Assembly: GCF_002020135.1 (NCBI RefSeq)
Contig: NZ_MPZS01000001.1
Span: 1,922,001-1,986,000, forward strand
Direction of reading: 5' to 3'
Length of the DNA: 64,000 nucleotides
DNA from: Thioclava marina
Lineage (GTDB): Bacteria > Pseudomonadota > Alphaproteobacteria > Rhodobacterales > Rhodobacteraceae
Shown here: positions 1 through 64,000 of the stretch, piece by piece
How positions within the stretch are numbered: the first letter of the stretch is position 1
Layout: each line of letters begins with the position of its first letter
Notes under the pieces: model-generated
Databases searched by the model: none
The model's input: only the letters and a program-made list of their open reading frames with translations
Told to the model about the DNA's origin: nothing
Made by a program: the position numbers and the translations under genes

Positions 1-1508
1 TGTTCGCCGCGCAGGATCGGACGCGCCGCCTCGGTCATCACCAATGCCCCGTGCCGCGCCGCATCGGGGCGGATCAGGTCATGGCCCATCATCTGCCGGA
101 ACACCGCCTGCCATTGCGCACGGCTCAGATCCCTGCCCACGCCGAAGGTCGGCAGCTTGTCATGGCTCCATTGCCGGATCTTGTCGGTCTCGGACCCCAG
201 CAGGATCTCGATCAGGTGGCCCGCGCCGAAGCGTTCCTCCGAGCGCAAAGCCGCCGAGAGCGCCTTGCGCACCGCTTCCGTCCCGTCGAACAGCTCGGGC
301 GGGGTGTCGCACAGATCGCAATTCCCGCACGGGGCCGCTTTCTCACCGAAATAGCGCAGCAGCTTCACCCGGCGGCATTCGGTCGCCTCCGCGAGACCCA
401 GCAACGCATTGAGCCGCCCGTGATCAGCCTCCTTGCGCTCGGGCGGCGCCAGCCCCTCGTCGATCTGGCTTCGCCGCAGCTTGATATCGTCGGGCCCGTA
501 GAGCGTCAGCGTCTCGGCGGCCGCGCCATCCCGGCCCGCGCGGCCGATCTCCTGGTAATAGGCCTCGATCGATTTCGGCAGATCGGCATGGGCGACCCAG
601 CGGATATCGGGCTTGTCCACGCCCATCCCGAAGGCCACGGTCGCGACCACGATCAGCCCGTCTTCCTGCTGGAAGCGCACTTCCACCGCACGGCGGTCAT
701 CCGCCTCCATCCCGCCGTGATAATGGCAGGCCAGATGCCCCGCCTCGGTCAGCGCCTTCGCCAAGGTCTCGGTCTTGGCCCGCGTGCCGCAATAGACGAT
801 CCCCGACTGCCCCTTGCGCGCGGCGGCGAAGTTCAGGATCTGACGGCGCGGCTGATCCTTGGGCGAAAAGGCGAGGTGAATATTCGGCCGGTCGAAACCG
901 CGCAGGAAACTCTCCGGCGCCTGCCCGTCGAACAGCCGGTTGACGATCTCGGCGCGGGTTTCTTCATCTGCGGTGGCGGTGAAGGCCGCAAGCGGCACGC
1001 CGAGGCTGCGCCGCAGCTCGCCGATGCGCAGGTAATCGGGGCGGAAATCATGGCCCCACTGGCTGACGCAATGCGCCTCGTCCACCGCGATCAGGCTCAC
1101 GCCCGCCCGTCTGAGCAGCTGATGCGCTCCGCCCGAAGCCAGCCGCTCGGGCGCCATGTAGAGGAGTTTCAACCGCCCCTCTTCGATCGCGGCAAAGACC
1201 TCCTCGGTCTCTTCGTCGGTGTTCCCCGAGGTCAGCGCGCCCGCCTCGACGCCTGCTTGCCGCAGCGCGCGCACCTGATCGCGCATCAACGCGATCAGCG
1301 GCGAAATCACCACCGTCACGCCCTCTCGTGCCAGTGCAGGCAATTGATAGCAGAGGGATTTTCCCCCACCCGTCGGCATGATCGCAAGCACGTTATGCCC
1401 TGCGATCACCGCGCGCACGATCTCTTCCTGACCGGGCCGGAAGGCATCGAACCCCCAGACCCGCGCCAGTAGCTCGGCGGGGGCTTCGGCTGCCGCAGCC
1501 GCAGGCAT
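1..1508 (-). CDS. recQ: ATP-dependent DNA helicase RecQ (3' end beyond window)
   Basis: Superfamily 2 3'-5' DNA helicase of recombination and fork repair. Reading the minus strand from the ATG at 1508 gives about 502 codons without a stop to the window edge, so the C-terminus is missing. Visible in order: Walker A PTGGGKS (about residues 45-51), DEAH box (143-146) followed by CVSQWGHDFRPDY, the helicase C half with QEIGRAGRDG, and the RecQ zinc-binding cysteines (ECRR then CGNCDLC). A further winged-helix-like segment follows. The start overlaps the upstream yggT stop as TGATG, which suggests translational coupling. Family identity is certain; the presence of an HRDC domain cannot be judged. 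Confidence 0.95.
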   Translation of the reverse strand, partial: MPAAAAAEAPAELLARVWGFDAFRPGQEEIVRAVIAGHNVLAIMPTGGGKSLCYQLPALAREGVTVVISPLIALMRDQVRALRQAGVEAGALTSGNTDEETEEVFAAIEEGRLKLLYMAPERLASGGAHQLLRRAGVSLIAVDEAHCVSQWGHDFRPDYLRIGELRRSLGVPLAAFTATADEETRAEIVNRLFDGQAPESFLRGFDRPNIHLAFSPKDQPRRQILNFAAARKGQSGIVYCGTRAKTETLAKALTEAGHLACHYHGGMEADDRRAVEVRFQQEDGLIVVATVAFGMGVDKPDIRWVAHADLPKSIEAYYQEIGRAGRDGAAAETLTLYGPDDIKLRRSQIDEGLAPPERKEADHGRLNALLGLAEATECRRVKLLRYFGEKAAPCGNCDLCDTPPELFDGTEAVRKALSAALRSEERFGAGHLIEILLGSETDKIRQWSHDKLPTFGVGRDLSRAQWQAVFRQMMGHDLIRPDAARHGALVMTEAARPILRGE

Positions 1509-1807
1509 CAGAAGCTGTTGCCGTAGAAGAAGGCCGCGTTGTTGAAGAGCGCCTGGCGGATGATGATCAGCGCGATGAAGGCCACCAGCGGCGCCAGATC
1601 GAGCCCGCCCGTGTCAGGCAGGAAGCGCCGGATGCGCCCGTAGATCGGCTCGAGCAGATTGTTCAAACCGAACCAGATCTGTGCCACCAGCGGCTGACGC
1701 AGGTTGAGCACCTGGAAATTGATCAGCCAGCTCATGATGATATGGGCGATCATGACGAACCAGATGACGTTCAGGATCAGCACGAGCGCCTGAAAGAGCG
1801 TGACCAT
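1508..1807 (-). CDS. YggT family membrane protein
   Basis: Small integral membrane protein of 99 residues, the usual length for half-size YggT proteins. Two hydrophobic segments (about residues 5-27 and 70-92) flank the family-typical stretch LLEPIYGRIRRFLP followed by GGLDLAPLVAF. I chose the ATG at 1807 because GGAGGT sits 5 to 6 bases before it; the frame is open further upstream but without a comparable ribosome site. The exact role is unsettled: relatives have been linked to osmotic tolerance and envelope functions. It is translationally coupled to recQ downstream, an arrangement that probably reflects shared transcription rather than shared function. Confidence 0.85.
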   Translation of the reverse strand: MVTLFQALVLILNVIWFVMIAHIIMSWLINFQVLNLRQPLVAQIWFGLNNLLEPIYGRIRRFLPDTGGLDLAPLVAFIALIIIRQALFNNAAFFYGNSF

Positions 1808-1935
1808 CGAACACCTCCGCTTTGGGTCGCAAAGACAGGTAAGCGAGCCGCCCGGCCTTTGCAACCGCAGGCTGGGTGGCATTTTCCGTAACGTCGTTCT
1901 TGACGCTTCCGCTGCGTCGCAGCACCACTGATCGC

Positions 1936-2466
1936 ATGTATCCCGTCGTTCGCATGGCCAAAGAGATCGTCAAGTTCCGCAATGCGCCTGCGTTGCCGAT
2001 CACGGGCACCCATGTCAGCCACCATATCTGCTGGCCCTGGGACATCGACCTGTGGATGGAGCTCAATAACGGGCGCACGCTGACGCTCTACGATCTGGGG
2101 CGTATCCCGCTGGCGATCCGCACCGGGCTTTGGGACACGCTCAAGCGCAACAGATGGGGTATCGTCGTCGCGGGCAACACCACCCGCTATCGCCGCCGCG
2201 TTCAGGCCTTCCAGAAATTCGAGATGCGTTCGCGCTGTCTTGGGTGGGACGATCGCTGGATGTGGCTCGAACACGCGATGTTTACCCGCGGGGAATGCTC
2301 CTCGCATATCCTGATCCGTGGGGCCGTGACTTCGAAGCAGGGAATGATCCCGCCCGCGCGCGTACTCGAAGAGATGGGCGTGAGCGAACCCTCCCCACCG
2401 CTCCCCGAATTCGTCACCGCCTGGTCCGAGGCGGATGCGAAACGCCCCTGGCCGCCGGAGTTCTGA
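1936..2466 (+). CDS. acyl-CoA thioesterase family protein (hotdog fold)
   Basis: 176 residues from the ATG at 1936. The sequence fits the 4HBT-like/THEM6-type hotdog thioesterases: a segment WDIDLWMELNNGRTLTLYDLGR matches the position where these proteins carry the N-G-x-Y/L-T helix, followed by strands TRYRRRVQAFQKFEMRSRCL. Expected to hydrolyse an acyl-CoA or similar thioester in the cytoplasm, but the substrate is not predictable. It is divergent from yggT with 128 bp between starts. An in-frame upstream start near 1876 would add 20 residues unlike the family and would run into the divergent promoter space, so I rejected it. Confidence 0.75.
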   Translation: MYPVVRMAKEIVKFRNAPALPITGTHVSHHICWPWDIDLWMELNNGRTLTLYDLGRIPLAIRTGLWDTLKRNRWGIVVAGNTTRYRRRVQAFQKFEMRSRCLGWDDRWMWLEHAMFTRGECSSHILIRGAVTSKQGMIPPARVLEEMGVSEPSPPLPEFVTAWSEADAKRPWPPEF

Positions 2467-2537
2467 GGCGGGTCAGAGCCTTGAATTGACACGCAGGGCA
2501 GCGCCCGACCGCCGGGTGTGACTATACCGTTCGGACT

Positions 2538-2567
2538 TTGGCGCGGGCGTCCGGCCTTCGCTATGCT
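2538..2567 (+). promoter_or_regulatory. candidate sigma-70 promoter before the UMF1 transporter
   Basis: The 333-bp stretch between the thioesterase and the transporter (2467-2799) contains TTGGCG (2538-2543) and TATGCT (2562-2567) separated by 18 bases. This is the best promoter-like pair I see there. A good Shine-Dalgarno-like AGGAGGG lies at 2580-2586, but the short frame it precedes is of shadow-like composition. Nothing else recognisable is in the stretch. Confidence 0.35.
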
Positions 2568-2799
2568 CAGGCGTTCGCCAGGAGGGCGAATTGGCGATGG
2601 CTCGCGGGGACAGCCGGCATTCGGGCTTTCGAGATAAGCCGCAGACCCCAAGCAGAGCACAGCGTCCACCCGCGGCTCGGGCGCGTCCCTCCCCTCATAC
2701 CTTTCACGGTGACGCTTGCGCCGACGCCCCTTTTCAGGCTTCATCGCCCCGAAAGGCCGCCAGCTCCAACAGGCGCGCCGCATGAGGGGGACAGGGCAG

Positions 2800-4149
2800 A
2801 TGATCACCGCAAAGAAACGGATCTGGGGCTGGTGGTTCTTCGATTGGGCCAGCCAACCCTACAATACGCTCCTGATCACCTTCATCTTCGCGCCCTTCGT
2901 GAAGGACCTGATGGGCTCGGGCACCGCGGCGCAGACGGTGTGGGGCTATGGCGTGGGGCTCGCGGGGATCGTCATCGCGCTTGCCTCGCCCTTCCTTGGC
3001 GCTATTGCGGACCGCTCGGGGCGGCGGATGCCGTTCATCTGGGTCTTCTCGGTGATGTATTTCGTGGGCGCATGGTTCCTCTGGTATGCGGAGCCCGGCA
3101 ATTTCCACCTCATCGCGATCATGATCGCCTTCGCGATCGGCATGATCGGGATGGAGTTCGCCACCACCTTCACCAACGCGATCCTGCCCGATCTCGGCCC
3201 GCGCGAGGAAATCGGGCGCATCTCCGGCTCGGGCTGGGCCTTTGGCTATATCGGCGGGATGATCACCCTGATCATCATGCTGCTGCTGCTTCAGGCCAAT
3301 CCCGACACCGGCAAGACGATGCTCGGGATCGACCCGCTCTTCGGCCTCGATGTGACCACCCGCGAGGATACCCGCGCCGTCGGTCCGCTCACCGCGATCT
3401 GGTACGCGGTCTTCATGATCCCCTTCTTCCTCTGGGTGAAAGAGCCGCGCAAGGCCGACGCGCTGCCGGTGCGTACCGCGCTGCGCGGCGCCTGGCCGGA
3501 GCTGCGCGCGACGCTCAAGGCGCTGCCGCACCGGCGCTCGCTGTTCTCCTTCCTGCTCAGCTCGATGTTCTACCGCGATGCGCTCAACGGCATCTACACC
3601 TTCGGCGGGCTCTATGCGGCGGGGGTGCTGAACTGGCCGATCATGATGATCGGCATCTTCGGCATTCTCGGCACGATCACCGGCGCGGTCTTTGCGTGGC
3701 TCGGCGGCAAGGCCGATGACCGCTGGGGGCCCAAGGCGGTGATCGTGACCACGGTGATCGTGCTGACGATGGTGGTGGTGGGCATCGTCTTCGTCTCGCG
3801 TGAGAGCGTGTTCGGCGTCGCCGTCCCGCCCGAGAGCTCGCTGCCCGATATCGCCTTCTACATCCTCGGCGGCATGATCGGCGCCTGCGGTGGCGCGCTG
3901 CAATCGGCCTCGCGCACGATGATGGTCCGTCAGGCTGATCCCGAGAAGATCACCGAGCATTTCGGCCTCTACGCGCTCACCGGCAAGGCCACGGCCTTCA
4001 TCGCGCCGCTCTCGATCGGGATCGTGACGCAGGTCTCGGACAATCAGTCGATCGGCATCACCCCGATCATCGTGCTTTTGATTCTTGGCCTGCTGCTGCT
4101 AGGCTGGGTGCGAACCAATGGAGACCACAGCCCCCACGGACAGCCCTGA
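2800..4149 (+). CDS. MFS transporter, UMF1 (Atg22-like) family
   Basis: 449 residues with about 12 hydrophobic segments. The N-terminus (KKRIWGWWFFDWASQPYNT) is the hallmark of the UMF1 family, related to yeast vacuolar effluxer Atg22. The MFS loop motif appears as GAIADRSGRRMPFIW after the second or third segment, and there is a second related loop GGKADDRWGPKA in the C-terminal half. The substrate is unknown; amino acids or other small solutes are the usual guess. Start ATG 2800 chosen because AGGGGGA precedes it and the protein begins with the conserved WGWWFFDWA block; an ATG at 2782 is possible. Followed after 2 bp by mepA. Confidence 0.85.
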   Translation: MITAKKRIWGWWFFDWASQPYNTLLITFIFAPFVKDLMGSGTAAQTVWGYGVGLAGIVIALASPFLGAIADRSGRRMPFIWVFSVMYFVGAWFLWYAEPGNFHLIAIMIAFAIGMIGMEFATTFTNAILPDLGPREEIGRISGSGWAFGYIGGMITLIIMLLLLQANPDTGKTMLGIDPLFGLDVTTREDTRAVGPLTAIWYAVFMIPFFLWVKEPRKADALPVRTALRGAWPELRATLKALPHRRSLFSFLLSSMFYRDALNGIYTFGGLYAAGVLNWPIMMIGIFGILGTITGAVFAWLGGKADDRWGPKAVIVTTVIVLTMVVVGIVFVSRESVFGVAVPPESSLPDIAFYILGGMIGACGGALQSASRTMMVRQADPEKITEHFGLYALTGKATAFIAPLSIGIVTQVSDNQSIGITPIIVLLILGLLLLGWVRTNGDHSPHGQP

Positions 4150-4151
4150 CC

Positions 4152-5045
4152 ATGATATCCAGATTTTTCGCCACAGCCCTTTCTCTCACGCTCATTGCCA
4201 CACCCGTCGCCTCCGAGCCGCTCGCCCGCGTGCTCTTCGGCTCGAAATCCGCGCCCTCCGCTCAGGCGCCCTCCGCGATCGGCTTTTATTCGCGCGGCTG
4301 TGCGGCGGGGCTTCAGGCGATGCCCGAGACCGGGCCGACCTGGCAGGCGATGCGGCTGTCGCGCAACCGCAACTGGGGTCAGCCCGAGATGCTGACCTAT
4401 CTTCAGGACCTCTCGGCCTACGCTGCGACCCTGCCCGGCTGGAAAGGTCTCTATATCGGCGATATCAGCCAGCCGCGCGGCGGCCCGATGACCGGCGGCC
4501 ATGCGAGCCACCAGATCGGTCTCGACGCCGATATCTGGATGCTGCCGCCGAAACGGCTCGACCTCAGCCGGTCCGAGCGCGAGAAGATCTCCTCGATTTC
4601 CGTGCGCACCGCCGATCAGCGCAGCATCAACGGCAACTGGACGCCCCAGCATATGGCGCTGTTGCGCCGTGCCGCTTCCGACCCGCGCGTTGACCGCATC
4701 TTCGTCGCCGCGGCGGCGAAGATCGCGATGTGCAATTCCGCGCCGCGCGGCGACCGGGCCTGGCTCCAGAAGATCCGGCCGATCTACGGGCATAACACGC
4801 ATTTCCACGTGCGCTTGAAATGCCCGCCCGGCGCGCGCTATTGCGAGACCCAGAAACCCACGGTCGCGCACCTGTCGAAGGGAGGCGATGGTTGCGATGA
4901 CACGCTGATGTGGTGGGTGACGGAGTATCTCAACCCGCCCAAGACGGCGCCGAAGCCGCCCAAGGGCCCGCCGAAGAAGAGCGCCAAGACCTACGTCATG
5001 TCGGACCTCCCCTCCCAATGTCGCGCCGTTCTGTCCTCGCGCTAG
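4152..5045 (+). CDS. mepA: penicillin-insensitive murein endopeptidase
   Basis: Periplasmic zinc LAS-type endopeptidase that cuts D-Ala-meso-DAP cross-links of peptidoglycan without being inhibited by beta-lactams. 297 residues with a signal peptide of about 21 residues ending ATPVASEP. Zinc and catalytic residues lie in [15 protein letters not shown] (His117, His120, Asp125/127) and in the late HFHVRL motif. Cysteines at 50, in CPPGARYC and GDGCDD fit the disulfides seen in MepA. It starts 2 bp after the MFS gene, and its 3' end overlaps the next start by 28 bp in another frame, so the three genes are probably one operon. Confidence 0.93.
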
Positions 5046-5947
5046 CCTTCGGCGCGGGACTGGCCCTCTTGGCGGGGCTCGCCCCGGCCGGGCCGCATCC
5101 GCGCGCGCAATTCCTGCAAAGCTACCACTGGACCATGCCGGGCGTCAGCGTCTTCGGCGGGTTCTCGGGGCTTGAGCTTGGTCCCGACGGGCGCGACTTC
5201 GTCACCCAGTCCGATCGCACCACCCTCTGGCGGGGTCGTCTCGACCGCAGCGCCTCGGGTCGGATCACCGGCGTCACCGTGACGCGGGGACCGGACTGGC
5301 TGCACAGCTCCGAGGGTGCGGTTCTGACCCGCCACCAGGGCGACAGCGAGGGGCTGGCGCTCGCCCCTGACGGATCGGTCTACATCTCCTTCGAGGGGCT
5401 CGCGCGGGTGTCGCATTTCCCGTCCGACGATGGACCGGCCGAGCTGCTTCCGCGTCCCGAGGCCTTTGCGAAAATGCCCAGCAATGCCTCGCTCGAGACG
5501 CTGGCCATCGACGATCAGGGCACGCTCTACACGATGCCCGAAGACTCGGGCAGCACGCGCAAACCCTTCCCGGTCTGGCGCTACCGCAACGGCAAATGGG
5601 ATCAGCCCTTCGCGATCCCGCGCGACGGCAACTGGCTGCCGGTGGGGGCGGATTTCGGTCCCGACGGTCGGCTTTATGTGCTCGAGCGTGATTTCTGGGG
5701 GCTTCTGGGCTTTCTCACCCGCGTACAGGTCTTCGACATTCAGGGCGATACGCTTTCGGGCGGCGAGGTGCTGATCCAGACCGGGGCGGGGCGTCACGAC
5801 AATCTCGAAGGCATCGCGGTCTGGCGCGATACGAGCGGCGCGATCCGCCTGACGATGATCTCCGACGACAATTTCTTTCCGTTTCAGCGCACCGAAATCG
5901 TCGAATATCGCCTCCTGTCCCAGCAGCGCAGCGCCAAGAGGGATTGA
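5018..5947 (+). CDS. exported esterase-like activity of phytase family protein
   Basis: 309 residues. The start ATG 5018 gives an N-terminus [20 protein letters not shown], an export signal with a hydrophobic core. The rest reads as a beta-propeller of the phytase-like esterase family (PF13449 type): [44 protein letters not shown], and DNLEGIAVW near the end. The reaction in vivo is unknown, and members of this family are annotated only as esterase-like. The gene overlaps the mepA end by 28 bp, so it probably depends on the same transcript. Its periplasmic location is inferred from the signal. Confidence 0.8.
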
Positions 5948-6034
5948 CGCACGCGTCACAACCGCGTATCGCGCGCCCTTGCCCGGAACGGTCCGGGCCA
6001 TGTCTCCGCTACCATGTAAAAACGGTTGAACATC

Positions 6035-6667
6035 ATGACCCGCTATATTCCTGGCATTCTTGCCATGGCCATCATCGTTGTGGCCTCCAACATCCTGGTG
6101 CAGTTCCTTCTGGGCAACTTCCTCACCTGGGGTGCGTTTACCTATCCCTTCGCCTTCCTCGTCAATGACGTGATGAACCGCATCTACGGCCCGGGCGCTG
6201 CCCGCCGCGTCGTCTTCGCCGGTTTTGTCGTTGGCGTGATCTGCTCGCTGATCGGCAGCCAGATCATGATTCAGGGCGACGGCTTCGAATATCCCGCCGT
6301 GACGCTGCGTATCGCGATCGGCTCGGGCACGGCCTTCCTGATCGCGCAGATGGCCGACATCCTGGTCTTCGACAAGTTGCGCAACGGCGTGTGGTGGCAG
6401 GCCCCCGCGGTCTCGACCCTCGTCGGCGCCTCGCTCGACACGATGATCTTCTTCTCGATCGCTTTCGCGGCCTCGCTGACCTTCCTCGAGCCCTCCAACG
6501 ACGTGTCCTGGGCCAACGATCATCTGCCGCTTCTGGGCTTTGGTCCGCAGGTTCCGCTCTGGGTGTCGCTCGCCTGTGCCGACTGGCTTGTCAAACTCGC
6601 CTTAACTTTGGTCGCTCTGCTGCCTTTCAAGGCAATTGTTACCAAACTTTCTCCAAGGATTGCGTAA
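6035..6667 (+). CDS. queuosine precursor transporter (YhhQ/DUF165)
   Basis: Inner-membrane protein of 210 residues with six hydrophobic segments. Family-typical stretches include TWGAFTYPFAFLVNDVMNR, where the aromatic residues and VNDV are diagnostic, GFVVGVICSLIG, and LPLLGFGPQVPLW before the last segment. Escherichia coli YhhQ imports queuine precursors preQ0/preQ1 for the tRNA modification queuosine. I chose ATG 6035; a TTG nine bases upstream is possible. I looked for a preQ1 riboswitch in the 87 bp before it and found none. A hairpin TGCCACA-N9-TGTGGCA (6675-6697) follows the stop but has no T-run. Confidence 0.88.
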   Translation: MTRYIPGILAMAIIVVASNILVQFLLGNFLTWGAFTYPFAFLVNDVMNRIYGPGAARRVVFAGFVVGVICSLIGSQIMIQGDGFEYPAVTLRIAIGSGTAFLIAQMADILVFDKLRNGVWWQAPAVSTLVGASLDTMIFFSIAFAASLTFLEPSNDVSWANDHLPLLGFGPQVPLWVSLACADWLVKLALTLVALLPFKAIVTKLSPRIA

Positions 6668-6737
6668 TTTTTCTTGCCACACACAAAATCTGTGGCACGC
6701 TGTGGATAACGGCAACGCATTGAAAGGAGGTGGTCCA

Positions 6738-6794
6738 GTGTCGAGAGTGATAGTGGAGAGAGGTGTCGGGACAGTCAGGGGGGCCGTGGCCTGA
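6738..6794 (+). CDS. 18-codon leader-like ORF with extended Shine-Dalgarno
   Basis: GTG start at 6738, reading V-S-R-V-I-V-E-R-G-V-G-T-V-R-G-A-V-A and stopping at TGA 6792-6794. AAAGGAGGTGGTCC (6723-6736) matches the complement of the 16S rRNA 3' end along nearly its whole length, far beyond an ordinary ribosome site, and AGGAGG is 7 bases from the GTG. The frame is rich in valine (six with the start codon), glycine and arginine. Ribosomes reading it would cover CAGTCAGGG at 6772-6780 and so change downstream folding. Whether the peptide itself matters is unknown. Too short to be proven a gene from one sequence. Confidence 0.45.
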   Translation: MSRVIVERGVGTVRGAVA

Positions 6795-6877
6795 GGGCAA
6801 ACCCTAGGGCAAAAGAGCCCTGACTGGGACGGCTGGATCCTTCGGACCCTAACCGGACCATCTCCGTAGATCTCGGA

Positions 6878-6906
6878 GGGCCGTCTCGCTCAGAGACGGC
6901 CCTTTT
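6878..6906 (+). terminator. intrinsic terminator of the 6721 RNA
   Basis: Perfect 10-bp stem GGGCCGTCTC (6878-6887) with GAGACGGCCC (6893-6902), loop GCTCA, then TTTT. Confidence 0.9.
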
Positions 6907-6910
6907 CGAT

Positions 6911-6944
6911 AGGGCGCTCCATAGCACATGGGGCGCCCTGTTTT
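6911..6944 (+). terminator. second, back-to-back intrinsic terminator
   Basis: AGGGCGCTCCAT (6911-6922) pairs with ATGGGGCGCCCT (6928-6939) over 12 bp with one G-U pair, loop AGCAC, then GTTTT. It lies only 4 bp after the T-run of the previous terminator. Confidence 0.85.
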
Positions 6945-7018
6945 GTTGATGGAGATCACTGAAGTAATCGCGCTTCGGGCGTAGCCTTCCCTAACGTAAA
7001 TCTTTGTGGGAGGAGAAA

Positions 7019-7414
7019 ATGCGCTTCATCACCTGCTGTCTGGCGCTCTCGGGCGCCATGACGATGACCCCGGCCGTCGCTCAGAACGCCGATATCGGCA
7101 AGCAGCTCTACGGCCAATACTGCGCCAGTTGCCATGGCGAAGGCGGCTCTGGCGACGGTCCGATGGCCGAATACCTGACCGTCAAACCGAGCGATCTCAC
7201 CGGGCTCGCCGCGGCCAATGACGGGAAATACCCGATGCTCGACGTCATCCACATCATCGACGGACGCACCGGCGTGCGCGCGCATGGTGGCCCGATGCCA
7301 GTTTTCGGAGAGGTGTTCACCGAAGGGTCCGGCACGGGCTCCTATGCCGATGTGCTGGTCACGCGCGGTCGCGTCCTCTCGCTCGCGACCTATATCGAGT
7401 CGCTTCAGCCTTGA
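7019..7414 (+). CDS. small periplasmic c-type cytochrome
   Basis: 131 residues with a signal peptide ending near TPAVAQN, so periplasmic. One haem site CASCH (Cys35, Cys38, His39) and a likely distal ligand Met93 in GGPMPVFG place it among monohaem class I cytochromes. Start ATG 7019 is preceded by GGGAGGAG. The electron partner is unknown, and no oxidase or dehydrogenase is nearby. It stands alone between the two terminators upstream and xseB downstream, so it either has its own promoter in 6945-7010 or depends on read-through of the tandem terminators. Confidence 0.88.
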   Translation: MRFITCCLALSGAMTMTPAVAQNADIGKQLYGQYCASCHGEGGSGDGPMAEYLTVKPSDLTGLAAANDGKYPMLDVIHIIDGRTGVRAHGGPMPVFGEVFTEGSGTGSYADVLVTRGRVLSLATYIESLQP

Positions 7415-7537
7415 GGCGGAGGAGCGCTCACGCCCGTTTCGACGTGAGGGCCGATCTCGACTTCACGGGCCGGATATGCTTTTGAAGTGCGGGGGCGCGA
7501 GTCCCCGCATTTTCAGAATGTGCAGGGGTTGAGGCGA

Positions 7538-7774
7538 ATGAGCGATATTGACGCGATGAGCTTTGAAGAGGCGATGAAGGCTCTCGAAGAGGTCGTGGGC
7601 CAGCTGGAGCATGGCGACGTCCCGCTGGATCGCTCGATCGAGCTTTACGAGCGTGGCGCGAAGCTCAAGGAGCGCTGCACGAAGCTGCTCAAGGAAGCTG
7701 AAGAGCGGGTCGAGAAGATCACTCTCGGCGCCGACGGATCCCCGCAAGGTACGGCGCCGGCCGAAGGTCTGTAA
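7538..7774 (+). CDS. xseB: exodeoxyribonuclease VII small subunit
   Basis: 78 residues, normal for XseB. The core SFEEAMKALEEVVGQLEHGD followed by VPLDRSIELYERGAKLKERC is the family signature. The small subunit binds the XseA large subunit, and together they degrade single-stranded DNA. The gene directly abuts ispA (stop TAA, then ATG) and is followed by dxs, an order conserved in many proteobacteria. Start ATG 7538 chosen: it begins MSDIDAMSFEEA, and the 17 codons open upstream have no family resemblance. xseA is not in the window. Confidence 0.93.
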   Translation: MSDIDAMSFEEAMKALEEVVGQLEHGDVPLDRSIELYERGAKLKERCTKLLKEAEERVEKITLGADGSPQGTAPAEGL

Positions 7775-8641
7775 ATGTTCGAGACCCGACTGAAAGAAGT
7801 CCAGCGCGATGTTCAGGTCGCGCTCGACGCCGCCGTGGCCCGCCAGCCCGAAGGCCCGCTGCGCGCGCCGATGCATTACGCGCTGCAAGGCGGCAAACGC
7901 CTGCGCGCCTTCCTCGTGCTCGAAAGCGCCGCAATCTTCGGGATCGCGCAGGCCCAGGCCATGCCCGCCGCCGCCGGTGTCGAGGCGCTTCACGCCTATT
8001 CGCTCGTGCATGACGACCTGCCCTGCATGGATGATGACGACCTGCGCCGCGGCCAGCCGACCGTGCATGTCAAATGGGATGAGGCAACCGCCGTACTGAC
8101 CGGCGACGTGCTGCAAACCCTCGCCTTCGAGCTGTGCGCAGATCCCGTCCTCGGCGCGGCAGATCGGCGCATCGCGCTCGTCACCGCGCTCGCGAAAGCC
8201 TCGGGTGCTGCCGGTATGGGCCATGGTCAGGCGCTCGATATCGCCGCCGAGACCGCACCCGAGCCCCTCACCCTGCCGCAGATCATCACGCTTCAGGCGG
8301 GCAAGACCGGAGCATTGATCTCCTTCGCCGCCCGCGCTGGCGCGATCCTCGCCGGGGAAGACGAAAAACCCTTGCAGGCCTATGCCGAGGCGGTGGGTCT
8401 TGCCTTCCAGATCGCCGATGACATCCTCGACGTCACGGGCTGCGAGAAGGCCACCGGCAAGCGCGTCGGCAAGGATAGCGACGCGGGCAAGGCCACCTTC
8501 GTCTCGCTTCTGGGTCTCGACGGCGCCCGCGCCCGCGCCGATGCCCTGATCTGCGACGCGATCGACGCCGTTTCCCCCTACGGAGACAGGGCAGAAAACT
8601 TGCGAGCCGCCGCGCGTTTCGTTATCTCCCGCGAGATGTAG
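7775..8641 (+). CDS. ispA: farnesyl diphosphate synthase (polyprenyl synthetase)
   Basis: 288 residues. Condenses IPP with DMAPP and GPP to make farnesyl diphosphate for quinones, hopanoids, carotenoids and undecaprenyl carrier. The first aspartate-rich motif is HDDLPCMDDDDLRRG (about residues 83-97), the insertion-type FARM of bacterial FPP synthases. The second is QIADDILDVTG. GGKRLRAFLVL and the GQALD and KTGAL segments are also present. It starts immediately after the xseB stop and is followed 21 bp later by dxs, which supplies the isoprenoid precursors by the MEP pathway, so the three are very likely one operon. Confidence 0.95.
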   Translation: MFETRLKEVQRDVQVALDAAVARQPEGPLRAPMHYALQGGKRLRAFLVLESAAIFGIAQAQAMPAAAGVEALHAYSLVHDDLPCMDDDDLRRGQPTVHVKWDEATAVLTGDVLQTLAFELCADPVLGAADRRIALVTALAKASGAAGMGHGQALDIAAETAPEPLTLPQIITLQAGKTGALISFAARAGAILAGEDEKPLQAYAEAVGLAFQIADDILDVTGCEKATGKRVGKDSDAGKATFVSLLGLDGARARADALICDAIDAVSPYGDRAENLRAAARFVISREM

Positions 8642-8662
8642 CGCGCCTCAGGGGGCCAGCCG

Positions 8663-10585
8663 ATGACCGATACGCCGAACGAACCGACCGCAACGCCGAC
8701 CCTCGACCGGGTGCGCCTGCCGTCCGATCTCAAAAGCCTCACCGATGCCGAGCTGAAAAAGCTCGCCCATGAGCTGCGCACCGAAACGATCTCGGCCGTG
8801 TCGCAGACCGGCGGGCATCTGGGTGCGGGGCTCGGCGTGGTCGAGCTGACCGTGGCTCTGCATGCCGTGTTCGACGCACCCCGCGACAAGATCATCTGGG
8901 ACGTGGGCCACCAGTGCTACCCCCACAAGATCCTGACCGGCCGCCGCGACCGCATCCGCACGCTGCGCACCAAGGGCGGTCTGTCGGGCTTCACCAAGCG
9001 CTCTGAATCCCCCTATGACCCGTTCGGCGCGGGCCATAGCTCGACCTCGATCTCGGCGGCTGTCGGCTTCACCATGGGCCGCGAGCTGGGCGCCGAGACG
9101 GGCGACGCGATCGCGGTGATCGGCGATGGCGCGATGTCGGGCGGCATGGCCTTCGAGGCGATGAACCACGCGGGCCATCTGGGCAAGCGGATGTTCGTGG
9201 TGCTCAACGACAACGAGATGTCGATCGCCCCACCGGTCGGCGCGCTCTCGACCTACCTCACCCGGCTCTATTCCGAAGCCCCGCTGCAGGATCTGAAATC
9301 CGCCGCGAAAGGCGCGATGAGCCTGCTGCCCGAGCCGTTCCAGGAAGGCGCGCGCCGCGCCAAGGAAATGCTCAAGGGCATGGCCATGGGCGGAACGCTC
9401 TTCGAAGAGCTGGGCTTCTCCTATGTCGGCCCCGTGGACGGGCATGATCTCGACCAGCTCCTGCCGCTGCTGCGCACGCTCAAGGCCCGCGCGACCGGCC
9501 CGGTGCTCATCCATGCGCTGACGAAGAAGGGCAAGGGCTATGCGCCTGCCGAAAGCCGACCCGATGGCGGCCACGCCACCGCGAAATTCGACGTGGCGAC
9601 GGGCGAGCAGAAGAAATCCCCCTCGAACGCGCCAAGCTACACCAAGGTCTTCGCCGAGAGCCTGATCAAGGAAGCGGCGAAGGACGAAAAGATCGTCGGC
9701 GTCACCGCCGCGATGCCCGACGGCACGGGGCTGAACCTCTTCGCCGCGCAATTCCCGCGCCGCTGTTTTGACGTGGGCATCGCCGAGCAGCACGCCGTGA
9801 CCTTCTCGGCCGGGCTCGCGGCCTCGGGGATGAAGCCGTTCTGCGCAATCTACTCGACTTTCCTGCAACGCGGCTACGACCAGATCGTGCATGACGTGGC
9901 GATCCAGCGCCTGCCGGTGCGTTTCGCCATCGACCGCGCGGGTCTGGTGGGCGCCGATGGCGCGACCCATGCCGGCAGTTTCGATATCGGCTTCATGTCG
10001 TCCCTTCCGGGCATGGTCGTGATGGCCGCCGCCGACGAGGCGGAACTCGTGCACATGGTCGCCACCGCCGCAGCCCATGATGAAGGCCCGATTGCTTTCC
10101 GTTACCCGCGCGGTGAGGGCATGGGCGTCGACATGCCCGAGACAGGCGTGCCGCTGGAAATCGGCAAGGGCCGGATGATCGCGGAAGGCTCGCGCGTCGC
10201 GATCCTGTCCTACGGCACCCGTCTGGCCGAGGTTCTGAAAGCCCGCGAGGCGCTCGCCGCGCGCGGACTTGCGCCGACGATCGCCGATGCGCGGTTCGTC
10301 AAACCGCTCGACACCGATCTGATCGACCGGCTCGTGGCCGAACACGAGGCGCTGATTTGTATTGAAGAGGGCGCGGTGGGCGGCTTCGGCAGCCATGTCG
10401 CGCAATACCTGTCGGATCGCGGCGTCTTCGATCACGGGTTCAAGTTCCGCTCGATGGTCCTGCCCGACACCTTCATCGACCACGCCTCGCCCGAGGACAT
10501 GTACCACACCGCCGGGATGGACGCGCCGCAGATCGAGGCGAAGGTGCTCGAGCTTCTCGGCGTCGCGGTCGCGAAACGCGCCTGA
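8663..10585 (+). CDS. dxs: 1-deoxy-D-xylulose-5-phosphate synthase
   Basis: 640 residues, full family length. Thiamine-diphosphate enzyme that joins pyruvate and glyceraldehyde 3-phosphate in the first step of the MEP isoprenoid pathway. Visible landmarks: [20 protein letters not shown] at the N-terminus, [13 protein letters not shown], the ThDP/Mg motif [15 protein letters not shown], the transketolase-like PYR domain with [17 protein letters not shown], and [15 protein letters not shown]. The C-terminal transketolase domain ends [11 protein letters not shown] and a short tail. Co-directional with ispA. The stop is followed at once by a large palindrome that probably ends the transcript. Confidence 0.97.
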
Positions 10586-10633
10586 GATAAGCTACGCTTA
10601 TCCAGGCGGGGCCTGCATAAGCGTAGCTTATGC
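10586..10633. repeat. large perfect inverted repeat between convergent genes
   Basis: ATAAGCTACGCTTAT (10587-10601) is the exact reverse complement of ATAAGCGTAGCTTAT (10617-10631). The spacer itself folds as CAGGC-GGG-GCCTG. Each arm is in addition a small palindrome (GATAAGC-TAC-GCTTATC and GCATAAGC-GTA-GCTTATGC). It starts on the base after the dxs stop and contains the stop codon of the convergent HAD gene. It probably works as a bidirectional terminator without U-runs, or is a mobile palindromic unit. Confidence 0.8.
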
Positions 10634-11245
10634 GGCCTCGGCCTCGCTCAGCAGCCCTTCCGAGACCAGCCGCGCGGCCCAGCCCTCCGGCCCCTCGAAG
10701 AGATGCGTCTTCCAGCCGAAAGTATGTGCCGTCGCGATATTGTCCGCGCGGTCATCGGTGAAAATCAGCTGCGCACCCGAAAGCCCCGTCGCTTCTTCGA
10801 CCATCGCGTAGATCTTCGGATCGGGCTTCGTCACGCCCATATGGCCCGAAATGAAATCGCGGTCGAATTCGCGCAGGAACGGGTAGTGCGTGGCCGCATA
10901 ATCATAGCTACCGATCCCGAAATTCGTCAGCGAGAAAACCGGCATCCCCTTGGCCTGCAAGGCTTTCATCAAGCGCAGGGAATGCGGAATGTCGGGGGCT
11001 GCCATCTCGATCCAGTCATCGTGCCAGCGCCGGATCGCATCGCGCCAGGTCGGGTATTTCTCGGCCCATTCGTAGATCGTTTCGCGGAACGGCGCGCCGC
11101 GGTCGATCTCGTCATTCATGCCGTGCAGATCGACCTCGGCGAACATCGCCTCGCGCGTCTCGCGGGGCATGATGCGGTCGTAATGCCGCTCGGGCTGCCA
11201 TTCGATCAGCACGTTGCCGATATCGAAAATCACCGCTTCAACCAT
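10628..11245 (-). CDS. HAD-superfamily hydrolase (YihX-like phosphatase)
   Basis: 205 residues. HAD motifs in order: [11 protein letters not shown] (nucleophile Asp8, with Gly where most HADs have the second Asp); [38 protein letters not shown]. The D-x-G-N variant and the DDRADNI end are typical of YihX-like sugar-phosphate phosphatases and HAD epoxide-hydrolase N-terminal relatives, so a cytosolic phosphatase is most likely. It overlaps the next upstream gene (YaiI family) by 8 bp, and its stop lies inside the long palindrome shared with dxs. Confidence 0.82.
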
Positions 11246-11696
11246 TCTCTGCCTCCCTGATCGCCGCGCGCGCCACCCGGTCGAGCGCGTCCGAGAACCG
11301 CGCCCGATCCGCCTTGGAAAACGGCTTGCCGCCGCCCTGCCGGAACGGATCGGCCGAGCGCAGGTCCGCCATAAGATCGCGCGTTGCCAAGACGTTACCG
11401 ATATTCGCAGGGGTCAGCGCCTCGCCATCGGGGCGCAGCACCCGCGCGCCCGCCTCCACGCATTTCGCGGCCAGCGGAATGTCGTTTGTGATCACCACAT
11501 CGCCCCGGCCCGCGCGCTCGGCGATATACATGTCGGCCACGTCCGGCCCCTGATCGACATAGACCATCTCGACCAGCGGGTTGGGCGAGGGCCGCAGCCC
11601 CCCGTTCGAAACCAGCATCAGCTTGACGCCCAGCCGCGTCGCCACGCGCTCGGCCTCGGCCTTTACCGGACAGGCATCGGCATCGACCCAGATCAC
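11238..11696 (-). CDS. YaiI/YqxD family protein (UPF0178, DUF188)
   Basis: 152 residues, the family's usual length. The N-terminus [12 protein letters not shown] is the diagnostic acidic motif (Asp5, Asp7), followed by [22 protein letters not shown] and [25 protein letters not shown], a PIN-like arrangement of acidic residues. A nuclease-like function has been suggested for the family but not proved. It overlaps fghA upstream by 4 bp and the HAD gene downstream by 8 bp, so fghA, this gene and the HAD gene form one tightly packed unit. Confidence 0.88.
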
Positions 11697-12523
11697 GCCC
11701 AGAGCGCCTCGGCGTGGAAAGCGAGGTGATCGGGGATGAAGCTTTGCACGAAGTAATAGCTGTGATCGTAGCCCTTCTGCATCCGGAAGGTGCCGGGCTG
11801 ACGGCGCGCGGCCATGGCCTCGGCCAGCGCCTCGGGCTTCAGCAGATCGAGGAACTGATCCGAGCCGCCCTGATCGATCAGAACTTCACCCTCGAAGCCG
11901 ACCTCGCGCATCAGAAGCGTCGCGTCATGTGCGGCCCATTGGCTTTCGTCATCCCCCAGATAGGCACTGAACTGCTTGCGCCCCCAGTCGCTTTGCGTCG
12001 GGTTTGCGATCGGCGCGAAGGCCGAGACCGAACGGAAACGCTCGGGCAAGGACATCGCCAGCGTCAGCGCGCCATGCCCGCCCATCGAATGGCCGGTGAT
12101 CGCCTGCCGCTCGGGGTCGATCTCGAAAGCGGCGTCGATCGCGTTGGGCAGTTCCTCGGCGATGTAATCCCACATCCGGAAATGCGGCGCCCAGGGCGAT
12201 TGCGTGGCGTTGACGTAGAAGCCCGCGCCTTGACCCAGATCGTAATCCTCGTGATCGGCCACGCCCTCGCCGCGTGGCGAGGTGTCGGGGAAGACCAGCG
12301 CGATCCCGTGCTCGGCGGCGAATGCCTGCGCACCGGCCTTGGTCATCGCGTTCTCATGCGTGCAGGTCAGTCCCGAGAGATACCACAGCACGGGCACCGG
12401 CCCGTCCTCGGCCTCGCGCGGCAGGAACAGACCGAAGGTCATCTCGCAATCGTTCACCTTTGAAGCGTGCGAATAGACGCCCTGAACGCCTCCGAAGCAG
12501 CGGTTTTCCGAGATCGTTTTCAT
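11693..12523 (-). CDS. fghA: S-formylglutathione hydrolase
   Basis: 276 residues. Serine hydrolase of the esterase D family that releases formate and glutathione in the glutathione-linked formaldehyde detoxification pathway. Nucleophile Ser146 lies in [11 protein letters not shown]; Asp and His of the triad are expected in the [10 protein letters not shown] region and in [28 protein letters not shown] is a strong family signature. Start ATG 12523 chosen for GGAGG eight bases before it; the longer frame adds 44 residues of arginine-serine-rich shadow. Formaldehyde could come from one-carbon or methylated-amine metabolism; no adhI partner is in the window. Confidence 0.94.
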
Positions 12524-12533
12524 CAAAGCCTCC

Positions 12534-13451
12534 TCAGCCGTGAACCCAATGGATGACCGCCGGAACCGTGAGGATCGAGACGGCGGTCGAGACGAGAATG
12601 GCGGCCGAGACGCGCTGCGGCGCCACCCCGAAATGCTGCGCCAGAATATAGACATTGCCCGCGACGGGAAGGGCGGCGGCGGCGATCATCACGCCGGCCG
12701 CGTAGGGCTCGACGTCGAAGATCAGAAGTGCCGTGACCGCGATGGCCGCCGGATGCAGGAAGAGCTTGCCGAAAGAGAGCCATATCGCGGGCGCGGGCTT
12801 TTCCGCCGATTTGCCCGCGAGCGAGGCGCCGATGGCAAAGAGCGCACCCGGCGTGGCCGCGGCCCCCAGCAGCGTCATGAATTCCTCGAGCGGGCCCGGC
12901 ATCGGCAGTTTCAGGCCGGCCCAGGCAAGCCCCGCCAGCATCGAGACGATCATCGGGTTCTTCACCAGCCCCAGCGCGATCGGTGCGAGCGAGACCTTTC
13001 CGTGCCGCGAGGCGGTGATGAAGATGGTGATGATCGAGGAAAACACGATCAGGTCACAGGCGAGCACCATCAGCACCGGCCCGACGGCAAGCGGACCGAG
13101 CAGCACCACCAGCATCGGCACTCCGAGAAAGCCGGTATTCCCGGTCATCGAAGTATGCGCCTCCATCGCGGCGAGCGCGGTCGGCAGCTTGCGGGTCTTT
13201 GCCACCGCGAAGCTCACCAGCCAGACCGCGCCCGAGCCCGTCAGATAGGCAAGGATGAATTGCGGGTCGAACAGTGCGCCCAGATCGAGATTGGCGGAGA
13301 ATTTGAACAGCATCGCCGAGAGCGCGAAATAGAAGACGAATTTCGTCAGCCACGCGGTCGCCTCGGCGGTGAAAAAGCGGATCTGCCCGGCGAACCAGCC
13401 AAGCCCGATCAGGGCGAAGAAGGGCAAGGTCTTGAGAAAGATCTCGAGCAT
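12534..13451 (-). CDS. AEC family transporter (auxin efflux carrier type)
   Basis: 305 residues with about ten hydrophobic segments arranged in two halves. LPFFALIGLGWFAG at the N-terminus, TGNTGFLGVPML in the first half and a closing GNVYILAQHFGVAPQRVSA with a terminal membrane segment are typical of the AEC family. Bacterial members export or import malonate, malate and related small acids; the substrate here is unknown. ATG 13451 is chosen over a TTG two codons earlier. Ten bases separate its stop from the fghA start, so co-transcription with fghA is likely. Confidence 0.85.
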   Translation of the reverse strand: MLEIFLKTLPFFALIGLGWFAGQIRFFTAEATAWLTKFVFYFALSAMLFKFSANLDLGALFDPQFILAYLTGSGAVWLVSFAVAKTRKLPTALAAMEAHTSMTGNTGFLGVPMLVVLLGPLAVGPVLMVLACDLIVFSSIITIFITASRHGKVSLAPIALGLVKNPMIVSMLAGLAWAGLKLPMPGPLEEFMTLLGAAATPGALFAIGASLAGKSAEKPAPAIWLSFGKLFLHPAAIAVTALLIFDVEPYAAGVMIAAAALPVAGNVYILAQHFGVAPQRVSAAILVSTAVSILTVPAVIHWVHG

Positions 13452-13537
13452 GGACAAGCGCTAGCATGCGGTTTGGCCAAGTGCCAGACAGGGAATGCAA
13501 CCCGAGCGCGGCGTGGAGAGCGGGTCATGCCTCCGGC

Positions 13538-13598
13538 GGGGATATTTGGACCAAGTCGAAAGGGAACGCGCGCTTTCGAATTGGCTCAAATATTCCCC
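13538..13598. repeat. REP-like imperfect palindrome (GATATTTGGACCAAG type)
   Basis: GGGGATATTTG (13538-13548) is mirrored by CAAATATTCCCC (13587-13598) with one bulged base. Nested inside are CCAA/TTGG and TCGAAAG (13556-13562) with CTTTCGA (13573-13579). It lies between the start of the AEC gene and the stop of mbfA. The GATATTTGGACCAAG segment recurs exactly, in opposite orientation, at 22561-22575, so this is a dispersed element. Confidence 0.7.
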
Positions 13599-13638
13599 GC
13601 GGAGCGACCGTCGCGCGCAAGGGGCGCGGCGGTCGGGA

Positions 13639-14616
13639 TCAGCCGCCGCCGATCAACACGCCCGCTGCGAAGACCAACGCCCCGCCGAGCACGACCTGGA
13701 AGGCGGCGCGCAGGAAGGGCGTCTCCATGTAGCGGTTCTGGATCCAGGTGATCGCCCAAAGCTCCAGGAACACGACGACGAAGGCGATGGTGGTCGCGGT
13801 CCAGAAATCGGGGATCAGGTAGGGCAATGCGTGACCCAGGCCGCCGATCGCGGTCATGATGCCCGAAGCCAGGCCGCGCTTGAGCGGCGAGCCACGTCCC
13901 GAGATCACGCCGTCGTCATGGGCGGCCTCGGTGAAGCCCATCGAGATCCCCGCGCCGACGGATGCGGCGAGACCCACGAGCAGGGTGGTGTGCGGGTCAT
14001 GGGTCGCGAAGGCGGTGGCGAAGATCGGGGCGAGGGTCGACACCGAGCCGTCCATCAGCCCCGCGAGGCCCGGCTGCACCCAGGTCAGAACGAACTGGCG
14101 ATGCGCGGCGCGGTCTTCCTCGTCCTTCTCGCTTTCGGGCAGGTTGGTCGCCGTCAGCTCTTCGGCCTTCTTCTCGTGGCCGAGTTCCGCAGCGGCGAGA
14201 TCGCCCAGCAACTCGCGGGTGCTGGCATCCGAACTGCGCTGGGCGGCGAGGGTGTAGAACTTGCCCGCCTCACGCTCCATCGCCTCGGCCTCGCCGCGGA
14301 TCGTGTCGAGCGAGAGGTTCTTTGCCAGCCAGACCGGCTTGCGATTGTAAAAGCCCGCGACATGTTCGCGGCGAATGAGCGGGATCACCTCGCCGAAGCG
14401 TTCCTGATGGCGCGCGATGAGGCGGCGGCGGTGCTCGTCCTCTTCCTCGGCCATGCCCTCGAAGATATTGGCTGAGGCGGGGAAATCCTTGCGCAGGTGT
14501 TCGGCATATTGGCGGTAGATGCGTGCGTCATCTTCTTCGGAGGAGATGGCGAGCGCGAGAACTTCCTGTTCGGACAGGTCGCTGAACCGCCGACGGGAGG
14601 CAAATCCGGGAAGCAT
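13639..14616 (-). CDS. mbfA: membrane-bound ferritin MbfA, iron exporter
   Basis: 325 residues joining a ferritin-like four-helix domain (about 10-165) to a VIT1/CCC1-type membrane domain (about 185-325). The ferritin part shows [40 protein letters not shown] and [14 protein letters not shown], giving the paired E-x-x-H metal ligands. The membrane part contains [15 protein letters not shown] and [10 protein letters not shown], typical of vacuolar iron transporter relatives. In Bradyrhizobium and Agrobacterium MbfA exports iron and protects against peroxide and acid stress under Irr control. Start ATG 14616 begins the recognisable protein and follows AGAGGG. The iron control element lies 16 bp upstream. 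Confidence 0.93.
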
Positions 14617-14631
14617 GGGGGAGACCCTCTC

Positions 14632-14650
14632 TTTTAGAACAATTCCAAAA
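14632..14650 (-). promoter_or_regulatory. Irr-type iron control element (ICE box) before mbfA
   Basis: TTTTAGAA-CAA-TTCCAAAA is a near-perfect palindrome with one mismatch, and matches the ICE/Irr consensus TTTAGAA-N3-TTCTAAA closely. Position 16-34 bp upstream of the mbfA ATG fits repression by Irr under iron limitation, as established for mbfA in rhizobia. Confidence 0.82.
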
Positions 14651-14685
14651 TAGCGGGGTTTGCGCGCAATGCAATGCGGCATTTC

Positions 14686-14757
14686 GAACTAAGCAGTTCA
14701 GAATCTCTTGTAATCTGAACGGATCGGTTCATATTCCCAAAATGAACGAACGAGTTC
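14686..14757 (+). promoter_or_regulatory. three operator-like GAAC-N6-GTTC repeats
   Basis: Copies at 14686-14699, 14717-14730 and 14744-14757, each a 14-bp inverted repeat GAAC-N6-GTTC, with the outer bases mostly extending it to TGAAC-N6-GTTCA. Starts are 31 and 27 bp apart, so the sites lie on nearly the same DNA face. They occupy the divergent region between mbfA and the small secreted protein at 14775. The layout suits a TetR-like dimer, but no regulator gene is adjacent. Confidence 0.6.
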
Positions 14758-14774
14758 AGTTATGGAGATTCGTC

Positions 14775-14939
14775 ATGAAACGCTTCGCTTATGCCCTGCT
14801 CCTGAGTCTGGCCGGTGTCACGGCCGCCTCGGCCGGTATCGGGGATTTCACGCTGCCGCGCCTCGATTTCCCGAGCACGGGAAGCCCCGTCGTCACGCAG
14901 GGCTGCAATGATCTGACGCAGAGCTGCGCCGGGAATTAA
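14775..14939 (+). CDS. small secreted protein, unknown function
   Basis: 54 residues. The first 20 (MKRFAYALLLSLAGVTAASA) form a clear Sec signal peptide with an A-S-A cleavage site; the mature part is only about 34 residues with two cysteines (CNDLTQSC) that could form a disulfide. I do not recognise a family. Start ATG 14775 has GGAG at 14764-14767; an ATG at 14742 would run through the third operator-like repeat and destroy the signal peptide. It is divergent from mbfA and preceded by three GAAC-N6-GTTC sites, so it is probably tightly regulated. The 3' end overlaps convergent trhO by 4 bp. Confidence 0.65.
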   Translation: MKRFAYALLLSLAGVTAASAGIGDFTLPRLDFPSTGSPVVTQGCNDLTQSCAGN

Positions 14940-15841
14940 TCCCGCCCGAGATGCGTCTCTCCGCGTTGGGCGGCGAGGCGCATCTGGTGCTCGCGTTCGC
15001 GGAAACGCGCGCGATCGGCGTCGGAATACTCCCCGATGCAACGATGACAGGAAACGCCCTCTTCGTAATCGGGATGGCGTTTGTCCTCGGCGGAAACCGG
15101 ACGGCGGCAGGCGTGACAGCTATCGTAATCGCCCTGTTTGAGCCCGTGGCGCAGGCTGACGCGCTGGTCGAAGACGAAACAGTCGCCGTGCCAAAGCGAG
15201 CCCTCCTCGGGCATTTCTTCCAGATATTTCAGGATGCCGCCCTTGAGGTGATAGACCTCGGGCACGCCCTCGGCGAGCAGGAAGTTCGTCGATTTTTCAC
15301 AGCGAATGCCGCCGGTGCAGAACATCGCGACGCGCTTGTTGTGGAAGCGATGCGCATTGTCGCGCCACCAAGCGGGAAACTCGCGGAAGGATTTCGTGCC
15401 GGGGTCGATGGCGCCCTCGAACGTGCCGATCTCGATCTCGTAATCGTTGCGGGTGTCGATCACCACCGTGTCGGGCGAGGAGATCAGTTCGTTCCAGTCC
15501 TGCGGCTCGACGTAATGGCCGACGCGGGCCTTCGGGTCGATATCGGGCTCGCCCATGGTGACGATCTCGCGCTTGAGCCGCACCTTCATCCGGCCGAAGG
15601 GCATCTGCTCGGCGGTGCTTTCCTTCCACTCCAGATCGGAACAGCCCGGCAGCGCGCGGATATGGGCGAGAACCGTGTCGATCCCCTCACGCGGGCCCGC
15701 GATGGTGCCGTTGATCCCCTCGCGCGCGATCAGGAGCGAGCCTTTCACCCCTTGCGCGCAGGCGAGCTTTGCCAGCGGGGCCTTGAGGGCCTCGGGATTT
15801 TCGAACCGGGTGAAATGATAGAGCGCGGTGACGGTAAACAT
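14936..15841 (-). CDS. trhO: tRNA uridine(34) hydroxylase TrhO (rhodanese family)
   Basis: 301 residues. Oxygen-dependent hydroxylation of U34 in tRNA, the first step toward (c)mo5U. The N-terminal ferredoxin-like domain (FTVTALYHF to about 95) and the rhodanese domain with active-site loop CTGGIRCEKS are both present, as is WKES in the YceA linker. The C-terminus carries CHACRRP and CHRC, a four-cysteine cluster often seen in this family. Start ATG 15841 matches the conserved beginning; the frame is open 17 codons further without resemblance. No partner gene is adjacent, and pncA is divergent. Confidence 0.93.
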   Translation of the reverse strand: MFTVTALYHFTRFENPEALKAPLAKLACAQGVKGSLLIAREGINGTIAGPREGIDTVLAHIRALPGCSDLEWKESTAEQMPFGRMKVRLKREIVTMGEPDIDPKARVGHYVEPQDWNELISSPDTVVIDTRNDYEIEIGTFEGAIDPGTKSFREFPAWWRDNAHRFHNKRVAMFCTGGIRCEKSTNFLLAEGVPEVYHLKGGILKYLEEMPEEGSLWHGDCFVFDQRVSLRHGLKQGDYDSCHACRRPVSAEDKRHPDYEEGVSCHRCIGEYSDADRARFREREHQMRLAAQRGETHLGRD

Positions 15842-15939
15842 GGGGCAGGGATTAGCGCCGCGCGGGGGCTTTAGGCAAGAGCCGTTGACCATGCGGGGTC
15901 CGCGCCCTACCCATGAGTGGACCCTGCGGGAGAGATGAG

Positions 15940-16539
15940 ATGACCAAAGCCCTGATCGTGATCGACGTGCAAAACGACTTCTGCCCCGGCGGCGCGCTGG
16001 CGGTGGCGGGCGGGGACGAGATCCTGCCGCGCGTGAACGTGCTGATGACCGAGTTCGATACGGTGGTGCTGACGCAGGATTGGCACCCTGCCGACCATTC
16101 CTCGTTCGCGAGCCAGCATGAGGGCGGCGCGCCGTTTACGCAGGTGCATATGGATTACGGGCTGCAGACGCTCTGGCCGGATCATTGCGTGCAAGGCACC
16201 AAGGGCGCCGAGTTTCATCCCGATCTGGCGGTGGACCGGGCGCAGATGATCATCCGCAAGGGTTTCCGCGCGGGCGTGGACAGCTATTCGGCCTTTTTCG
16301 AGAATGACCACAAGACCACGACGGGGCTTGCGGGCTACCTGCGCGACCGGGGCATCGAGGAGCTGAGTTTCGTCGGGCTCGCCACAGATTTCTGCGTGGC
16401 CTGGTCGGCGCTGGACGCGGCGAAGCTCGGGTTCAAGGCGACGGTGCTGGAAGGCGCGTGCCGTGCTATCGACCTCGACGGCTCGCTCGCGGCAGCGCAT
16501 GAGGCGATGCGCGCGGCCGGCGTGAAGCTGGAGGCCTGA
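15940..16539 (+). CDS. pncA: nicotinamidase
   Basis: 199 residues. Hydrolyses nicotinamide to nicotinate in NAD salvage. Catalytic triad residues are Asp9 in VIDVQNDFCPGG, Lys107 in IIRKGF and Cys152 in ATDFCVAWSA. The metal site is Asp47, His49 and His53 in DWHPADHSSF. Start ATG 15940 places Asp9 correctly and is preceded by GGGAGAGATG; the ATG nine codons upstream lacks support. It is followed after 3 bp by pncB, which takes its product, a clear two-gene salvage operon. Confidence 0.96.
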   Translation: MTKALIVIDVQNDFCPGGALAVAGGDEILPRVNVLMTEFDTVVLTQDWHPADHSSFASQHEGGAPFTQVHMDYGLQTLWPDHCVQGTKGAEFHPDLAVDRAQMIIRKGFRAGVDSYSAFFENDHKTTTGLAGYLRDRGIEELSFVGLATDFCVAWSALDAAKLGFKATVLEGACRAIDLDGSLAAAHEAMRAAGVKLEA

Positions 16540-16542
16540 TCC

Positions 16543-17850
16543 ATGGTCGATATCGCCACCCGCGTTTATAACCACAAGTGGAAGATCGACCCGATCGTGC
16601 GGTCGCTCATCGACACGGATTTCTATAAGTTGTTGATGTGCCAGTCGATTTTCCGCAACAAGCCCGACACCAACGTCACGTTCAGCCTGATCAACCGGAC
16701 GAAATCGATCCGGCTTGCGGACCTGATCGACGAAGGCGAGCTGCGTGAACAGCTCGATTATGCGCGCTCGCTGAAATTGGCGCGGGGCGAAAGCACCTGG
16801 CTGCGCGGCAACACGTTCTACGGCAAGCGGCAGATGTTCCGCTCGGATTTCATGGAGTGGTTCGAGGGCTATCAGCTGCCGCCCTATCATCTCGAAAAGC
16901 GCGACGGGCAATATGAGCTGACCTTCGAGGGCAAATGGCACGAGGTCATGCTCTGGGAGATCCCGGCGCTGGCGATCCTGATGGAGCTGCGTGGGCGGGC
17001 CGTGCTGAACCGGATGGGGCGGTTCGAGCTGCAGGTGCTCTATGCCCGCGCGATGACCAAGGTCTGGGAGAAGATCGAGGCGCTGCGCGAGCTGGACAAT
17101 CTTCGGATCGCGGATTTCGGCACGCGGCGGCGGCATTCCTTCCTGTGGCAGGACTGGTGCGTGCAGGCGATGCTGGAGGGGTTGGGCGATGTCTCTGAAG
17201 GCGGAGCATTTACCGGCACGTCGAACTGCCTGATCGCGATGCGGCGCGATATCGAGGCGGTGGGCACCAACGCGCATGAGCTGCCGATGGTCTATGCCGC
17301 GCTGGCCGAGAGTGACGCGGAGCTGGCCCAGGCCCCTTACAAGGTTCTCGCCGATTGGCATGAGGAGCATGAGGGCAACCTGCGCATCATCCTGCCCGAC
17401 ACTTACGGCACGAAGGGGTTTCTGGAGCACGCGCCGGACTGGCTGGCGGGTTGGACGGGGATCCGGATCGACTCGGGCGATCCGGCGGCCGGGGCTGAGA
17501 TCGCGATCGACTGGTGGAAGTCGCGCGGGGAAGACCCGCGCGAAAAGCTGGTGATCTTCTCGGATGGGCTGAGCGTCGACAAGATCCGCGAGCTTCACGC
17601 GCAATTCGTGGGCCGGGTGAAGGTGAGCTTCGGCTGGGGCACGCTTCTGACCAACGATTTCCGGGGGCTGGTGCCGAATGATGCGCTCGCGCCGTTCAGC
17701 CTTGTGTGCAAGGCGGTGGAGGCGAACGGCCATCCGACGGTGAAGCTGTCGGACAACCCGGAGAAGGCGATGGGACCGGCAGACGAAATCGCCCGCTACA
17801 AGCGCGTATTCGACGTGGGCCAGCAGCAGGCGATGAAGGTCATCGTCTGA
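16543..17850 (+). CDS. pncB: nicotinate phosphoribosyltransferase
   Basis: 435 residues. Converts nicotinate, PRPP and ATP to nicotinate mononucleotide, the Preiss-Handler step following PncA. Signatures: [14 protein letters not shown] near the N-terminus, [18 protein letters not shown], the phosphate-binding [30 protein letters not shown] and [11 protein letters not shown]. The ATG is 3 bp after the pncA stop. The stop lies 4 bp from the end of the convergent phosphate transporter gene, leaving no room for a dedicated terminator. Confidence 0.96.
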
Positions 17851-17854
17851 AGCG

Positions 17855-19342
17855 TCAGGTGATCGCGTTGAGGATCAGGTAGAGCACGGCTGAGAGCGCA
17901 GCCGAGGCCGGGACGGTGACGACCCAGGCCGCGGCCACGGTCAGCATATGCGAGCGGCGCACGAGAAGGCGGCGCTTGCGCTCCTCGGGGGGGACGGGCT
18001 TGCCCTTGCTGATGCCCAGCTCGCGGGCGCGTTTCTCGGCATGCCATTCGCGGTAGAAGCCCACGCCGAAGATGCCGCCGACCGCGATATGGGTCGAGGA
18101 GACCGGCAGGCCCAGCCACGACGCCACGATCACCGTGATCGCCGCCGAAAGCGCCACGCAATAGGCGCGCATCGGGTTGAGCTTGGTGATCTCGTTGCCG
18201 ACGAGGCGGATCAGCTTCGGTCCGAAGAGCAGCAGACCGACCGAGATCCCAAGCGCGCCTACGGCCATGACCCAGAACGGGATGCCGACCTGTGCGGCGA
18301 TGTCGCCCTGCTCGACCGTGTGGACGATGGCCGCAAGCGGGCCGACCGCGTTGGCCACGTCATTCGCGCCATGAGCGAAGCTCAGCAGCGCGGCCGAGAC
18401 GACGAGCGGCATCGCGAAGAGCGACTTGAGCGATTTCTTGCGGTTCTCCATCCCTTCCGACTGACGGCGGATCAAGGGGATCGTGATGAGCCAGCCCGCG
18501 CCGCCGACGATCACGCCGATCATGACGGCCTGAAGAAGGGTGATCTTGAACAGATGCTTGAGGCCCTTCAGCGCGAGATAGGCGGCGAAGGCGCCTGCCA
18601 TGATGCCGATCAGGATCGGCACCCATTTGCGGGCGGCGGCGATCTTGTCATCGACATAGATCACCTTGGATTTGATGATCGCGAGGAAGAAGGCGGCGAT
18701 CACGCCCCCCATCACGGGCGAAATCACCCAGCTTGCCGCGATCATCCCCATCGAGGCCCAGTCCACCGCGCCGAAACCGGCCGCCACGATCCCCGCACCC
18801 ACGACGCCGCCGACGATGGAATGGGTGGTCGAGACCGGTGCGCCGAGCCAGGTCGCGAGGTTCAGCCAGAGGGCGGCCGCCAGAAGCGCCGACATCATCG
18901 CCCAGACGAAATGCGTGGAATCGGGCAGCGCGCTGGGCTCGATGATGCCCTTGGCCACGGTCTTCACCACATCTCCGCCCGCAACCAGCGCGCCCAGGCT
19001 CTCGAAGATTGCCGCGATGATCAGCGCCAGCAACAACGTCATCGCCTTGGAGCCCACTGCGGGGCCCATGTTGTTGGCGACATCGTTCGCGCCGATATTG
19101 AGCGCCATATAGGCCCCGATCCCGGCCGCCGCGATCACCACGAGCTGTCCGGGCTGACCGCCCATCAGCACGGCGGCCACCAGACCGGCGAGCACGATGA
19201 AGGCCAGCGCCAGACCCGGTGCGACGAGCCCACGCGCCACGAATTGCGTGCCTTCCTCGACCCGGCCGATCCGCTTGAGATCCTTGTCGAGGGTTTTCCA
19301 CTGATTGACGCGGGGGTCGGGGTTCTGGCTGGCCACTGTCAC
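17855..19342 (-). CDS. PiT family inorganic phosphate transporter
   Basis: 495 residues with about ten to twelve membrane segments in two repeats. The duplicated PiT signature appears as GANDVANNMGPAVGSKA in the first half and GANDVANAVGPLAA in the second, and the accompanying GAPVSTTHSIVGGVVGAG and GLPVSSTHIAVGGIFGVG motifs pair with them. An N-terminal extension of about 45 residues precedes the first membrane segment, as in longer PiT proteins of alphaproteobacteria. Expected to be a low-affinity phosphate/proton or sodium symporter. No PhoU-like partner is adjacent. Confidence 0.93.
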   Translation of the reverse strand: MTVASQNPDPRVNQWKTLDKDLKRIGRVEEGTQFVARGLVAPGLALAFIVLAGLVAAVLMGGQPGQLVVIAAAGIGAYMALNIGANDVANNMGPAVGSKAMTLLLALIIAAIFESLGALVAGGDVVKTVAKGIIEPSALPDSTHFVWAMMSALLAAALWLNLATWLGAPVSTTHSIVGGVVGAGIVAAGFGAVDWASMGMIAASWVISPVMGGVIAAFFLAIIKSKVIYVDDKIAAARKWVPILIGIMAGAFAAYLALKGLKHLFKITLLQAVMIGVIVGGAGWLITIPLIRRQSEGMENRKKSLKSLFAMPLVVSAALLSFAHGANDVANAVGPLAAIVHTVEQGDIAAQVGIPFWVMAVGALGISVGLLLFGPKLIRLVGNEITKLNPMRAYCVALSAAITVIVASWLGLPVSSTHIAVGGIFGVGFYREWHAEKRARELGISKGKPVPPEERKRRLLVRRSHMLTVAAAWVVTVPASAALSAVLYLILNAIT

Positions 19343-19425
19343 GAACCTGTCGTCTGGGTGTCACAAATTCCCGGTGCCCTAGCGGGAATGAGTCTGTGTG
19401 ACAAGCCTGCGCGGGAGTGTCTCTC

Positions 19426-19884
19426 TCAAAGGTTGCGCAGAATCTTCTGCAGGCCCTCTTCGGCGACGAGGCCGGCAGCCTCTTTGGGTGCGAACCACTT
19501 GCGCTTGCGCTGGCCGACCTCGGGATAGGTTTTCTCCAGCTGCTCCACCCGGAGCAAGAAGACGATCACATCCGTGGGCACCGCAAGCCCGCTGTCGAGG
19601 ATCTTGTCGTAGTGAAAATCGCCGATCGGTTCCTTTTCGACCAAGCCGCGCGCGCCGGCCTCTTCCCAGGCTTCCTGCTGGGCGGCTCCCGAAAGCGAGC
19701 GGCCCCGCATCGGCCAGCCCTTCGGCAGCACCCAGCGACCGGTATCGCGCGAAGTGATCAGCAGAACCTGGGTCTTTCCGTCGCGCACACGCAGGCACAG
19801 CGCCGCCACCTGCAACGAGGCGGGGCGATGGCCGAGAATGCCCTTCGCGACGGTTTTGGCCCATTTCATCTGCCGGTCTCCCAT
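19426..19884 (-). CDS. NUDIX hydrolase, DIPP-like
   Basis: 152 residues. Pyrophosphohydrolase fold with VAALCLRVRDGKTQVLLITSR then RWVLPKGWPMRG leading into the Nudix box. The box reads GWPMRGRSLSGAAQQEAWEEAGA: the first Glu of the consensus is Arg and the R-E pair is Q-E, while the catalytic E-E-x-G end is intact. The closest family look is diphosphoinositol-polyphosphate or Ap4A type hydrolases of alphaproteobacteria. Start ATG 19884; a second ATG at 19869 would lose MGDRQ only. The 5' end overlaps the downstream end of the kinase gene by up to 19 bp. Confidence 0.85.
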   Translation of the reverse strand: MGDRQMKWAKTVAKGILGHRPASLQVAALCLRVRDGKTQVLLITSRDTGRWVLPKGWPMRGRSLSGAAQQEAWEEAGARGLVEKEPIGDFHYDKILDSGLAVPTDVIVFLLRVEQLEKTYPEVGQRKRKWFAPKEAAGLVAEEGLQKILRNL

Positions 19885-20843
19885 GGCGGCGTATCGTCGA
19901 TCAGATGACGCGCGAGATCGAGCGCGCGATCTAGGTACAGTCTCTGGCGCGGATCGGAAGGGGTCGCACGGGTCACAATCCAGCCAGCTGACGCAAAGGC
20001 ACGTAGTGCTATGAAAAGCGGCAGCAACGCCTCTTGTTCGGGCGGGAACGGACGCGCGCCGCGATAGCCTGCCACCAGCCCCTCGGCCTGCTCGGCCCAG
20101 AGCGGGTCTCCCCAGCCCTGAACGAGCGCGGTCGCGAGGTCGTAGAGCCGATATCCCGGACCGCAGTCGTCGAAGTCGATCAGCGAGAGGCCCGCCGGAC
20201 CGCTCAGCACGTTCTCGCGCAGGACATCCGCATGGATCGGGCCGAAATCGCTGGCCAGCACGAGCCGCTCCCGCGCCAGATCGCGCGCCTCGATCAGGGT
20301 CGCGGCCTCGTCTGCGCTGAGTTGGGGATGCTCCCAGAACCGCCCCCAGAGCGCGCGCTCGCCCACAAGCCCCTCGATGTCCCAGGCATGGCGCGTGAAG
20401 TCATGCGGCGGGGCGGCGTCGCAGGCGGAATGAAAGCGCGCGATAAGCGCGCCTAGCGCCTCGGCATCGCGGCGCACCTGCGCGCCATCAGGCCCGAGCG
20501 GCAGATCGCCCGCCCCGATCGGCGCACCCTCGAGCCACTCCACGCAAGAGGTCACCCGGTTGCGCACCGATCCCGTCAGCTCCCCGTTCAGCGCGCGCAC
20601 CGGGCGCGGCACCGGCAGGCCCTGATCGGCCAGCGCCTCGCACCAGCGCAGCTCGGCCTCGATGCCTTTGCGCCCCTGATAGCCGGGACGGTGCAGGCGC
20701 AGGGCGACGCGGTGACCGTTCTTCAGATGCGCCTCGAAGACGATATTCTCGCGGTTCTTCACCAGCCGGGGCGGTTCGGAGGCCTGCCCCCAGGAATACA
20801 GCGCAGCCTCCGCCATCGCCTGTGCGATCTTGTCCGAACTCAT
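19866..20843 (-). CDS. APH/choline-kinase-fold phosphotransferase
   Basis: 325 residues of the aminoglycoside phosphotransferase fold. The catalytic loop is FGPIHADVLRENVL (HxDxxxxN type) and the metal motif is SLIDFDDCG. The N-lobe has HRVALRLHRPGY, with the beta-3 basic residue apparently replaced. Substrates of such kinases are small hydroxyl compounds. The neighbour immediately upstream in the operon (4-bp overlap) is a class III PLP enzyme of the type that eliminates phosphate from phosphoethanolamine or phosphohydroxylysine, so a kinase for ethanolamine, hydroxylysine or a related amino alcohol is a reasonable inference. No resistance role is suggested. Confidence 0.8.
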   Translation of the reverse strand: MSSDKIAQAMAEAALYSWGQASEPPRLVKNRENIVFEAHLKNGHRVALRLHRPGYQGRKGIEAELRWCEALADQGLPVPRPVRALNGELTGSVRNRVTSCVEWLEGAPIGAGDLPLGPDGAQVRRDAEALGALIARFHSACDAAPPHDFTRHAWDIEGLVGERALWGRFWEHPQLSADEAATLIEARDLARERLVLASDFGPIHADVLRENVLSGPAGLSLIDFDDCGPGYRLYDLATALVQGWGDPLWAEQAEGLVAGYRGARPFPPEQEALLPLFIALRAFASAGWIVTRATPSDPRQRLYLDRALDLARHLIDDTPPWETGR

Positions 20844-22102
20844 GCGGGCAGCTCCTCGAAACAGTCCGAGAGCTTGCCGATCAGCTCGTCGGCATCCGCG
20901 CGGGAAAAGACCATCGGCGGGCGGATCTTGAGGATGTGCTGCGCGCGGCCCACCCGGCCCATCAAGACGTGACGATCGCGCATCGCCTCGACGATGCGAC
21001 CGGCCTCAGCGCTCGCAGGCTCGCCATCCCGGGCCAGTTCGATCCCGAGAAAGAGGCCAAGCCCGCGCGTGTCGGCGATCAACGGATGAGACAGCTCGCG
21101 CAGCCCGTCGAGCAGATAGGCCCCGACCTCGGCCGCGTTCTCCTGCAAGCCTTCCTCCTCGATTACCCGCAGTACCTCCATCGCCGCGGCGACCGAGACA
21201 GGATTGCCGCCGAAGGTGTTGAAATAGCCAAACGCCTCGCGGAAGGCGGCCATCACCTGAGGCGCCGCCACCAGCCCCGCGACCGGGTGGCCATTGCCCA
21301 TCGGCTTGCCCATCGTGACCACGTCGGGGGTGAAGCCGAGCCACTCGTGGCCCCAGAAATTCGACCCTATTCTGCCGAAACCGGGCTGAACCTCGTCGCA
21401 CAGGATCAGCCCGCCCGCGCGGCGGATCACCTCCACCGTGGGGTCGAGGAAACCGGGGGCGACGCCGGGCATCCCCTCATTGGCGAAGATCGGGCAGAGC
21501 ATGAAGCCCGCGAATCCGTGCCCGCTCGCCTCCAGCTCGTCGATGGCGCGGGCGACGTTCGCGGCGAAGGCCTCGGGCTGCGCGTCAAGCGACCCGCCCA
21601 GGGGCGCAAGACTGTCCGGCGCGGGCACCCGGCGGATGTGATCCGGCCAGCCCCCGATCGGCGGGCGCCGGGTGGACAGATGCGCCACGGCGGTCGTGTT
21701 GCCGTGATAGGTGTTGTCGGTCGCGATGAAGCCGCGCTTGCCGGTAACTGCCTGCGCCATCCGCAAAGCGACGTCATTGGCCTCGGACCCGGTGCAGGTC
21801 ATCAGAAGCTGGCCGGGGAAACTGACCTTGCCCAGCAGTGTCTCGGCATAATCGAGAATGCCCTCATGCAGGTAGCGCGTATGGGTATTGAGCACCCCGG
21901 CCTGCTCGCAGATCGCCTTGACGATACGCGGATGGGAATGGCCGCAATGGGCGACGTTGTTATAGGCGTCGAGGTAACGCTGCCCCCGCGCATCGAACAG
22001 ATACGCGCCCTGCCCGCGCACGATCTCCACCGGGCGGTCGTAGAAAATCGGCACGTTCGGCCCCAACAGCCGCGCGCGCCGCTCCAGCAGATCATTCCCC
22101 AT
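20840..22102 (-). CDS. class III PLP aminotransferase-fold enzyme (phospholyase-like)
   Basis: 420 residues. PLP fold type I: TGSEANDVALRMAQ in the cofactor region, CDEVQPGFGRIG, and the Schiff-base lysine in MGKPMGNGHPVAG. The sequence style (YLDAYNNVAHCGHSHPRIV, NTHTRYLHEGILDYAE, GFAGFMLCPIFANEGMP) is that of the AGXT2-like group, which includes phosphoethanolamine and 5-phosphohydroxylysine phospho-lyases rather than true transaminases. It overlaps the kinase gene by 4 bp, which fits a kinase-lyase pair turning an amino alcohol into aldehyde and ammonia. Which substrate cannot be told; an ordinary omega-transaminase is the alternative. Confidence 0.82.
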   Translation of the reverse strand: MGNDLLERRARLLGPNVPIFYDRPVEIVRGQGAYLFDARGQRYLDAYNNVAHCGHSHPRIVKAICEQAGVLNTHTRYLHEGILDYAETLLGKVSFPGQLLMTCTGSEANDVALRMAQAVTGKRGFIATDNTYHGNTTAVAHLSTRRPPIGGWPDHIRRVPAPDSLAPLGGSLDAQPEAFAANVARAIDELEASGHGFAGFMLCPIFANEGMPGVAPGFLDPTVEVIRRAGGLILCDEVQPGFGRIGSNFWGHEWLGFTPDVVTMGKPMGNGHPVAGLVAAPQVMAAFREAFGYFNTFGGNPVSVAAAMEVLRVIEEEGLQENAAEVGAYLLDGLRELSHPLIADTRGLGLFLGIELARDGEPASAEAGRIVEAMRDRHVLMGRVGRAQHILKIRPPMVFSRADADELIGKLSDCFEELPA

Positions 22103-22514
22103 CCGATACCTTCCCGCGCAGCGCCTTCACCTCGCCCCGGATCGTCTTCGCCTTCAGCCGCCGCTTCTTCGAACCCAGCGTGGGCCGCGTTGCGATCCGC
22201 TTCTTGGGCTTTTCCAGCGCCTTGCGGATCATCTCGGCCAGACGCTCGCGCGCGATTTCACGGTTGCGCGCCTGCGAGCGCGTATCCTGAACCTGCAAGA
22301 CGATCGCCCCCTCCGTCGTCCATTTCCGCCCCGCGATCCGGCGCAGACGCGCCTTCACCGGCGGTGGCAGATTGGGCGAGCGTTCCGCCTCGAAGCGCAG
22401 CTCGACGGCGGTCGAGACCTTGTTCACGTTCTGCCCGCCGGGGCCCTGCGCCCGGGTGAAGCTTTCGGTGATTTCCCAATCCTCGATGGCAATCTGATCG
22501 TTGATCCGCAGCAT
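22092..22514 (-). CDS. arfB: alternative ribosome-rescue factor ArfB
   Basis: 140 residues. Peptidyl-tRNA hydrolase that frees stalled ribosomes lacking a stop codon. The catalytic GGQ is at residues 26-28 in RAQGPGGQNVNKVSTAVELR. The C-terminal tail is rich in basic residues (KPKKRIATRPTLGSKKRRLKAK), the part that enters the empty mRNA channel. Start ATG 22514 gives the usual M-L-R-I-N-D beginning; the reading frame extends three codons to a TTG. Its 3' end overlaps the aminotransferase start by 11 bp, probably one transcript with the kinase and Nudix genes. Confidence 0.93.
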   Translation of the reverse strand: MLRINDQIAIEDWEITESFTRAQGPGGQNVNKVSTAVELRFEAERSPNLPPPVKARLRRIAGRKWTTEGAIVLQVQDTRSQARNREIARERLAEMIRKALEKPKKRIATRPTLGSKKRRLKAKTIRGEVKALRGKVSDGE

Positions 22515-22560
22515 GGGCCACAAGCTAGCTTACGCAGAGAAAAACGAAAGCCCCCTTCCT

Positions 22561-22710
22561 CTTGGTCCAAATATCCCGGGGGTGAGGCGCGACGCGCCGA
22601 GGGGGCAGCGCCCCCTCTTTCTTCGTCATTTGTCGCTCTCCGGCGACGGCGGGGCAGGGCCCCCTCTCTGACGACGAAATGTCGCCCTCCGGTGACGGGG
22701 CAGCGCCCGC
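22561..22710. repeat. repeat-rich intergenic block between arfB and mtaB
   Basis: Begins with CTTGGTCCAAATATC (22561-22575), the exact reverse complement of 13541-13555. Then comes an 8-bp hairpin GAGGGGGC-AGC-GCCCCCTC (22599-22617). Two direct copies of TGTCGCYCTCCGGYGACGG follow (22631-22649 and 22680-22698), each leading into a GGGGCAG-type palindrome. No coding potential is visible. Looks like an accretion of family-specific dispersed palindromes. Confidence 0.65.
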
Positions 22711-23973
22711 TTACCCCGCCAGCAAGCGCGTCCCGTCATGGCCGCTGATGCGCACGCTCATCAACGTGCCTTCGGGCTGATCCGCTCCGAAAGCCACCTC
22801 GGCAAAGCCTTCGGTGCGCGCCACGCGCGGGCCTTCGGTCAGCACGACCTGTTCGGTCCCCACCTGCGCCTGAAGATGGGCGGCCAGCGCCGCCTCGCCC
22901 TTGGCGCGCAGCCGCGCGGCGCGCTCCTTGATGATCGGGCCCTTGACGGCGGGCATCCGGGCGGCGGGCGTGCCCTTGCGCGCGGAGTAAGGGAAGACGT
23001 GCAGGAAGGTCAGGTGACAATCATCCACGAGCCGCAGGGAGTTTTCGAACATCGCTTCGGTCTCGGTCGGGAAACCCGCGATGATATCGGCGCCGAATAC
23101 GATGCCGGGGCGCAGCTTGCGCGCCTCCTCGGTGAAGCGAATCGCGTCGTCGCGCAGGTGGCGGCGCTTCATCCGTTTCAGGATCATGTCGTCGCCGGCT
23201 TGCAAGCTCAGGTGAAGATGCGGCATCAGGCGCGGCTCGGTCGCGATCGCGAGCATCAGGTTCTCGTCGGCCTCGATCGAATCGATCGAGGAGATCCGCA
23301 GGCGCGGCAGGTCCGGCACCAGACGCAGGATCCGCATCACCAGATCGCCCAGCCGCGGTTCGCCGGGCAGATCGGCGCCCCAGGAGGTCAGGTCCACCCC
23401 GGTCAGCACGACCTCGTTGAAACCGCGATCCACGAGACGCTTGATCTGCTCGACCACGACACCCGCGGGGACCGAGCGCGAATTGCCGCGCCCGAAGGGG
23501 ATGATGCAGAAGGTGCAGCGGTGATCGCAGCCGTTTTGCACCTGAACATAGGCTCTATGCCGGCCGAATCCGTCGATCAGGTGACCGGCGGTCTCCTTGA
23601 CCGACATGATGTCGTCGACCATGACGCGCTCGGTCTCGCCGATGAAATCGGGGCCCTGCGGGGCGAGCTGCGCCCAGGTCTCGGCCTGCATCTTCTCGTG
23701 ATTGCCGATGACCTTGGTGACCTCGCCCATGGCTGCGAAGGTCTCGGGCTCGGTCTGCGCGGCGCATCCCGTCACGATCACCGGCGCGCCGGGGTTTTCG
23801 CGCGCCAGACGGCGGATTTCCTGCTTGGCCTTGCGCACGGCCTCGGCGGTCACGGCGCAGGTATTGACCACGACCGCGCCTTCCAGCCCGGCCTGCTCGG
23901 CCAGCTCTTTCATCGCCTCCGTCTCATAGGCGTTGAGACGGCAGCCGAGCGTCGAGAAAACGGGCGGTTTCAT
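22711..23973 (-). CDS. mtaB: tRNA t6A37 methylthiotransferase MtaB
   Basis: 420 residues. Radical-SAM enzyme that converts t6A37 to ms2t6A37 in tRNAs reading ANN codons. The N-terminal MTTase domain carries the three cluster cysteines (Cys11 in [11 protein letters not shown], the one in VVNTCAVT, and [11 protein letters not shown]). The radical SAM triad is CDHRCTFC, followed by [16 protein letters not shown]-like end follows. Start ATG 23973 overlaps the dapF stop as ATGA; the frame continues far upstream antisense to dapF, but that part is a shadow. Confidence 0.94.
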
Positions 23974-24806
23974 AGCGAGGCCAGAAATTCGGGGGTGAGC
24001 GTCGCGTCGAAGACATGCGCGGTCGGGCCGGTCATCCAGACGCCATCCTCGCGCCAGTCGATCTCGAGTTGCCCGCCATCGACATCGACGAGCACATGCT
24101 TGCCGGTCAACCCGCGCAGGTTGGCGGCGACGGCGGTCGCACAGGTGCCCGAGCCGCAAGCGAGCGTGATGCCGGTGCCGCGCTCCCAGACGCGCATGCG
24201 CAGATGGTCGGGGCCGATGAGCGAGGCGAATTCGACATTCGTGCGCTCGGGGAAAAGGGGATCGTGCTCGACCGCAGGGCCGCGCGCGGCCGGGTCCAAG
24301 CTGTTCGCATCCTCGACGAAGAAGACGCAATGCGGGTTGCCCATGCCCACCGCGATCGGATCGCCCTCGAGCGGCAGATGCGCGGGATCGTTGCCCGGCA
24401 GGACAGGAATCTGCGCGGCGTCGAGAATCGGTGCGCCCATATTGACCGAGACCATCCCGTCGGCCCGCCGAACCGCGCCAAGCTCTCCGCGTTCGGTCAG
24501 AAGCGTGACGCGATCCTGTCCGAGCTGGCGCATCATGTAATCGCTCACGCAGCGCGTGGCATTGCCGCAAGCGCCCGCCCGCGAGCCATCGGAATTCCAG
24601 AAATCGAGCGTGAAATCAGCCCCTTGCGCCGGACGGATCACCGCGAGCTGGTCAAACCCGACGCCGCGATGGCGATCTCCGAGCGCGCGTGCCAGCGCAG
24701 GCGTGACCGGATCGTCGCCCTCGCGGGCGTCGATCACGACGAAATCATTGCCGAGCCCGTGCATTTTCATGAAGGGCAGGCCGGAGGCTGTGCGCGCTGT
24801 ATTCAT
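23970..24806 (-). CDS. dapF: diaminopimelate epimerase
   Basis: 278 residues. Interconverts LL- and meso-diaminopimelate for lysine and peptidoglycan synthesis. Both catalytic cysteines are seen, in GACGNATRC and [28 protein letters not shown] is the family N-terminus. ATG 24806 starts 12 residues before it; the ATG at MKMHGLG is an alternative with a shorter product. The stop overlaps the mtaB ATG by 4 bp (ATGA), a coupling of dapF and mtaB that recurs in alphaproteobacteria. Confidence 0.95.
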
Positions 24807-24870
24807 GGCGCGCGATATACGCCTGCGGCCCGGTTTTTTCCAGATGCGTAGTTTTTGTGAATTTTATGCC

Positions 24871-24899
24871 TTGACCCCCCCGGCGGGGGTTTGTAGAGA
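24871..24899 (+). promoter_or_regulatory. tRNA-Lys promoter
   Basis: TTGACC (24871-24876) and TAGAGA (24894-24899) with 17-base spacing. The spacer contains a C-run followed by a G-run. The start of transcription would fall about 7 bases before the tRNA, behind a GC-rich discriminator typical of stringently controlled promoters. Confidence 0.75.
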
Positions 24900-24912
24900 C
24901 GCGCCCTGTGAT

Positions 24913-24988
24913 GGGCCGTTAGCTCAGTTGGTAGAGCAACTGACTTTTAATCAGTGGGTCGCAGGTTCGAATCCTGCACGGCTCACCA
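24913..24988 (+). tRNA. tRNA-Lys (anticodon TTT)
   Basis: Complete cloverleaf with encoded CCA. Acceptor GGGCCGT pairs with ACGGCTC (one G-U pair). D stem GCTC/GAGC, anticodon stem ACTGA/TCAGT with loop CTTTTAA, so the anticodon is TTT (24946-24948). T stem GCAGG/CCTGC with TTCGAAT, discriminator A, CCA at 24986-24988. Confidence 0.98.
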
Positions 24989-24998
24989 TCACCTCGAA

Positions 24999-25023
24999 AA
25001 CCCGGGCTTCGGCTCGGGTTTTT
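24999..25023 (+). terminator. intrinsic terminator after tRNA-Lys
   Basis: AACCCGGGC (24999-25007), TTCG tetraloop, GCTCGGGTT (25012-25020), one G-U pair, with T-run continuing to 25023. Confidence 0.88.
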
Positions 25024-25102
25024 GCGTTTATGGACCGCTGTGGCGGGGTGGGCTTCGGAACCTTGCCGGGTGGGCATGCGTAACTCCTGCAAAGGAGGCA
25101 CC

Positions 25103-25714
25103 ATGTTTCAGTGGATCACCGGCGTTATCGCGGCTTTCGGCTATCTGGGCATTGCGGGGTTGATGCTGGCGGAGAATGTGTTTCCGCCGATCCCTTCCGA
25201 GCTGATCATGCCGCTGGCGGGTTACATGGCGGCGCGCGGAGATTTCTCGCTGCTCTGGCTGATCTTCGCAGGAACGGCAGGCTCGGTCTTGGGCGCGGTT
25301 CTGTGGTACTGGATCGGGCTGAAGATCGGGTTGGAGCGCCTTTGCGCCCTGTCGCGCCGCCACGGGCGCTGGATCGGGATCGCCCCGCGTGACATCACCC
25401 GCACGAAACATTGGTTCGACCGCCACGGTTGGGCGGCGGTGTTTCTCGGCCGGATGATGCCCGGAGCACGCACATTGATTTCGGTGCCGGCGGGTATGGC
25501 ACGGATGCCTTTCGTGCCGTTTCTCGCCTATACGACGGTGGGGTCCGCGCTCTGGACGAGTTTCCTGACCATCGCGGGGTTCGTGCTGCACCGTCAATAT
25601 GGCGAGGTCGCGAATTGGGTGAACCCGGTTTCGACGGGGCTGCTGATCGCGTTGGTGCTGGTCTATCTGTGGCGAGTGATCCGCTGGAAGCCGCTGGAGG
25701 AAGGCCGGGCGTGA
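25103..25714 (+). CDS. DedA family membrane protein
   Basis: 203 residues. The DedA/SNARE-associated fold is shown by LAENVFPPIPSELIMPLAGY, then GSVLGAVLWYWIGLKIG and the conserved FLGRMMPGARTLISVPAGMARM with its basic and glycine residues, followed by two C-terminal membrane helices. DedA proteins act in membrane homeostasis, and several are undecaprenyl-phosphate or phospholipid flippases; which applies here is not known. Start ATG 25103 has AAAGGAGG seven bases before it. Confidence 0.9.
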   Translation: MFQWITGVIAAFGYLGIAGLMLAENVFPPIPSELIMPLAGYMAARGDFSLLWLIFAGTAGSVLGAVLWYWIGLKIGLERLCALSRRHGRWIGIAPRDITRTKHWFDRHGWAAVFLGRMMPGARTLISVPAGMARMPFVPFLAYTTVGSALWTSFLTIAGFVLHRQYGEVANWVNPVSTGLLIALVLVYLWRVIRWKPLEEGRA

Positions 25715-25720
25715 AGGCTC

Positions 25721-26485
25721 TCAGAGAAGTTCCGTGGAATACCCGAACGCCGCGAAATCCGCCGCATAGAGCTTGCGGATGAGCGCTTCGCTCTTGTCGC
25801 AATAGGCCGTGCGGAGTTTTTCTTCCGCGTTCGTCGGATTGCCCGCGCGAGGCAGCTCTGCCGGGCCATCGCTCCCCCAGATCCGTTGCACGGCGGTGAC
25901 GAGATCCGCATCGAGCGATTCCACTTTGCAGATATGATCGAACTTATCGAGCGGCAGCAGCATCAACGCGCTCTGCGGTGCCCAATGGGCATCGCGATAG
26001 AGCCCACCCTGATCGAGGAAGCGGCAAAAGGAGAGAAAGCTCGGCTGACCGTTTTCGTCGAGCTCGAGCATATGTTTCCAGCGCTCCATGCGGGGACCGC
26101 GCAGGATTTTGTCTTGATAGGACGACAGCACGCGGGTGAAGGGATTGCGCACGACGGTGAAGGTGAAAACGGCATCGCTCTCAAGCGCGGCTACCTGAGC
26201 GCGCGACATATAGGGCGGGCGCAGCCATCTGTGCTTGTCACCTTCGCCGGCGAGGGGGCGGCGATAGGACGAATGTTCCGACAGGATCCGGGCCACGGTC
26301 GTATTCGCGGCTTTGGGAATGCGATTGTAGAAAAACATGTCATCGGGAGAGAACGCGCCGCGCGGGATCATGTGGAAGAGGCTGCAGGGGCCGGAACAGG
26401 GATATTTGCGAAAGAACGGCGTGAGGGCATTGAAGCCGGGTCGTGCGATCCTGTCGCGCAGATCATGTGCCGGAAGGGAAGCCAT
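25721..26485 (-). CDS. sulfotransferase family 2 protein
   Basis: 254 residues. The PAPS 5'-phosphosulfate loop is RIPKAANTT (residues 55-63), and the 3'-phosphate motif is TVVRNPFTRVLSSY (about 110-123), as in carbohydrate sulfotransferases of the Sulfotransfer_2 family. The acceptor is probably a surface glycan. No signal peptide is seen, so a cytoplasmic or membrane-associated role before export is likely. It is convergent with the DedA gene and divergent from another sulfotransferase-like gene at 26753. The 267 bp between the two starts (26486-26752) hold no feature I recognise. Confidence 0.8.
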   Translation of the reverse strand: MASLPAHDLRDRIARPGFNALTPFFRKYPCSGPCSLFHMIPRGAFSPDDMFFYNRIPKAANTTVARILSEHSSYRRPLAGEGDKHRWLRPPYMSRAQVAALESDAVFTFTVVRNPFTRVLSSYQDKILRGPRMERWKHMLELDENGQPSFLSFCRFLDQGGLYRDAHWAPQSALMLLPLDKFDHICKVESLDADLVTAVQRIWGSDGPAELPRAGNPTNAEEKLRTAYCDKSEALIRKLYAADFAAFGYSTELL

Positions 26486-26752
26486 GCAGGTTGAGTGTCT
26501 TCTCTCTAGTGGTGTCCTTTCCTTCCTTCGGGGAAATATGCCGATAAATCAACGCTTGAGATCATCGCCGCAAGACGCGGCGCGCTTGGAACGCGACGGA
26601 TGCGAGGTTGGATCGGGGCAGCGGGCTTCGATCCTGACGGAATAACGGTGCAGTCGTGATTTGTGCCGGATAGGGGCTGAAAACTGTTGTTCGGGCTGGG
26701 CTGTAAAGCTACACCCACGCTCTGAAACGTGCCCGTTGCGTGAAGTGATCTC

Positions 26753-27583
26753 ATGTCCGCCCAGAAACGCCGCATCATCATTCATCTTGGTTTCCCGAAG
26801 ACCGGAAGCACGACGATTCAGGGGATGCTCGCCGCCAATGGCGACCGCTTGGGCGAGGGGATCGTCGCGTCGCCCAAGGATGAGCTGACCTATGGGCTGC
26901 GCAAATATGCGCTCAAATATCGCCGCAGCGGTCACCTGTTCTGGTGGAAGCTGCGCCACGAGATGGCCTTGCGCCAGATGGTTCGTACGATCGATGCGAT
27001 GGATTTCGAGACTCTGGTGATCTCGGACGAAAATATGATCGGCATTGAATCAGGGAAGATTTTCGATCCACCCGAGCGAACCAACTACCTGCCTTGGGTC
27101 GCCCATCTCGACGCGGCGCTTTCGGCTTACGACGTTCACTACGTGATTTATCACCGGGAGCCGAAATCCTGGCAGCGCAGCGCATGGAACCAGGCGTTCA
27201 AGATGCGTCGCGTGAAGGCTGATTTCGAGGCCTGGGCAAAGGACCATTCGGACCTCGATGCGCCCCGCCGGATCATCGAGCAGTTCCGCGGGCTGCTGGG
27301 TGAGCGGCTGCACGTGCTCGACATGGCCGAGGAAATTGGCGCGGATCGTCTGATGGGGCGCTTCATCCTCGAACTCGCGGGGGTCTCGCAGGACCGGATT
27401 GCCGAAGTCGTGCTTCCGCCACGCGAGAACGAAAGCCTGCCGCTGGCCTCGATCGAGTTGCTGCGGCTGATTCATGAGACCGGGAAGTTCCGTGGCGGCC
27501 GATATCGGACCCTGTCGCGGCTCTTCAAGGCGCATCCGGAACTCTTCGCGCCCAATCCGAAGCCCCCGCGCAAGAAGGGGTGA
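26753..27583 (+). CDS. sulfotransferase-like protein
   Basis: 276 residues. The N-terminus IIIHLGFPKTGSTTIQ (residues 8-23) is the PAPS-binding P-loop-like motif of sulfotransferases, and VHYVIYHREPKSWQRSAWN at about 125-145 has the arrangement of the 3'-phosphate motif (R-x-P-x-x-W/Y). The rest is not close to any subfamily I can name. A basic tail PKPPRKKG ends the protein. It is divergent from the family 2 sulfotransferase at 25721, and 81 bp precede the ribonuclease D gene. Probably modifies a cell-surface glycan; the acceptor is unknown. Confidence 0.65.
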   Translation: MSAQKRRIIIHLGFPKTGSTTIQGMLAANGDRLGEGIVASPKDELTYGLRKYALKYRRSGHLFWWKLRHEMALRQMVRTIDAMDFETLVISDENMIGIESGKIFDPPERTNYLPWVAHLDAALSAYDVHYVIYHREPKSWQRSAWNQAFKMRRVKADFEAWAKDHSDLDAPRRIIEQFRGLLGERLHVLDMAEEIGADRLMGRFILELAGVSQDRIAEVVLPPRENESLPLASIELLRLIHETGKFRGGRYRTLSRLFKAHPELFAPNPKPPRKKG

Positions 27584-27664
27584 CCGCGCCTGCGGTCTTC
27601 CCGCGTTGGCAAGCAAGGCGCAAAGCGCTTATATGCCCGGCAGAACGATCTGAGAGGACAAGCC

Positions 27665-28279
27665 GTGGCGATCCACCTGCATCACAATGACCTGCCCGAA
27701 GGGCTCGACCTTGGGCCTGTCGTGGCCATCGACAGCGAGACCATGGGGCTCGATCCGCGGCGCGACCGGCTGTGCCTGGTGCAGCTGTCGTCGGGTGATG
27801 GCGATGCGCATCTGGTGAAGATCGCGAAAGGTCAGACCGAGGCGCCGAACCTGTGCAGGATGCTGGCCAATCCCGCGGTCGAGAAACTCTTTCATTTCGC
27901 GCGCTTCGACGTGGCTGCGCTCTATAATGCCTTCGGGGTCGAGACGAAGCCGGTTTTCTGCACGAAGATCGCCTCGAAGATGGTGCGGACCTATACCGAT
28001 CGTCACGGGCTCAAAGTGCTGGTTCAGGAACTGGTCGGTGTCGATATCTCCAAGCAACAGCAAAGTTCGGATTGGGGCGCGGCGGAGCTGACCGAGGCGC
28101 AGATGGAATACGCGGCCTCGGATGTGCTGCATCTTCACAAGATGAAGGCCGAGCTGGTGAACCGGCTCAAGCGCGAGAACCGGATGGAACTGGCGCAGGC
28201 CTGTTTCGACTTCCTGCCGACGCGGGCGAAGCTCGACCTGCTTGGATGGGAGGAACCCAATGACATCTTCCACCACTGA
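27665..28279 (+). CDS. rnd: ribonuclease D (short, single-domain)
   Basis: 204 residues starting at GTG 27665. 3'-5' exoribonuclease of the DEDDy class: AIDSETMGL (Asp and Glu), HFARFDVAAL (Asp) and YAASDVLHLHKM (Tyr and Asp). It lacks the HRDC domains of E. coli RNase D, as is usual for the short alphaproteobacterial form involved in RNA trimming. The 3' end overlaps kdsD by 20 bp; the order rnd-kdsD-lptC-lptA-lptB is conserved in this group and likely one operon. Confidence 0.9.
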   Translation: MAIHLHHNDLPEGLDLGPVVAIDSETMGLDPRRDRLCLVQLSSGDGDAHLVKIAKGQTEAPNLCRMLANPAVEKLFHFARFDVAALYNAFGVETKPVFCTKIASKMVRTYTDRHGLKVLVQELVGVDISKQQQSSDWGAAELTEAQMEYAASDVLHLHKMKAELVNRLKRENRMELAQACFDFLPTRAKLDLLGWEEPNDIFHH

Positions 28280-29216
28280 TTATTCGGGCATCGCGAAACG
28301 CGTGATCGGGATCGAGGCGGCGGGGTTGGCGGCGCTGGCCGACAGTCTCGATGGCGAGTTTTCGCGCGCGGTGGCGATGATCCTCGAAACCAGGGGCCGC
28401 GTGATCGTCTCCGGCATGGGTAAATCGGGCCATATCGGGCGAAAGATCGCGGCGACTCTGGCTTCGACCGGCACGCCCGCGCAATTCGTGCACCCGGCCG
28501 AGGCAAGCCATGGCGATCTGGGAATGGTCACGCGCGACGATCTGGCGCTGGTGCTGTCGAATTCCGGCGAGACGCCGGAACTGGCCGACCTCATCGCCCA
28601 TACGCGGCGTTTCGGGATTCCGTTGATCGGGGTGGCGAGTCGGCCGGACTCGACCCTGCTGCGGCAGGCCGATCTCGCGCTGGTGCTGCCTGCGGCCGAG
28701 GAGGCTTGCGGCACGGGCGTCGTGCCGACGACCTCGACGACGATGACGCTTGCGCTGGGCGACGCGCTCGCCGTGGCGCTGATGGAGCATCGCGAGTTCA
28801 CGGCCGAGCATTTCCGCACCTTCCACCCGGGCGGCAAGCTGGGCGCGCGGCTGTCGAAGGTCTCGGACCTGATGCATCGCGAGATGCCGCTTGTCGGGTT
28901 GGAGACGCCGATGCCTGAAGCGCTGCTGGTAATGAGCCAGAAGGGCTTTGGCGTCGTGGGCGTCACCGACGAGGCGGGCCGTCTGGCGGGGATCGTCACC
29001 GATGGCGATTTGCGGCGTCACATGGAGGGGCTGCTCGATCACAAGGTGGCCGAGGTGATGACGGCCAATCCGCGCACGATCGCGCCGGGCCAGCTCGCAG
29101 AGGCGGCAGTGGCGCAGATGAACGAGCGCAAGATCACCTGTCTTTTCGTCGTTGAGGACGAAAAGCCCGTGGGCTTCCTGCAAATCCATGACTGCCTGCG
29201 CGCCGGGATCGTCTGA
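28260..29216 (+). CDS. kdsD: arabinose-5-phosphate isomerase (KpsF/GutQ)
   Basis: 318 residues. Makes arabinose 5-phosphate from ribulose 5-phosphate, the first step of Kdo synthesis for lipopolysaccharide. SIS domain with VIVSGMGKSGHIGRKIAATL, HPAEASHGDLGMV and LSNSGETPEL, then two CBS domains (about 205-318, with GVVGVTDEAGRLAGIVTDGDLRR). Start ATG 28260 overlaps the rnd end. kdsB, a later enzyme of the Kdo pathway, is also in the window at 39941. TGATG overlap with lptC downstream suggests coupled translation. Confidence 0.94.
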   Translation: MTSSTTDYSGIAKRVIGIEAAGLAALADSLDGEFSRAVAMILETRGRVIVSGMGKSGHIGRKIAATLASTGTPAQFVHPAEASHGDLGMVTRDDLALVLSNSGETPELADLIAHTRRFGIPLIGVASRPDSTLLRQADLALVLPAAEEACGTGVVPTTSTTMTLALGDALAVALMEHREFTAEHFRTFHPGGKLGARLSKVSDLMHREMPLVGLETPMPEALLVMSQKGFGVVGVTDEAGRLAGIVTDGDLRRHMEGLLDHKVAEVMTANPRTIAPGQLAEAAVAQMNERKITCLFVVEDEKPVGFLQIHDCLRAGIV

Positions 29217-29818
29217 TGATCTATGACAACCGCCATACGCAACTGGTGCACTGGGCGAAGGTCGTCCTGCCGCTGCTGGCGCTTGTCCTGTTGTCGACGA
29301 TCTTCCTGATCTCGCGCCGGATCGATCCGAGCGCGGCGATCCCCTATGCCAAGGTGGATGTCGAGAAACTCGCACGCGAAAACGCGCTGACCCGGCCGGA
29401 ATATTCCGGGATGACGGATGACGGCTCGACCCTTTCGGTGACTGCAAAACAGGCGCGCACCTCGCCCGAGGCAACGGGCGGCGCGAGTGCCGATCAGCTT
29501 GCCGCGAAGCTCACCGCGCCTGACGGGCATGTCACCGACCTGAGCTCGAATGCGGGTCTGTTCCGGCCCGATCTGGGTCAGGTCGAACTGTCGGAGAAGG
29601 TCGCGATGCAGACTTCGGACGGCTACCGGATGAACTCCGAGAAGATGGTCATGAAGACCGATGGCAGCCTGTTGAGCTCTCCCGGCCCGATCCATGGCGA
29701 AGCGCCGTTCGGCACGCTCGATGCGGGCTCGATGCAAATGACGCCCACGGCCGACGGCAAAGGGCATGATCTTGTTTTCAATGGCGGCGTGAAGCTGATA
29801 TATCAGCCGCAACAGTGA
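29216..29818 (+). CDS. lptC: LPS export bitopic protein LptC
   Basis: 200 residues with one N-terminal membrane anchor (about 16-34, VVLPLLALVLLSTIFLI) and a periplasmic part of repeated beta segments (TDDGSTLSVTAKQARTS, GHVTDLSSNAGLF, MNSEKMVMKTDGSLL). LptC links the LptBFG ATPase-permease to periplasmic LptA. The ATG overlaps the kdsD stop (TGATG) and lptA follows at once. LptF and LptG are not in the window. Confidence 0.88.
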   Translation: MIYDNRHTQLVHWAKVVLPLLALVLLSTIFLISRRIDPSAAIPYAKVDVEKLARENALTRPEYSGMTDDGSTLSVTAKQARTSPEATGGASADQLAAKLTAPDGHVTDLSSNAGLFRPDLGQVELSEKVAMQTSDGYRMNSEKMVMKTDGSLLSSPGPIHGEAPFGTLDAGSMQMTPTADGKGHDLVFNGGVKLIYQPQQ

Positions 29819-29826
29819 GGGTTTTC

Positions 29827-30327
29827 ATGTTTCGGACGCCTTTTCCCGCCGCTTTCCTGATCGCGATCGCGCTTCCCGCTCTGGCCGCAGCGCAGCAGCT
29901 GTCCTTCGCGGGCATCCGCGCGGACCAGAATGCACCGGTCGAGGTGCTTTCGGACAGTCTCAAGGTGAACCAGGAGAGCGGAAAGGCCGTGTTCAGCGGC
30001 GATGTGCGCGTCAATCAGGGCACGATGCATATGCAGGCCGCGGAGGTCGAGGTCATCTATGATCCGAAGGATCGCTCGAAGATCTCGACGCTGCATGCGA
30101 CGGGCGGCGTGACGCTGGTTTCGCCGACCGAGGCCGCCGAGGCTCAGGAAGCCGTGTATGACGTGGTGGCGGGCACTGTGGTGATGACGGGCAACGTTCT
30201 GCTGACGCAAGGCGAGAACGTGATGTCGGGCAATAAGCTCAACGTCGATCTGCGCACCGGTACCGGCCAGATGGACGGGCGCGTGCGCACGCTGCTCAAA
30301 CCTGCGACCAAGACCGGGGGCCAGTGA
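29827..30327 (+). CDS. lptA: LPS transport periplasmic protein LptA
   Basis: 166 residues with a signal peptide ending LPALAAAQQ. Repeated OstA-type strands follow: APVEVLSDSLKVNQESGKAVFSGDVRVNQG, MHMQAAEVEVIY, AVYDVVAGTVVMTGNVLLTQGENVMSGNKLNVDL. It forms the periplasmic bridge carrying LPS to the outer-membrane LptDE. A GTG at 29815 overlapping the lptC stop is an alternative start; I prefer ATG 29827 because the signal peptide begins there. Its stop overlaps the lptB start. Confidence 0.9.
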   Translation: MFRTPFPAAFLIAIALPALAAAQQLSFAGIRADQNAPVEVLSDSLKVNQESGKAVFSGDVRVNQGTMHMQAAEVEVIYDPKDRSKISTLHATGGVTLVSPTEAAEAQEAVYDVVAGTVVMTGNVLLTQGENVMSGNKLNVDLRTGTGQMDGRVRTLLKPATKTGGQ

Positions 30328-31106
30328 TGTCGGGCATGACCGGGGTACAGGACGCGACCGGGCTCGCCCCGGTGGCGGGGCAGGGCGGCTTGCAGGTGCG
30401 CGGACTGCGCAAGAGCTATCGCCGCCGCCCGGTGATCCGCGATGTCTCGCTGGATCTTTCGCGCGGGGAGGTCGTGGCGCTGCTGGGGCCGAACGGTTCG
30501 GGCAAGACCACCTGTTTTTACAACATCGCCGGCTTGATTCGTCCCGATGCGGGGCAGGTCCTGATCGACGGACGCGACGTGACGGGCCTGCCGATGTATC
30601 GCCGCGCGCGACTCGGGATCGGTTATCTGCCGCAGGAAGCGTCGATTTTTCGGGGGCTTTCGGTCGAGGATAACATCATGGCCGTGCTCGAGATCGCCGA
30701 GGCCGACCCGCATACCCGCCGCGAGCGCCTCGAGGAGCTTCTGGGCGATTTCTCGATCGGCCATCTGCGCCAGGCCCCGGCACTGGCGCTTTCAGGGGGC
30801 GAACGGCGCCGCTGCGAGATCGCGCGCTGCCTCGCCGCCGATCCGAAATATCTCCTGCTCGACGAACCTTTTGCTGGTGTCGACCCGATCGCCGTGGCCG
30901 AAATCCGCGCATTGGTCTCGCAGCTCAAGGATCGCGGTATCGGCGTCCTGATCACCGATCACAACGTGCGCGAGACGCTCGAGATCGTCGACCGCGCCTA
31001 TATCCTGCATGACGGGACGGTGCTGATGTCGGGCACGACCGAAGAGGTCGTGCAGGACGAAAACGTGCGCCGTGTCTATCTCGGCCAGCACTTCCGCATC
31101 CTTTGA
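30327..31106 (+). CDS. lptB: LPS export ABC transporter ATPase LptB
   Basis: 259 residues. ABC ATPase with Walker A GPNGSGKTT, Q-loop in GIGYLPQEASIFRGLSVEDN (the PQEASIFR segment is LptB-specific), signature LSGGERRRCEIARCLA, Walker B YLLLDEPFAGVDP and the switch ITDHNVRETL. It carries a somewhat longer N-terminus (about 20 residues) than E. coli LptB. The ATG overlaps the lptA stop as TGATG. In many proteobacteria rpoN follows lptB; here it does not, and hpf comes next after 265 bp. Confidence 0.95.
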   Translation: MSGMTGVQDATGLAPVAGQGGLQVRGLRKSYRRRPVIRDVSLDLSRGEVVALLGPNGSGKTTCFYNIAGLIRPDAGQVLIDGRDVTGLPMYRRARLGIGYLPQEASIFRGLSVEDNIMAVLEIAEADPHTRRERLEELLGDFSIGHLRQAPALALSGGERRRCEIARCLAADPKYLLLDEPFAGVDPIAVAEIRALVSQLKDRGIGVLITDHNVRETLEIVDRAYILHDGTVLMSGTTEEVVQDENVRRVYLGQHFRIL

Positions 31107-31308
31107 GCGCTGCGTGAGTGCGGCTTTTGCGCTGCGGCGAAGGTGACCCGTTGACACCCCTGCGGTTCCATACCCAAATATGATTCAAATGCGTGACCGT
31201 CGTTTCCATTCCCTGCGCGCGCAGACCGAGCTCGTTTTCGGCCCGCGATCGCCTGTGGTCTTGCAACCGGGAGCACGGCCCGCTACGCGCTTTCGAGAAA
31301 AATTTAAC

Positions 31309-31323
31309 TGGCTTGCAACTTGC
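31309..31323 (+). promoter_or_regulatory. candidate sigma-54 element upstream of hpf
   Basis: TGGCTTG-CAAC-TTGC carries the essential GG and GC with the required 10-base gap and matches 9 of 11 consensus positions (TGGCACG-N4-TTGC). It lies 48 bp before the hpf ATG. No IHF-like site was noticed next to it, so this is a weaker case than the element at 52164. The rest of 31107-31371 shows no other clear feature. Confidence 0.4.
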
Positions 31324-31371
31324 CCCTGTCAGGGTCGGGTGAAGCAGGCCAATGCGTGAAGGAGGAAATCC

Positions 31372-31947
31372 ATGCGTTACCAGATCAGTGGCAAGCAGAT
31401 CGACATCGGGGAAGCCCTGCAATCCCATGTCAAAACCGAACTCGGCGAAGTCGTCGACAAATACATGCAGCGCCCGACCGATGCGACGGTCACCTTCTCC
31501 AAGAACGCCCATGAGTTCATCTGCGAAGCCACCGTGCACCTCTCGACCGGCCTGACGGCATCGGCGAAAGGTCATGCCACCGAGGTTTACGCGGCCTTCG
31601 ACAGCTGCCGCGAAAAGATGGACAAGCAACTGCGTCGTCATAAGCGCAGGCTGAAAGATCATCACCGCGACCGCGTGGAACCGGTTGAATTCGAGGCCGC
31701 GGGCCTGTATGTGCTCGCATCCGATGAGAATGACGAGTCGGGCGAGGCGGCCGATGGCGCGCCGATGATCGTGGCCGAGATGGAAACCAAGGTTCCCACG
31801 CTCTCGGTCGGTGAAGCGGTGATGCAGATGGAGCTGTCGCACGCGCCCCTTCTGGTGTTCCGCAACGAGAAACATGGCGGGGTTAACGTCGTGCATCGCC
31901 GCGAAGACGGCAATATCGGCTGGATCGACCCGCGCAACAGCAAATGA
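31372..31947 (+). CDS. hpf: ribosome hibernation promoting factor, long form
   Basis: 191 residues. The N-terminal RaiA/YfiA domain (1-100: MRYQISGKQIDIGEALQSHV ... VHLSTGLTASAKGHATEVYAAFDSCREKMDKQLRRHK) binds the decoding region of idle ribosomes. The C-terminal domain (about 130-190: VPTLSVGEAVMQMELSHAPLLVFRNEKHGGVNVVHRREDG) dimerises and pairs 70S into 100S particles, the hallmark of the long form. GAAGGAGG precedes the ATG. The stop overlaps ptsN. Regulation may involve the sigma-54-like element at 31309. Confidence 0.94.
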   Translation: MRYQISGKQIDIGEALQSHVKTELGEVVDKYMQRPTDATVTFSKNAHEFICEATVHLSTGLTASAKGHATEVYAAFDSCREKMDKQLRRHKRRLKDHHRDRVEPVEFEAAGLYVLASDENDESGEAADGAPMIVAEMETKVPTLSVGEAVMQMELSHAPLLVFRNEKHGGVNVVHRREDGNIGWIDPRNSK

Positions 31948-32447
31948 GCGCCACGGAAAAAGGCGCGGAAAAGACGAGTTACATGGAACTTTCGAAATTG
32001 CTTGCGCCGGGCGCCGTGAAGGTGCTGTCGAACGTCACAAGCAAGAAGCGCCTTTTTCAGGATCTCGGCGACATCGCCGCGTCGGTCTACAGGCTCGCCG
32101 CGGCGCAGACGGTCGATGCCTTGCAGGAGCGTGAAAGCCTCGGGCCGACGGGTGTCGGTCATGGCGTGGCGCTCCCGCATGCGCGACTCGACGGGCTCGA
32201 CGAGGTGGTCGGCGTCTTCCTGCGGCTGGAAAAACCGCTCGATTTCGACGCGGTGGACCGACTTCCGGTCGATCTGGTCTTCGCGCTCTTCGCACCCAAG
32301 GATTCCGGGGTGGAGCACCTGAAGGCGCTCGCACTCGTGTCGCGCACCATGCGCGATCCGGAAATCTGCGAGAAGCTGCGTGCCAATACCGATCCGGCGG
32401 CGCTGCACGCGGTGCTGACCGAGGCGCAGGGCCGTCAGGCCGCCTGA
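31944..32447 (+). CDS. ptsN: PTS IIA-like nitrogen regulatory protein PtsN
   Basis: 167 residues from the ATG overlapping the hpf stop (ATGA); the family-typical beginning MELSKLLAPGAVKV is 13 codons in, so ATG 31983 is a real alternative. EIIA-Ntr fold with the phospho-acceptor His79 in GVGHGVALPHARLDG. It receives phosphate from NPr in the nitrogen PTS and regulates carbon, nitrogen and potassium metabolism by protein contacts; EI-Ntr and NPr genes are not here. A terminator follows the stop at 32469. Confidence 0.92.
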   Translation: MSATEKGAEKTSYMELSKLLAPGAVKVLSNVTSKKRLFQDLGDIAASVYRLAAAQTVDALQERESLGPTGVGHGVALPHARLDGLDEVVGVFLRLEKPLDFDAVDRLPVDLVFALFAPKDSGVEHLKALALVSRTMRDPEICEKLRANTDPAALHAVLTEAQGRQAA

Positions 32448-32468
32448 TCTGCCTCGATATGAGATTTG

Positions 32469-32499
32469 AAAGCGCGTCGGTCCGTCCGGCGCGCTTTTT
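32469..32499 (+). terminator. intrinsic terminator after ptsN
   Basis: AAAGCGCG (32469-32476) pairs with CGCGCTTT (32490-32497), loop of 13 bases, T-run to 32499. It also faces the end of the convergent sulfotransferase gene. Confidence 0.8.
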
Positions 32500-32508
32500 C
32501 CGTGTCGC

Positions 32509-33900
32509 TCAGGCTTTCCAGGGGCCGAAGCCGAACTGCATCATGTCACGCGTATAGGTTTCGCGGGCGGCAGCTTCGAGATCCGGGGTCCAGAAATCGG
32601 CCAGCTTGATCGGGGCGGTATCGCTATCGGCCTGTCCAAATTCCGGCGCCTCGATCCCGGCGGAGCGCGCGAGATAGGCCAGATCCTCCGTCAGCCTTTC
32701 CTCGCGCAGAAGCATGTCGGGCAGGGCGAACTGGGCGATCCCCTGCAACTGGGCCGATTGCGTGGCCCAGAGCGCGTTCACCGGCAGGCTCGTCTGGTTG
32801 GCGAGGTTGGATTTGAGCCAGCCAAGAAAAGCGATCAGCGCCTCTGCATAGGCTTCGGGCGCGATAGCGTCGCCTTCCGGGGGGATCGGCAGCTTGTAGC
32901 TTTGACGCAGTACCGCGCGTGTCTCGAGCATGTTGTCCCAATTCAGGACGGCCGAGAAGGCGAGATGGGCGCGCATCAGGGGGTGGCGCAGCACGGTGAA
33001 GCTGCGATGACCCGGATGGCGGCGCTTCCACTGGCGCAGGGTCTTTTGCGAGAAGCTTTCCTCAAGCGGGCCAAGCCGGGCCAGCCAGTCGCGGATCGGC
33101 GCGTCCATCGCGGGACGCATCGGCATGTAGAGCAGCCCCGCCTCACTCGCGATGAAACCGGGCACGCCGGGGCCGCGACGGGGCTCGAAATTCGGGGTCT
33201 TCGAGAGGTTGAAGCGGTCGAGCCGCGCGAGCGAAGCCTCCATCCCCGGGAAATTCGAGACCTTCGCCTCCAGCGGCTCGGGGTTCTGCACTTTGAGGCT
33301 GTCGGGCAATTCTTCGAGCCGCGTCTCGACGCCGAGCCATTTCGCGATCCCGTTGAGCAACTCGACCGACTGCGCATCCTCGTAATCAATGTAGAAGGCG
33401 GTCTGGCCCGAGCGTTGCAGCGCGTTTTGCAGCGTGACCTGAAAGCCCTGCAACTCTTCGAGATGGGCCTCGAACTCCTCGGCATCGAAACGCGCCTTGC
33501 TCGCCTTGCGGTGCTTGGCGTCGCCGAGCTTCCACTGGCCGGTCGCGCGGGCGATCATCAGACTCACATAGCTTTCGATCGGATTGCGGGTCAGCACGAT
33601 CTTGGCGCATTTGGGATCATCGACGAAGACTGCGAGCATGCGCGGGTCGTGATCGTGGAAATAGCGACAGCCGTTGAGCCCGTCCTGCGCCTTGATCGCC
33701 TTCCACAGCACCAGCGGATCCGCATCGCGTTCGGCCATGGTCACGCCCAACAGGTCCGTGCGGTTGGGATAGCCGATCAGGACGAGGTTGAACGCCTCGC
33801 CATGACAGGTCACGCCATCCAGGCTGTTGAGCGCGGCCTCGAGCAGGTTCGATCCGGTCCGCATCTCGGCGAAGACCACGAAACTGTCGAACCTCGCCAT
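32509..33900 (-). CDS. long sulfotransferase (NodH-like), possibly two-domain
   Basis: 463 residues, well above the 250-300 of ordinary bacterial sulfotransferases. The N-terminal part has the PAPS loop-like FAEMRTGSNLLEAAL (about 10-24) and KIVLTRNPIESYVSL as the 3'-phosphate motif, as in NodH-type enzymes. The C-terminal half contains a second motif of the same kind, SFTVLRHPLMRAHLAF (about 298-313), without an evident second P-loop. It is the first gene of a minus-strand glycan locus and starts one base from the glycosyltransferase at 33902. The likely role is sulfation of the polysaccharide made by its neighbours. Confidence 0.75.
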   Translation of the reverse strand: MARFDSFVVFAEMRTGSNLLEAALNSLDGVTCHGEAFNLVLIGYPNRTDLLGVTMAERDADPLVLWKAIKAQDGLNGCRYFHDHDPRMLAVFVDDPKCAKIVLTRNPIESYVSLMIARATGQWKLGDAKHRKASKARFDAEEFEAHLEELQGFQVTLQNALQRSGQTAFYIDYEDAQSVELLNGIAKWLGVETRLEELPDSLKVQNPEPLEAKVSNFPGMEASLARLDRFNLSKTPNFEPRRGPGVPGFIASEAGLLYMPMRPAMDAPIRDWLARLGPLEESFSQKTLRQWKRRHPGHRSFTVLRHPLMRAHLAFSAVLNWDNMLETRAVLRQSYKLPIPPEGDAIAPEAYAEALIAFLGWLKSNLANQTSLPVNALWATQSAQLQGIAQFALPDMLLREERLTEDLAYLARSAGIEAPEFGQADSDTAPIKLADFWTPDLEAAARETYTRDMMQFGFGPWKA

Positions 33901-33901
33901 G

Positions 33902-35599
33902 TCACTTCACCAGATAGGGGCGACCGCGCCGGTTCGCGTGGCGCCCTTCCCCGGCATTGAGCGGGAAATCCCCCATCACGAGCGGCTGCATGCCCTGGTT
34001 CTTGAGGTTTTGCAGGAATTGCGGGAAGCCCGTCAACTCGACCATCTGCGGCGCCTCGGTCAGGCGGCGCGTGGCGCGGGGGCTGATCTCGTCGATGATG
34101 GTCTGCAAAGGCTCCATCGGGTTTTCGATGAACTCGGCCACTGTCCAGATCCGAACGCGCGCCTTCACATACATGGAGCGCAGGATCTCCAGATGTTCCA
34201 GCTCGCGCTTTTGCAGCCGTGCGGCCTCGCGGCGGATCGTGGCGAAATTCTCGTTCATCCGCGAGAGCGGCAAGGCCCAGGCGCCGGTGATCACCGAGAT
34301 CTGCGCGTTCGGGTCGGTCGCGGTGAACCAGTTGTTGGCCTGATTGTCCCGCGGCGAGAACATGTAGCACTGTCGCTCCCCGCGGGAGTTCCAGATCAGG
34401 TTGGTCAGGAAGGCGCGCGGGTTGTAGTCGCGCAGTGCCGGGTCATCGGTCAGGCAGCCGTTGAACATCGTATCACCGCCCGCGAACTTGGCGCCTTCAG
34501 GGGCGAAGAGATGGCCATGCACCCGCGCGCCCACGTATTTCGCGAGCCAGCCATCGAAATTCTCGAAGAGATCCGAGAAGCCATGGAAGACCGAATAGGG
34601 TGCCGAGGTCTTGCCGTTCTCGTGGTCCTTCTTCGGAAAGCGGCTTTGCATGTAGAGGCCGGGGCGACCGCGTGTGCGCCGCTCGATCGATTTCGAGAAA
34701 AGACGGTCGATCTTGGCCGGGTTGGGTTCGGCCATCGCCGGGCTTTGGGCATTCTTCGTCAGGAATGTCTGATAGAGCCGGTCCGCACGCGGCCAGATCT
34801 TGCGCGCGATGAAGCAGTCCGAACGGCGCAGAAGCTGGAGGTGGTCGTCGTAGAAGATATGCGGCTTGCCCTGGAAATCGAACTTGGTCAGCGTGAGCGA
34901 GCGGCTCTCGATCGAGGTGGCATAGAGCCTTGAAAGGGTCTGGAAATAGCTCTCGTCAGGGATCCAGACGCGCTTGAAATAACGGTCGTAGAGCGGTCGG
35001 TCCGGGTCTTGCAGGATCGCGGACAAGGTCTGGCGCGTCAGGCACCACCACTGACTTCCGAGATGCGGCACGAGCCCCGACGGGATGCGGCGCTTGAAGC
35101 CGACGCGGCGCTGAAACTCGACATAGCGGTCGAAGAGGCGGCGCTGCTTCTTCCACGAGAAGGGGAACCGCAGGGTGAAACGCTCGATGTCGATGCCGCC
35201 GACGGTCCAGCCGACTTCGGTCGTGGTCACGCTCTCGATGAAATCGGTATAGGGGCGCGCGTCGAGATAGTCGGTCAGTTCCTTCAGCGGCCGCAGCGGC
35301 AGGCACGAGCCGGAGGCGAGATAGACGTGGCGCACCTCGGCATGGCGTTCCAGCATCTGCTCGGCCGCGGCCTGGCTGGCGGCGACGAGCGACCAGGTGC
35401 CCCATTCGCATTTGTAGCGCCGAGAGAAGGAGACATTGTCGAGATCGGCCAGAGCCTTCTGGAAACCCTTGTAATCAGGGGCGCTGACACGGGCATCGAC
35501 ATGGATCACCACCGGCGCGCCACCCTCGGCCCAGAACCGCGCGACCTGAGCCGCACGGTCGAGCGCGGTGTGGCACATCATGATGAAACCGACGGTCAC
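33902..35599 (-). CDS. Core-2/I-branching-type beta-glycosyltransferase
   Basis: 565 residues. The first half is a GT14-like domain: GFIMMCHTALDRAAQVARFW, VVIHVDARVSAPDY, SRRYKCEWGTWSLVAASQAA, VYLASGSCLPLRPLKEL, HLGSQWWCLTRQTLSAIL and WIPDESYFQTL all follow the Core-2/I-branching/xylosyltransferase pattern. The second half (about 290-565) is an extra domain common to alphaproteobacterial members, with unknown function. Likely adds a beta-linked HexNAc or xylose branch to a surface polysaccharide. Tightly packed with the sulfotransferase after it and a GT2 enzyme before it. Confidence 0.82.
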   Translation of the reverse strand: MTVGFIMMCHTALDRAAQVARFWAEGGAPVVIHVDARVSAPDYKGFQKALADLDNVSFSRRYKCEWGTWSLVAASQAAAEQMLERHAEVRHVYLASGSCLPLRPLKELTDYLDARPYTDFIESVTTTEVGWTVGGIDIERFTLRFPFSWKKQRRLFDRYVEFQRRVGFKRRIPSGLVPHLGSQWWCLTRQTLSAILQDPDRPLYDRYFKRVWIPDESYFQTLSRLYATSIESRSLTLTKFDFQGKPHIFYDDHLQLLRRSDCFIARKIWPRADRLYQTFLTKNAQSPAMAEPNPAKIDRLFSKSIERRTRGRPGLYMQSRFPKKDHENGKTSAPYSVFHGFSDLFENFDGWLAKYVGARVHGHLFAPEGAKFAGGDTMFNGCLTDDPALRDYNPRAFLTNLIWNSRGERQCYMFSPRDNQANNWFTATDPNAQISVITGAWALPLSRMNENFATIRREAARLQKRELEHLEILRSMYVKARVRIWTVAEFIENPMEPLQTIIDEISPRATRRLTEAPQMVELTGFPQFLQNLKNQGMQPLVMGDFPLNAGEGRHANRRGRPYLVK

Positions 35600-35612
35600 G
35601 GGTGAAATCCTC

Positions 35613-36623
35613 TCATGCCCAATTGCCCTTGGACATCAGTCCGAGGATCTCGAGCTGGCGCCAATTGATATATTTTTCCGACCATTTGCACCACAAATCG
35701 GGCTCTTTTGAGATGGTCCGGGCATAAGCGTGATATTCGCGCGACCCTGCATAATGCTGTTTGCGTTGCAGCTCTTCCTCGACCTTGGCGGTGAGCGGCG
35801 AGAGGAATTTCGCGTGCAGCAGGCAGCCCGAGGCCATCTCGCCGCCGATCGTGTCATAGACCTGATTGAGCCCGCGCGGCAAAAGCATGTGGGTCGAGGA
35901 GAGATAGACATGCCCTCGCTCCCATTTCACCAGCGGGATCTTGTTGAGCGACGGCGCGCGTTTGGGCTCTTCGGGGAAGAAGATCCGGGCCCGCGGCCCC
36001 CCCTGAATCCACAAGTTGCGGTATTCCGGGTTGGTCTTGATCATGTAATTGCCGCTATCGAACCAACAGGCCAGATCGAAGGGGTTCTGGCCCTCGCGAT
36101 AGGGCTGCGCGTCGATCGGGCCTTTCGGATACATGTCCAGAAGCATCGCCGGGAAAGAGCGGATGCCATAGGTGTCGAGCCAATCCGTGAGCGCCTGGAT
36201 GGGGCGAGTGTCGCAGAACGGGTAGACGAGGAACTCGTCGGGATCGAGCGTCAGCGTCCAGTGCCCGGTGCCGTATTTGCGCAGCAGCCAGTTCATCCAG
36301 TCCATGCCGAAATTCGCAGCCTTGTAGGAAGCCGACGTCGTCCAGACAGAGCAATCCTCCTGCTCGGCGAGATAGTCCGCCGATCCGTCATCGCTGCCAT
36401 TATCGACAAAGAGGAAATGGCGCACCCCCATGTCCCGGTAGTAGCGCAGGAAATAGGGCAGGCGGATGCGTTCGTTGCGCGCGGTGACGAAAACGAGAAC
36501 GTCATCGGGTCTGATCTGGGCTGTGCGATCGGACAGCGGGCTCAGTTCCCGCCGTTTCCGAATGGCGCGAAACTGTCTCAACCTGCGTTTTCGACGCAGC
36601 CTGACCAGATCTCTCAGTCCCAC
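35613..36623 (-). CDS. glycosyltransferase family 2 (GT92/GT2-like), paralogue A
   Basis: 336 residues from GTG 36623. Glycosyltransferase fold A: VFVTARNERIRLPYFLRYYR, FLFVDNGSDDGSADYL and the DxD-containing LTLDPDEFLVYP. The length and start are set by alignment with its neighbour at 36819, whose ATG aligns with this GTG; an in-frame ATG at 36698 would add 25 residues. Clusters such as GGPRARIFF and HMLLPRGLN recur in both. No membrane segment is seen, so cytosolic-face action on a lipid-linked glycan is likely. Confidence 0.8.
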   Translation of the reverse strand: MGLRDLVRLRRKRRLRQFRAIRKRRELSPLSDRTAQIRPDDVLVFVTARNERIRLPYFLRYYRDMGVRHFLFVDNGSDDGSADYLAEQEDCSVWTTSASYKAANFGMDWMNWLLRKYGTGHWTLTLDPDEFLVYPFCDTRPIQALTDWLDTYGIRSFPAMLLDMYPKGPIDAQPYREGQNPFDLACWFDSGNYMIKTNPEYRNLWIQGGPRARIFFPEEPKRAPSLNKIPLVKWERGHVYLSSTHMLLPRGLNQVYDTIGGEMASGCLLHAKFLSPLTAKVEEELQRKQHYAGSREYHAYARTISKEPDLWCKWSEKYINWRQLEILGLMSKGNWA

Positions 36624-36818
36624 GTGTCGTCCCTTCCGCAAATGCGGCCTGTTATTGCTGAATATACTTAGCAGAAGGTTAACTGTCGCCTTGGCCAAAA
36701 CGACAAGTTTTCCCCTTTGGATTCAATAGTCTCCTGTGTCTTAGCCTCTTTGTGGGTGCCTGAGAAGAGACGGCATTACCTTTGCGTCACCTTTTGTTGC
36801 AAATGTGACGACAATCAA

Positions 36819-37841
36819 TCAGACCCAGCCGCCGCGCGACATCAGGCCCTGTGCCTCGAGCTGGCGCCAGCTGCCAAGCGGCGCGGAGTAGGGCGTCCAG
36901 AGCTGCGGGTCGGCGATGAGCGCGTCGTAATAGGGGTCGAACTCCTCCGGACGGCCGAAATGCTCGCGCCGCGCTTTCTCTTCGGAAGATTTCTCGATCA
37001 CCGTGTCGAGGAACTTGGTGTGCAGCAGGAGCCCCGAGATCGCCTCGCCGCCTCCATCGTCGTAGGTCTTGTTGAGGTGGCGCGGCAGGAGCGCGTGGGT
37101 CGAGTTCAGATAGGCGAAGCGACGATTCCAGCGCACGAGGGGAATCTTCGACAGGGTCGGCGCCCGACGCGGTCGCTGCGCGAAGAAGCTGCGCGCGCGT
37201 GGCCCGCCCTGGATCCAGAGCGCCTGGCTGCGCTCCTGCCGGGTCATCGTGTAATTTCCCGCATCGAACCAGCTCAGGATCTGGCGCGGATCCTGACCCG
37301 CCTGATAGCTCTGCGCACCGATTCGCCCCTTCGGGTAGAGTTCGAGCATCATCGCCGGAAAGGCGGGGATGCCCGAGGCGTCGAGCCAGCCCGTGAGCGC
37401 GGGCAGCGGGCGCGTGTCATGGTAGGGGTAGATCAGCAACTCGTCGGCATCGACGGTGAGGCACCAGTGATCGTGACCGTGACGGATCATCAGCCAGGTG
37501 ATCCAGTCGAGCCCGAAGCGCGAGGCGCGATAGCTCGCCGGCGTCGTCCAGAGAGAGACATCGCGCGCTTCGGCCAGAAGGCCCGTGGTGCCATCGGAGC
37601 TGCCATTGTCGACGATGAGGAAGTGATCGACGCCGAGATCGCGGTAATGACGCAGGAAATAGGGCAGGCGCAGGGCCTCGTTGCGCATCACCGCGAAGGC
37701 GAGGATATCGCCAGGGCGGATCTTGCGAGTCCGGTCGGAGAGGCGTTCGAGCTGATGGCGCTTGCGCAGGGCACGCCAGAGGAATTGCTTGCGCTTGAGG
37801 CGCAGCCTGTAGGCGTCCCATAGCTCCCGGCGCGATGCCAT
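36819..37841 (-). CDS. glycosyltransferase family 2 (GT92/GT2-like), paralogue B
   Basis: 340 residues, collinear with the preceding entry: AFAVMRNEALRLPYFLRHYR, FLIVDNGSSDGTTGLL, DxD region LTVDADELLIYP, then GNYTMTRQERSQALWIQGG, GGPRARSFF and ALLPRHLN. The two are a tandem duplication that has diverged well, implying different donors or linkages. 195 bp separate them; a promoter may lie there. The gene is followed upstream by galE, which could supply UDP-galactose. Confidence 0.8.
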   Translation of the reverse strand: MASRRELWDAYRLRLKRKQFLWRALRKRHQLERLSDRTRKIRPGDILAFAVMRNEALRLPYFLRHYRDLGVDHFLIVDNGSSDGTTGLLAEARDVSLWTTPASYRASRFGLDWITWLMIRHGHDHWCLTVDADELLIYPYHDTRPLPALTGWLDASGIPAFPAMMLELYPKGRIGAQSYQAGQDPRQILSWFDAGNYTMTRQERSQALWIQGGPRARSFFAQRPRRAPTLSKIPLVRWNRRFAYLNSTHALLPRHLNKTYDDGGGEAISGLLLHTKFLDTVIEKSSEEKARREHFGRPEEFDPYYDALIADPQLWTPYSAPLGSWRQLEAQGLMSRGGWV

Positions 37842-37868
37842 GCCCTCTCCCGATCCGCTCGGCGCGGA

Positions 37869-38855
37869 TCAGTATTCATACTCTTTCGCCTGATGCCAAC
37901 GCCATGCATCGCCGATCATCACGGAAAGATCGGAGCGTTGCGGTTGCCACCCCAGTTCCTCAAGCGCGCGTTTCGAGCCCGAGACGAGGCAGGCGGCATC
38001 GCCGGCGCGGCGCTCGCCCTCGACGATGGGCACATCGCGATTGGTTACCGTGCGCGAGGCGTCGATCACTTCGCGCACCGAAAACCCGTTGCCCGAGCCA
38101 AGACAGAAGACGCGCGAAGGCTCGCCGCTCTCCAGCCATTTCAGCCCTAGAACATGCGCATCGACCAGATCGGAGACATGGACGTAATCGCGGATGCAGG
38201 TGCCGTCGCGCGTGGGATAGTCCGAGCCGAACACCGTCAGTGCCGGGCGCTTGCCCGCGATCGCGTCGAGCATCAGCGGGATCAGGTGGGTTTCCGGCAC
38301 ATGCTGCTCGCCCAGCTCGGCGTCGGGGTCGGCGCCGGCCACGTTGAAATAGCGGAAGATCACCGAGTTCAGCCCGTGGCTCGCGCCGAAATCGCGCAGC
38401 ATATCCTCGATGGCGCGTTTCGAGCCGCCATAGGCGTTGATCGGGCGCTGCTCGGTGTCTTCGTCCAGCACCACCCCGTCCTGGTCACCATAGGTCGCGC
38501 AGGTCGAGGAGAAGACGAAATTCTTGCAGTCGGCCTCTACCGCCGTTTCGATCAAATTCAGCGCGCAATTGACGTTGGTGCGCCAGTATTTCGAGGGGTT
38601 CTGCATCGACTCGCCGACGAGGCTCAGCGCAGCGAAATGCATCACCGCGATGGGCTGATATTTCGCGAAGACCTCGTCGAGCCGCGCCCGGTCGGCGAGA
38701 TCGCCTTCCTCAAGCGGACCGAACTTCACCGCCTCTTTCCAGCCGGTCGAGAAATTGTCGAAGCAGACCGGAACATAGCCTGCGCGGCTCAGAGCCTTGC
38801 AGGCGTGCGAGCCGATATAGCCCGCACCGCCCGTCACCAACACATGAGGTTTCAT
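37869..38855 (-). CDS. galE: UDP-glucose 4-epimerase
   Basis: 328 residues. Extended short-chain dehydrogenase: GGAGYIGSHACKAL binds NAD, the catalytic tyrosine and lysine are in NAYGGSKRAIEDML, and Ser/Thr lies in FSSTCATYGDQ. YPTRDGTCIRDYVHVSDL is highly characteristic of GalE. It interconverts UDP-glucose and UDP-galactose for surface polysaccharide. The start lies 3 bp from the galU stop, so galU-galE form an operon that feeds the glycosyltransferases downstream. Confidence 0.96.
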   Translation of the reverse strand: MKPHVLVTGGAGYIGSHACKALSRAGYVPVCFDNFSTGWKEAVKFGPLEEGDLADRARLDEVFAKYQPIAVMHFAALSLVGESMQNPSKYWRTNVNCALNLIETAVEADCKNFVFSSTCATYGDQDGVVLDEDTEQRPINAYGGSKRAIEDMLRDFGASHGLNSVIFRYFNVAGADPDAELGEQHVPETHLIPLMLDAIAGKRPALTVFGSDYPTRDGTCIRDYVHVSDLVDAHVLGLKWLESGEPSRVFCLGSGNGFSVREVIDASRTVTNRDVPIVEGERRAGDAACLVSGSKRALEELGWQPQRSDLSVMIGDAWRWHQAKEYEY

Positions 38856-38858
38856 CGC

Positions 38859-39752
38859 TTACTCGGCGGCCGTCCGCATGTTCATGATGTCGCCCAGATA
38901 GTCGCCGAACTCGTCCTTGAGATCGGACCGCTGGAGACCGAAAGCCACGGTGGCCTGAAGGAAGCCCGCCTTGGAACCGCAGTCGAAACGCTGGCCCTTG
39001 AAGCGATAGCCGTAAACCGGATTGCCGTTGGCGATCTCCTGCGCGATCGCGTCGGTCAGCTGGATCTCGCCGCCCGCACCGGTTTCCTTCTTGTTGAGGT
39101 TCTTCATGATCTCCGGCGTCAGGATGTAGCGCCCGATCACGGCGAGGTTCGACGGCGCGACGTCGGGCTGCGGTTTCTCGACCATGCCCTTCACCTTCAC
39201 CAGCGGCCCGTTCACCTCGGAAATATCGAGCACGCCGTAGGACGAGGTCTTCTCTGTGGGCACTTCCATCGCCGCGACGATGTTGCCGCCGGTTTCCTCG
39301 TAGGCTTCCATCATCTGCTGGAGGCAGGGCTTCTCGGCCGCGATCACGTCATCGGTCAGGATGACCGCGAAGGGCTCGTCATGCACGAGGCGGCGCGCGC
39401 ACCAGACCGCGTGGCCAAGCCCGAGCGGCTTGTTCTGGCGCACATAGGCGATGGCGCCGGAATCCATGTTGGTTTTCTTGAGCTCTTCGAGAAGGTCTTT
39501 CTTGTCCTTCTTGCGCAGGGCGGTCTCGAGCTCGGGCGCGTCGTCGAAATAATCTTCCAGCGCCGACTTGCCGCGCGAGGTCACGAAGATGAATTCCTTG
39601 ATGCCGGCCGCGCGCGCCTCGTCGATGGCGTATTGAATGAGCGGACGATCCACCAGCGTCAGGATCTCTTTCGGGATCGATTTCGTGGCGGGGAGGAAGC
39701 GGGTTCCAAGGCCGGCAACCGGGAAGATTGCCTTCGTCACCTTGCGTTTCAT
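38859..39752 (-). CDS. galU: UTP-glucose-1-phosphate uridylyltransferase
   Basis: 297 residues. Makes UDP-glucose from UTP and glucose 1-phosphate. AIFPVAGLGTRFLPATKSIPKE is the nucleotide-binding signature; PLIQYAIDEARAAGI, AVILTDDVIA and GYRFKGQRFDCGSKAGFLQA follow the family. It heads the minus-strand set galU-galE-GT-GT-GT-sulfotransferase. The 188 bp upstream (39753-39940) should contain its promoter, but no strong consensus was evident to me. Confidence 0.96.
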   Translation of the reverse strand: MKRKVTKAIFPVAGLGTRFLPATKSIPKEILTLVDRPLIQYAIDEARAAGIKEFIFVTSRGKSALEDYFDDAPELETALRKKDKKDLLEELKKTNMDSGAIAYVRQNKPLGLGHAVWCARRLVHDEPFAVILTDDVIAAEKPCLQQMMEAYEETGGNIVAAMEVPTEKTSSYGVLDISEVNGPLVKVKGMVEKPQPDVAPSNLAVIGRYILTPEIMKNLNKKETGAGGEIQLTDAIAQEIANGNPVYGYRFKGQRFDCGSKAGFLQATVAFGLQRSDLKDEFGDYLGDIMNMRTAAE

Positions 39753-39940
39753 TCATCACCTTTATCGTTACTGCGCCGAAGCGCTAATTGCCGCCATTGT
39801 GGCGAGTCTTGCGGCGCGTAACAAGGAACCTGCCGCACTGCCGCATCATCACGCGCTGTTTGTTGCGCATGTAAGGGGAAAATCGCCCCAATCGCTTCAG
39901 GTTCCCGCGAAATGGAAACTTTGCGTGATGCAGGTTCGCG

Positions 39941-40741
39941 TCAGGCCAGACCCATTTCGCGCATCATCGACTCGATGCGTGGCACGTCCGAAGGGTTGTT
40001 GAGTTCCCAGAACTGCCGCCCGCGCGCCTCGACCTCGGTGCACAGCACGGCACGACCGTTCTCGAGAAACCGCAGCTGCTCGAGCCCTTCAAGCGTTTCC
40101 AGCGGTCCGATCGGCCAGGTGGCGTAATCGGCGAGCGTGTCGGGACGGTAGGCGTAGACGCCGACGTGATGGAAGACCGGGGTGGGATCGTGCGGTAGGT
40201 AGCTTTCGGCGGTGTAGGGGATCACTTCCTTGGAGAAATAGAGCCCGCGATTGCCCGCGCCAAAGACGGCGGTGGTGCCGCCGACTCGGCCGTGATGGCG
40301 ATCCTCCCGCAGACTGGCGAGCATCTCGCCCTCGCAGCGCAGCACCGGGGTGGCGAGTTCCGCCCAGTCATTCGCACGCAGCCCAGCGACCAGATCCTCG
40401 ATGAACCAGGCCGGCGTCAGCGGCGCATCGCCTTGCAGGTTGACGACGATCTCGTAGTCACCGCCAAGCGTCTCCGCCGCCTCGGCGCAACGCTCGGTCC
40501 CGTTGCGGCAGGTCTCGGAGGTCATCACCACCTCGGCACCGAAGGTTTCGCAGGCCTCGCGGATGCGCGCGTCATCGGTTGCGACGACGACCCGATCGGC
40601 GCCCCGCACGTCCTGCGCGGCCTCCCAGCTTCGCTGGATCAGGGTCTTTTTCACGCCCGTCGCACCGGTCAGTTCGACGAGCGGTTTGCCGGGATAGCGC
40701 GTCGAGGCGTAGCGGGCGGGGATGACGATGAGAACAGACAT
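39941..40741 (-). CDS. kdsB: 3-deoxy-manno-octulosonate cytidylyltransferase
   Basis: 266 residues from the second of two adjacent ATGs. Activates Kdo as CMP-Kdo for lipid A-core assembly. IPARYASTRYPGKPLVELTG is the CTP-binding signature, with RVVVATDDARI, MTSETCRNGTERCAEA and VVNLQGDAPLTPAW following. The overlap with the cysQ stop (TGATG) shows a cysQ-kdsB transcript. With kdsD at 28260, two Kdo-pathway genes are in the window. Confidence 0.94.
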   Translation of the reverse strand: MSVLIVIPARYASTRYPGKPLVELTGATGVKKTLIQRSWEAAQDVRGADRVVVATDDARIREACETFGAEVVMTSETCRNGTERCAEAAETLGGDYEIVVNLQGDAPLTPAWFIEDLVAGLRANDWAELATPVLRCEGEMLASLREDRHHGRVGGTTAVFGAGNRGLYFSKEVIPYTAESYLPHDPTPVFHHVGVYAYRPDTLADYATWPIGPLETLEGLEQLRFLENGRAVLCTEVEARGRQFWELNNPSDVPRIESMMREMGLA

Positions 40742-41538
40742 CATTTCACCAGAAGAACGCCGGGGGCGTAGGCGATGAAGAACGGGTTCTCGAAGCCGGG
40801 CTTGCCATAGGTGAAGGGCGTGTGATCGTCGAAGCGGACCATCTCGCCACCCGCGCCGCGCAGCACCGCGTCACCGGCCGCCGTGTCCCATTCCATCGTG
40901 CGCCCGAGCCGCGGATAGAGATCGGCCTCGCCGGTCGCCACGAGGCAGAATTTCAGCGACGAGCCAGCCGAGCGCATATCCTTCACCGCGTATTTGCCGA
41001 TGTAATCGTCGGTCGCCTGATCGCGGTGCGATTTCGATGCGACCACCATCAGCCCGCGATTGTCGGGCATTGAGACGGTGATCGGCTTGTGCGGGCCCAT
41101 CGCCTGTTTCGGGAAGTTCGGGCCTTCCTCCTCGACCGCGCGGCCATCGGCCAACGTATAGAAGAGCCGCCCCTTTGCGGGCGCATAGACCACGCCGCGC
41201 ACCGGCTTACCGTCTTCGACATAGGCGATGTTCACGGTGAAATCGCCGCGGCGCTGGACGAATTCCTTGGTGCCGTCGAGCGGATCGACGATGAGGAAGG
41301 TCGAGACGTCCTGATCATGGCTCGCCGCCTGCTCCTCGGTCACCAGCGCGACATCTGGGAAGGCCTCGCGCAGACCGGCCGAGATCAGCGCGTCCGCGGC
41401 CTCGTCGGCCTCGGTCACGGGCGAATTGTCGGATTTGGATTTCACTTCGAAGTCAGGGGAATTGTAGATCTCCATGATCCTGTCGCCCGCTTCGAGAGCA
41501 AGCCGGCGCATGACTTGCATCAGATGCTCGAAATCCAT
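40741..41538 (-). CDS. cysQ: 3'(2'),5'-bisphosphate nucleotidase CysQ
   Basis: 265 residues of the inositol-monophosphatase fold. Metal ligands are seen in VTEEQAASHD and IVDPLDGTKEFVQRRGDFTVNIAY, and the second part of the site is in RTMEWDTAAGDAVL. It removes phosphate from 3'-phosphoadenosine 5'-phosphate, the by-product of every PAPS-dependent sulfotransferase. This makes it metabolically tied to the three sulfotransferase-like genes in the window. ATG 41538 chosen with GGAG upstream; a GTG at 41544 is possible. Coupled to kdsB. Confidence 0.93.
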   Translation of the reverse strand: MDFEHLMQVMRRLALEAGDRIMEIYNSPDFEVKSKSDNSPVTEADEAADALISAGLREAFPDVALVTEEQAASHDQDVSTFLIVDPLDGTKEFVQRRGDFTVNIAYVEDGKPVRGVVYAPAKGRLFYTLADGRAVEEEGPNFPKQAMGPHKPITVSMPDNRGLMVVASKSHRDQATDDYIGKYAVKDMRSAGSSLKFCLVATGEADLYPRLGRTMEWDTAAGDAVLRGAGGEMVRFDDHTPFTYGKPGFENPFFIAYAPGVLLVK

Positions 41539-41666
41539 GATCACTCCGTTCCGCCAAATTCAGGCCTGATTGCTATGATTTATCTCCCCCCTTATGATGC
41601 GGCGACAAGGCTTGGGCAAGGTTTGCCCGATAGGCTGGCGGCGCGCCGCACCCGATTGGCAGGAAA

Positions 41667-42488
41667 ATGTTCAAAGCAGATCGCAGCAATTCCACGCTTG
41701 GATCGACCTTCAGCCTGCTGGAGCTCATCTATCACGCCACCGTTCGCAAACTGCGCCAATCGCATGGCAATGCGCTGGTCGGCCTGTTGCTGAACATGGT
41801 GCAGACGATCCTGCTGATCCTGACCTTCTACATCATGTTCGGCGTGCTCGGCCTGCGCGGCAATTCGGTGCGCGGCGACTTCCTGCTTTACGTGATGAGC
41901 GGGATCTTCCTGTTCCTGACCCATACCAAGACCATCGGCGCGGTGTTCGGGGCAGAGGGGCCGACCTCGGCGATGATGAAACACGCGCCGATGACCACGG
42001 CGATCTCGATCTCGGCGGCGGCGCTGAGCACGCTCTACATCCAGATGCTCTCGATGATCACGGTGCTCTTCATCTACCATGCGGCGTTTCAGCCGATCGA
42101 GATCTACGACTGGGTCGGCGCGCTGGCGATGATGCTTTTGTCTTGGTTCGTCGGGCTTGCGATCGGGCTCGTCTTCCTCGCCGCCAAGCCCTGGGCGCCC
42201 GATGTGGTGGGCGTGATCCAGCAGATTTACAGCCGCGCGAACATGATCGCCTCGGGCAAGATGTTCCTCGCCAACAACCTGCCGCACAAGATGCTCGTGC
42301 TATTCGACTGGAATCCGCTCTTCCACACGATCGACCAGGCGCGCGGCTATACCTTCATCAATTACAACCCGCATTTTTCGAACTGGCACTATCCGCTCTA
42401 TGTCGGTCTGGCGCTTTTGATGATCGGGCTGATGGGCGAGTTCTACACGCGGCAATATGCCTCGCTGAGCTGGAGCGCGCGGCGCTAG
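41667..42488 (+). CDS. ABC-2 type polysaccharide export permease, orphan
   Basis: 273 residues with six membrane segments. It belongs to the KpsM/Wzm-like ABC-2 permease family: LIYHATVRKLRQSHGNALVGLL at the amphipathic N-terminus, GDFLLYVMSGIFLF, and a late DWNPLFHTIDQARGYTF where these permeases carry N-P-L. Expected to export a lipid-linked capsule or O-antigen-like polymer. No ATPase partner or periplasmic adaptor is adjacent, so it must pair with a subunit encoded elsewhere. Divergent from cysQ. Confidence 0.82.
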   Translation: MFKADRSNSTLGSTFSLLELIYHATVRKLRQSHGNALVGLLLNMVQTILLILTFYIMFGVLGLRGNSVRGDFLLYVMSGIFLFLTHTKTIGAVFGAEGPTSAMMKHAPMTTAISISAAALSTLYIQMLSMITVLFIYHAAFQPIEIYDWVGALAMMLLSWFVGLAIGLVFLAAKPWAPDVVGVIQQIYSRANMIASGKMFLANNLPHKMLVLFDWNPLFHTIDQARGYTFINYNPHFSNWHYPLYVGLALLMIGLMGEFYTRQYASLSWSARR

Positions 42489-42500
42489 TAGGCTGACCCG

Positions 42501-43115
42501 ATGAAACGTCTGGTCCTGATCCTCCCGCTCGTCCTCATGTCCCTGGCGGCACCCGCCTTGGCCGAGAGCTTCCCGCATTATGCCGATGTGAGCGGTGTCG
42601 CCGCCGATGACGTGCTCAACATCCGCGCCGAACCCTCGGCTTCGGCCCCGATCATCGGGGTGATCCCGCCAGACACGACACTGATCGAGGTGACCGGCGC
42701 GTCGGAAGATGGAAAGTGGCGGCGTCTGAATGCGGGTGAGCGGTCGGGGTGGGTCTCGGCGCGCTATCTGGAATCAGAGCCGATGCCGCCCTGGTGGACC
42801 GAACGCGTGCCGCTGTTCTGCTACGGCACCGAACCGTTCTGGAGCGTCAGCTACGAACCCGGCCTTCTGAGCCTCGAGATGCCCGGTGAGGAACCGCGCA
42901 GTCTCGGGATCGAGTGGAGCGGCGCGCCGCAGAGCGGGGCTTTCGAGACCATCGGCTGGAAGATCCGGGGCGGCGGGGCCGAGGGGTTCTCGGTTCTGCG
43001 CAATCGCGAATGCTCGGACGGGATGAGCGACAGGAAATATGCGATCGGGATCGATTTCTTCCTGCGCACACCCGAGGAAGACCTCGTATTCACCGGCTGC
43101 TGCGCGCTGAACTGA
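42501..43115 (+). CDS. exported SH3b-domain protein
   Basis: 204 residues with a signal peptide ending APALAES. A bacterial SH3 domain covers about 30-92 (VLNIRAEPSASAPIIGVIPPDTTLIEV, GWVSARYL). The C-terminal part (about 100-204) has WWTERVPLFCYGTEPFWSV, repeated short strands and cysteines ending in TGCCALN, similar to COG3650-type membrane-associated domains. Function unknown; SH3b suggests cell-wall contact in the periplasm. The start is 12 bp after the permease stop, so they are likely co-transcribed. Confidence 0.75.
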   Translation: MKRLVLILPLVLMSLAAPALAESFPHYADVSGVAADDVLNIRAEPSASAPIIGVIPPDTTLIEVTGASEDGKWRRLNAGERSGWVSARYLESEPMPPWWTERVPLFCYGTEPFWSVSYEPGLLSLEMPGEEPRSLGIEWSGAPQSGAFETIGWKIRGGGAEGFSVLRNRECSDGMSDRKYAIGIDFFLRTPEEDLVFTGCCALN

Positions 43116-44144
43116 TCAGGTCTTGCGGATTGTCTCGCCGGGTTCGAGCACCGGCTCGAGTTCGATCACCTCGCCGCCGATCATGCCGCTTTGCGATCGG
43201 CCCGCGATGATTTGCGCGGCCTTCTTGCCGATCTCGCCGCGACAGGCATCCATCGTGGCGAGCTGCACCGAGAGCCCCTCGAGAAGTTCAAGCCCGTTGA
43301 ACCCCGCGAGGCCGACCTTGCCCGGAACGTCGATCCCGTTATCGCGACACCACAGCAGGCCACCGGCGCCGATCATGTCGTTCGAATAATAGAGGAAATC
43401 GAGGTCCGGCGTGCGTTTGAGCATCGCCTCGGTCATCTCGCGCCCTTTCGCCAGCGCCGAGCCGCCGGCATAGAACTCGGTATCGGCAAGTTCGATGCCC
43501 GCTTTCGCGAGCCCTTCCTTGAACCCTTCGAGCCGTTTGCGCGCCCGGTGATCCTCGGGCATCTTCGTGCCGAGAAATCCAATTCTGCGATAGCCAGCGG
43601 CGATGATCGCCTCGGCCATGTGCAGACCGGCACGGCGATGCGAGATACCGACGACGGAATCCACGCCCTCGCCATCGACATCCATAATCTCGACAACCGG
43701 AATACCGGCGTTTTCCAGCATCGCGCGGGCAGCCGGTGTGTGCTCGAGCCCGGCGATGATCACGCCCGAGGGCCGCCAGGAGAGCATCTCGTAGAGAACC
43801 TGTTCTTCCTTCTCGGGCGAATAGTTGGTCACACCCACCACCGGCTGGAGCCCGGTATCCTCAAGCTCGTCGGAGATCGCCGAGAGCACTTTCGGAAAGA
43901 CGAGGTTCGACAGCGACGGAATGATCACCGCCACGAGGTTCACCCGCTGCGAGGCCAGTGCGCCGGCGATCTTGTTGGGCACATAGCCCAGCGTCTTGGC
44001 CGCATGCAGCACCTTCTCGCGCGTCGCATCGGAGACGTCGCCGCGATTGCGCAGTACGCGGCTGACCGTCATTTCCGAAACGCCCGAGGCTTCGGAAACG
44101 TCGCGCAGCGTCAGGGGGCGGCGGGAGTCATTGGGACGGGACAC
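43116..44144 (-). CDS. LacI-family transcriptional regulator (GntR/IdnR-like)
   Basis: 342 residues. The N-terminal LacI HTH reads LTLRDVSEASGVSEMTVSRVLRNRG with the hinge-helix KIAGALASQR, followed by a periplasmic-binding-protein-like effector domain (VAVIIPSLSNLVFPKVLSAI through GLAGFNGLELLEG). The style resembles gluconate repressors, but no sugar gene is adjacent, so the effector is unknown. Two palindromic sites TGTTAGCG/C..AACA lie in its own upstream region, suggesting autoregulation. Confidence 0.88.
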   Translation of the reverse strand: MSRPNDSRRPLTLRDVSEASGVSEMTVSRVLRNRGDVSDATREKVLHAAKTLGYVPNKIAGALASQRVNLVAVIIPSLSNLVFPKVLSAISDELEDTGLQPVVGVTNYSPEKEEQVLYEMLSWRPSGVIIAGLEHTPAARAMLENAGIPVVEIMDVDGEGVDSVVGISHRRAGLHMAEAIIAAGYRRIGFLGTKMPEDHRARKRLEGFKEGLAKAGIELADTEFYAGGSALAKGREMTEAMLKRTPDLDFLYYSNDMIGAGGLLWCRDNGIDVPGKVGLAGFNGLELLEGLSVQLATMDACRGEIGKKAAQIIAGRSQSGMIGGEVIELEPVLEPGETIRKT

Positions 44145-44169
44145 GGCGGAATTCCTCCAGTTTCATTCT

Positions 44170-44229
44170 TGTTAGCGCCAAACATTTCCCTTGCGCAAGC
44201 GGATGATGCACCATATGTTAGCGATAACG
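44170..44229. promoter_or_regulatory. two LacI-type operator palindromes
   Basis: TGTTAGCGCCAAACA (44170-44184) and TGTTAGCGATAACG (44216-44229) share the half-site TGTTAGCG and are both near-palindromes of the TGTTA-SCG-TAACA kind used by LacI/GntR repressors. The first begins 26 bp before the ATG of the LacI gene, the second 72 bp before it, so looping between them is possible. Confidence 0.6.
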
Positions 44230-44310
44230 GCGACCGGGCCAGACTCCAAACAATCCGGCAGCCGGCCAAACTGGACCCGCGTGTAGACTCCGATCGTGGT
44301 GACAGATCTA

Positions 44311-44347
44311 AAAAGGGGATGCGGTGGGCCAATACGCATCCCCTTTT
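44311..44347. terminator. 13-bp perfect hairpin of unclear origin
   Basis: AAAAGGGGATGCG (44311-44323) and CGCATCCCCTTTT (44335-44347), loop of 11. It has A-run and T-run ends, so it can terminate in both directions. No annotated gene ends here: the LacI gene reads away and the tRNA lies downstream. It may end a short plus-strand transcript starting in the LacI operator region, or insulate the tRNA. Confidence 0.6.
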
Positions 44348-44404
44348 CATTTGCCGCGCTCCCGACTTGCACAGCCGCCGCTTTGGCGGCATCAAGAGGC
44401 GCGT

Positions 44405-44481
44405 GGTCCCGTGGCTCAACTGGATAGAGCAGCCCCCTCCTAAGGGGCAGGTTGCAGGTTCGAATCCTGCCGGGATCACCA
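44405..44481 (+). tRNA. tRNA-Arg (anticodon CCT)
   Basis: Complete cloverleaf with encoded CCA. Acceptor GGTCCCG/CGGGATC (one G-U pair), D stem GCTC/GAGC, anticodon stem GCCCC/GGGGC with loop CTCCTAA, so the anticodon is CCT (44439-44441). T stem GCAGG/CCTGC with TTCGAAT, discriminator A, CCA at 44479-44481. Reads AGG codons. Confidence 0.98.
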
Positions 44482-44494
44482 CTCTTTAAACGAA

Positions 44495-44519
44495 AAAGGC
44501 CCGCATCGCGCGGGCCTTT
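44495..44519. terminator. bidirectional terminator between tRNA-Arg and the dehydrogenase
   Basis: AAAGGCCCGC (44495-44504) with GCGGGCCTTT (44510-44519), loop ATCGC. On the minus strand the stem is followed by a T-run (A5 at 44493-44497), so it can serve both convergent transcripts. Confidence 0.85.
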
Positions 44520-44539
44520 CGTATGTCTGGCGGTCCGGA

Positions 44540-45787
44540 TCAGATCTCGGTCCAGGCCTTGTCCTCACCCTTGAGGCCGCCCACCAGCACGCGCGTCGGA
44601 AGGCCGATGCGGTCGAGCTGGGTGAAGAACGGTTTCGGATCGAGCTCTTCGACGTTCTTCATCGTCTTTGCGTCCCACTCCCCCTGCGCCACGAGGATCG
44701 CGGCTGCGACCGGCGGCACGCCAGCGGTGTAGGAGATGCCTTGCGAGCCGACCTCTTCATAGGCTTCCTTGTGATCGGCGACGTTGTAGACGAAATACTC
44801 CACGTCCTTGCCGTCCTTGGTGCCCTTCACCAAATCGCCGATGCAGGTTTTGCCCGTGTAGTTCGGTGCGAGCGAGGCGGGATCGGGCAGCACGGCCTTC
44901 ACCACTTTCAGCGGCACGACTTCCAGCCCTTCGGCGGTTTTCACCGGCTGCTCGGACAGCAAACCAAGATTTTTCAGCACGGTGAAGACGTTGATGTAGT
45001 GGTCGCCGAAGCCCATCCAGAAGCGCACATCGGCCTGCGGATAGTTGGTCGCCAGCGAATGCACCTCGTCATGACCCGACTGATAGGCCTGCGACGGACC
45101 GACGACCGGCAGATCCCATTTGTGGCCCGAGGCGAACATCGACGTCTCTTTCCACTGCTGGTCTTCCCAGTAATAGACGGTGCCGGTGAATTCGCGGAAG
45201 TTGATCTCGGGGTCGAAATTCGTCGCGAAATATTTGCCGTGCGAGCCCGCGTTGATGTCGACGATGTCGATGGATTTCACCTCGTCCATCTGGTCGATCG
45301 CGAAACGCGCGAAGGCATTCACCACGCCCGGATCGAAGCCCGCGCCGAGGATCGCGGTCACGCCCTTCTCGGTGCAAAGATCGCGCTTCTTCCATTCGTA
45401 ATTGGCATACCACGGCGGGGTTTCGCAGATCTTGTCGGGCTCTTCGTGGATCGCAGTGTCGATATAGGCGGCGCCCGTCTCGATGCACGCGTCGAGCACA
45501 TACATGTTCACGAAGGCGGACCCCACGTTGATCACGATCTGCGCGCCGGTCTTGCGGATCAGATCCGCCACGGCGGCCGTGTCGCGCGCGTTCACCTGAT
45601 GCGCCTCGAACGTGCCCGCCACTTTCATCGCGCCCTTTTCACGCACGCTCTCGATGATCGCGTCGCATTTCGATTTGGTGCGCGAGGCGATGTGCAGATC
45701 GCCCAGGATGTCGTTGTTCTGCGCGCATTTATGCGCCACGACCTGGGCGACGCCGCCCGCTCCGATGATGAGCACGTTCTTTTTCAC
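44540..45787 (-). CDS. carboxynorspermidine synthase/dehydrogenase (saccharopine-dehydrogenase family)
   Basis: 415 residues. The N-terminal Rossmann motif is LIIGAGGVAQVVAHKC, followed by HIASRTKSKCDAI, GSAFVNMYVLDACIETGAAYIDTAI and GAGFDPGVVNAFARFA, as in the Lys1-like carboxynorspermidine dehydrogenases. It condenses aspartate semialdehyde with putrescine (or diaminopropane) using NADPH to give carboxyspermidine (or carboxynorspermidine). The next upstream gene is nspC, the decarboxylase for this product, so the pair forms the SpeDE-independent route to spermidine. The terminator at 44495 closes the unit. Confidence 0.92.
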   Translation of the reverse strand: MKKNVLIIGAGGVAQVVAHKCAQNNDILGDLHIASRTKSKCDAIIESVREKGAMKVAGTFEAHQVNARDTAAVADLIRKTGAQIVINVGSAFVNMYVLDACIETGAAYIDTAIHEEPDKICETPPWYANYEWKKRDLCTEKGVTAILGAGFDPGVVNAFARFAIDQMDEVKSIDIVDINAGSHGKYFATNFDPEINFREFTGTVYYWEDQQWKETSMFASGHKWDLPVVGPSQAYQSGHDEVHSLATNYPQADVRFWMGFGDHYINVFTVLKNLGLLSEQPVKTAEGLEVVPLKVVKAVLPDPASLAPNYTGKTCIGDLVKGTKDGKDVEYFVYNVADHKEAYEEVGSQGISYTAGVPPVAAAILVAQGEWDAKTMKNVEELDPKPFFTQLDRIGLPTRVLVGGLKGEDKAWTEI

Positions 45788-45837
45788 TTCGGCTGTCTCC
45801 TTTTCGACAGGACAGGGGAAGGGGGCGCGAAAGGCCC

Positions 45838-46932
45838 TCAGGACAATGAGGCGCGGTAGTCCTCATAGGTGAACTCGCGAATCCGGTCGATGCTACCATC
45901 TTCGCGACGTATGGCGATGGCGGGCATCGCCACGCCGTTGAACCAGTTCTTCTTGACCATCGTGTAACCGGCCGCATCCGCGATCGAGATCCGGTCGCCG
46001 ATTTCCAGCGGTTTGTCGAATTTCGCGTCGCCGAAGATGTCGCCCGCAAGGCAGGTCTTGCCTGCGATCTGGTATTCGTGTTCGCCTTGCTGCGGCAGTT
46101 TCGCGGTCTCACGATAGATCAGCAGGTCGAGCATATGCGCTTCGATGCTACTATCGACGATGGCGATCTTCTTGCCGTTATCGAGGATATCCAGAACCGT
46201 CACCTCGAGCGAGGCGGTCTGCGTGATCGACGCTTCGCCGGGTTCGAGATAGACCTGAACGCCGAAATCGTCTGAGAATTTCTTCAGACGGTCGGCCAGC
46301 GCGTCGAGCGGGTAATCCGGCCCGGTGAAATGGATGCCGCCGCCGAGGCTGACCCAGTTCAGGCGCTTGAGGATATCGCCGAACTCGGCCTCGATCCGCG
46401 ACAGCTGATGGTCGAAGAGCGCGAAATCGGAATTCTCGCAATTGTAGTGGATCATCACGCCCGAGATCCGGCCCATCGCCGCCTCCAGCCGCTCGGTGTC
46501 CCATTCGCCCAGCCGCGAGAAGGGCCGCGCCGGGTCCGCCAGGTCGAAGCCCGACGTCGAGAAACGCGGGTTCAGACGCAGGCCGCGCTCGATATGCGCG
46601 GCCTTGTCGCCAAAGCGATCCAGCTGGCTCAGCGAATTGAAGATGATCTTGTCGGCGTAGCCGATAGCCTCGTCGATCTCGTCATCGGACCAGGCGACCG
46701 AATAGGCATGGGTTTCCTTGCCGAATTTCTCGCGTCCCAGATGCAGTTCGAAGAGCGAGCTCGACGTGGTGCCGTCCATGTAAGGCTTCATGATGTCGAA
46801 GGCCGACCAGGTCGCGAAACATTTCAGCGCCAGCAGGGCTTTCGCGCCGGAACGCTCGCGCAGGCGCTCGATCTTGCGCATGTTCTCGCGCAGTCGGGCC
46901 TCGTCGATCAGGTAGAAGGGCGTGTCGGACAT
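45838..46932 (-). CDS. nspC: carboxynorspermidine decarboxylase
   Basis: 364 residues. PLP enzyme of the alanine-racemase/fold III group. ALLALKCFATWSAFDIMKPY contains the cofactor lysine; NCENSDFALFDHQ, WVSLGGGIHFTGPDYPLD and YLEPGEASI follow the family. GKTCLAGDIFGDAKFDKPLEIGD carries the C-terminal active-site cysteine region. It decarboxylates carboxyspermidine to spermidine. First gene of the two-gene unit; 50 bp separate it from the dehydrogenase gene. Confidence 0.94.
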   Translation of the reverse strand: MSDTPFYLIDEARLRENMRKIERLRERSGAKALLALKCFATWSAFDIMKPYMDGTTSSSLFELHLGREKFGKETHAYSVAWSDDEIDEAIGYADKIIFNSLSQLDRFGDKAAHIERGLRLNPRFSTSGFDLADPARPFSRLGEWDTERLEAAMGRISGVMIHYNCENSDFALFDHQLSRIEAEFGDILKRLNWVSLGGGIHFTGPDYPLDALADRLKKFSDDFGVQVYLEPGEASITQTASLEVTVLDILDNGKKIAIVDSSIEAHMLDLLIYRETAKLPQQGEHEYQIAGKTCLAGDIFGDAKFDKPLEIGDRISIADAAGYTMVKKNWFNGVAMPAIAIRREDGSIDRIREFTYEDYRASLS

Positions 46933-46995
46933 AGGCTCCCCCGCAGGTCAACAGACCCTGCGATATAGGGCGCATGTAACGGCCACGCAACCGGA

Positions 46996-47700
46996 TCAGT
47001 CGACGCGGATCGCGTCCTTGGACACGCTAAGCGCATAGCCCTTGCGGGAAATGTTGCGCACGAGAAGCTCGCTGACGAGCTGATTGCCGAGGCTGTCGCG
47101 CAGACGTTTGATCCGGGTCGCGCCCGCTGCCTCGTCGCAATCGGCCTCGTTACGGCCCGAGATCATCGCCTCGATCTGTGCGCCGGTGAGGATATCGTCA
47201 TCCATCCGGGCTTCGGCCAGCACCGAGAGCGTCTCGATCGCCGCCGGGGTCAGGGTGAAGCCCATGTCGTTGAGCATCACCGCGTTTTCGCTGCGCAGGA
47301 TGCGCAGGCTTTGCACCTCGATTCCGGCGCGGCGGATCTCGATCATCCGGCGGTTCAGTCCGATCAGCAGAAGCAGGAAGATGATCGCCGCCAGCAAAAG
47401 CGCGGCGGCGAAGATCAGCAGGATGAAGATGATCACCCGATAATTCGCCAGCACGTCAGAGAAGGCCGTGCCCGATTGTGCCAGGACCTCCAGCAGCTTG
47501 ATCTCGGCCTGCGAGGTCAGGTTGTCGTTTTGCACGAAGATCTGCTCGACCCGGGCGTTGAACGCGTCCGCATCGGGGAGCTTGGCAAAGAGGAACCCCG
47601 CCGTGGTCGCGAGGATCGCGACCACCGCCACGACCCCGGCCACGACCGCGCGCGAGCCCAGCCGCAGGCTGTCAGTAACGGAGGAAGTATTTTCCGGCAC
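46996..47700 (-). CDS. membrane-anchored winged-helix protein
   Basis: 234 residues. Two membrane segments (about 17-39 and 88-114) bracket a roughly 45-residue outside loop rich in acidic and amide residues. The cytoplasmic C-terminus (about 140-234) looks like a winged helix of the OmpR C-terminal kind: FTLTPAAIETLSVLAEA, then ATRIKRLRDSLGN and LLVRNISRKGYALSVS, with the end resembling the wing hairpin G-x-G-Y. This suggests a transcription factor tethered to the membrane, like ToxR/CadC in concept but with the DNA-binding part C-terminal. I know no characterised member. Overlaps the next gene by 29 bp. Confidence 0.6.
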   Translation of the reverse strand: MPENTSSVTDSLRLGSRAVVAGVVAVVAILATTAGFLFAKLPDADAFNARVEQIFVQNDNLTSQAEIKLLEVLAQSGTAFSDVLANYRVIIFILLIFAAALLLAAIIFLLLLIGLNRRMIEIRRAGIEVQSLRILRSENAVMLNDMGFTLTPAAIETLSVLAEARMDDDILTGAQIEAMISGRNEADCDEAAGATRIKRLRDSLGNQLVSELLVRNISRKGYALSVSKDAIRVD

Positions 47701-47953
47701 TGGCTTTCCTTTTCTCCAACCCTTCGGGCCCGAATGTGGAGAGGACCGTCAGCAAGGTCCAGCCCGCAGCCTCGAGCCTCGGCGCCAATTCGCGCGCTGC
47801 GGCCTTTTTCGAACAGGCCGAATCCGAGACCTGCGCGACACCGTATTGCAGCTGCAACGGGTTGTCGCGCTTGGCCTTGTAATCGGCATAGCACTGGGCC
47901 TGAGCGGCCGAGGCCGAGGCGAGAAACGCCAAAATGAGAAATGCGTGTTTCAT
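47672..47953 (-). CDS. small exported protein, unknown function
   Basis: 93 residues with a signal peptide MKHAFLILAFLASASAAQA. The mature part has two cysteines (CYADYK and SACSKK) that could pair, then a basic region ending KASAGKYFLRY. I recognise no domain. Start ATG 47953 is fixed by the signal peptide; the frame is open upstream antisense to 48123 but without sense. Its 3' end overlaps the membrane winged-helix gene by 29 bp, so the two are probably co-expressed and may be functionally linked (periplasmic partner and membrane sensor), which is inference only. Confidence 0.65.
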   Translation of the reverse strand: MKHAFLILAFLASASAAQAQCYADYKAKRDNPLQLQYGVAQVSDSACSKKAAARELAPRLEAAGWTLLTVLSTFGPEGLEKRKASAGKYFLRY

Positions 47954-48122
47954 GCCGTTCACGCTGCGCTCAAAGCCGCTGTTATTCAATAGCCGAAGGG
48001 GGTTGCGGGCGCTGTTATCGGATATCAAGCCCCCGTTATTGCCTGACTCCACCGCTTCGCCGCACGGTCGTTCCATCGACTTTATCGCGGCCCTGGGGGC
48101 TGCCCGACCGGAGGACCGAAGG

Positions 48123-48671
48123 ATGAGTTTCAAGACAAAGGCGACCGCGCTTTTCACCGCCACCACCGTCGCACTGGGCACGATGGCTGCAAGCACCACG
48201 CCTGCCGCAGCGTTGGGTGACAAGGATCGCGACACGCTTGCCGTGTTGCTCGGGATCGGGGCTGCGGCGCTGATCATCGACTCGATGAATGACGACAAGA
48301 AAAAGCGGAAGACGGTTCCCCCGTCGGTCTACCTGCCGCGCGAGACCTGGAAACAACGCGAAAGCCGTCTGGAACGCGAGAGGATCGAGCGTGAGCGCCG
48401 CGAGGCCGAGGCCCGTCGCGAGCGGGAGCGGGAACGTGAGCGCGACCGCTATGGCCGCGACCGCATTCATCTTCCCTCCTCCTGTGTGCAGAAGGTGAAG
48501 ACGCGCAATGGCTGGGGTGAGGTCGTCTCGGCTGATTGCCTCGATCGCTACACGCGCACCCGTCTGCCGCGCAACTGCGCTTTCACCATCAAGACCGGTC
48601 GCCACGACAGCGAGACCGTCTATGGGCGCAACTGTCTCGAGGATCAGGGCATCCGCCTGTCGCGGCGCTGA
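48123..48671 (+). CDS. exported protein with charged coiled region
   Basis: 182 residues. Signal peptide of about 31 residues (ends TTPAAALG), a short hydrophobic stretch DTLAVLLGIGAAALIID, then a strongly charged helix (about 75-112) made of R-E-x repeats such as ERERIERERREAEARRERE. A C-terminal part has four cysteines (SSCVQKV, ADCLDRY, RNCAFTI, RNCLED), likely two disulfides. Proteins of this build are frequent in Rhodobacteraceae and uncharacterised. Divergent from the small exported protein at 47953; 169 bp lie between. Confidence 0.65.
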   Translation: MSFKTKATALFTATTVALGTMAASTTPAAALGDKDRDTLAVLLGIGAAALIIDSMNDDKKKRKTVPPSVYLPRETWKQRESRLERERIERERREAEARRERERERERDRYGRDRIHLPSSCVQKVKTRNGWGEVVSADCLDRYTRTRLPRNCAFTIKTGRHDSETVYGRNCLEDQGIRLSRR

Positions 48672-48734
48672 AGATAAGGCAGACGTCATCAAGAACGTCG
48701 AGCAGCGGGCGGGGACCATCGGTCTCCGCCCTTT

Positions 48735-49352
48735 TCACATCGCGAGCGACCCGATCGCCCAGAGACCGAAGCCGATCAGCACGAGACCCGAAATCTGCGC
48801 GACGCGATGGGCGAAGCCCTCGGGCAGGCGGCGATGGGCCAGCGCGACGCCCCCGCTCAGCGCGGCCCACCAGATCAGGGAACCGCTGAACACGCCCGCC
48901 ACCACCGGAAACGCCCCGCGCGTGCCCTCGGCCTGTGCCAGCCCCAGCCCGGCAAAGATCGCGGCAAAGGACAGAATCGTCATCGGGTTGGCGCTGGTCA
49001 GGGCGAAGGTGGCGGCGATCGTCCCCATCAGATCGCGCGCGCCAACCCGCGCCGCCTGCCGGGCCGGGGCGCTGCGAAAGCTCCGCCATCCCAGCCATAG
49101 AAGAAACAGCCCGCCCCCGAGTTTCAACGGCATGTCGATCCGCGCAAGCCCGGCAGAAAAAGCGGCGAATCCCGCGGCCGCCAGAAGGGCATAGGCCGCA
49201 TCCGCCAGCGCGGTGCCCAGCCCCCCGGCGAGCCCCGCCCAGAAACCGCGTTCCAGCGTGCGCGAAATGCACAGCGCTCCGATCGGGCCCAGCGGTGCCG
49301 CGATCGCAACGCCCAACACGAGGCTTTTCGCGAAAAGTTCAGTCCCGGTCAT
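48735..49352 (-). CDS. LysE family amino-acid exporter
   Basis: 205 residues with six hydrophobic segments. GVAIAAPLGPIGALCISRTLERGFWAGLAGGLGTALADA is a clear LysE/RhtB N-terminal signature, and TSANPMTILSF marks the central motif. Exports an amino acid or analogue. Its ATG overlaps the stop of the Lrp-type regulator (ATGA), so the exporter is probably the regulator's target. Substrate not predictable. Confidence 0.9.
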   Translation of the reverse strand: MTGTELFAKSLVLGVAIAAPLGPIGALCISRTLERGFWAGLAGGLGTALADAAYALLAAAGFAAFSAGLARIDMPLKLGGGLFLLWLGWRSFRSAPARQAARVGARDLMGTIAATFALTSANPMTILSFAAIFAGLGLAQAEGTRGAFPVVAGVFSGSLIWWAALSGGVALAHRRLPEGFAHRVAQISGLVLIGFGLWAIGSLAM

Positions 49353-49801
49353 AAGTCACCCCGCGGGCTGAAGCCCGGATCGACTGGTGAAGACAGCGCG
49401 ATCATCGTTTCGCTGCGGGCGAGGAATCTGCGCTCCTTGAGGGTGGAGAGAAACGCCTCGATGCCCGCGAGAGAGGGCGAATGGATCTTGAGCAGGTAGG
49501 ACCACGGCCCGGTCACATGGTGGCATTCCGAGATTTCGGGGCGAGTCTGCGCAAAGCTGCGAAAGGCCGCTTCGTCACTGTCTGGCGCAAGGGCGACCCA
49601 GATGAAGGCGGTGACCGGCAGGCCGAGCGCTTCGGGATCGGCCTCGACGGTAAATCGCCGGATCGCGCCCGAGGCGGTGAGACGGCGGATTCGCTCATTC
49701 ACGGCCGAGGGCGAAAGGTTCACCCCCGCGCCGATATCGGCAAGCGACCGGCGGCAGTCTTCGGCGAGAAGGGTGATGATTTTGTGGTCGATTCTATCCA
49801 T
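49349..49801 (-). CDS. Lrp/AsnC family transcriptional regulator
   Basis: 150 residues. N-terminal HTH (MDRIDHKIITLLAEDCRRSLADIGAGVNLSPSAVNERIRRLTASGAI) followed by the RAM effector domain (EISECHHVTGPWSYLLKI, ... FLSTLKERRFL). Start ATG 49801 matches the conserved beginning; the longer frame is antisense to rnhB. The coupled LysE exporter suggests it senses an amino acid and controls its export, as LysG- or Lrp-type pairs do. Divergent from rnhB with 163 bp between. Confidence 0.92.
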   Translation of the reverse strand: MDRIDHKIITLLAEDCRRSLADIGAGVNLSPSAVNERIRRLTASGAIRRFTVEADPEALGLPVTAFIWVALAPDSDEAAFRSFAQTRPEISECHHVTGPWSYLLKIHSPSLAGIEAFLSTLKERRFLARSETMIALSSPVDPGFSPRGDL

Positions 49802-49964
49802 GACCGAAATATCGGCGGCGAAACGCGCATTGGCAATAAATTTTGCTATCAATTCCGCTTCAAAGGGAAAGTTTGCGGAATTTTGCGGTTTGGCCGCAAA
49901 AGCGACGGTTCCAGCCGCATAAATCACGGTTGATCGGCGCGGGGATCCGGTGCATCCGGGAGCA

Positions 49965-50600
49965 ATGGTACAAAACCCCGATTTCTCTTTCGAAGAGGCC
50001 GCCCTTGCCCGTGGGCTGACCCGCATCGCTGGCGTGGATGAGGTCGGTCGCGGCCCGCTTTGCGGCCCGGTCACCGCTGCGGCGGTCATTCTCGATCCCG
50101 CATGCATCCCCGAAGGGCTCAACGATTCGAAGAAGCTCAGCGCAAAGCGCCGTGCGGAGCTCGCTGCGCAGATCATGCAGAGCGCCGACTATTGCGTCGC
50201 CCATGCCAGCGTCGAGGAGATCGACGAGATCAACATCTATCACGCCGCACATCTCGCGATGTGCCGGGCGGTCGCGGGGCTCGCGCAAAAGCCCGATCAC
50301 GTGCTGGTCGACGGCAACCGCGTGCCGCGCGATCTGGGCCTTTCGGCCGAGCCGATCGTGAAGGGCGATGCGCGCTCTTTGTCGATCGCGGCGGCTTCGA
50401 TCCTGGCCAAAGAGGCGCGAGATTTGCTCATGGTGGATTTGGCGCAACAGTATCCCGGCTATGGCTGGGAACGGAATGCGGGCTACCCCACGAAGGACCA
50501 TTTGCAGGCCCTTCTAGATCTAGGGGTCACCCCCGTTCATAGACGAAGCTTCAAGCCCGTCCACAATATCTTGTGCCAAGCAAAAAGTGTAACCCCTTGA
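49965..50600 (+). CDS. rnhB: ribonuclease HII
   Basis: 211 residues. Removes ribonucleotides and RNA primers from DNA. Active-site residues are in [16 protein letters not shown] (Asp, Glu) and [13 protein letters not shown] (Asp), with [17 protein letters not shown] and [18 protein letters not shown] following. ATG 49965 with GGGAG upstream is preferred; a GTG at 49950 would add five residues. Next to ccrM, an order frequent in Rhodobacterales. Confidence 0.95.
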
Positions 50601-50637
50601 TTCAAAAAAGAAATTGACGGCGAATCACCTTTGACTC
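50599..50637 (+). promoter_or_regulatory. cluster of three GANTC sites upstream of ccrM
   Basis: GATTC (50599-50603), GAATC (50622-50626) and GACTC (50633-50637), three sites in 39 bp, 67-105 bp before the ccrM start. GANTC is the CcrM target itself, and in Caulobacter GANTC sites in the ccrM leader let methylation control its own transcription. The segment also has three TTGAC repeats (50614, 50631, 50642). Confidence 0.65.
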
Positions 50638-50691
50638 ATCTTTGACGCCATAGATCGGCACAAGCCGGCATCCCCCGAGGCGGGCAGTTAA

Positions 50692-51807
<1,116 letters not shown>

Positions 51808-51874
51808 GGCCAGCCCCCCACGACATTCAAAAGTTACCGCCGGTGTCCGAGGGCCGTCCTGGGACACAGCCTTG

Positions 51875-51903
51875 CCCCGCCGTGTCTAACGGCGGGGTCT
51901 TTT
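51875..51903 (+). terminator. intrinsic terminator after ccrM
   Basis: CCCCGCCG (51875-51882) with CGGCGGGG (51890-51897), loop TGTCTAA, then TCTTTT. The 415-bp stretch 51808-52222 otherwise contains this hairpin, an AT-rich tract (52080-52145) and the IHF/sigma-54 elements; its short frames are not convincing genes. Confidence 0.88.
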
Positions 51904-52132
51904 CGCGTTTGGCGAAGTTCATTGAGCATCCTTTTGAGCGCCCATTTTGACGGGCTTTCGTGCTCGGGAGAGCGAAGGATTTCCCCGGGCTCGAACGTCT
52001 GAACAGGCGATGCGAGGCGGGTGCTGCATTTCCTCAGCATTGATGCGCCTGTGCAGCGATGAAGGGAATCCGCTGGAATTTGTAATATGCAAAGCTGAGA
52101 AATCTTGGTCGAAAATATAAAATAACATTATC

Positions 52133-52145
52133 TATCAATTAATTA
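52133..52145 (+). promoter_or_regulatory. IHF-binding consensus
   Basis: TATCAA-TTAA-TTA fits WATCAA-N4-TTR at every defined position. It lies 19 bp before the -24 element at 52164, in an AT-rich tract, the usual position for IHF to bend DNA between an upstream activator and a sigma-54 promoter. Confidence 0.65.
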
Positions 52146-52163
52146 CAGATTGACGGAGAAAAC

Positions 52164-52179
52164 TGGAACGTAACTTGCA
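52164..52179 (+). promoter_or_regulatory. sigma-54 (-24/-12) promoter of the P450 cluster
   Basis: TGGAACG-TAAC-TTGCA matches TGGCACG-N4-TTGCA at all but one position, with GG and GC at the required 10-base gap. Transcription would start near 52190, 30 or so bases before the P450 ATG at 52223. A sigma-54 activator is encoded in the same gene run (58950). Confidence 0.75.
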
Positions 52180-52222
52180 TGAAGTCTCGGTGAAACGCGA
52201 GTTTGACCGGGAGTTTCTCCAA

Positions 52223-53425
52223 ATGACGCAAGACAGCCTCGTCGCCGACAATCTGCCCTATCTTGATATCTCGGATCCCGGGTTCTCGATCCGCTCTTCC
52301 GAAGTGATGAATGCACGCGAGGCGTCCTGGTGCGCGCGCACGAATTATGGCCTCGCGGTGCTGCGATATGACGATGTGCAAAAGCTTCTTCGTCATCCCA
52401 AGCTCCGTCAGGGCTCCTATCGCTGGCCGGCGCTGAACGATGTCACAGGCGAATTCGCGCGCTGGTGGGAAAGCATGCTGCTCAGCCAGGAGGGCGACAA
52501 CCATGCGCGCCTGCGGCGAATGGCGAACCCGGCTTTCTCGCCGAAGCTCATTACGACGCTCGCGCCGAAATTCACCGAGCTTGCGACGATGCTGATCGAC
52601 GAGTTCGCCCCTAAGGGCGAATGCGACTTCATCGCCGAATTCACCGAACCCTACGCGACCGGCGTGATCTGCGAGCTTCTGGGCCTGCCCTTCGAACGCT
52701 GGCGAGAACTGGCTGATATCGCTGCGGAAATGGGTCTCGCTCTCGGCGTCACCTTCAAGAAGGACCTGCCGACGATCGAGGCGGCAACGAAGCGGCTCTT
52801 CGACTATGTCGAGGAGCTGGTCGAGGCCCGCCGCGCCGCGCCGAAAGACGATTTCATCGGCATGCTGATCAAGGCCAACGAGGACAAGAGCCAGCTCTCC
52901 GATCAGGAACTGCTCGACATGATCGTTCTGGCGATCTTCGGCGGCATCGACACCACGCGCAACCAGCTCGGCCTCGCGATGGCGACCTTCATCGAGCACC
53001 CCGAGCAATGGGCGCTTCTGGCCGAACGGCCTGAGCTGGGCCGCGCCGCGGTCGAGGAGGTGATGCGCGTGCGTCCCACCGTGACCTGGGTCACCCGCGA
53101 GGCGGTCGAGGACTTCACCTATAATGACACGCCGATCGAGAAGGGCACGACGCTGCACCTCTTCTCGCAATCGGCGACCTCCGATCCGCGCGTGTTCGAC
53201 GATGCGAGCTTCGACATCACGGCCGAGCGCAAGCCGCATTTCGGTTTCGGCGGCGGGGCGCATCACTGCCTTGGCCACTTCATTGCCCGCGGCGACATGA
53301 CCGAGGCGCTCAAGCTGCTTTCGCAACGCCTGAAGAACCCGCGCTTCAACGGTGAGGTCGAGTGGCTTCCCGACAGCGGCAATACCGGCGCGATCCGGAT
53401 GCCGATCGCTTTCGACCCGGCTTGA
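52223..53425 (+). CDS. cytochrome P450
   Basis: 400 residues, soluble bacterial type. Haem cysteine Cys349 in HFGFGGGAHHCLGHFIAR, the E-x-x-R pair at Glu279/Arg282, and the I-helix oxygen-activation motif FGGIDTTRN (about 239-247). The ATG at 52223 (GGGAG upstream) lies after the predicted sigma-54 start site; the TTG at 52175 is inside the -12 element and is rejected. First gene of the amine cluster, with its own ferredoxin and reductase right after it, so a class I three-component system. The substrate is unknown; the GS-like and polyamine-transport neighbours point to an amine. Confidence 0.93.
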   Translation: MTQDSLVADNLPYLDISDPGFSIRSSEVMNAREASWCARTNYGLAVLRYDDVQKLLRHPKLRQGSYRWPALNDVTGEFARWWESMLLSQEGDNHARLRRMANPAFSPKLITTLAPKFTELATMLIDEFAPKGECDFIAEFTEPYATGVICELLGLPFERWRELADIAAEMGLALGVTFKKDLPTIEAATKRLFDYVEELVEARRAAPKDDFIGMLIKANEDKSQLSDQELLDMIVLAIFGGIDTTRNQLGLAMATFIEHPEQWALLAERPELGRAAVEEVMRVRPTVTWVTREAVEDFTYNDTPIEKGTTLHLFSQSATSDPRVFDDASFDITAERKPHFGFGGGAHHCLGHFIARGDMTEALKLLSQRLKNPRFNGEVEWLPDSGNTGAIRMPIAFDPA

Positions 53426-53468
53426 GCCACGCAAATCCAGCCGAAAAATTGCAAGAGGGACCAGTAAG

Positions 53469-53654
53469 ATGAAAGTTCACGTCAACATGGATATCTGCCT
53501 GCTGCACGGGCAATGCGTGATCGCCGCGCCGGAGATCTTCTCCTTCGACGACAGTGGCGATCTCCATTGGGTCGAGGTGATCGACGACTCTCAGGTTGCC
53601 GATGCCGAAGCCGCTTCCGATGCCTGCCCCGAGCAGGCCATCATCCTCGGCTGA
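53469..53654 (+). CDS. P450-type ferredoxin (CxxHxxC)
   Basis: 61 residues. Cluster ligands Cys10, Cys16 and Cys53 (in DACPEQAI), with His13 replacing the second cysteine of CxxCxxC. This C-x2-H-x2-C...C-P pattern is known from small [3Fe-4S] or [4Fe-4S] ferredoxins that serve bacterial P450s. Start ATG 53469 follows AAGAGGGA. It lies 43 bp after the P450 gene and 6 bp before the reductase gene, so it should carry electrons between these two. Confidence 0.92.
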   Translation: MKVHVNMDICLLHGQCVIAAPEIFSFDDSGDLHWVEVIDDSQVADAEAASDACPEQAIILG

Positions 53655-53660
53655 TCGGTC

Positions 53661-54878
53661 ATGGCAGGGCCCCGGATCACCGTCGTCGGCGCCTCGCTCG
53701 CGGGGCTGCGCACGGCCGAAGCGCTGAAGGCGGCGCTTCCGCAGGCGCAGCTCACGCTGATCGGCGACGAGCCGCATGCGCCCTACAACCGACCGCCCCT
53801 GTCGAAGGACGTGATGGAGAGCTTCGCAGGGGGCGATGCGGATGAAACCGAGGCTTTCGGCAAGCTCCTGCTGCGTTCGAAGCTGACACCGGAAGACGTG
53901 TCGATACGTCTCGGCGTGGCCGCGACGGGTTTCGAGAATGCCGGTGTGCGTCTTGCCGATGGTTCTCTCGTCCGCTCGGACTGGGTGATCGCGGCGACCG
54001 GCATCCGGCCGCGCCGGTTGCCACTTCCCGGAAACGAAGACATCCGCCATGTCCTGCGGCGCTTCGACGACGCCCGCGCGCTCGCGCCGATGCTGCAACC
54101 GGGCAAGCGTCTGGCGGTGATCGGGGCGGGGTTCATCGGCTGCGAGATCGCCGCGACCGCGCGCAAGCTGGGCCTGCATGTCACGATCGTCGAGCCCGGG
54201 CCGCAGCCCATGATGCGCGCGCTCGGCCCGCGTGTCGCGGCTGCGATGGCCGCCTTGCACCGGCGCCATGGGGTGACGCTGCTTACCGGGCGCATGGTCG
54301 AAGCGTTCCAGCCGGGCCGTGTGATCCTCGACAACGGGAAGGAAATCGAGGCCGATGTGATCGTCGAGGCGCTCGGCTCGCTGCCCAACACGGAATGGCT
54401 TGCCGGGAGCGGCGCGGATCTCAGCGATGGCGTTCTGGTCGATGACACGATGCGGGCGATTGGCGCGCCGAACCTGCTCGCGGTCGGTGACATCGCACGC
54501 TTTGCCAATCCGCTGTTCGACGATGTGCCGCGCCGGGTCGAGCATTGGTGCATCCCCGGCTTCACCGCCAAACGCGCCGCCCAGACCATCGCCGCGCTTG
54601 AGGCGGGCGATACGCCCGAACCCGGATTTTCGCCGCTGCCGAGCTTCTGGTCGGACCAATACGGCATGCGCGTTCAGGCCTTCGGCGCCCCGGCGCTGGC
54701 CGAGACGCAAACCGTTGTCGAAGGCGATCTGAGCCAGATCGGCGAGGCCCCCGTGATCGTCGAATACGCCCGCGACGGCGCGCTGACCGGCGTGATCGGC
54801 CTTGGCGCTCCGCCCGCACTGATTGCCAAACACCGCGCCCGCCTGATGGCCGCGCTCACCCCGAAAGAAACCGCATGA
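53661..54878 (+). CDS. NAD(P)H:ferredoxin reductase (FAD-dependent)
   Basis: 405 residues of the pyridine nucleotide-disulfide family as found with P450 and Rieske systems. FAD fold: ITVVGASLAGLRTAEAL; APYNRPPLSKDVM is the typical loop; AATGIRPRRLPLPG; NAD fold: LAVIGAGFIGCEIAATARKLG; second FAD motif LLAVGDIARFANP. A C-terminal reductase domain with HWCIPGFTAKRAAQTIA and FWSDQYGMRVQ completes it. It overlaps the first GS-like gene by 4 bp. Supplies electrons to the ferredoxin for the P450. Confidence 0.93.
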   Translation: MAGPRITVVGASLAGLRTAEALKAALPQAQLTLIGDEPHAPYNRPPLSKDVMESFAGGDADETEAFGKLLLRSKLTPEDVSIRLGVAATGFENAGVRLADGSLVRSDWVIAATGIRPRRLPLPGNEDIRHVLRRFDDARALAPMLQPGKRLAVIGAGFIGCEIAATARKLGLHVTIVEPGPQPMMRALGPRVAAAMAALHRRHGVTLLTGRMVEAFQPGRVILDNGKEIEADVIVEALGSLPNTEWLAGSGADLSDGVLVDDTMRAIGAPNLLAVGDIARFANPLFDDVPRRVEHWCIPGFTAKRAAQTIAALEAGDTPEPGFSPLPSFWSDQYGMRVQAFGAPALAETQTVVEGDLSQIGEAPVIVEYARDGALTGVIGLGAPPALIAKHRARLMAALTPKETA

Positions 54879-56203
54879 GCCCCCAGATGAACGACCCCCT
54901 CGAAGCCGCCCTCGCCAAGTTCGACGCCGAGATCGTGCATGTCGGCCAGTTCGATTACGCCTCGGTCCTGCGCGAACGCCGGTTGCGCAAGGCGCAGTTC
55001 CTCGACTGGGCCGGGGATGCGCGTTTCGCCAATGTGCTGGCCTATTGGGACAGCGGCGACAATCTCTTCGGCGGCAGTTCCTATTTCACCGAGACGGTCG
55101 AGATCGACCCTACCTCGATGCGCGCGAACCCCTCCGAGCCCTATGCGGTCACGGTCATCGCTGAGCTGTCGGGCGAGGCGAAGGAGCTGATGCCGCGCCA
55201 GGTGCTGCGCCGCCAGTTGGAGCGCGCCGAGGCGATGGGGTTCAAGGTCGATGCCGCGTTCGAATTCGAGCTGATCGTGCTTGAGGAAGACGCGACGACC
55301 GCGCGCGAGAAAGACTTCGCGGGGCTTGCGAAATTCGCCCCCGACAACAAATGCTGGTCGGGCGCCACCGCGAATACCCATGCCGAATTCATCGCCGGCA
55401 TGGAGGCCGAAATCCTTGGTCATGACGTCTCGCTCTATGCGCTGAGCGTCGAGCTGGGGCCGGGCTGTCTCGAAGCCACGACTGCCGCGACCGAGGGGCT
55501 GCGCGCTGCCGACGACGCGAGCTTCCTGCGCTTGGCCGCGCGCTCCTACGCCCGCAAGCAGGGCAAAACGGTGAGCTTCATGCCCTATATGGGCGCGGAC
55601 TATCCCGGTATCGGCGGCCATTGTTCGATGAGCTTGCGCGATGCGAAAACCGGCGCGAACGTCTTCGCTTCGCCCGATGGCAAGACCAGTGATCTGGCGA
55701 AGAAATTCATTGCCGGGATGATGTCGGTGGTGCCCGAGGCCTTCGCCATGTGCACCTCGAGCGTGAATGCCTATCGCCGCCTTGCGCCGGGAAGCTGGGC
55801 TCCGAAATCGCTCACCTGGGCGGAATATCCCTTCACCGTCGCGGTGCGTTCGGTGCCGCATTCCGGCGCGCGCGCGCGGCTCGAATTCCGGGTGCCGCCC
55901 GCCGATTGCAATCCTTACCTGACGATGGCGCTGATGCTGGGCGCGGGGCTCGACGGGATCGAGCGCGACCTGCCCGCACCCGAACCGAGCGCCGCCGCGC
56001 ATCCCGATTTCGTCCCCGAAGGCGCAAGCCGCTTCCCGCGCGATCTCGCCGAGGCCGCCGAGCGACTTGCCGCGAGCGACGATGCCGCGCGGATCTTTGG
56101 AGCCGCTTTCACCGAGAACTTCGCGGCCGCCTGCCGCGCCGAATACACCAGCCTCGCCAAGGCAGTCAGCGCCGAAGAACGCGCCCGCTACCTCGAAGGC
56201 TGA
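54875..56203 (+). CDS. glutamine-synthetase-family enzyme 1 (gamma-glutamylamide synthetase-like)
   Basis: 442 residues of the GS fold, the length of GlnA-like gamma-glutamylmethylamide and gamma-glutamylpolyamine synthetases. Catalytic residues: Glu pair in FEFELIV and VELGPGC, GGHCSMSL (His for ATP/glutamate), and the arginine-rich RLEFRVPPADCNPYL near the end. The adenylylation loop of true GlnA is not seen. It should ligate glutamate to an amine with ATP, which in known pathways protects an amine before oxidation. ATG overlaps the reductase stop by 4 bp, and the second GS-like gene follows after 29 bp. Confidence 0.85.
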   Translation: MSPQMNDPLEAALAKFDAEIVHVGQFDYASVLRERRLRKAQFLDWAGDARFANVLAYWDSGDNLFGGSSYFTETVEIDPTSMRANPSEPYAVTVIAELSGEAKELMPRQVLRRQLERAEAMGFKVDAAFEFELIVLEEDATTAREKDFAGLAKFAPDNKCWSGATANTHAEFIAGMEAEILGHDVSLYALSVELGPGCLEATTAATEGLRAADDASFLRLAARSYARKQGKTVSFMPYMGADYPGIGGHCSMSLRDAKTGANVFASPDGKTSDLAKKFIAGMMSVVPEAFAMCTSSVNAYRRLAPGSWAPKSLTWAEYPFTVAVRSVPHSGARARLEFRVPPADCNPYLTMALMLGAGLDGIERDLPAPEPSAAAHPDFVPEGASRFPRDLAEAAERLAASDDAARIFGAAFTENFAAACRAEYTSLAKAVSAEERARYLEG

Positions 56204-56232
56204 GACACAAGAAAACCAATAGGGAGCCAAGA

Positions 56233-57711
56233 ATGACTACCGATACCGATTATCACCGCGAAGTCGATGCACCCGGCCGGGCCGAACTGGTCGAACGGGT
56301 GCGCAAGAAGATCGACGCGCTCGGGGTCGATTACATCTACTATCAATACATCTCGATCACCGGCCGGGTGATGGGCAAGGCCGCTCCGGCACGTCACTGG
56401 GAGACGCAGGCGCGCAAGGGTGTTCAGACCTGGATGGGCGGCGTCACCAACGTGCTGCCCGACTTCAAGGGCAACCTCATCGGCTTTGACTCCAACGCGA
56501 TGGAATGCATCGCGCTGCCCGACCCCGACACGTTCGTCCAGCTCCCCTGGGACAAGCGCGTCGCGCGTGTCTTCTGCACGCTGTTCTACAGCCTCGAGGA
56601 TCCGAATTTCCCCGGCCAGTATTACGAATACGACACCCGCGGGAACCTCAAGCGTTTCGACCGCGAGTTCCGCGAGGCCCATAACGGTTTGCATCTGCGC
56701 GTGGGCCTCGAGCCCGAGATGCTCTGGCTCAAGCCCGAGGCCGGCGAGGTGCGCCCCTATTCCGGCGTGACCGAGCCGCTCGCCTATCACATCGGCCAGT
56801 TCGAGAGCGCCCGCGATATCTGGATGCAGGTCTCCGACTACGCCCGCGCGATGGGGCTCGACATGATCCAGGGCGATTGCGAGGACGCGCCCGGCCAGAT
56901 CGAACTCAACTACCAGTTCGACGACGCGCTGCCGACCTGCGACCGGATGACGACCTATCGCCAGATCTGCGCCGAGGTCGCGCGCCAGCGTGGGCTGATC
57001 GCTTGTTTCATGGCGAAACCCTTCATGGGTTACGCGGCCAATGGCTGTCACCACAACTGTTCGATCTGGACCGGCGGCGAACGCGAGGTGCAGGACATCG
57101 TGCCGGGCGAATTGCCGGGCATGGAAGAGAACTGGATGTATTCCAAGGGCGGCGTGAACGAGTTCGAGAACACCGAAGGCGGCTGGCTGCCGACGGAGCT
57201 CGGGCATCATGTTCTGGGTGGCTCGCTCAAGCATATCAACGCGCTGACCTGTATCGGTGCGTCGACCGTGAACTCCTATCGCCGGTTCAACGACTACGGT
57301 CTCTGGGCGCCGATCGGGGCGAATTGGGGCCTGCAGAACCGCTCCTGCACGGTGCGCATCTCCTCGCCCGACCGGTTCGAGTTCCGCGCGGTGGACAGCA
57401 TGGTCAACCCGCATCTGTTCTGCGGCGCGCTGCTGAAGGCGATGGATGATGGCATCCGCAACAAAATCGACCCGGGCGCGCCCGAGTCGCGCAACGTGAC
57501 CGAGGTCTGGCAGTCGGGTGGGGAGGTCAAACTCATTCCGCTCAATCTTCGGGACGCGCTCGACGCGCTCAAGGAAGACGAGGTCATTCGCTCGGCACTT
57601 CCGGGTCGGCTCTACGAAGTCTTCGACGAATACAAACAGGATGAGTGGACACGCTTCCTGCGTGAGGTCACCAATTGGGATGTGGAGCAATACCTGCATT
57701 GCGTGCCGTAA
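56233..57711 (+). CDS. glutamine-synthetase-family enzyme 2
   Basis: 492 residues, a different subgroup from its neighbour. GS landmarks: VDYIYYQYISITGRVMGKAA at the N-terminal beta-grasp, GLEPEMLWL, DCEDAPGQIELNYQFDDAL, GCHHNCSIWTGG and FEFRAVDSMVNPHLFCGALL. The acidic and histidine positions are kept. The C-terminus is about 50 residues longer than in enzyme 1. ATG 56233 has AGGGAG upstream; the frame opens earlier only as a shadow of enzyme 1. Two GS-like genes in tandem suggest either two successive ligations, two amines, or a heteromeric enzyme. Confidence 0.85.
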   Translation: MTTDTDYHREVDAPGRAELVERVRKKIDALGVDYIYYQYISITGRVMGKAAPARHWETQARKGVQTWMGGVTNVLPDFKGNLIGFDSNAMECIALPDPDTFVQLPWDKRVARVFCTLFYSLEDPNFPGQYYEYDTRGNLKRFDREFREAHNGLHLRVGLEPEMLWLKPEAGEVRPYSGVTEPLAYHIGQFESARDIWMQVSDYARAMGLDMIQGDCEDAPGQIELNYQFDDALPTCDRMTTYRQICAEVARQRGLIACFMAKPFMGYAANGCHHNCSIWTGGEREVQDIVPGELPGMEENWMYSKGGVNEFENTEGGWLPTELGHHVLGGSLKHINALTCIGASTVNSYRRFNDYGLWAPIGANWGLQNRSCTVRISSPDRFEFRAVDSMVNPHLFCGALLKAMDDGIRNKIDPGAPESRNVTEVWQSGGEVKLIPLNLRDALDALKEDEVIRSALPGRLYEVFDEYKQDEWTRFLREVTNWDVEQYLHCVP

Positions 57712-57741
57712 CCCGTTGACCCCCGCATAGGAGCCCAGAGC

Positions 57742-58935
57742 ATGACAGATCCAACCAGACCAGAGACCGAGATGATCGACGTTCTCAGCCGGGACGGACG
57801 GATCGTGTCTGCATGCGCTGCGCAAGAAACCGTGCTCGGCTTCTCGCCGGGCGCGGTCGAGGACGCGCCATGGTCGGCGGTCTATCCGCTCGACTCCCGC
57901 AAACGGCTTGAAGAGGTCTTCACCGAGACCACCGCCGGGCCGCATGTCATCGCGCTTGAGATGCGCACGCAGCAGGGCGCGCGGCTCGGCGTCACCGCGA
58001 TCGTGACGCGCTTTACCGACCCCGAGCACGGGCTTTGCCTGCGCTCGGTGAAATGGCCCGCGGGCGGGGCGCTCGGAGAGGTTGCGAACCTCGCCGAGGA
58101 AAAGGAAATCCTCGAGTCGATCCTCGCAGCCTCCGACGATGCGGGATGGTGCATGGAATGGGCGGAGCCCGTGGACCTCTCGGCCCCCGAACAGGAGATC
58201 ATCCGTCAGGTCTTCGAGAACGGCCCGCATTGGCGGTTCTGCAACGATGCGATGGCGCGGCTCTATCGCACGCCCGAAGGCAAGGACTTCAACGCGCTCC
58301 CCGTGCACGAGACTTTCCCGCGCTCGCCCGAGAACGAGGATTTCGTGCGCCGCCTGATCCGCGCGAGCTTCGATGTCAATGCCTCGCCCTCGCGCGATCT
58401 GCGTTATGACGGCGTCTATATCGAGGTCGAGAACGACGTGCGCGGGCACATCCGGGGCAACTTCCTGCACCGCATGTGGGGCACGGTGCGCGATGTCTCG
58501 AAACATGCCCGCCGCGCGGCGGTTCTGCGCGACGAGATCGACACTCTGGAGGCGATCCTCGATGCGCTGCCCGACGCGGTTCTGGTCGTCGATCGCGACG
58601 CCCGCATCCTGCGCATCAATACCAGCGCCGAGGAATTGCTCGACCTCAATCCCGACCTTCTTCCCGCGAGAAGTCTCGATGACCTGATCGAGCTTCCCGT
58701 GCCGCTCGCGGAAATCTTCGCCGATGCGGGCCATCATCTGCCCGGTCATCCGAGCGGGATTTACCCGACCCTTCTGCGCAATCCCGATCGCCCGATCCGC
58801 GCCGAACTCTCTGCGCGTTGCGTGGCCTTGCGGGAGACGGAGTGCCTTGTTCTGAGCCTGCGCGCGCGGCTCGGGCCGATCTCGCAGGACGGCGAACTCG
58901 CCAAGGTGACCCCGTTCAGGGCGCGGGGACGGTGA
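57742..58935 (+). CDS. stand-alone multi-PAS sensor protein
   Basis: 397 residues, soluble. Three PAS-like blocks: about 10-110 ([27 protein letters not shown]), about 120-250 ([17 protein letters not shown], with a conserved ERLYRT-like region) and about 260-385 ([32 protein letters not shown]). No kinase, HTH or cyclase domain follows. Its end overlaps or abuts the sigma-54 activator gene (TGATG at 58933), so I infer that it senses the inducer or redox state and passes the signal to that activator by contact. Confidence 0.75.
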
Positions 58936-58949
58936 TGGAGGGGAAGCCG

Positions 58950-60338
58950 ATGAAGCAAAGCTCCGCGACACCGCCCCGCCCGCTCGATCAGGCGCTCGAC
59001 GCGCTGGCCGACGGGCTCATCGTTCTCAACCCCGATCATTCGATTGCCTTCGCCAACCGTCAGGCCGCCGCATTATGCGGTTTCAGCGCCGCAGAGATGA
59101 CCGGGATCGAGTTCGCCAAATTCAACGACCTTTCCGCGCTGAACTGGACACTGCTGGGAGAGATGCTTGAAGCAGGCCGAACCGGTAATCTCATCTTGCG
59201 CGGCGAAGCGACCGGAGCGGTCTTCATCACCTTGCGGCGAATTTCGACGACCGGCGCCAGTGAGGGCCACGTCATCACGCTGCGCGATCTGGCGGTGTTC
59301 GACCATGCCCGCAGACAGGCGACCGGCGCGCGCTCCGCCCCGACATTCACCAGCGCGACCGAACGCCGGATGCGACCCGATTTCGCCCGGCAGAGGGCGA
59401 TCTCGCCCTGGCTCGACCGGATGATCTCGCGCGGGGAACGCGCGCTCTTGCAGGGCGCGCGGGTCATCATCACCGGGGAATCCGGCGTCGGGAAAACGGA
59501 AATCGCACGTCATCTGCACAATTTCGTCGCCAATGGCGTGGACCCGTTCATCGCGGTCAACTGCGCCGCGATCCCCGAAAGCCTCTTTGAATCCGAGCTG
59601 TTCGGCTATGAGAAGGGCGCGTTCACCGGGGCGTCGACCGAGGGCAAGAAGGGCCTGATCGAGGCAGCCGAGGGCGGTACGCTCTTTCTCGACGAGATCG
59701 GCGAGATCCCCTTGCCCCTGCAGGCCAAATTGCTGTCCTTCCTCGAAGAGGGCACGATCCTGCGGATCGGAGGAACCCGTCCGCGCCGCGTCAACGTGCG
59801 GGTGATCTCGGCCACCAATCGCGACCTTCTGGAAATGTCCGAGGATCGCCGTTTCCGCACCGATCTCTATTACCGGCTCGCGGTCGTGAACATGCCGATG
59901 AAGCCGCTGCGCGAAGTGCCGGAACTGCTCGATCACCTGATCGACCGCTTTCTCACCGCGATCAACCAGCGCCGTTCGGTCCCGCTTCAGCTCTCCGACG
60001 ATCTGCGCGCACGGCTGCGGGCCTATCACTACCCGGGCAATATCCGCGAGCTGTGGAACCTGATGCAGCAGATCTCGGTGCTGGGCGATGACGAGGAAGA
60101 ACTGCCGCGGCGTCTCATGGCGCTCGACCCTGCGCAGAGCGCGCGCCCCACCGGCAAACCCGCCACCTCGGAGGCCGTCGCCTTTTCCGAAGGCACCAGC
60201 CTGCGCGAGGCGGTGAGCGAATACGAATTGCGGATCATCGAAGACGCGATCCGTGTGCATGGCAGCAAACGCAAGGCTGCTGCCGCCCTTGGTGTCGATA
60301 TCGGCACCATTTCCCGAAAGACCCGAAAAGAGCCGTAA
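58950..60338 (+). CDS. sigma-54-dependent activator with N-terminal PAS
   Basis: 462 residues from ATG 58950 (GGAGGGGA before it); an ATG at 58935 overlapping the PAS gene stop is the alternative. PAS domain about 12-115 ([28 protein letters not shown]), AAA+ domain with Walker [10 protein letters not shown] (176-184), the sigma-54-contact loop GAFTGAS (223-229) and Walker B GGTLFLDE (242-249), then a Fis-type HTH at the end ([21 protein letters not shown]). It should drive the -24/-12 promoter at 52164. No phospho-receiver domain, so control is probably by ligand binding or by the neighbouring PAS protein. Confidence 0.92.
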
Positions 60339-60371
60339 ACGGCCGAAAAAAACCAACAGTGGAGAGAAGAC

Positions 60372-61418
60372 ATGACTATCAAGAAGACGATGCTCGGCAC
60401 GCTTGGCCTGCTCGCCCTCACCGCATCGCCGGTGCTGGCGGAAGGCACGATCAACGTGCTGACCTGGGAAGGCTATGCCGACCCCTCCTTCATCTCGAAA
60501 TTCGAGGAGACCTCGGGCTGCCAGGTGAACGCCACCTATGTCGGCTCGAATGACGACTTCGCCCCGAAGCTGATGGCTGGCGGCGGCGTCTATGACCTGA
60601 TCACCCCGTCGATCGACACGACCAAGCTGATGATCGACCTCGATTTCGTCGAGCCTCTCGATACGGCAAAGATCGAAGGCTGGAACGATATCTATCCGAA
60701 GTTCCTTGCCCTCGACGGGATCCAGAAGGACGGCGAATATTACGGGATGCCCTATAGCTGGGGTGCGATCGCCTTCATGTATCGCGACGATGCCTTCGAC
60801 ACGCCGCCGACCTCGATCGCGGATCTGTGGCGCGAGGATCTCAAGGGCAAGATCTCGCTCTGGGACGACAAGAGCGCGATCTATGTCGCGGCGCGCAAGA
60901 ACGGTGACATGAACATCTATTCGCTCTCCGACGAGCAGATCGCGGCCGCGCAGAAGACGCTCGTCGAACAAAAGCCGCTGATCCGCAAATACTGGGCGAC
61001 GGCGGGCGAACTGGTCGATCTCTACAAGGCGGGAGAGGTCGTGATCTCGAACACCTGGGCAGGCTATCAATCGAGCCTGCTGGCCGATGAAGGCGTGAAG
61101 GTCACCGAGTTCATCCCGAAAGAGGGGGCCGAAGGCTGGCTCGACAGCTGGATGGTGGTGAAGGGCACGCCGAACAAGGAATGCGCCTACAAGTTCCTCA
61201 ACATGCAGCTCTCCGAACTCGGTCAGTGCGGCGTGGCCAATGTCAACGGCTACTCCGCGGCGAATGCCTCGGCGGCCAAAAGTTGCATGACGCCCGAGCA
61301 GTTCGCGGCGCTCCATCAGGATGACCCCGCCTATCTCGACAGCCTGCTGATCTGGACGCCGCTGGGCGATCGGTTCGAGGCCTATACCAATGCCTGGAAC
61401 GCCGTGAAGGCCCAATAA
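60372..61418 (+). CDS. spermidine/putrescine-type ABC transporter binding protein
   Basis: 348 residues with signal peptide ending ASPVLAEG. Mature protein of the PotD/PotF fold: INVLTWEGYADPSFISKFEETSGC, YVGSNDDFAPKLMAGGGVYDLITPS, YGMPYSWGAIAFMYRDD, ISLWDDKSAIYVAA, EVVISNTWAGYQSSLLADEG and GWLDSWMVVKGTP. Periplasmic. Recognises a polyamine or another organic amine; the PotD aspartates that bind amines cannot be mapped surely by eye. 33 bp follow the activator gene; the ATPase gene comes 107 bp later. Confidence 0.88.
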   Translation: MTIKKTMLGTLGLLALTASPVLAEGTINVLTWEGYADPSFISKFEETSGCQVNATYVGSNDDFAPKLMAGGGVYDLITPSIDTTKLMIDLDFVEPLDTAKIEGWNDIYPKFLALDGIQKDGEYYGMPYSWGAIAFMYRDDAFDTPPTSIADLWREDLKGKISLWDDKSAIYVAARKNGDMNIYSLSDEQIAAAQKTLVEQKPLIRKYWATAGELVDLYKAGEVVISNTWAGYQSSLLADEGVKVTEFIPKEGAEGWLDSWMVVKGTPNKECAYKFLNMQLSELGQCGVANVNGYSAANASAAKSCMTPEQFAALHQDDPAYLDSLLIWTPLGDRFEAYTNAWNAVKAQ

Positions 61419-61525
61419 CACCGCGAAAGCTCGGCGACCCCGGAAGTGGGGTCGCCTCAGGGATCAGGGAAACAGGCGACCGGGGAGGGGGCGCCCGTTT
61501 CCGGACTAGCAGGGAACAAGGCGAC

Positions 61526-62623
61526 ATGGCCGCAATCATCGAGTTGGAGAATATCTCCAAACATTACAGTCCAACCATCATCGGCGTGGATAACGTGTCT
61601 CTCACCGTGGAGGACGGCGAATTCGTCACGCTTCTGGGGCCCTCGGGCTGTGGCAAATCCACCCTCCTGCGCATGATCGGCGGGTTCGAGGAACCGACCG
61701 GGGGAGCGATCCGGCTCGCCGACAAGGACGTGACCTTCGACCCGCCCTACAAGCGCGAGGTCAACATGGTCTTTCAGGATTACGCGCTCTTTCCGCATAT
61801 GACGATCGGCGAGAACGTGGCTTACGGTCTCAAGACCTTCAAGCTCGACAAGGATACGGTGCGCACGCGCGTGAAGGATGCGCTGATGCTGGTGGGTCTC
61901 TATGACAAGCTCAACCAGCGCCCGCAGCAGCTCTCGGGCGGGCAGCGCCAGCGGATCGCGCTTGCCCGCGCCATCGTGCGCCGCCCGAAGGTCCTGTTGC
62001 TCGACGAACCGCTCTCGGCCCTCGATGCGAAATTGCGCGAGCAGATGCAGATCGAGCTCAAGCACCTGCACGAAAAGGTCGGCATCACCTTCATCATGGT
62101 GACCCATGACCAGACCGAAGCGCTGGTTATGTCGGACCGCGTGGTCGTGATGGAGAAGGGCAGGATCGCCCAGGAAGGCCGCCCGCAGGATCTCTACGAT
62201 CATCCGGCGAGCCCCTATGTCGCGAATTTCATCGGAACGACGAGCTTTCTTCCCGGCAAGGTCAGCGCGCTCTCGGGCGGGGTCGCGACGATCGCGGCGG
62301 GCGGTACGCAGATCACCGCCCATCCCGATGTCACGCTGAGCGAAGGCGCGACCGTCACCGTTGGCGTGCGCCCCGAGAAGGTGAAACTCCTCGCAGAGGG
62401 TGAGACCGCCGATAACGTTTTTGAGGGCACCATCGCCGAGGTTATCTATTACGGGCTGGGCCTGCGGATTTCGGTGACGCTCGCCGATGGCAGCAAGATC
62501 GACGCCGACACCTTGCTGCCCGATAAGCTCTCGCATTCGACCTTGCCGCAATCCGGCGCGCCGGTTCGCCTGGGCGTGGCGGCCCATAACGTCTTCGTCT
62601 TCGAAGGGACGGTGACGCCATGA
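61526..62623 (+). CDS. ABC transporter ATPase (PotA-like)
   Basis: 365 residues. Walker A LLGPSGCGKSTLLRMIGG, Q-loop VFQDYALFPHMT, signature LSGGQRQRIALARAI, Walker B LLLDEPLSALDAKLREQMQ and H-loop MVTHDQTEAL. The C-terminal regulatory OB-type domain (about 235-365) follows, with GVRPEKVKLL. Energises the amine importer together with the two permeases. Overlaps the first permease gene by 4 bp. Confidence 0.93.
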   Translation: MAAIIELENISKHYSPTIIGVDNVSLTVEDGEFVTLLGPSGCGKSTLLRMIGGFEEPTGGAIRLADKDVTFDPPYKREVNMVFQDYALFPHMTIGENVAYGLKTFKLDKDTVRTRVKDALMLVGLYDKLNQRPQQLSGGQRQRIALARAIVRRPKVLLLDEPLSALDAKLREQMQIELKHLHEKVGITFIMVTHDQTEALVMSDRVVVMEKGRIAQEGRPQDLYDHPASPYVANFIGTTSFLPGKVSALSGGVATIAAGGTQITAHPDVTLSEGATVTVGVRPEKVKLLAEGETADNVFEGTIAEVIYYGLGLRISVTLADGSKIDADTLLPDKLSHSTLPQSGAPVRLGVAAHNVFVFEGTVTP

Positions 62624-63486
62624 GCTTCCTGCGCCGCAACCTTCCAGGCATGCTGGTGATGGGCATCCCGCTCATGTGGATCGCGCTCTTCATGCTGCTG
62701 CCCTACGGGATCATCGTCACCTATTCCTTCTGGCTGAAGAAATACCCGACCTTCATCCCGGCCTTCCAGTTCGGGAACTACATCACGATCTTCACCGACC
62801 CCCAATATGTGCGGGTCTTCCTGCGCACGCTGAAGATCTCGGTGCTGGTCTCGGCCGCCTCCTTCCTGCTGGCCTATCCCTTCGCCTATTACCTCGTCTT
62901 CCGCTGCCGTTCGGCGGCGCTGCGGACCTGGCTTTACATGGCGGTGATTGCGCCCTTGTGGGTGAGCTACCTGCTGCGGGCCTATATCTGGAAGACGATC
63001 CTCGGCACCGAGGGCGTCCTGAACTCCTTCCTGATGTCGCTCGGGATCATCAATGAGCCGTCGAGCCTGTTTCTCTACAACCAGTTCGCGATGGTGGTGA
63101 CGCTCACCTATATCTTCATCCCTTTCATGGTGATGCCGATCTACACCGCGCTCGAGAAGATCCCGACCAACCTGACGGAAGCCTCGGCCGATCTCGGGAT
63201 GGGGCCGTGGCGCAGTTTCTGGACGGTCACGCTGCCCTTGTCGCTGCCCGGTGTCGCGGCGGGGTTCACGCTGACGTTCTGTCTCTCCTTCGGGGACTTC
63301 ATCGCGCCCTTCCTCGTGGGTGGGCCTGACGGCAACCTCATCGCCAACGTGATCGCCACGCAGTTCGGCGCGGCACTGAACTGGCCGCTGGGCTCGGCGC
63401 TGGCGATCGTGATGCTCGTCGTCGTTCTCACCATCGTCTCCCTCTCCGACCGGATGGAGCGCAAAGGCATGACGGGAGGCGTCTGA
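62620..63486 (+). CDS. ABC transporter permease (PotB-like)
   Basis: 288 residues with six membrane segments. YGIIVTYSFWLKKYPTFIPAF near the N-terminus, the EAA loop EASADLGMGPWRSFWTVTLPLSLPGV and a closing VVVLTIVSLSDRMERKG are typical of polyamine-type permease 1. ATG overlaps the ATPase stop (ATGA). It forms the membrane channel with the next gene product. Confidence 0.92.
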   Translation: MSFLRRNLPGMLVMGIPLMWIALFMLLPYGIIVTYSFWLKKYPTFIPAFQFGNYITIFTDPQYVRVFLRTLKISVLVSAASFLLAYPFAYYLVFRCRSAALRTWLYMAVIAPLWVSYLLRAYIWKTILGTEGVLNSFLMSLGIINEPSSLFLYNQFAMVVTLTYIFIPFMVMPIYTALEKIPTNLTEASADLGMGPWRSFWTVTLPLSLPGVAAGFTLTFCLSFGDFIAPFLVGGPDGNLIANVIATQFGAALNWPLGSALAIVMLVVVLTIVSLSDRMERKGMTGGV

Positions 63487-63488
63487 CC

Positions 63489-64000
63489 ATGGCACAGAAA
63501 ACACCCGGCCTCCTGTCGCGTTTTGGTGCCGACACGGCCTTCATGAGTTTCGTCGCAATCCTGATGGCGTTTCTCTACATCCCGATCTGGGTCCTGATCG
63601 CGTTTTCCTTCAACGACTCGCGCTCGCTTACCTGGCCGCTCTCGGGGTTCACGCTCGACTGGTATCGCAAGCTGTGGAGCAATTCCGACCTGATCGCGGC
63701 GATCGGCAACAGCTTCTATGTCGCGACGCTGGCGACGGTCGTGACCCTCGCGGTGGGCGTACCGGCGGCGATGGTGCTGCACAAGTTCGACTTCCCCGGC
63801 AAATCCGTGTTCCGCAGGCTGATCCTGCTGCCGATCACGCTGCCGGGGATCGTCACCGGTATCTCGATGCTCAACATGTTCAAGCTGATGGGCTTTCCGC
63901 TGAGCCTCGAGACGGTGATCCTGGGCCATGCGACCGCGCTTCTGGGTGTGGTGGTCACGCAGGTCTATGCGCGGCTGCAACGCCTGCCGCCGTCGCTCGA
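63489..64000 (+). CDS. ABC transporter permease (PotC-like), truncated by window edge
   Basis: 170 codons are visible, starting at ATG 63489, 2 bp after the previous stop. Membrane segments start with FMSFVAILMAFLYIPIWVLIAFSFN, then the polyamine-permease hallmark GFTLDWYRKLWSNSDL, NSFYVATLATVVTLAVGVPAAMVLHKF and ILLPITLPGIVTGISML. The EAA loop and C-terminus lie past the window. Completes the importer. Confidence 0.92.
   Translation, partial: MAQKTPGLLSRFGADTAFMSFVAILMAFLYIPIWVLIAFSFNDSRSLTWPLSGFTLDWYRKLWSNSDLIAAIGNSFYVATLATVVTLAVGVPAAMVLHKFDFPGKSVFRRLILLPITLPGIVTGISMLNMFKLMGFPLSLETVILGHATALLGVVVTQVYARLQRLPPSL

Follow-up and report, generated by a model that had tools for sequence, protein, structure and literature searches.

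The closest described relatives of the locus analyzed here are the mycobacterial pip/mor loci (PipA, MorA), which contain genes for a P450, a one-cluster ferredoxin, in some cases a reductase, and a glutamine synthetase (GS)-family enzyme. These loci possess a GntR regulator, an APC permease and one GS, and the GS gene beside CYP151 P450s was read as functioning in ammonium assimilation (PMC9477822). In the Ipu pathway for isopropylamine of Paenarthrobacter aurescens TC1 (pTC1/pTC2), a GS-like ligase is combined with a class I P450 chain, a glutamine amidotransferase and an ALDH. The Puu pathway for putrescine consists of a GS-family ligase, a flavin oxidase, PuuC, a class-I GATase and a Pot-type importer. 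Finally, Rhodobacter sphaeroides (RpoN1/RpoN2) and other bacteria with several rpoN genes possess paralogous sigma-54 factors, whose promoter preferences are placed at -11 in R. sphaeroides and at -12 in B. japonicum (PMC3162934).

The locus identified in Thioclava marina shares parts with all of these systems. Compared with the pip/mor loci, it possesses an extra IpuC-like ligase, a Pot-type importer, a PAS protein, a sigma-54 activator (EBP) and an RpoN of its own, a PuuC-like ALDH and a class-I GATase. The Ipu clusters differ from it in P450 family and gene order, have no second ligase of the type found here (GS2) and show no sigma-54 gene among the annotated neighbors. Different from the Puu pathway, it contains a P450 in place of the flavin oxidase, two ligases and a GATase whose best match is not PuuD. 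The initial annotation set the P450 beside the ligases apart from known amine routes. This pairing is not new, as the published CYP151/pip layout (CYP151-pipA, ferredoxin, glnA) and the Ipu pathway, which pairs IpuC with a P450, already have it; the new part of the system is its regulation.

The window, i.e., the whole stretch of 64,000 nucleotides that was analyzed, contains eleven co-directional genes of this operon, all of which exist on one strand and are tightly packed as first described. The operon is larger than that observation, which otherwise stands. Its confinement to the window was ruled out by same-strand genes that continue past position 64000 on the same contig, namely the remainder of the second permease gene and the genes for an ALDH, a GATase and an RpoN paralog. 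In total, 14 same-strand genes span 15.6 kb, and their intergenic gaps or overlaps, including those past the window end, range from -4 to 107 bp. We suggest, with a probability of roughly 0.6, that this is a horizontally moved, self-contained operon by which a small amine is catabolized, and that this amine is most likely cyclic and secondary, like pyrrolidine, piperidine or morpholine. The analysis was based on sequence, from which the genes, their order and conservation, the promoter, the insertion and the active-site residues were obtained, and from which the reactions and the regulatory wiring were inferred.

The P450 (52223..53425, + strand) starts at the ATG at 52223 and contains 400 amino acid residues, the Pfam domain p450, a heme motif FGGGAHHCLG and an I-helix motif GIDTT. 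A longer frame starting with TTG at 52175 was discarded because of its overlap with the -12 element of the sigma-54 promoter. The P450 gene is followed by those for a single-cluster ferredoxin of 61 amino acid residues (53469..53654, +; Fer4_15) and an FAD/NAD(P)H ferredoxin reductase (53661..54878, +; Pyr_redox_2 and Reductase_C), so that the domain search found a complete class I chain of separate proteins. The ferredoxin has three Cys residues and a His that replaces the fourth ligand (CxxHxxC...CP), a pattern that we take to be of the 3Fe-4S type. Members of a P450 family share more than about 40% identity. The identities between the Thioclava P450 and P450s from 16 of the 148 mycobacterial genomes searched were 54–61%, and those with the P450s of three mycobacterial GntR-dCache-P450-Fdx-GS clusters were 58–59%. 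These three clusters (L195, L197, and L203) have the same layout as the CYP151-pipA locus of P450, ferredoxin and glnA (PMC10516948). The P450s of Gulosibacter (PipA/BioI) were 52–53% identical to PipA/MorA (PMC9477822). The Thioclava P450 appears to be CYP151-like, as judged indirectly via the pip-like mycobacterial clusters. The identities to these clusters and their layout bear out the kinship to the mycobacterial piperidine/morpholine loci that the initial annotation had proposed, and no grouping with other hydroxylase families was seen in this indirect comparison. Membership in the Ipu family was rejected, as the ipu P450s were only 28–29% identical over about 280 residues and distant in the P450 tree, a quick build without bootstrap that carried a long-branch warning. 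Within the P450 family, the redox partners were swapped in a clade-specific manner among a ferredoxin chain, a fused diflavin reductase and flavodoxin, which makes the family a good series for the study of redox-partner evolution.

Two GS-family proteins matching Gln-synt_C are encoded next, GS1 (54875..56203, +) and GS2 (56233..57711, +), the latter starting at 56233 and containing 492 amino acid residues. GS1 was 31–32% identical to the two IpuC proteins of strain TC1 over about 450 residues and grouped with IpuC in the GS tree (SH-aLRT 99). GS2 was only 24–25% identical to IpuC and formed one lineage with the actinobacterial GS of pip-type loci (SH-aLRT 98). Similar to the pip/mor loci, the operon has both an adjoining one-cluster ferredoxin and a GS-family gene of this lineage. 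GS2 was clustered with the P450 in 66 of 86 P450 loci, and a GS2-type match was found in 72 of the 80 named loci. The remaining eight (L103, L105, L109, L113, L122, L132, L136, and L138) had no GS, including L103 and L105, which span more than 20 kb each. Moreover, a GS-type match adjoined the P450 in only 5 of 15 same-family P450 loci (L037–L051). The residues E129, E131, E212, E220, H269, R321, R344, R355, and E357 were retained in 26/26 GS1 and 66/66 GS2 proteins. In contrast, E327 was replaced by W in all GS1 and by W or F in all GS2, and D50 and S53 were absent from both; further exceptions were R339, which is F or Y in GS1, and R359, which is K in 26 of the 66 GS2. Given that the ammonia site is lost and most catalytic residues are kept, GS1 and GS2 both look like amine ligases, in line with the amine catabolism via GS-like ligases that the initial annotation put forward. 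Both ligase types here lack the ammonia site and should hence act on amines, so that the GS genes next to CYP151 P450s can be seen anew. The identity of the true P450 substrate thereby becomes a directly testable question.

The importer genes encode a PotD/PotF-like periplasmic amine-binding protein (60372..61418, +), a PotA-like ABC ATPase (61526..62623, +), a PotB/PotH-like permease (62620..63486, +) and a PotC/PotI-like permease (63489..64295, +; the window stops at 64000). The ATPase scored 370.4 bits with TIGR01187 potA, above the cut-off of 355.6. The binding protein and the first permease were assigned by profile matches, and the former, when aligned to PotD, retains the Trp/Asp positions that presumably bind the ligand. 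Beyond the window, in the same numbering and on the same strand, follow the ALDH (64315–65811), the GATase (65865–66587) and the RpoN paralog (66584–67834). The best NCBIfam match of the ALDH was PuuC, at 586.5 bits below the cut-off of 850. For the GATase, PuuD was surpassed by PRK05665, a model of amidotransferases in general, which scored 123 bits against a cut-off of 309. The two GS proteins scored 143 and 191 bits with GGputSyn (cut-off 650). PuuB is missing from the operon altogether, and the PuuA/PuuB/PuuC/PuuD set is not present as equivalogs. ALDH was absent from the RpoN-side loci of L070, L073, L074, and L076, where the permease is followed by the GATase. Peptidase_C26 genes (gamma-Glu-GABA hydrolase-type) were found in actinobacterial loci and in Paracoccus sp. 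TOH. The latter strain, described as a PHB producer, was dismissed as a clue to the substrate.

The P450 search yielded 80 named loci, of which 21 show the order P450-Fdx-FdR-GS1-GS2-PAS-EBP-SBP-ABC and two more (L067 and L071) match it until their contigs end. Thus, the gene set is not due to chance, and the synteny anticipated at first extends well beyond one strain. In the Thioclava genome the operon is an insertion, which ruled out a core Thioclava locus. A published description of the operon was not found in a literature search conducted mostly without subscription papers, which leaves its absence unproven.

In the pathway that we propose, the Pot-type importer, judged by homology, would take up the amine, and GS2, together with the IpuC-like GS1, may join it to the gamma-carboxyl group of glutamate, as the active-site residues suggest. 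Given its family, the P450, fed by the ferredoxin and the reductase, would hydroxylate the carbon adjoining the nitrogen, and the ring would open to an aldehyde. The PuuC-like ALDH would oxidize this aldehyde, and the class-I amidotransferase would free glutamate and an omega-amino acid, e.g., GABA or 5-aminovalerate. Glutamylation would be favored before rather than after the P450 step, although a reconstitution oxidizing free morpholine, cited in PMC9477822, speaks against obligatory glutamylation first. No gene among the 14 fixes the carbon skeleton of the substrate. Neither the GS partner nor the ALDH is universal, and the IpuC-like GS1 also fits an alkylamine, which were counted against the proposed pathway.

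An alkylamine would follow if the operon worked like Ipu, with GS1 making a gamma-glutamylamide of a branched or short alkylamine, the P450 hydroxylating it and the amidotransferase freeing an amino alcohol. The grouping of GS1 with IpuC argues for such a route, as do the shared parts of the TC1 ipu clusters (GATase, P450, Fdx, FdR and IpuC) and the activity of a P450 on gamma-glutamyl-isopropylamide described in PMC6776027. We consider it improbable, given that the ipu P450s fall outside the CYP151-like tree, that the SDR gene of both TC1 ipu clusters is missing here and that GS2, the commonest partner of the P450, is not IpuC-like. Even more improbable is a Puu-like route for a polyamine or N-alkylated amine, in which the P450 only strips an N-alkyl group. 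The Pot-type importer, the PotD-like residues of its binding protein and the PuuC-like ALDH are consistent with it, but the 14 genes include no flavin amine oxidase or aminotransferase, and the characterized enzymes closest to the P450 act on ring amines.

Sigma-54 control, as initially annotated, was traced to both a promoter and an activator. The -24/-12 promoter TGGAAC-N5-TTGCA (52164..52179, +), found by motif scan, begins 59 bp upstream of the P450 ATG and is the sole site scoring 11/12 between 51001 and 69000 (window numbering), where the runner-up scores 9. The PAS-AAA+-HTH activator (58935..60338, +) has Walker A at 181 and GAFTGA at 228. Relatives with EBP/PAS have similar sites, about 50–95 bp ahead of the P450 start as placed by alignment. 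Among 86 loci, counted after removal of two duplicates (L037 of L068 and L038 of L070), such a promoter was present in 31 of 35 with EBP/PAS vs. 3 of 51 without, but these loci are related and are not independent events, the same one-clade weakness as that of the RpoN box and promoter covariation described below, and the Fisher value of this enrichment is not to be taken as a probability. No good promoter was found in the EBP/PAS-positive loci L072, L073, L074, and L101. Just before the activator gene is that of a triple-PAS protein (57742..58935, +), in which the domain search and an AlphaFold2 model (mean pLDDT 85.7, pTM 0.47) found three PAS domains and no output domain; 9qq6 was among its fold-search matches. 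This gene arrangement is no more than analogous to that of NifL-NifA, and the PAS protein is probably the sensor partner of the activator. Different from NifL-NifA, the predicted model consists of three PAS domains only, and the partnership is putative.

Different from those of other multi-rpoN bacteria, the Thioclava RpoN paralog ends the operon and has a changed RpoN box, SRRVVAKLR vs. the usual ARRTVAKYR. Its promoter deviates at both elements, with TGGA instead of the usual TGGC at -24 and a different last base at -12. We infer that this RpoN is apparently dedicated to the operon promoter, forming a private sigma-54 circuit in which a single promoter would be driven by the operon's activator, its triple-PAS partner and its RpoN in a positive feedback loop. 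The box and promoter changes are confined to one clade of the RpoN and P450 trees (the former without L057, of whose rpoN only 132 residues lie within the locus); therefore, only one or two evolutionary events are behind the covariation. A possible second event is seen in Gemmobacter, with boxes PRRRIAKYR/TRRRIAKYR and promoter TGGCCC...CCTGCA. So few events also suit another explanation, to which we give slightly less than an even chance: the main RpoN would recognize the promoter, the box would have drifted because this rpoN copy is redundant, and the -24 difference would come from shared ancestry. Consistent with this explanation, RpoN is the least conserved protein in two operons of other genera (49–54% vs. 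90–91% for GS2), the rpoN copy of one relative (L216) has an in-frame stop, and Ciceribacter and Allorhizobium possess an odd-box RpoN about 17–20 kb from the locus, yet a promoter with the usual C. A redundant copy is harder to reconcile with the retention of all three sigma-54 domains, the conserved RR of the box (15/15), the location of rpoN next to other genes of the operon in 17 of the 30 loci that the search returned and the single occurrence of the promoter sequence in the genome. The operon RpoN and its matching promoter are a candidate natural orthogonal sigma-54 system useful for promoter engineering, and offer a view of how catabolic islands carry their own transcription. It is possible, although doubtful, that the operon as a whole is a portable one-promoter regulon with an orthogonal sigma-54 (recoded box and -24 element) and a P450 acting on a gamma-glutamylated ring amine. 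Such an operon would move between hosts independently of the host RpoN, and the CYP151 and Ipu routes would be one chemistry, in which the amine is glutamylated, oxidized next to the nitrogen and relieved of glutamate.

Gene calls and profile searches of the window placed all eleven genes where the initial annotation had put them, on the plus strand throughout. Past the window end, the cluster continued without a break through the remainder of the second permease gene to those for a PuuC-like aldehyde dehydrogenase (ALDH), a class-I glutamine amidotransferase (GATase) and an RpoN paralog. The operon comprises 14 genes at 52223–67834 (window numbering), spaced by −4 to 107 bp, in the order P450, ferredoxin (Fdx), reductase (FdR), two glutamine-synthetase-family proteins (GS1 and GS2), PAS protein, sigma-54 activator (EBP), binding protein (SBP), ABC, two permeases, ALDH, GATase and RpoN. 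Motif searches identified FGGGAHHCLG in the P450, GAFTGA and Walker A in EBP, NQGEVC in ALDH, and GVCFGH and HPE in GATase. This amine operon is real, conserved and inserted; its chemistry is of a known kind and the combination is new. A second amine-type locus of T. marina (L054:3784–10362, C2) contained an Fe-alcohol dehydrogenase, a Pot-like importer and a GS-like protein ~40% identical to GS1, with an adjoining LuxR-type regulator.

The flanking genes, named by eye, were a methyltransferase gene on the left, found in 16/16 Thioclava genomes, and a nitrilase-like gene on the right, found in 12/16. They were 0.65–0.85 kb apart in 10/10 other Thioclava genomes, a count that omits T. marina and one genome with its two flanking genes on separate contigs. 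In T. marina they were separated by 16.6 kb, with the operon in the interval. The match to three empty sites ended at ~51905 and restarted at ~67945–67959. Two of the ten genomes with close flanks (G009 and G014) carried the operon at another position. DNA common to the other Thioclava operons extended from ~52112 (G009) or 52163 (G014) to L006:5825 (the locus past the window end; add 62000 for window numbering), and the common segment ran from the promoter through rpoN. On a Ruegeria plasmid, a related cluster was flanked by a transposase gene on each side.

The distribution of the operon is patchy. GS1 at no less than 95% identity was found in 3/16 Thioclava genomes, and the P450 at no less than 78% in 3/295 Rhodobacteraceae genomes, sampled at about one per genus. 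P450 relatives were surveyed by alignment against named genomes. Among the best 80 of 441 relatives, 21 loci had the identical P450-Fdx-FdR-GS1-GS2-PAS-EBP-SBP-ABC order and 2 more matched it as far as their contig end. The genera with this order included Sinirhodobacter, Salinihabitans, Antarcticimicrobium, Salipiger, Gemmobacter, Defluviimonas, Tabrizicola, Pacificispira and Caenispirillum; Oricola, Ciceribacter/Rhizobium, Roseovarius/Ruegeria and Paracoccus sp. TOH had the same parts in other arrangements. The P450 core set is not universal: 8 of the 80 loci lacked a GS match, including L103 and L105 (each >20 kb examined), and among the Rhodobacteraceae P450 loci L037–L051 a GS-type match adjoined the P450 in 5/15 and was 13 kb off in another.

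A promoter motif scan identified a −24/−12 site scoring 11/12 that begins at 52164. Sites scoring at least 9 were upstream of the P450 in 31/35 loci with EBP/PAS versus 3/51 without (86 loci, kinship ignored). The pattern TGGAAYNNNNCTTGCA occurred once in T. marina and at 13 sites over nine genomes: 9 were at the P450 promoter, 2 (Sinirhodobacter) were 5.5 kb downstream, by coordinates immediately before the PAS gene, and the remaining 2 were elsewhere in one genome. The reversed pattern gave 8 sites over the nine genomes. Because the pattern was derived from these same promoters, this search tests exclusiveness, not existence.

T. marina possesses two rpoN genes. Of 34 relatives searched for RpoN, 32 had a match and 30 loci were examined; in 16 of these RpoN adjoined the operon GATase, ALDH or permease genes, ALDH being absent at four (L070, L073, L074 and L076). 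In Oricola, the RpoN gene sits between the permease and P450 genes. A clade of 15 RpoNs, including the operon copy of T. marina, had tree support of 97/93. The RpoN box of sigma-54 reads the −24 element (PMC4496707). The box started with S in 14/15 clade members and retained RR in 15/15, in contrast to ARRTVAKYR in 13 rows of the compared RpoN set. After the −24 GG, 14 of the clade's 15 promoters had A and one had T, versus C in 19/19 others, and the final promoter base was A in 14/15 versus T in 13/19. We hypothesize a private sigma-54 for the operon, the part likely to surprise specialists. In Defluviimonas (L216), the operon rpoN copy contained an in-frame TGA, and the P450 promoter was off consensus (TGGTCA), possibly reflecting decay of the circuit. 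In Ciceribacter and Allorhizobium (L221 and L222), RpoNs with odd boxes (SRRTVTNRR/SRRTIGNRR) were ~17–20 kb from the P450, whose promoter had the canonical C despite these boxes.

The PAS protein was modeled with three PAS domains (mean pLDDT 85.7, pTM 0.47), and no output domain was found in the predicted model. In a fold search its top PDB match was the R. sphaeroides PpsR PAS array. The TM-scores were low; support is therefore limited to the domain make-up.

GS1 and GS2 are separate lineages: in a quick tree GS1 grouped with the isopropylamine ligase IpuC, and GS2 with ligases adjoining actinobacterial P450s. In an alignment of 26 GS1 and 66 GS2 sequences, nine residues of the metal, glutamate and phosphate sites were invariant, and D50, S53 and E327 of ammonia-type GS were lost in both (Salmonella GS numbering). 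At R339, GS1 carried F or Y and GS2 carried R or K, and R359 was replaced by K in 26/66 GS2. One report groups such amine ligases as GoaS, together with the Ipu, aniline and Puu ligases (PMC11335346).

The operon P450 was 28–29% identical to the ipu P450s. P450s 54–61% identical to it were found in 16/148 mycobacterial genomes, three with the exact GntR-dCache-P450-Fdx-GS order (L195, L197 and L203); L198 and L133 had the same set plus a reductase. The nearest solved structure, 3p3l/3p3o (266 bits), which we take to be AurH, was uninformative on substrate. Free ring amines reportedly gave no binding spectra with purified P450mor, which would fit a glutamylated substrate. The P450mor system, however, is reported to oxidize morpholine; in the same source PipA and MorA are N-heterocycle hydroxylases, and a GS gene is numbered beside the Gulosibacter P450s (PMC9477822). 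The stated substrate of the Ipu P450 is the gamma-glutamylamide (PMC6776027). The CYP151/pipA arrangement is given as P450-ferredoxin-GS (PMC10516948), and two CYP151C are tabulated for Alphaproteobacteria (PMC8197338).

CYP151-like P450s fused to a diflavin reductase in a single open frame, called at ~965–1065 codons, were found at L080, L082, L084–L087 and L057:11974–14886, assigned by Pfam on L084 and by clustering for the others (L057 is annotated in PLSDB for the reductase half only). They formed one clade (n = 7) in the P450 tree. In Pseudomonas (L088, L091, L093–L096, L098 and L100), a flavodoxin and/or FAD reductase, assigned by Pfam on L094 only, sat beside the P450, replacing the ferredoxin chain. 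Finally, on plasmid pGKT2 of Gordonia sp. KTR9 (L058), a 59% identical P450 relative with a GS-type match was followed directly by an FAD oxidoreductase and another P450 of 552 aa, presumably the RDX-degrading xplA.
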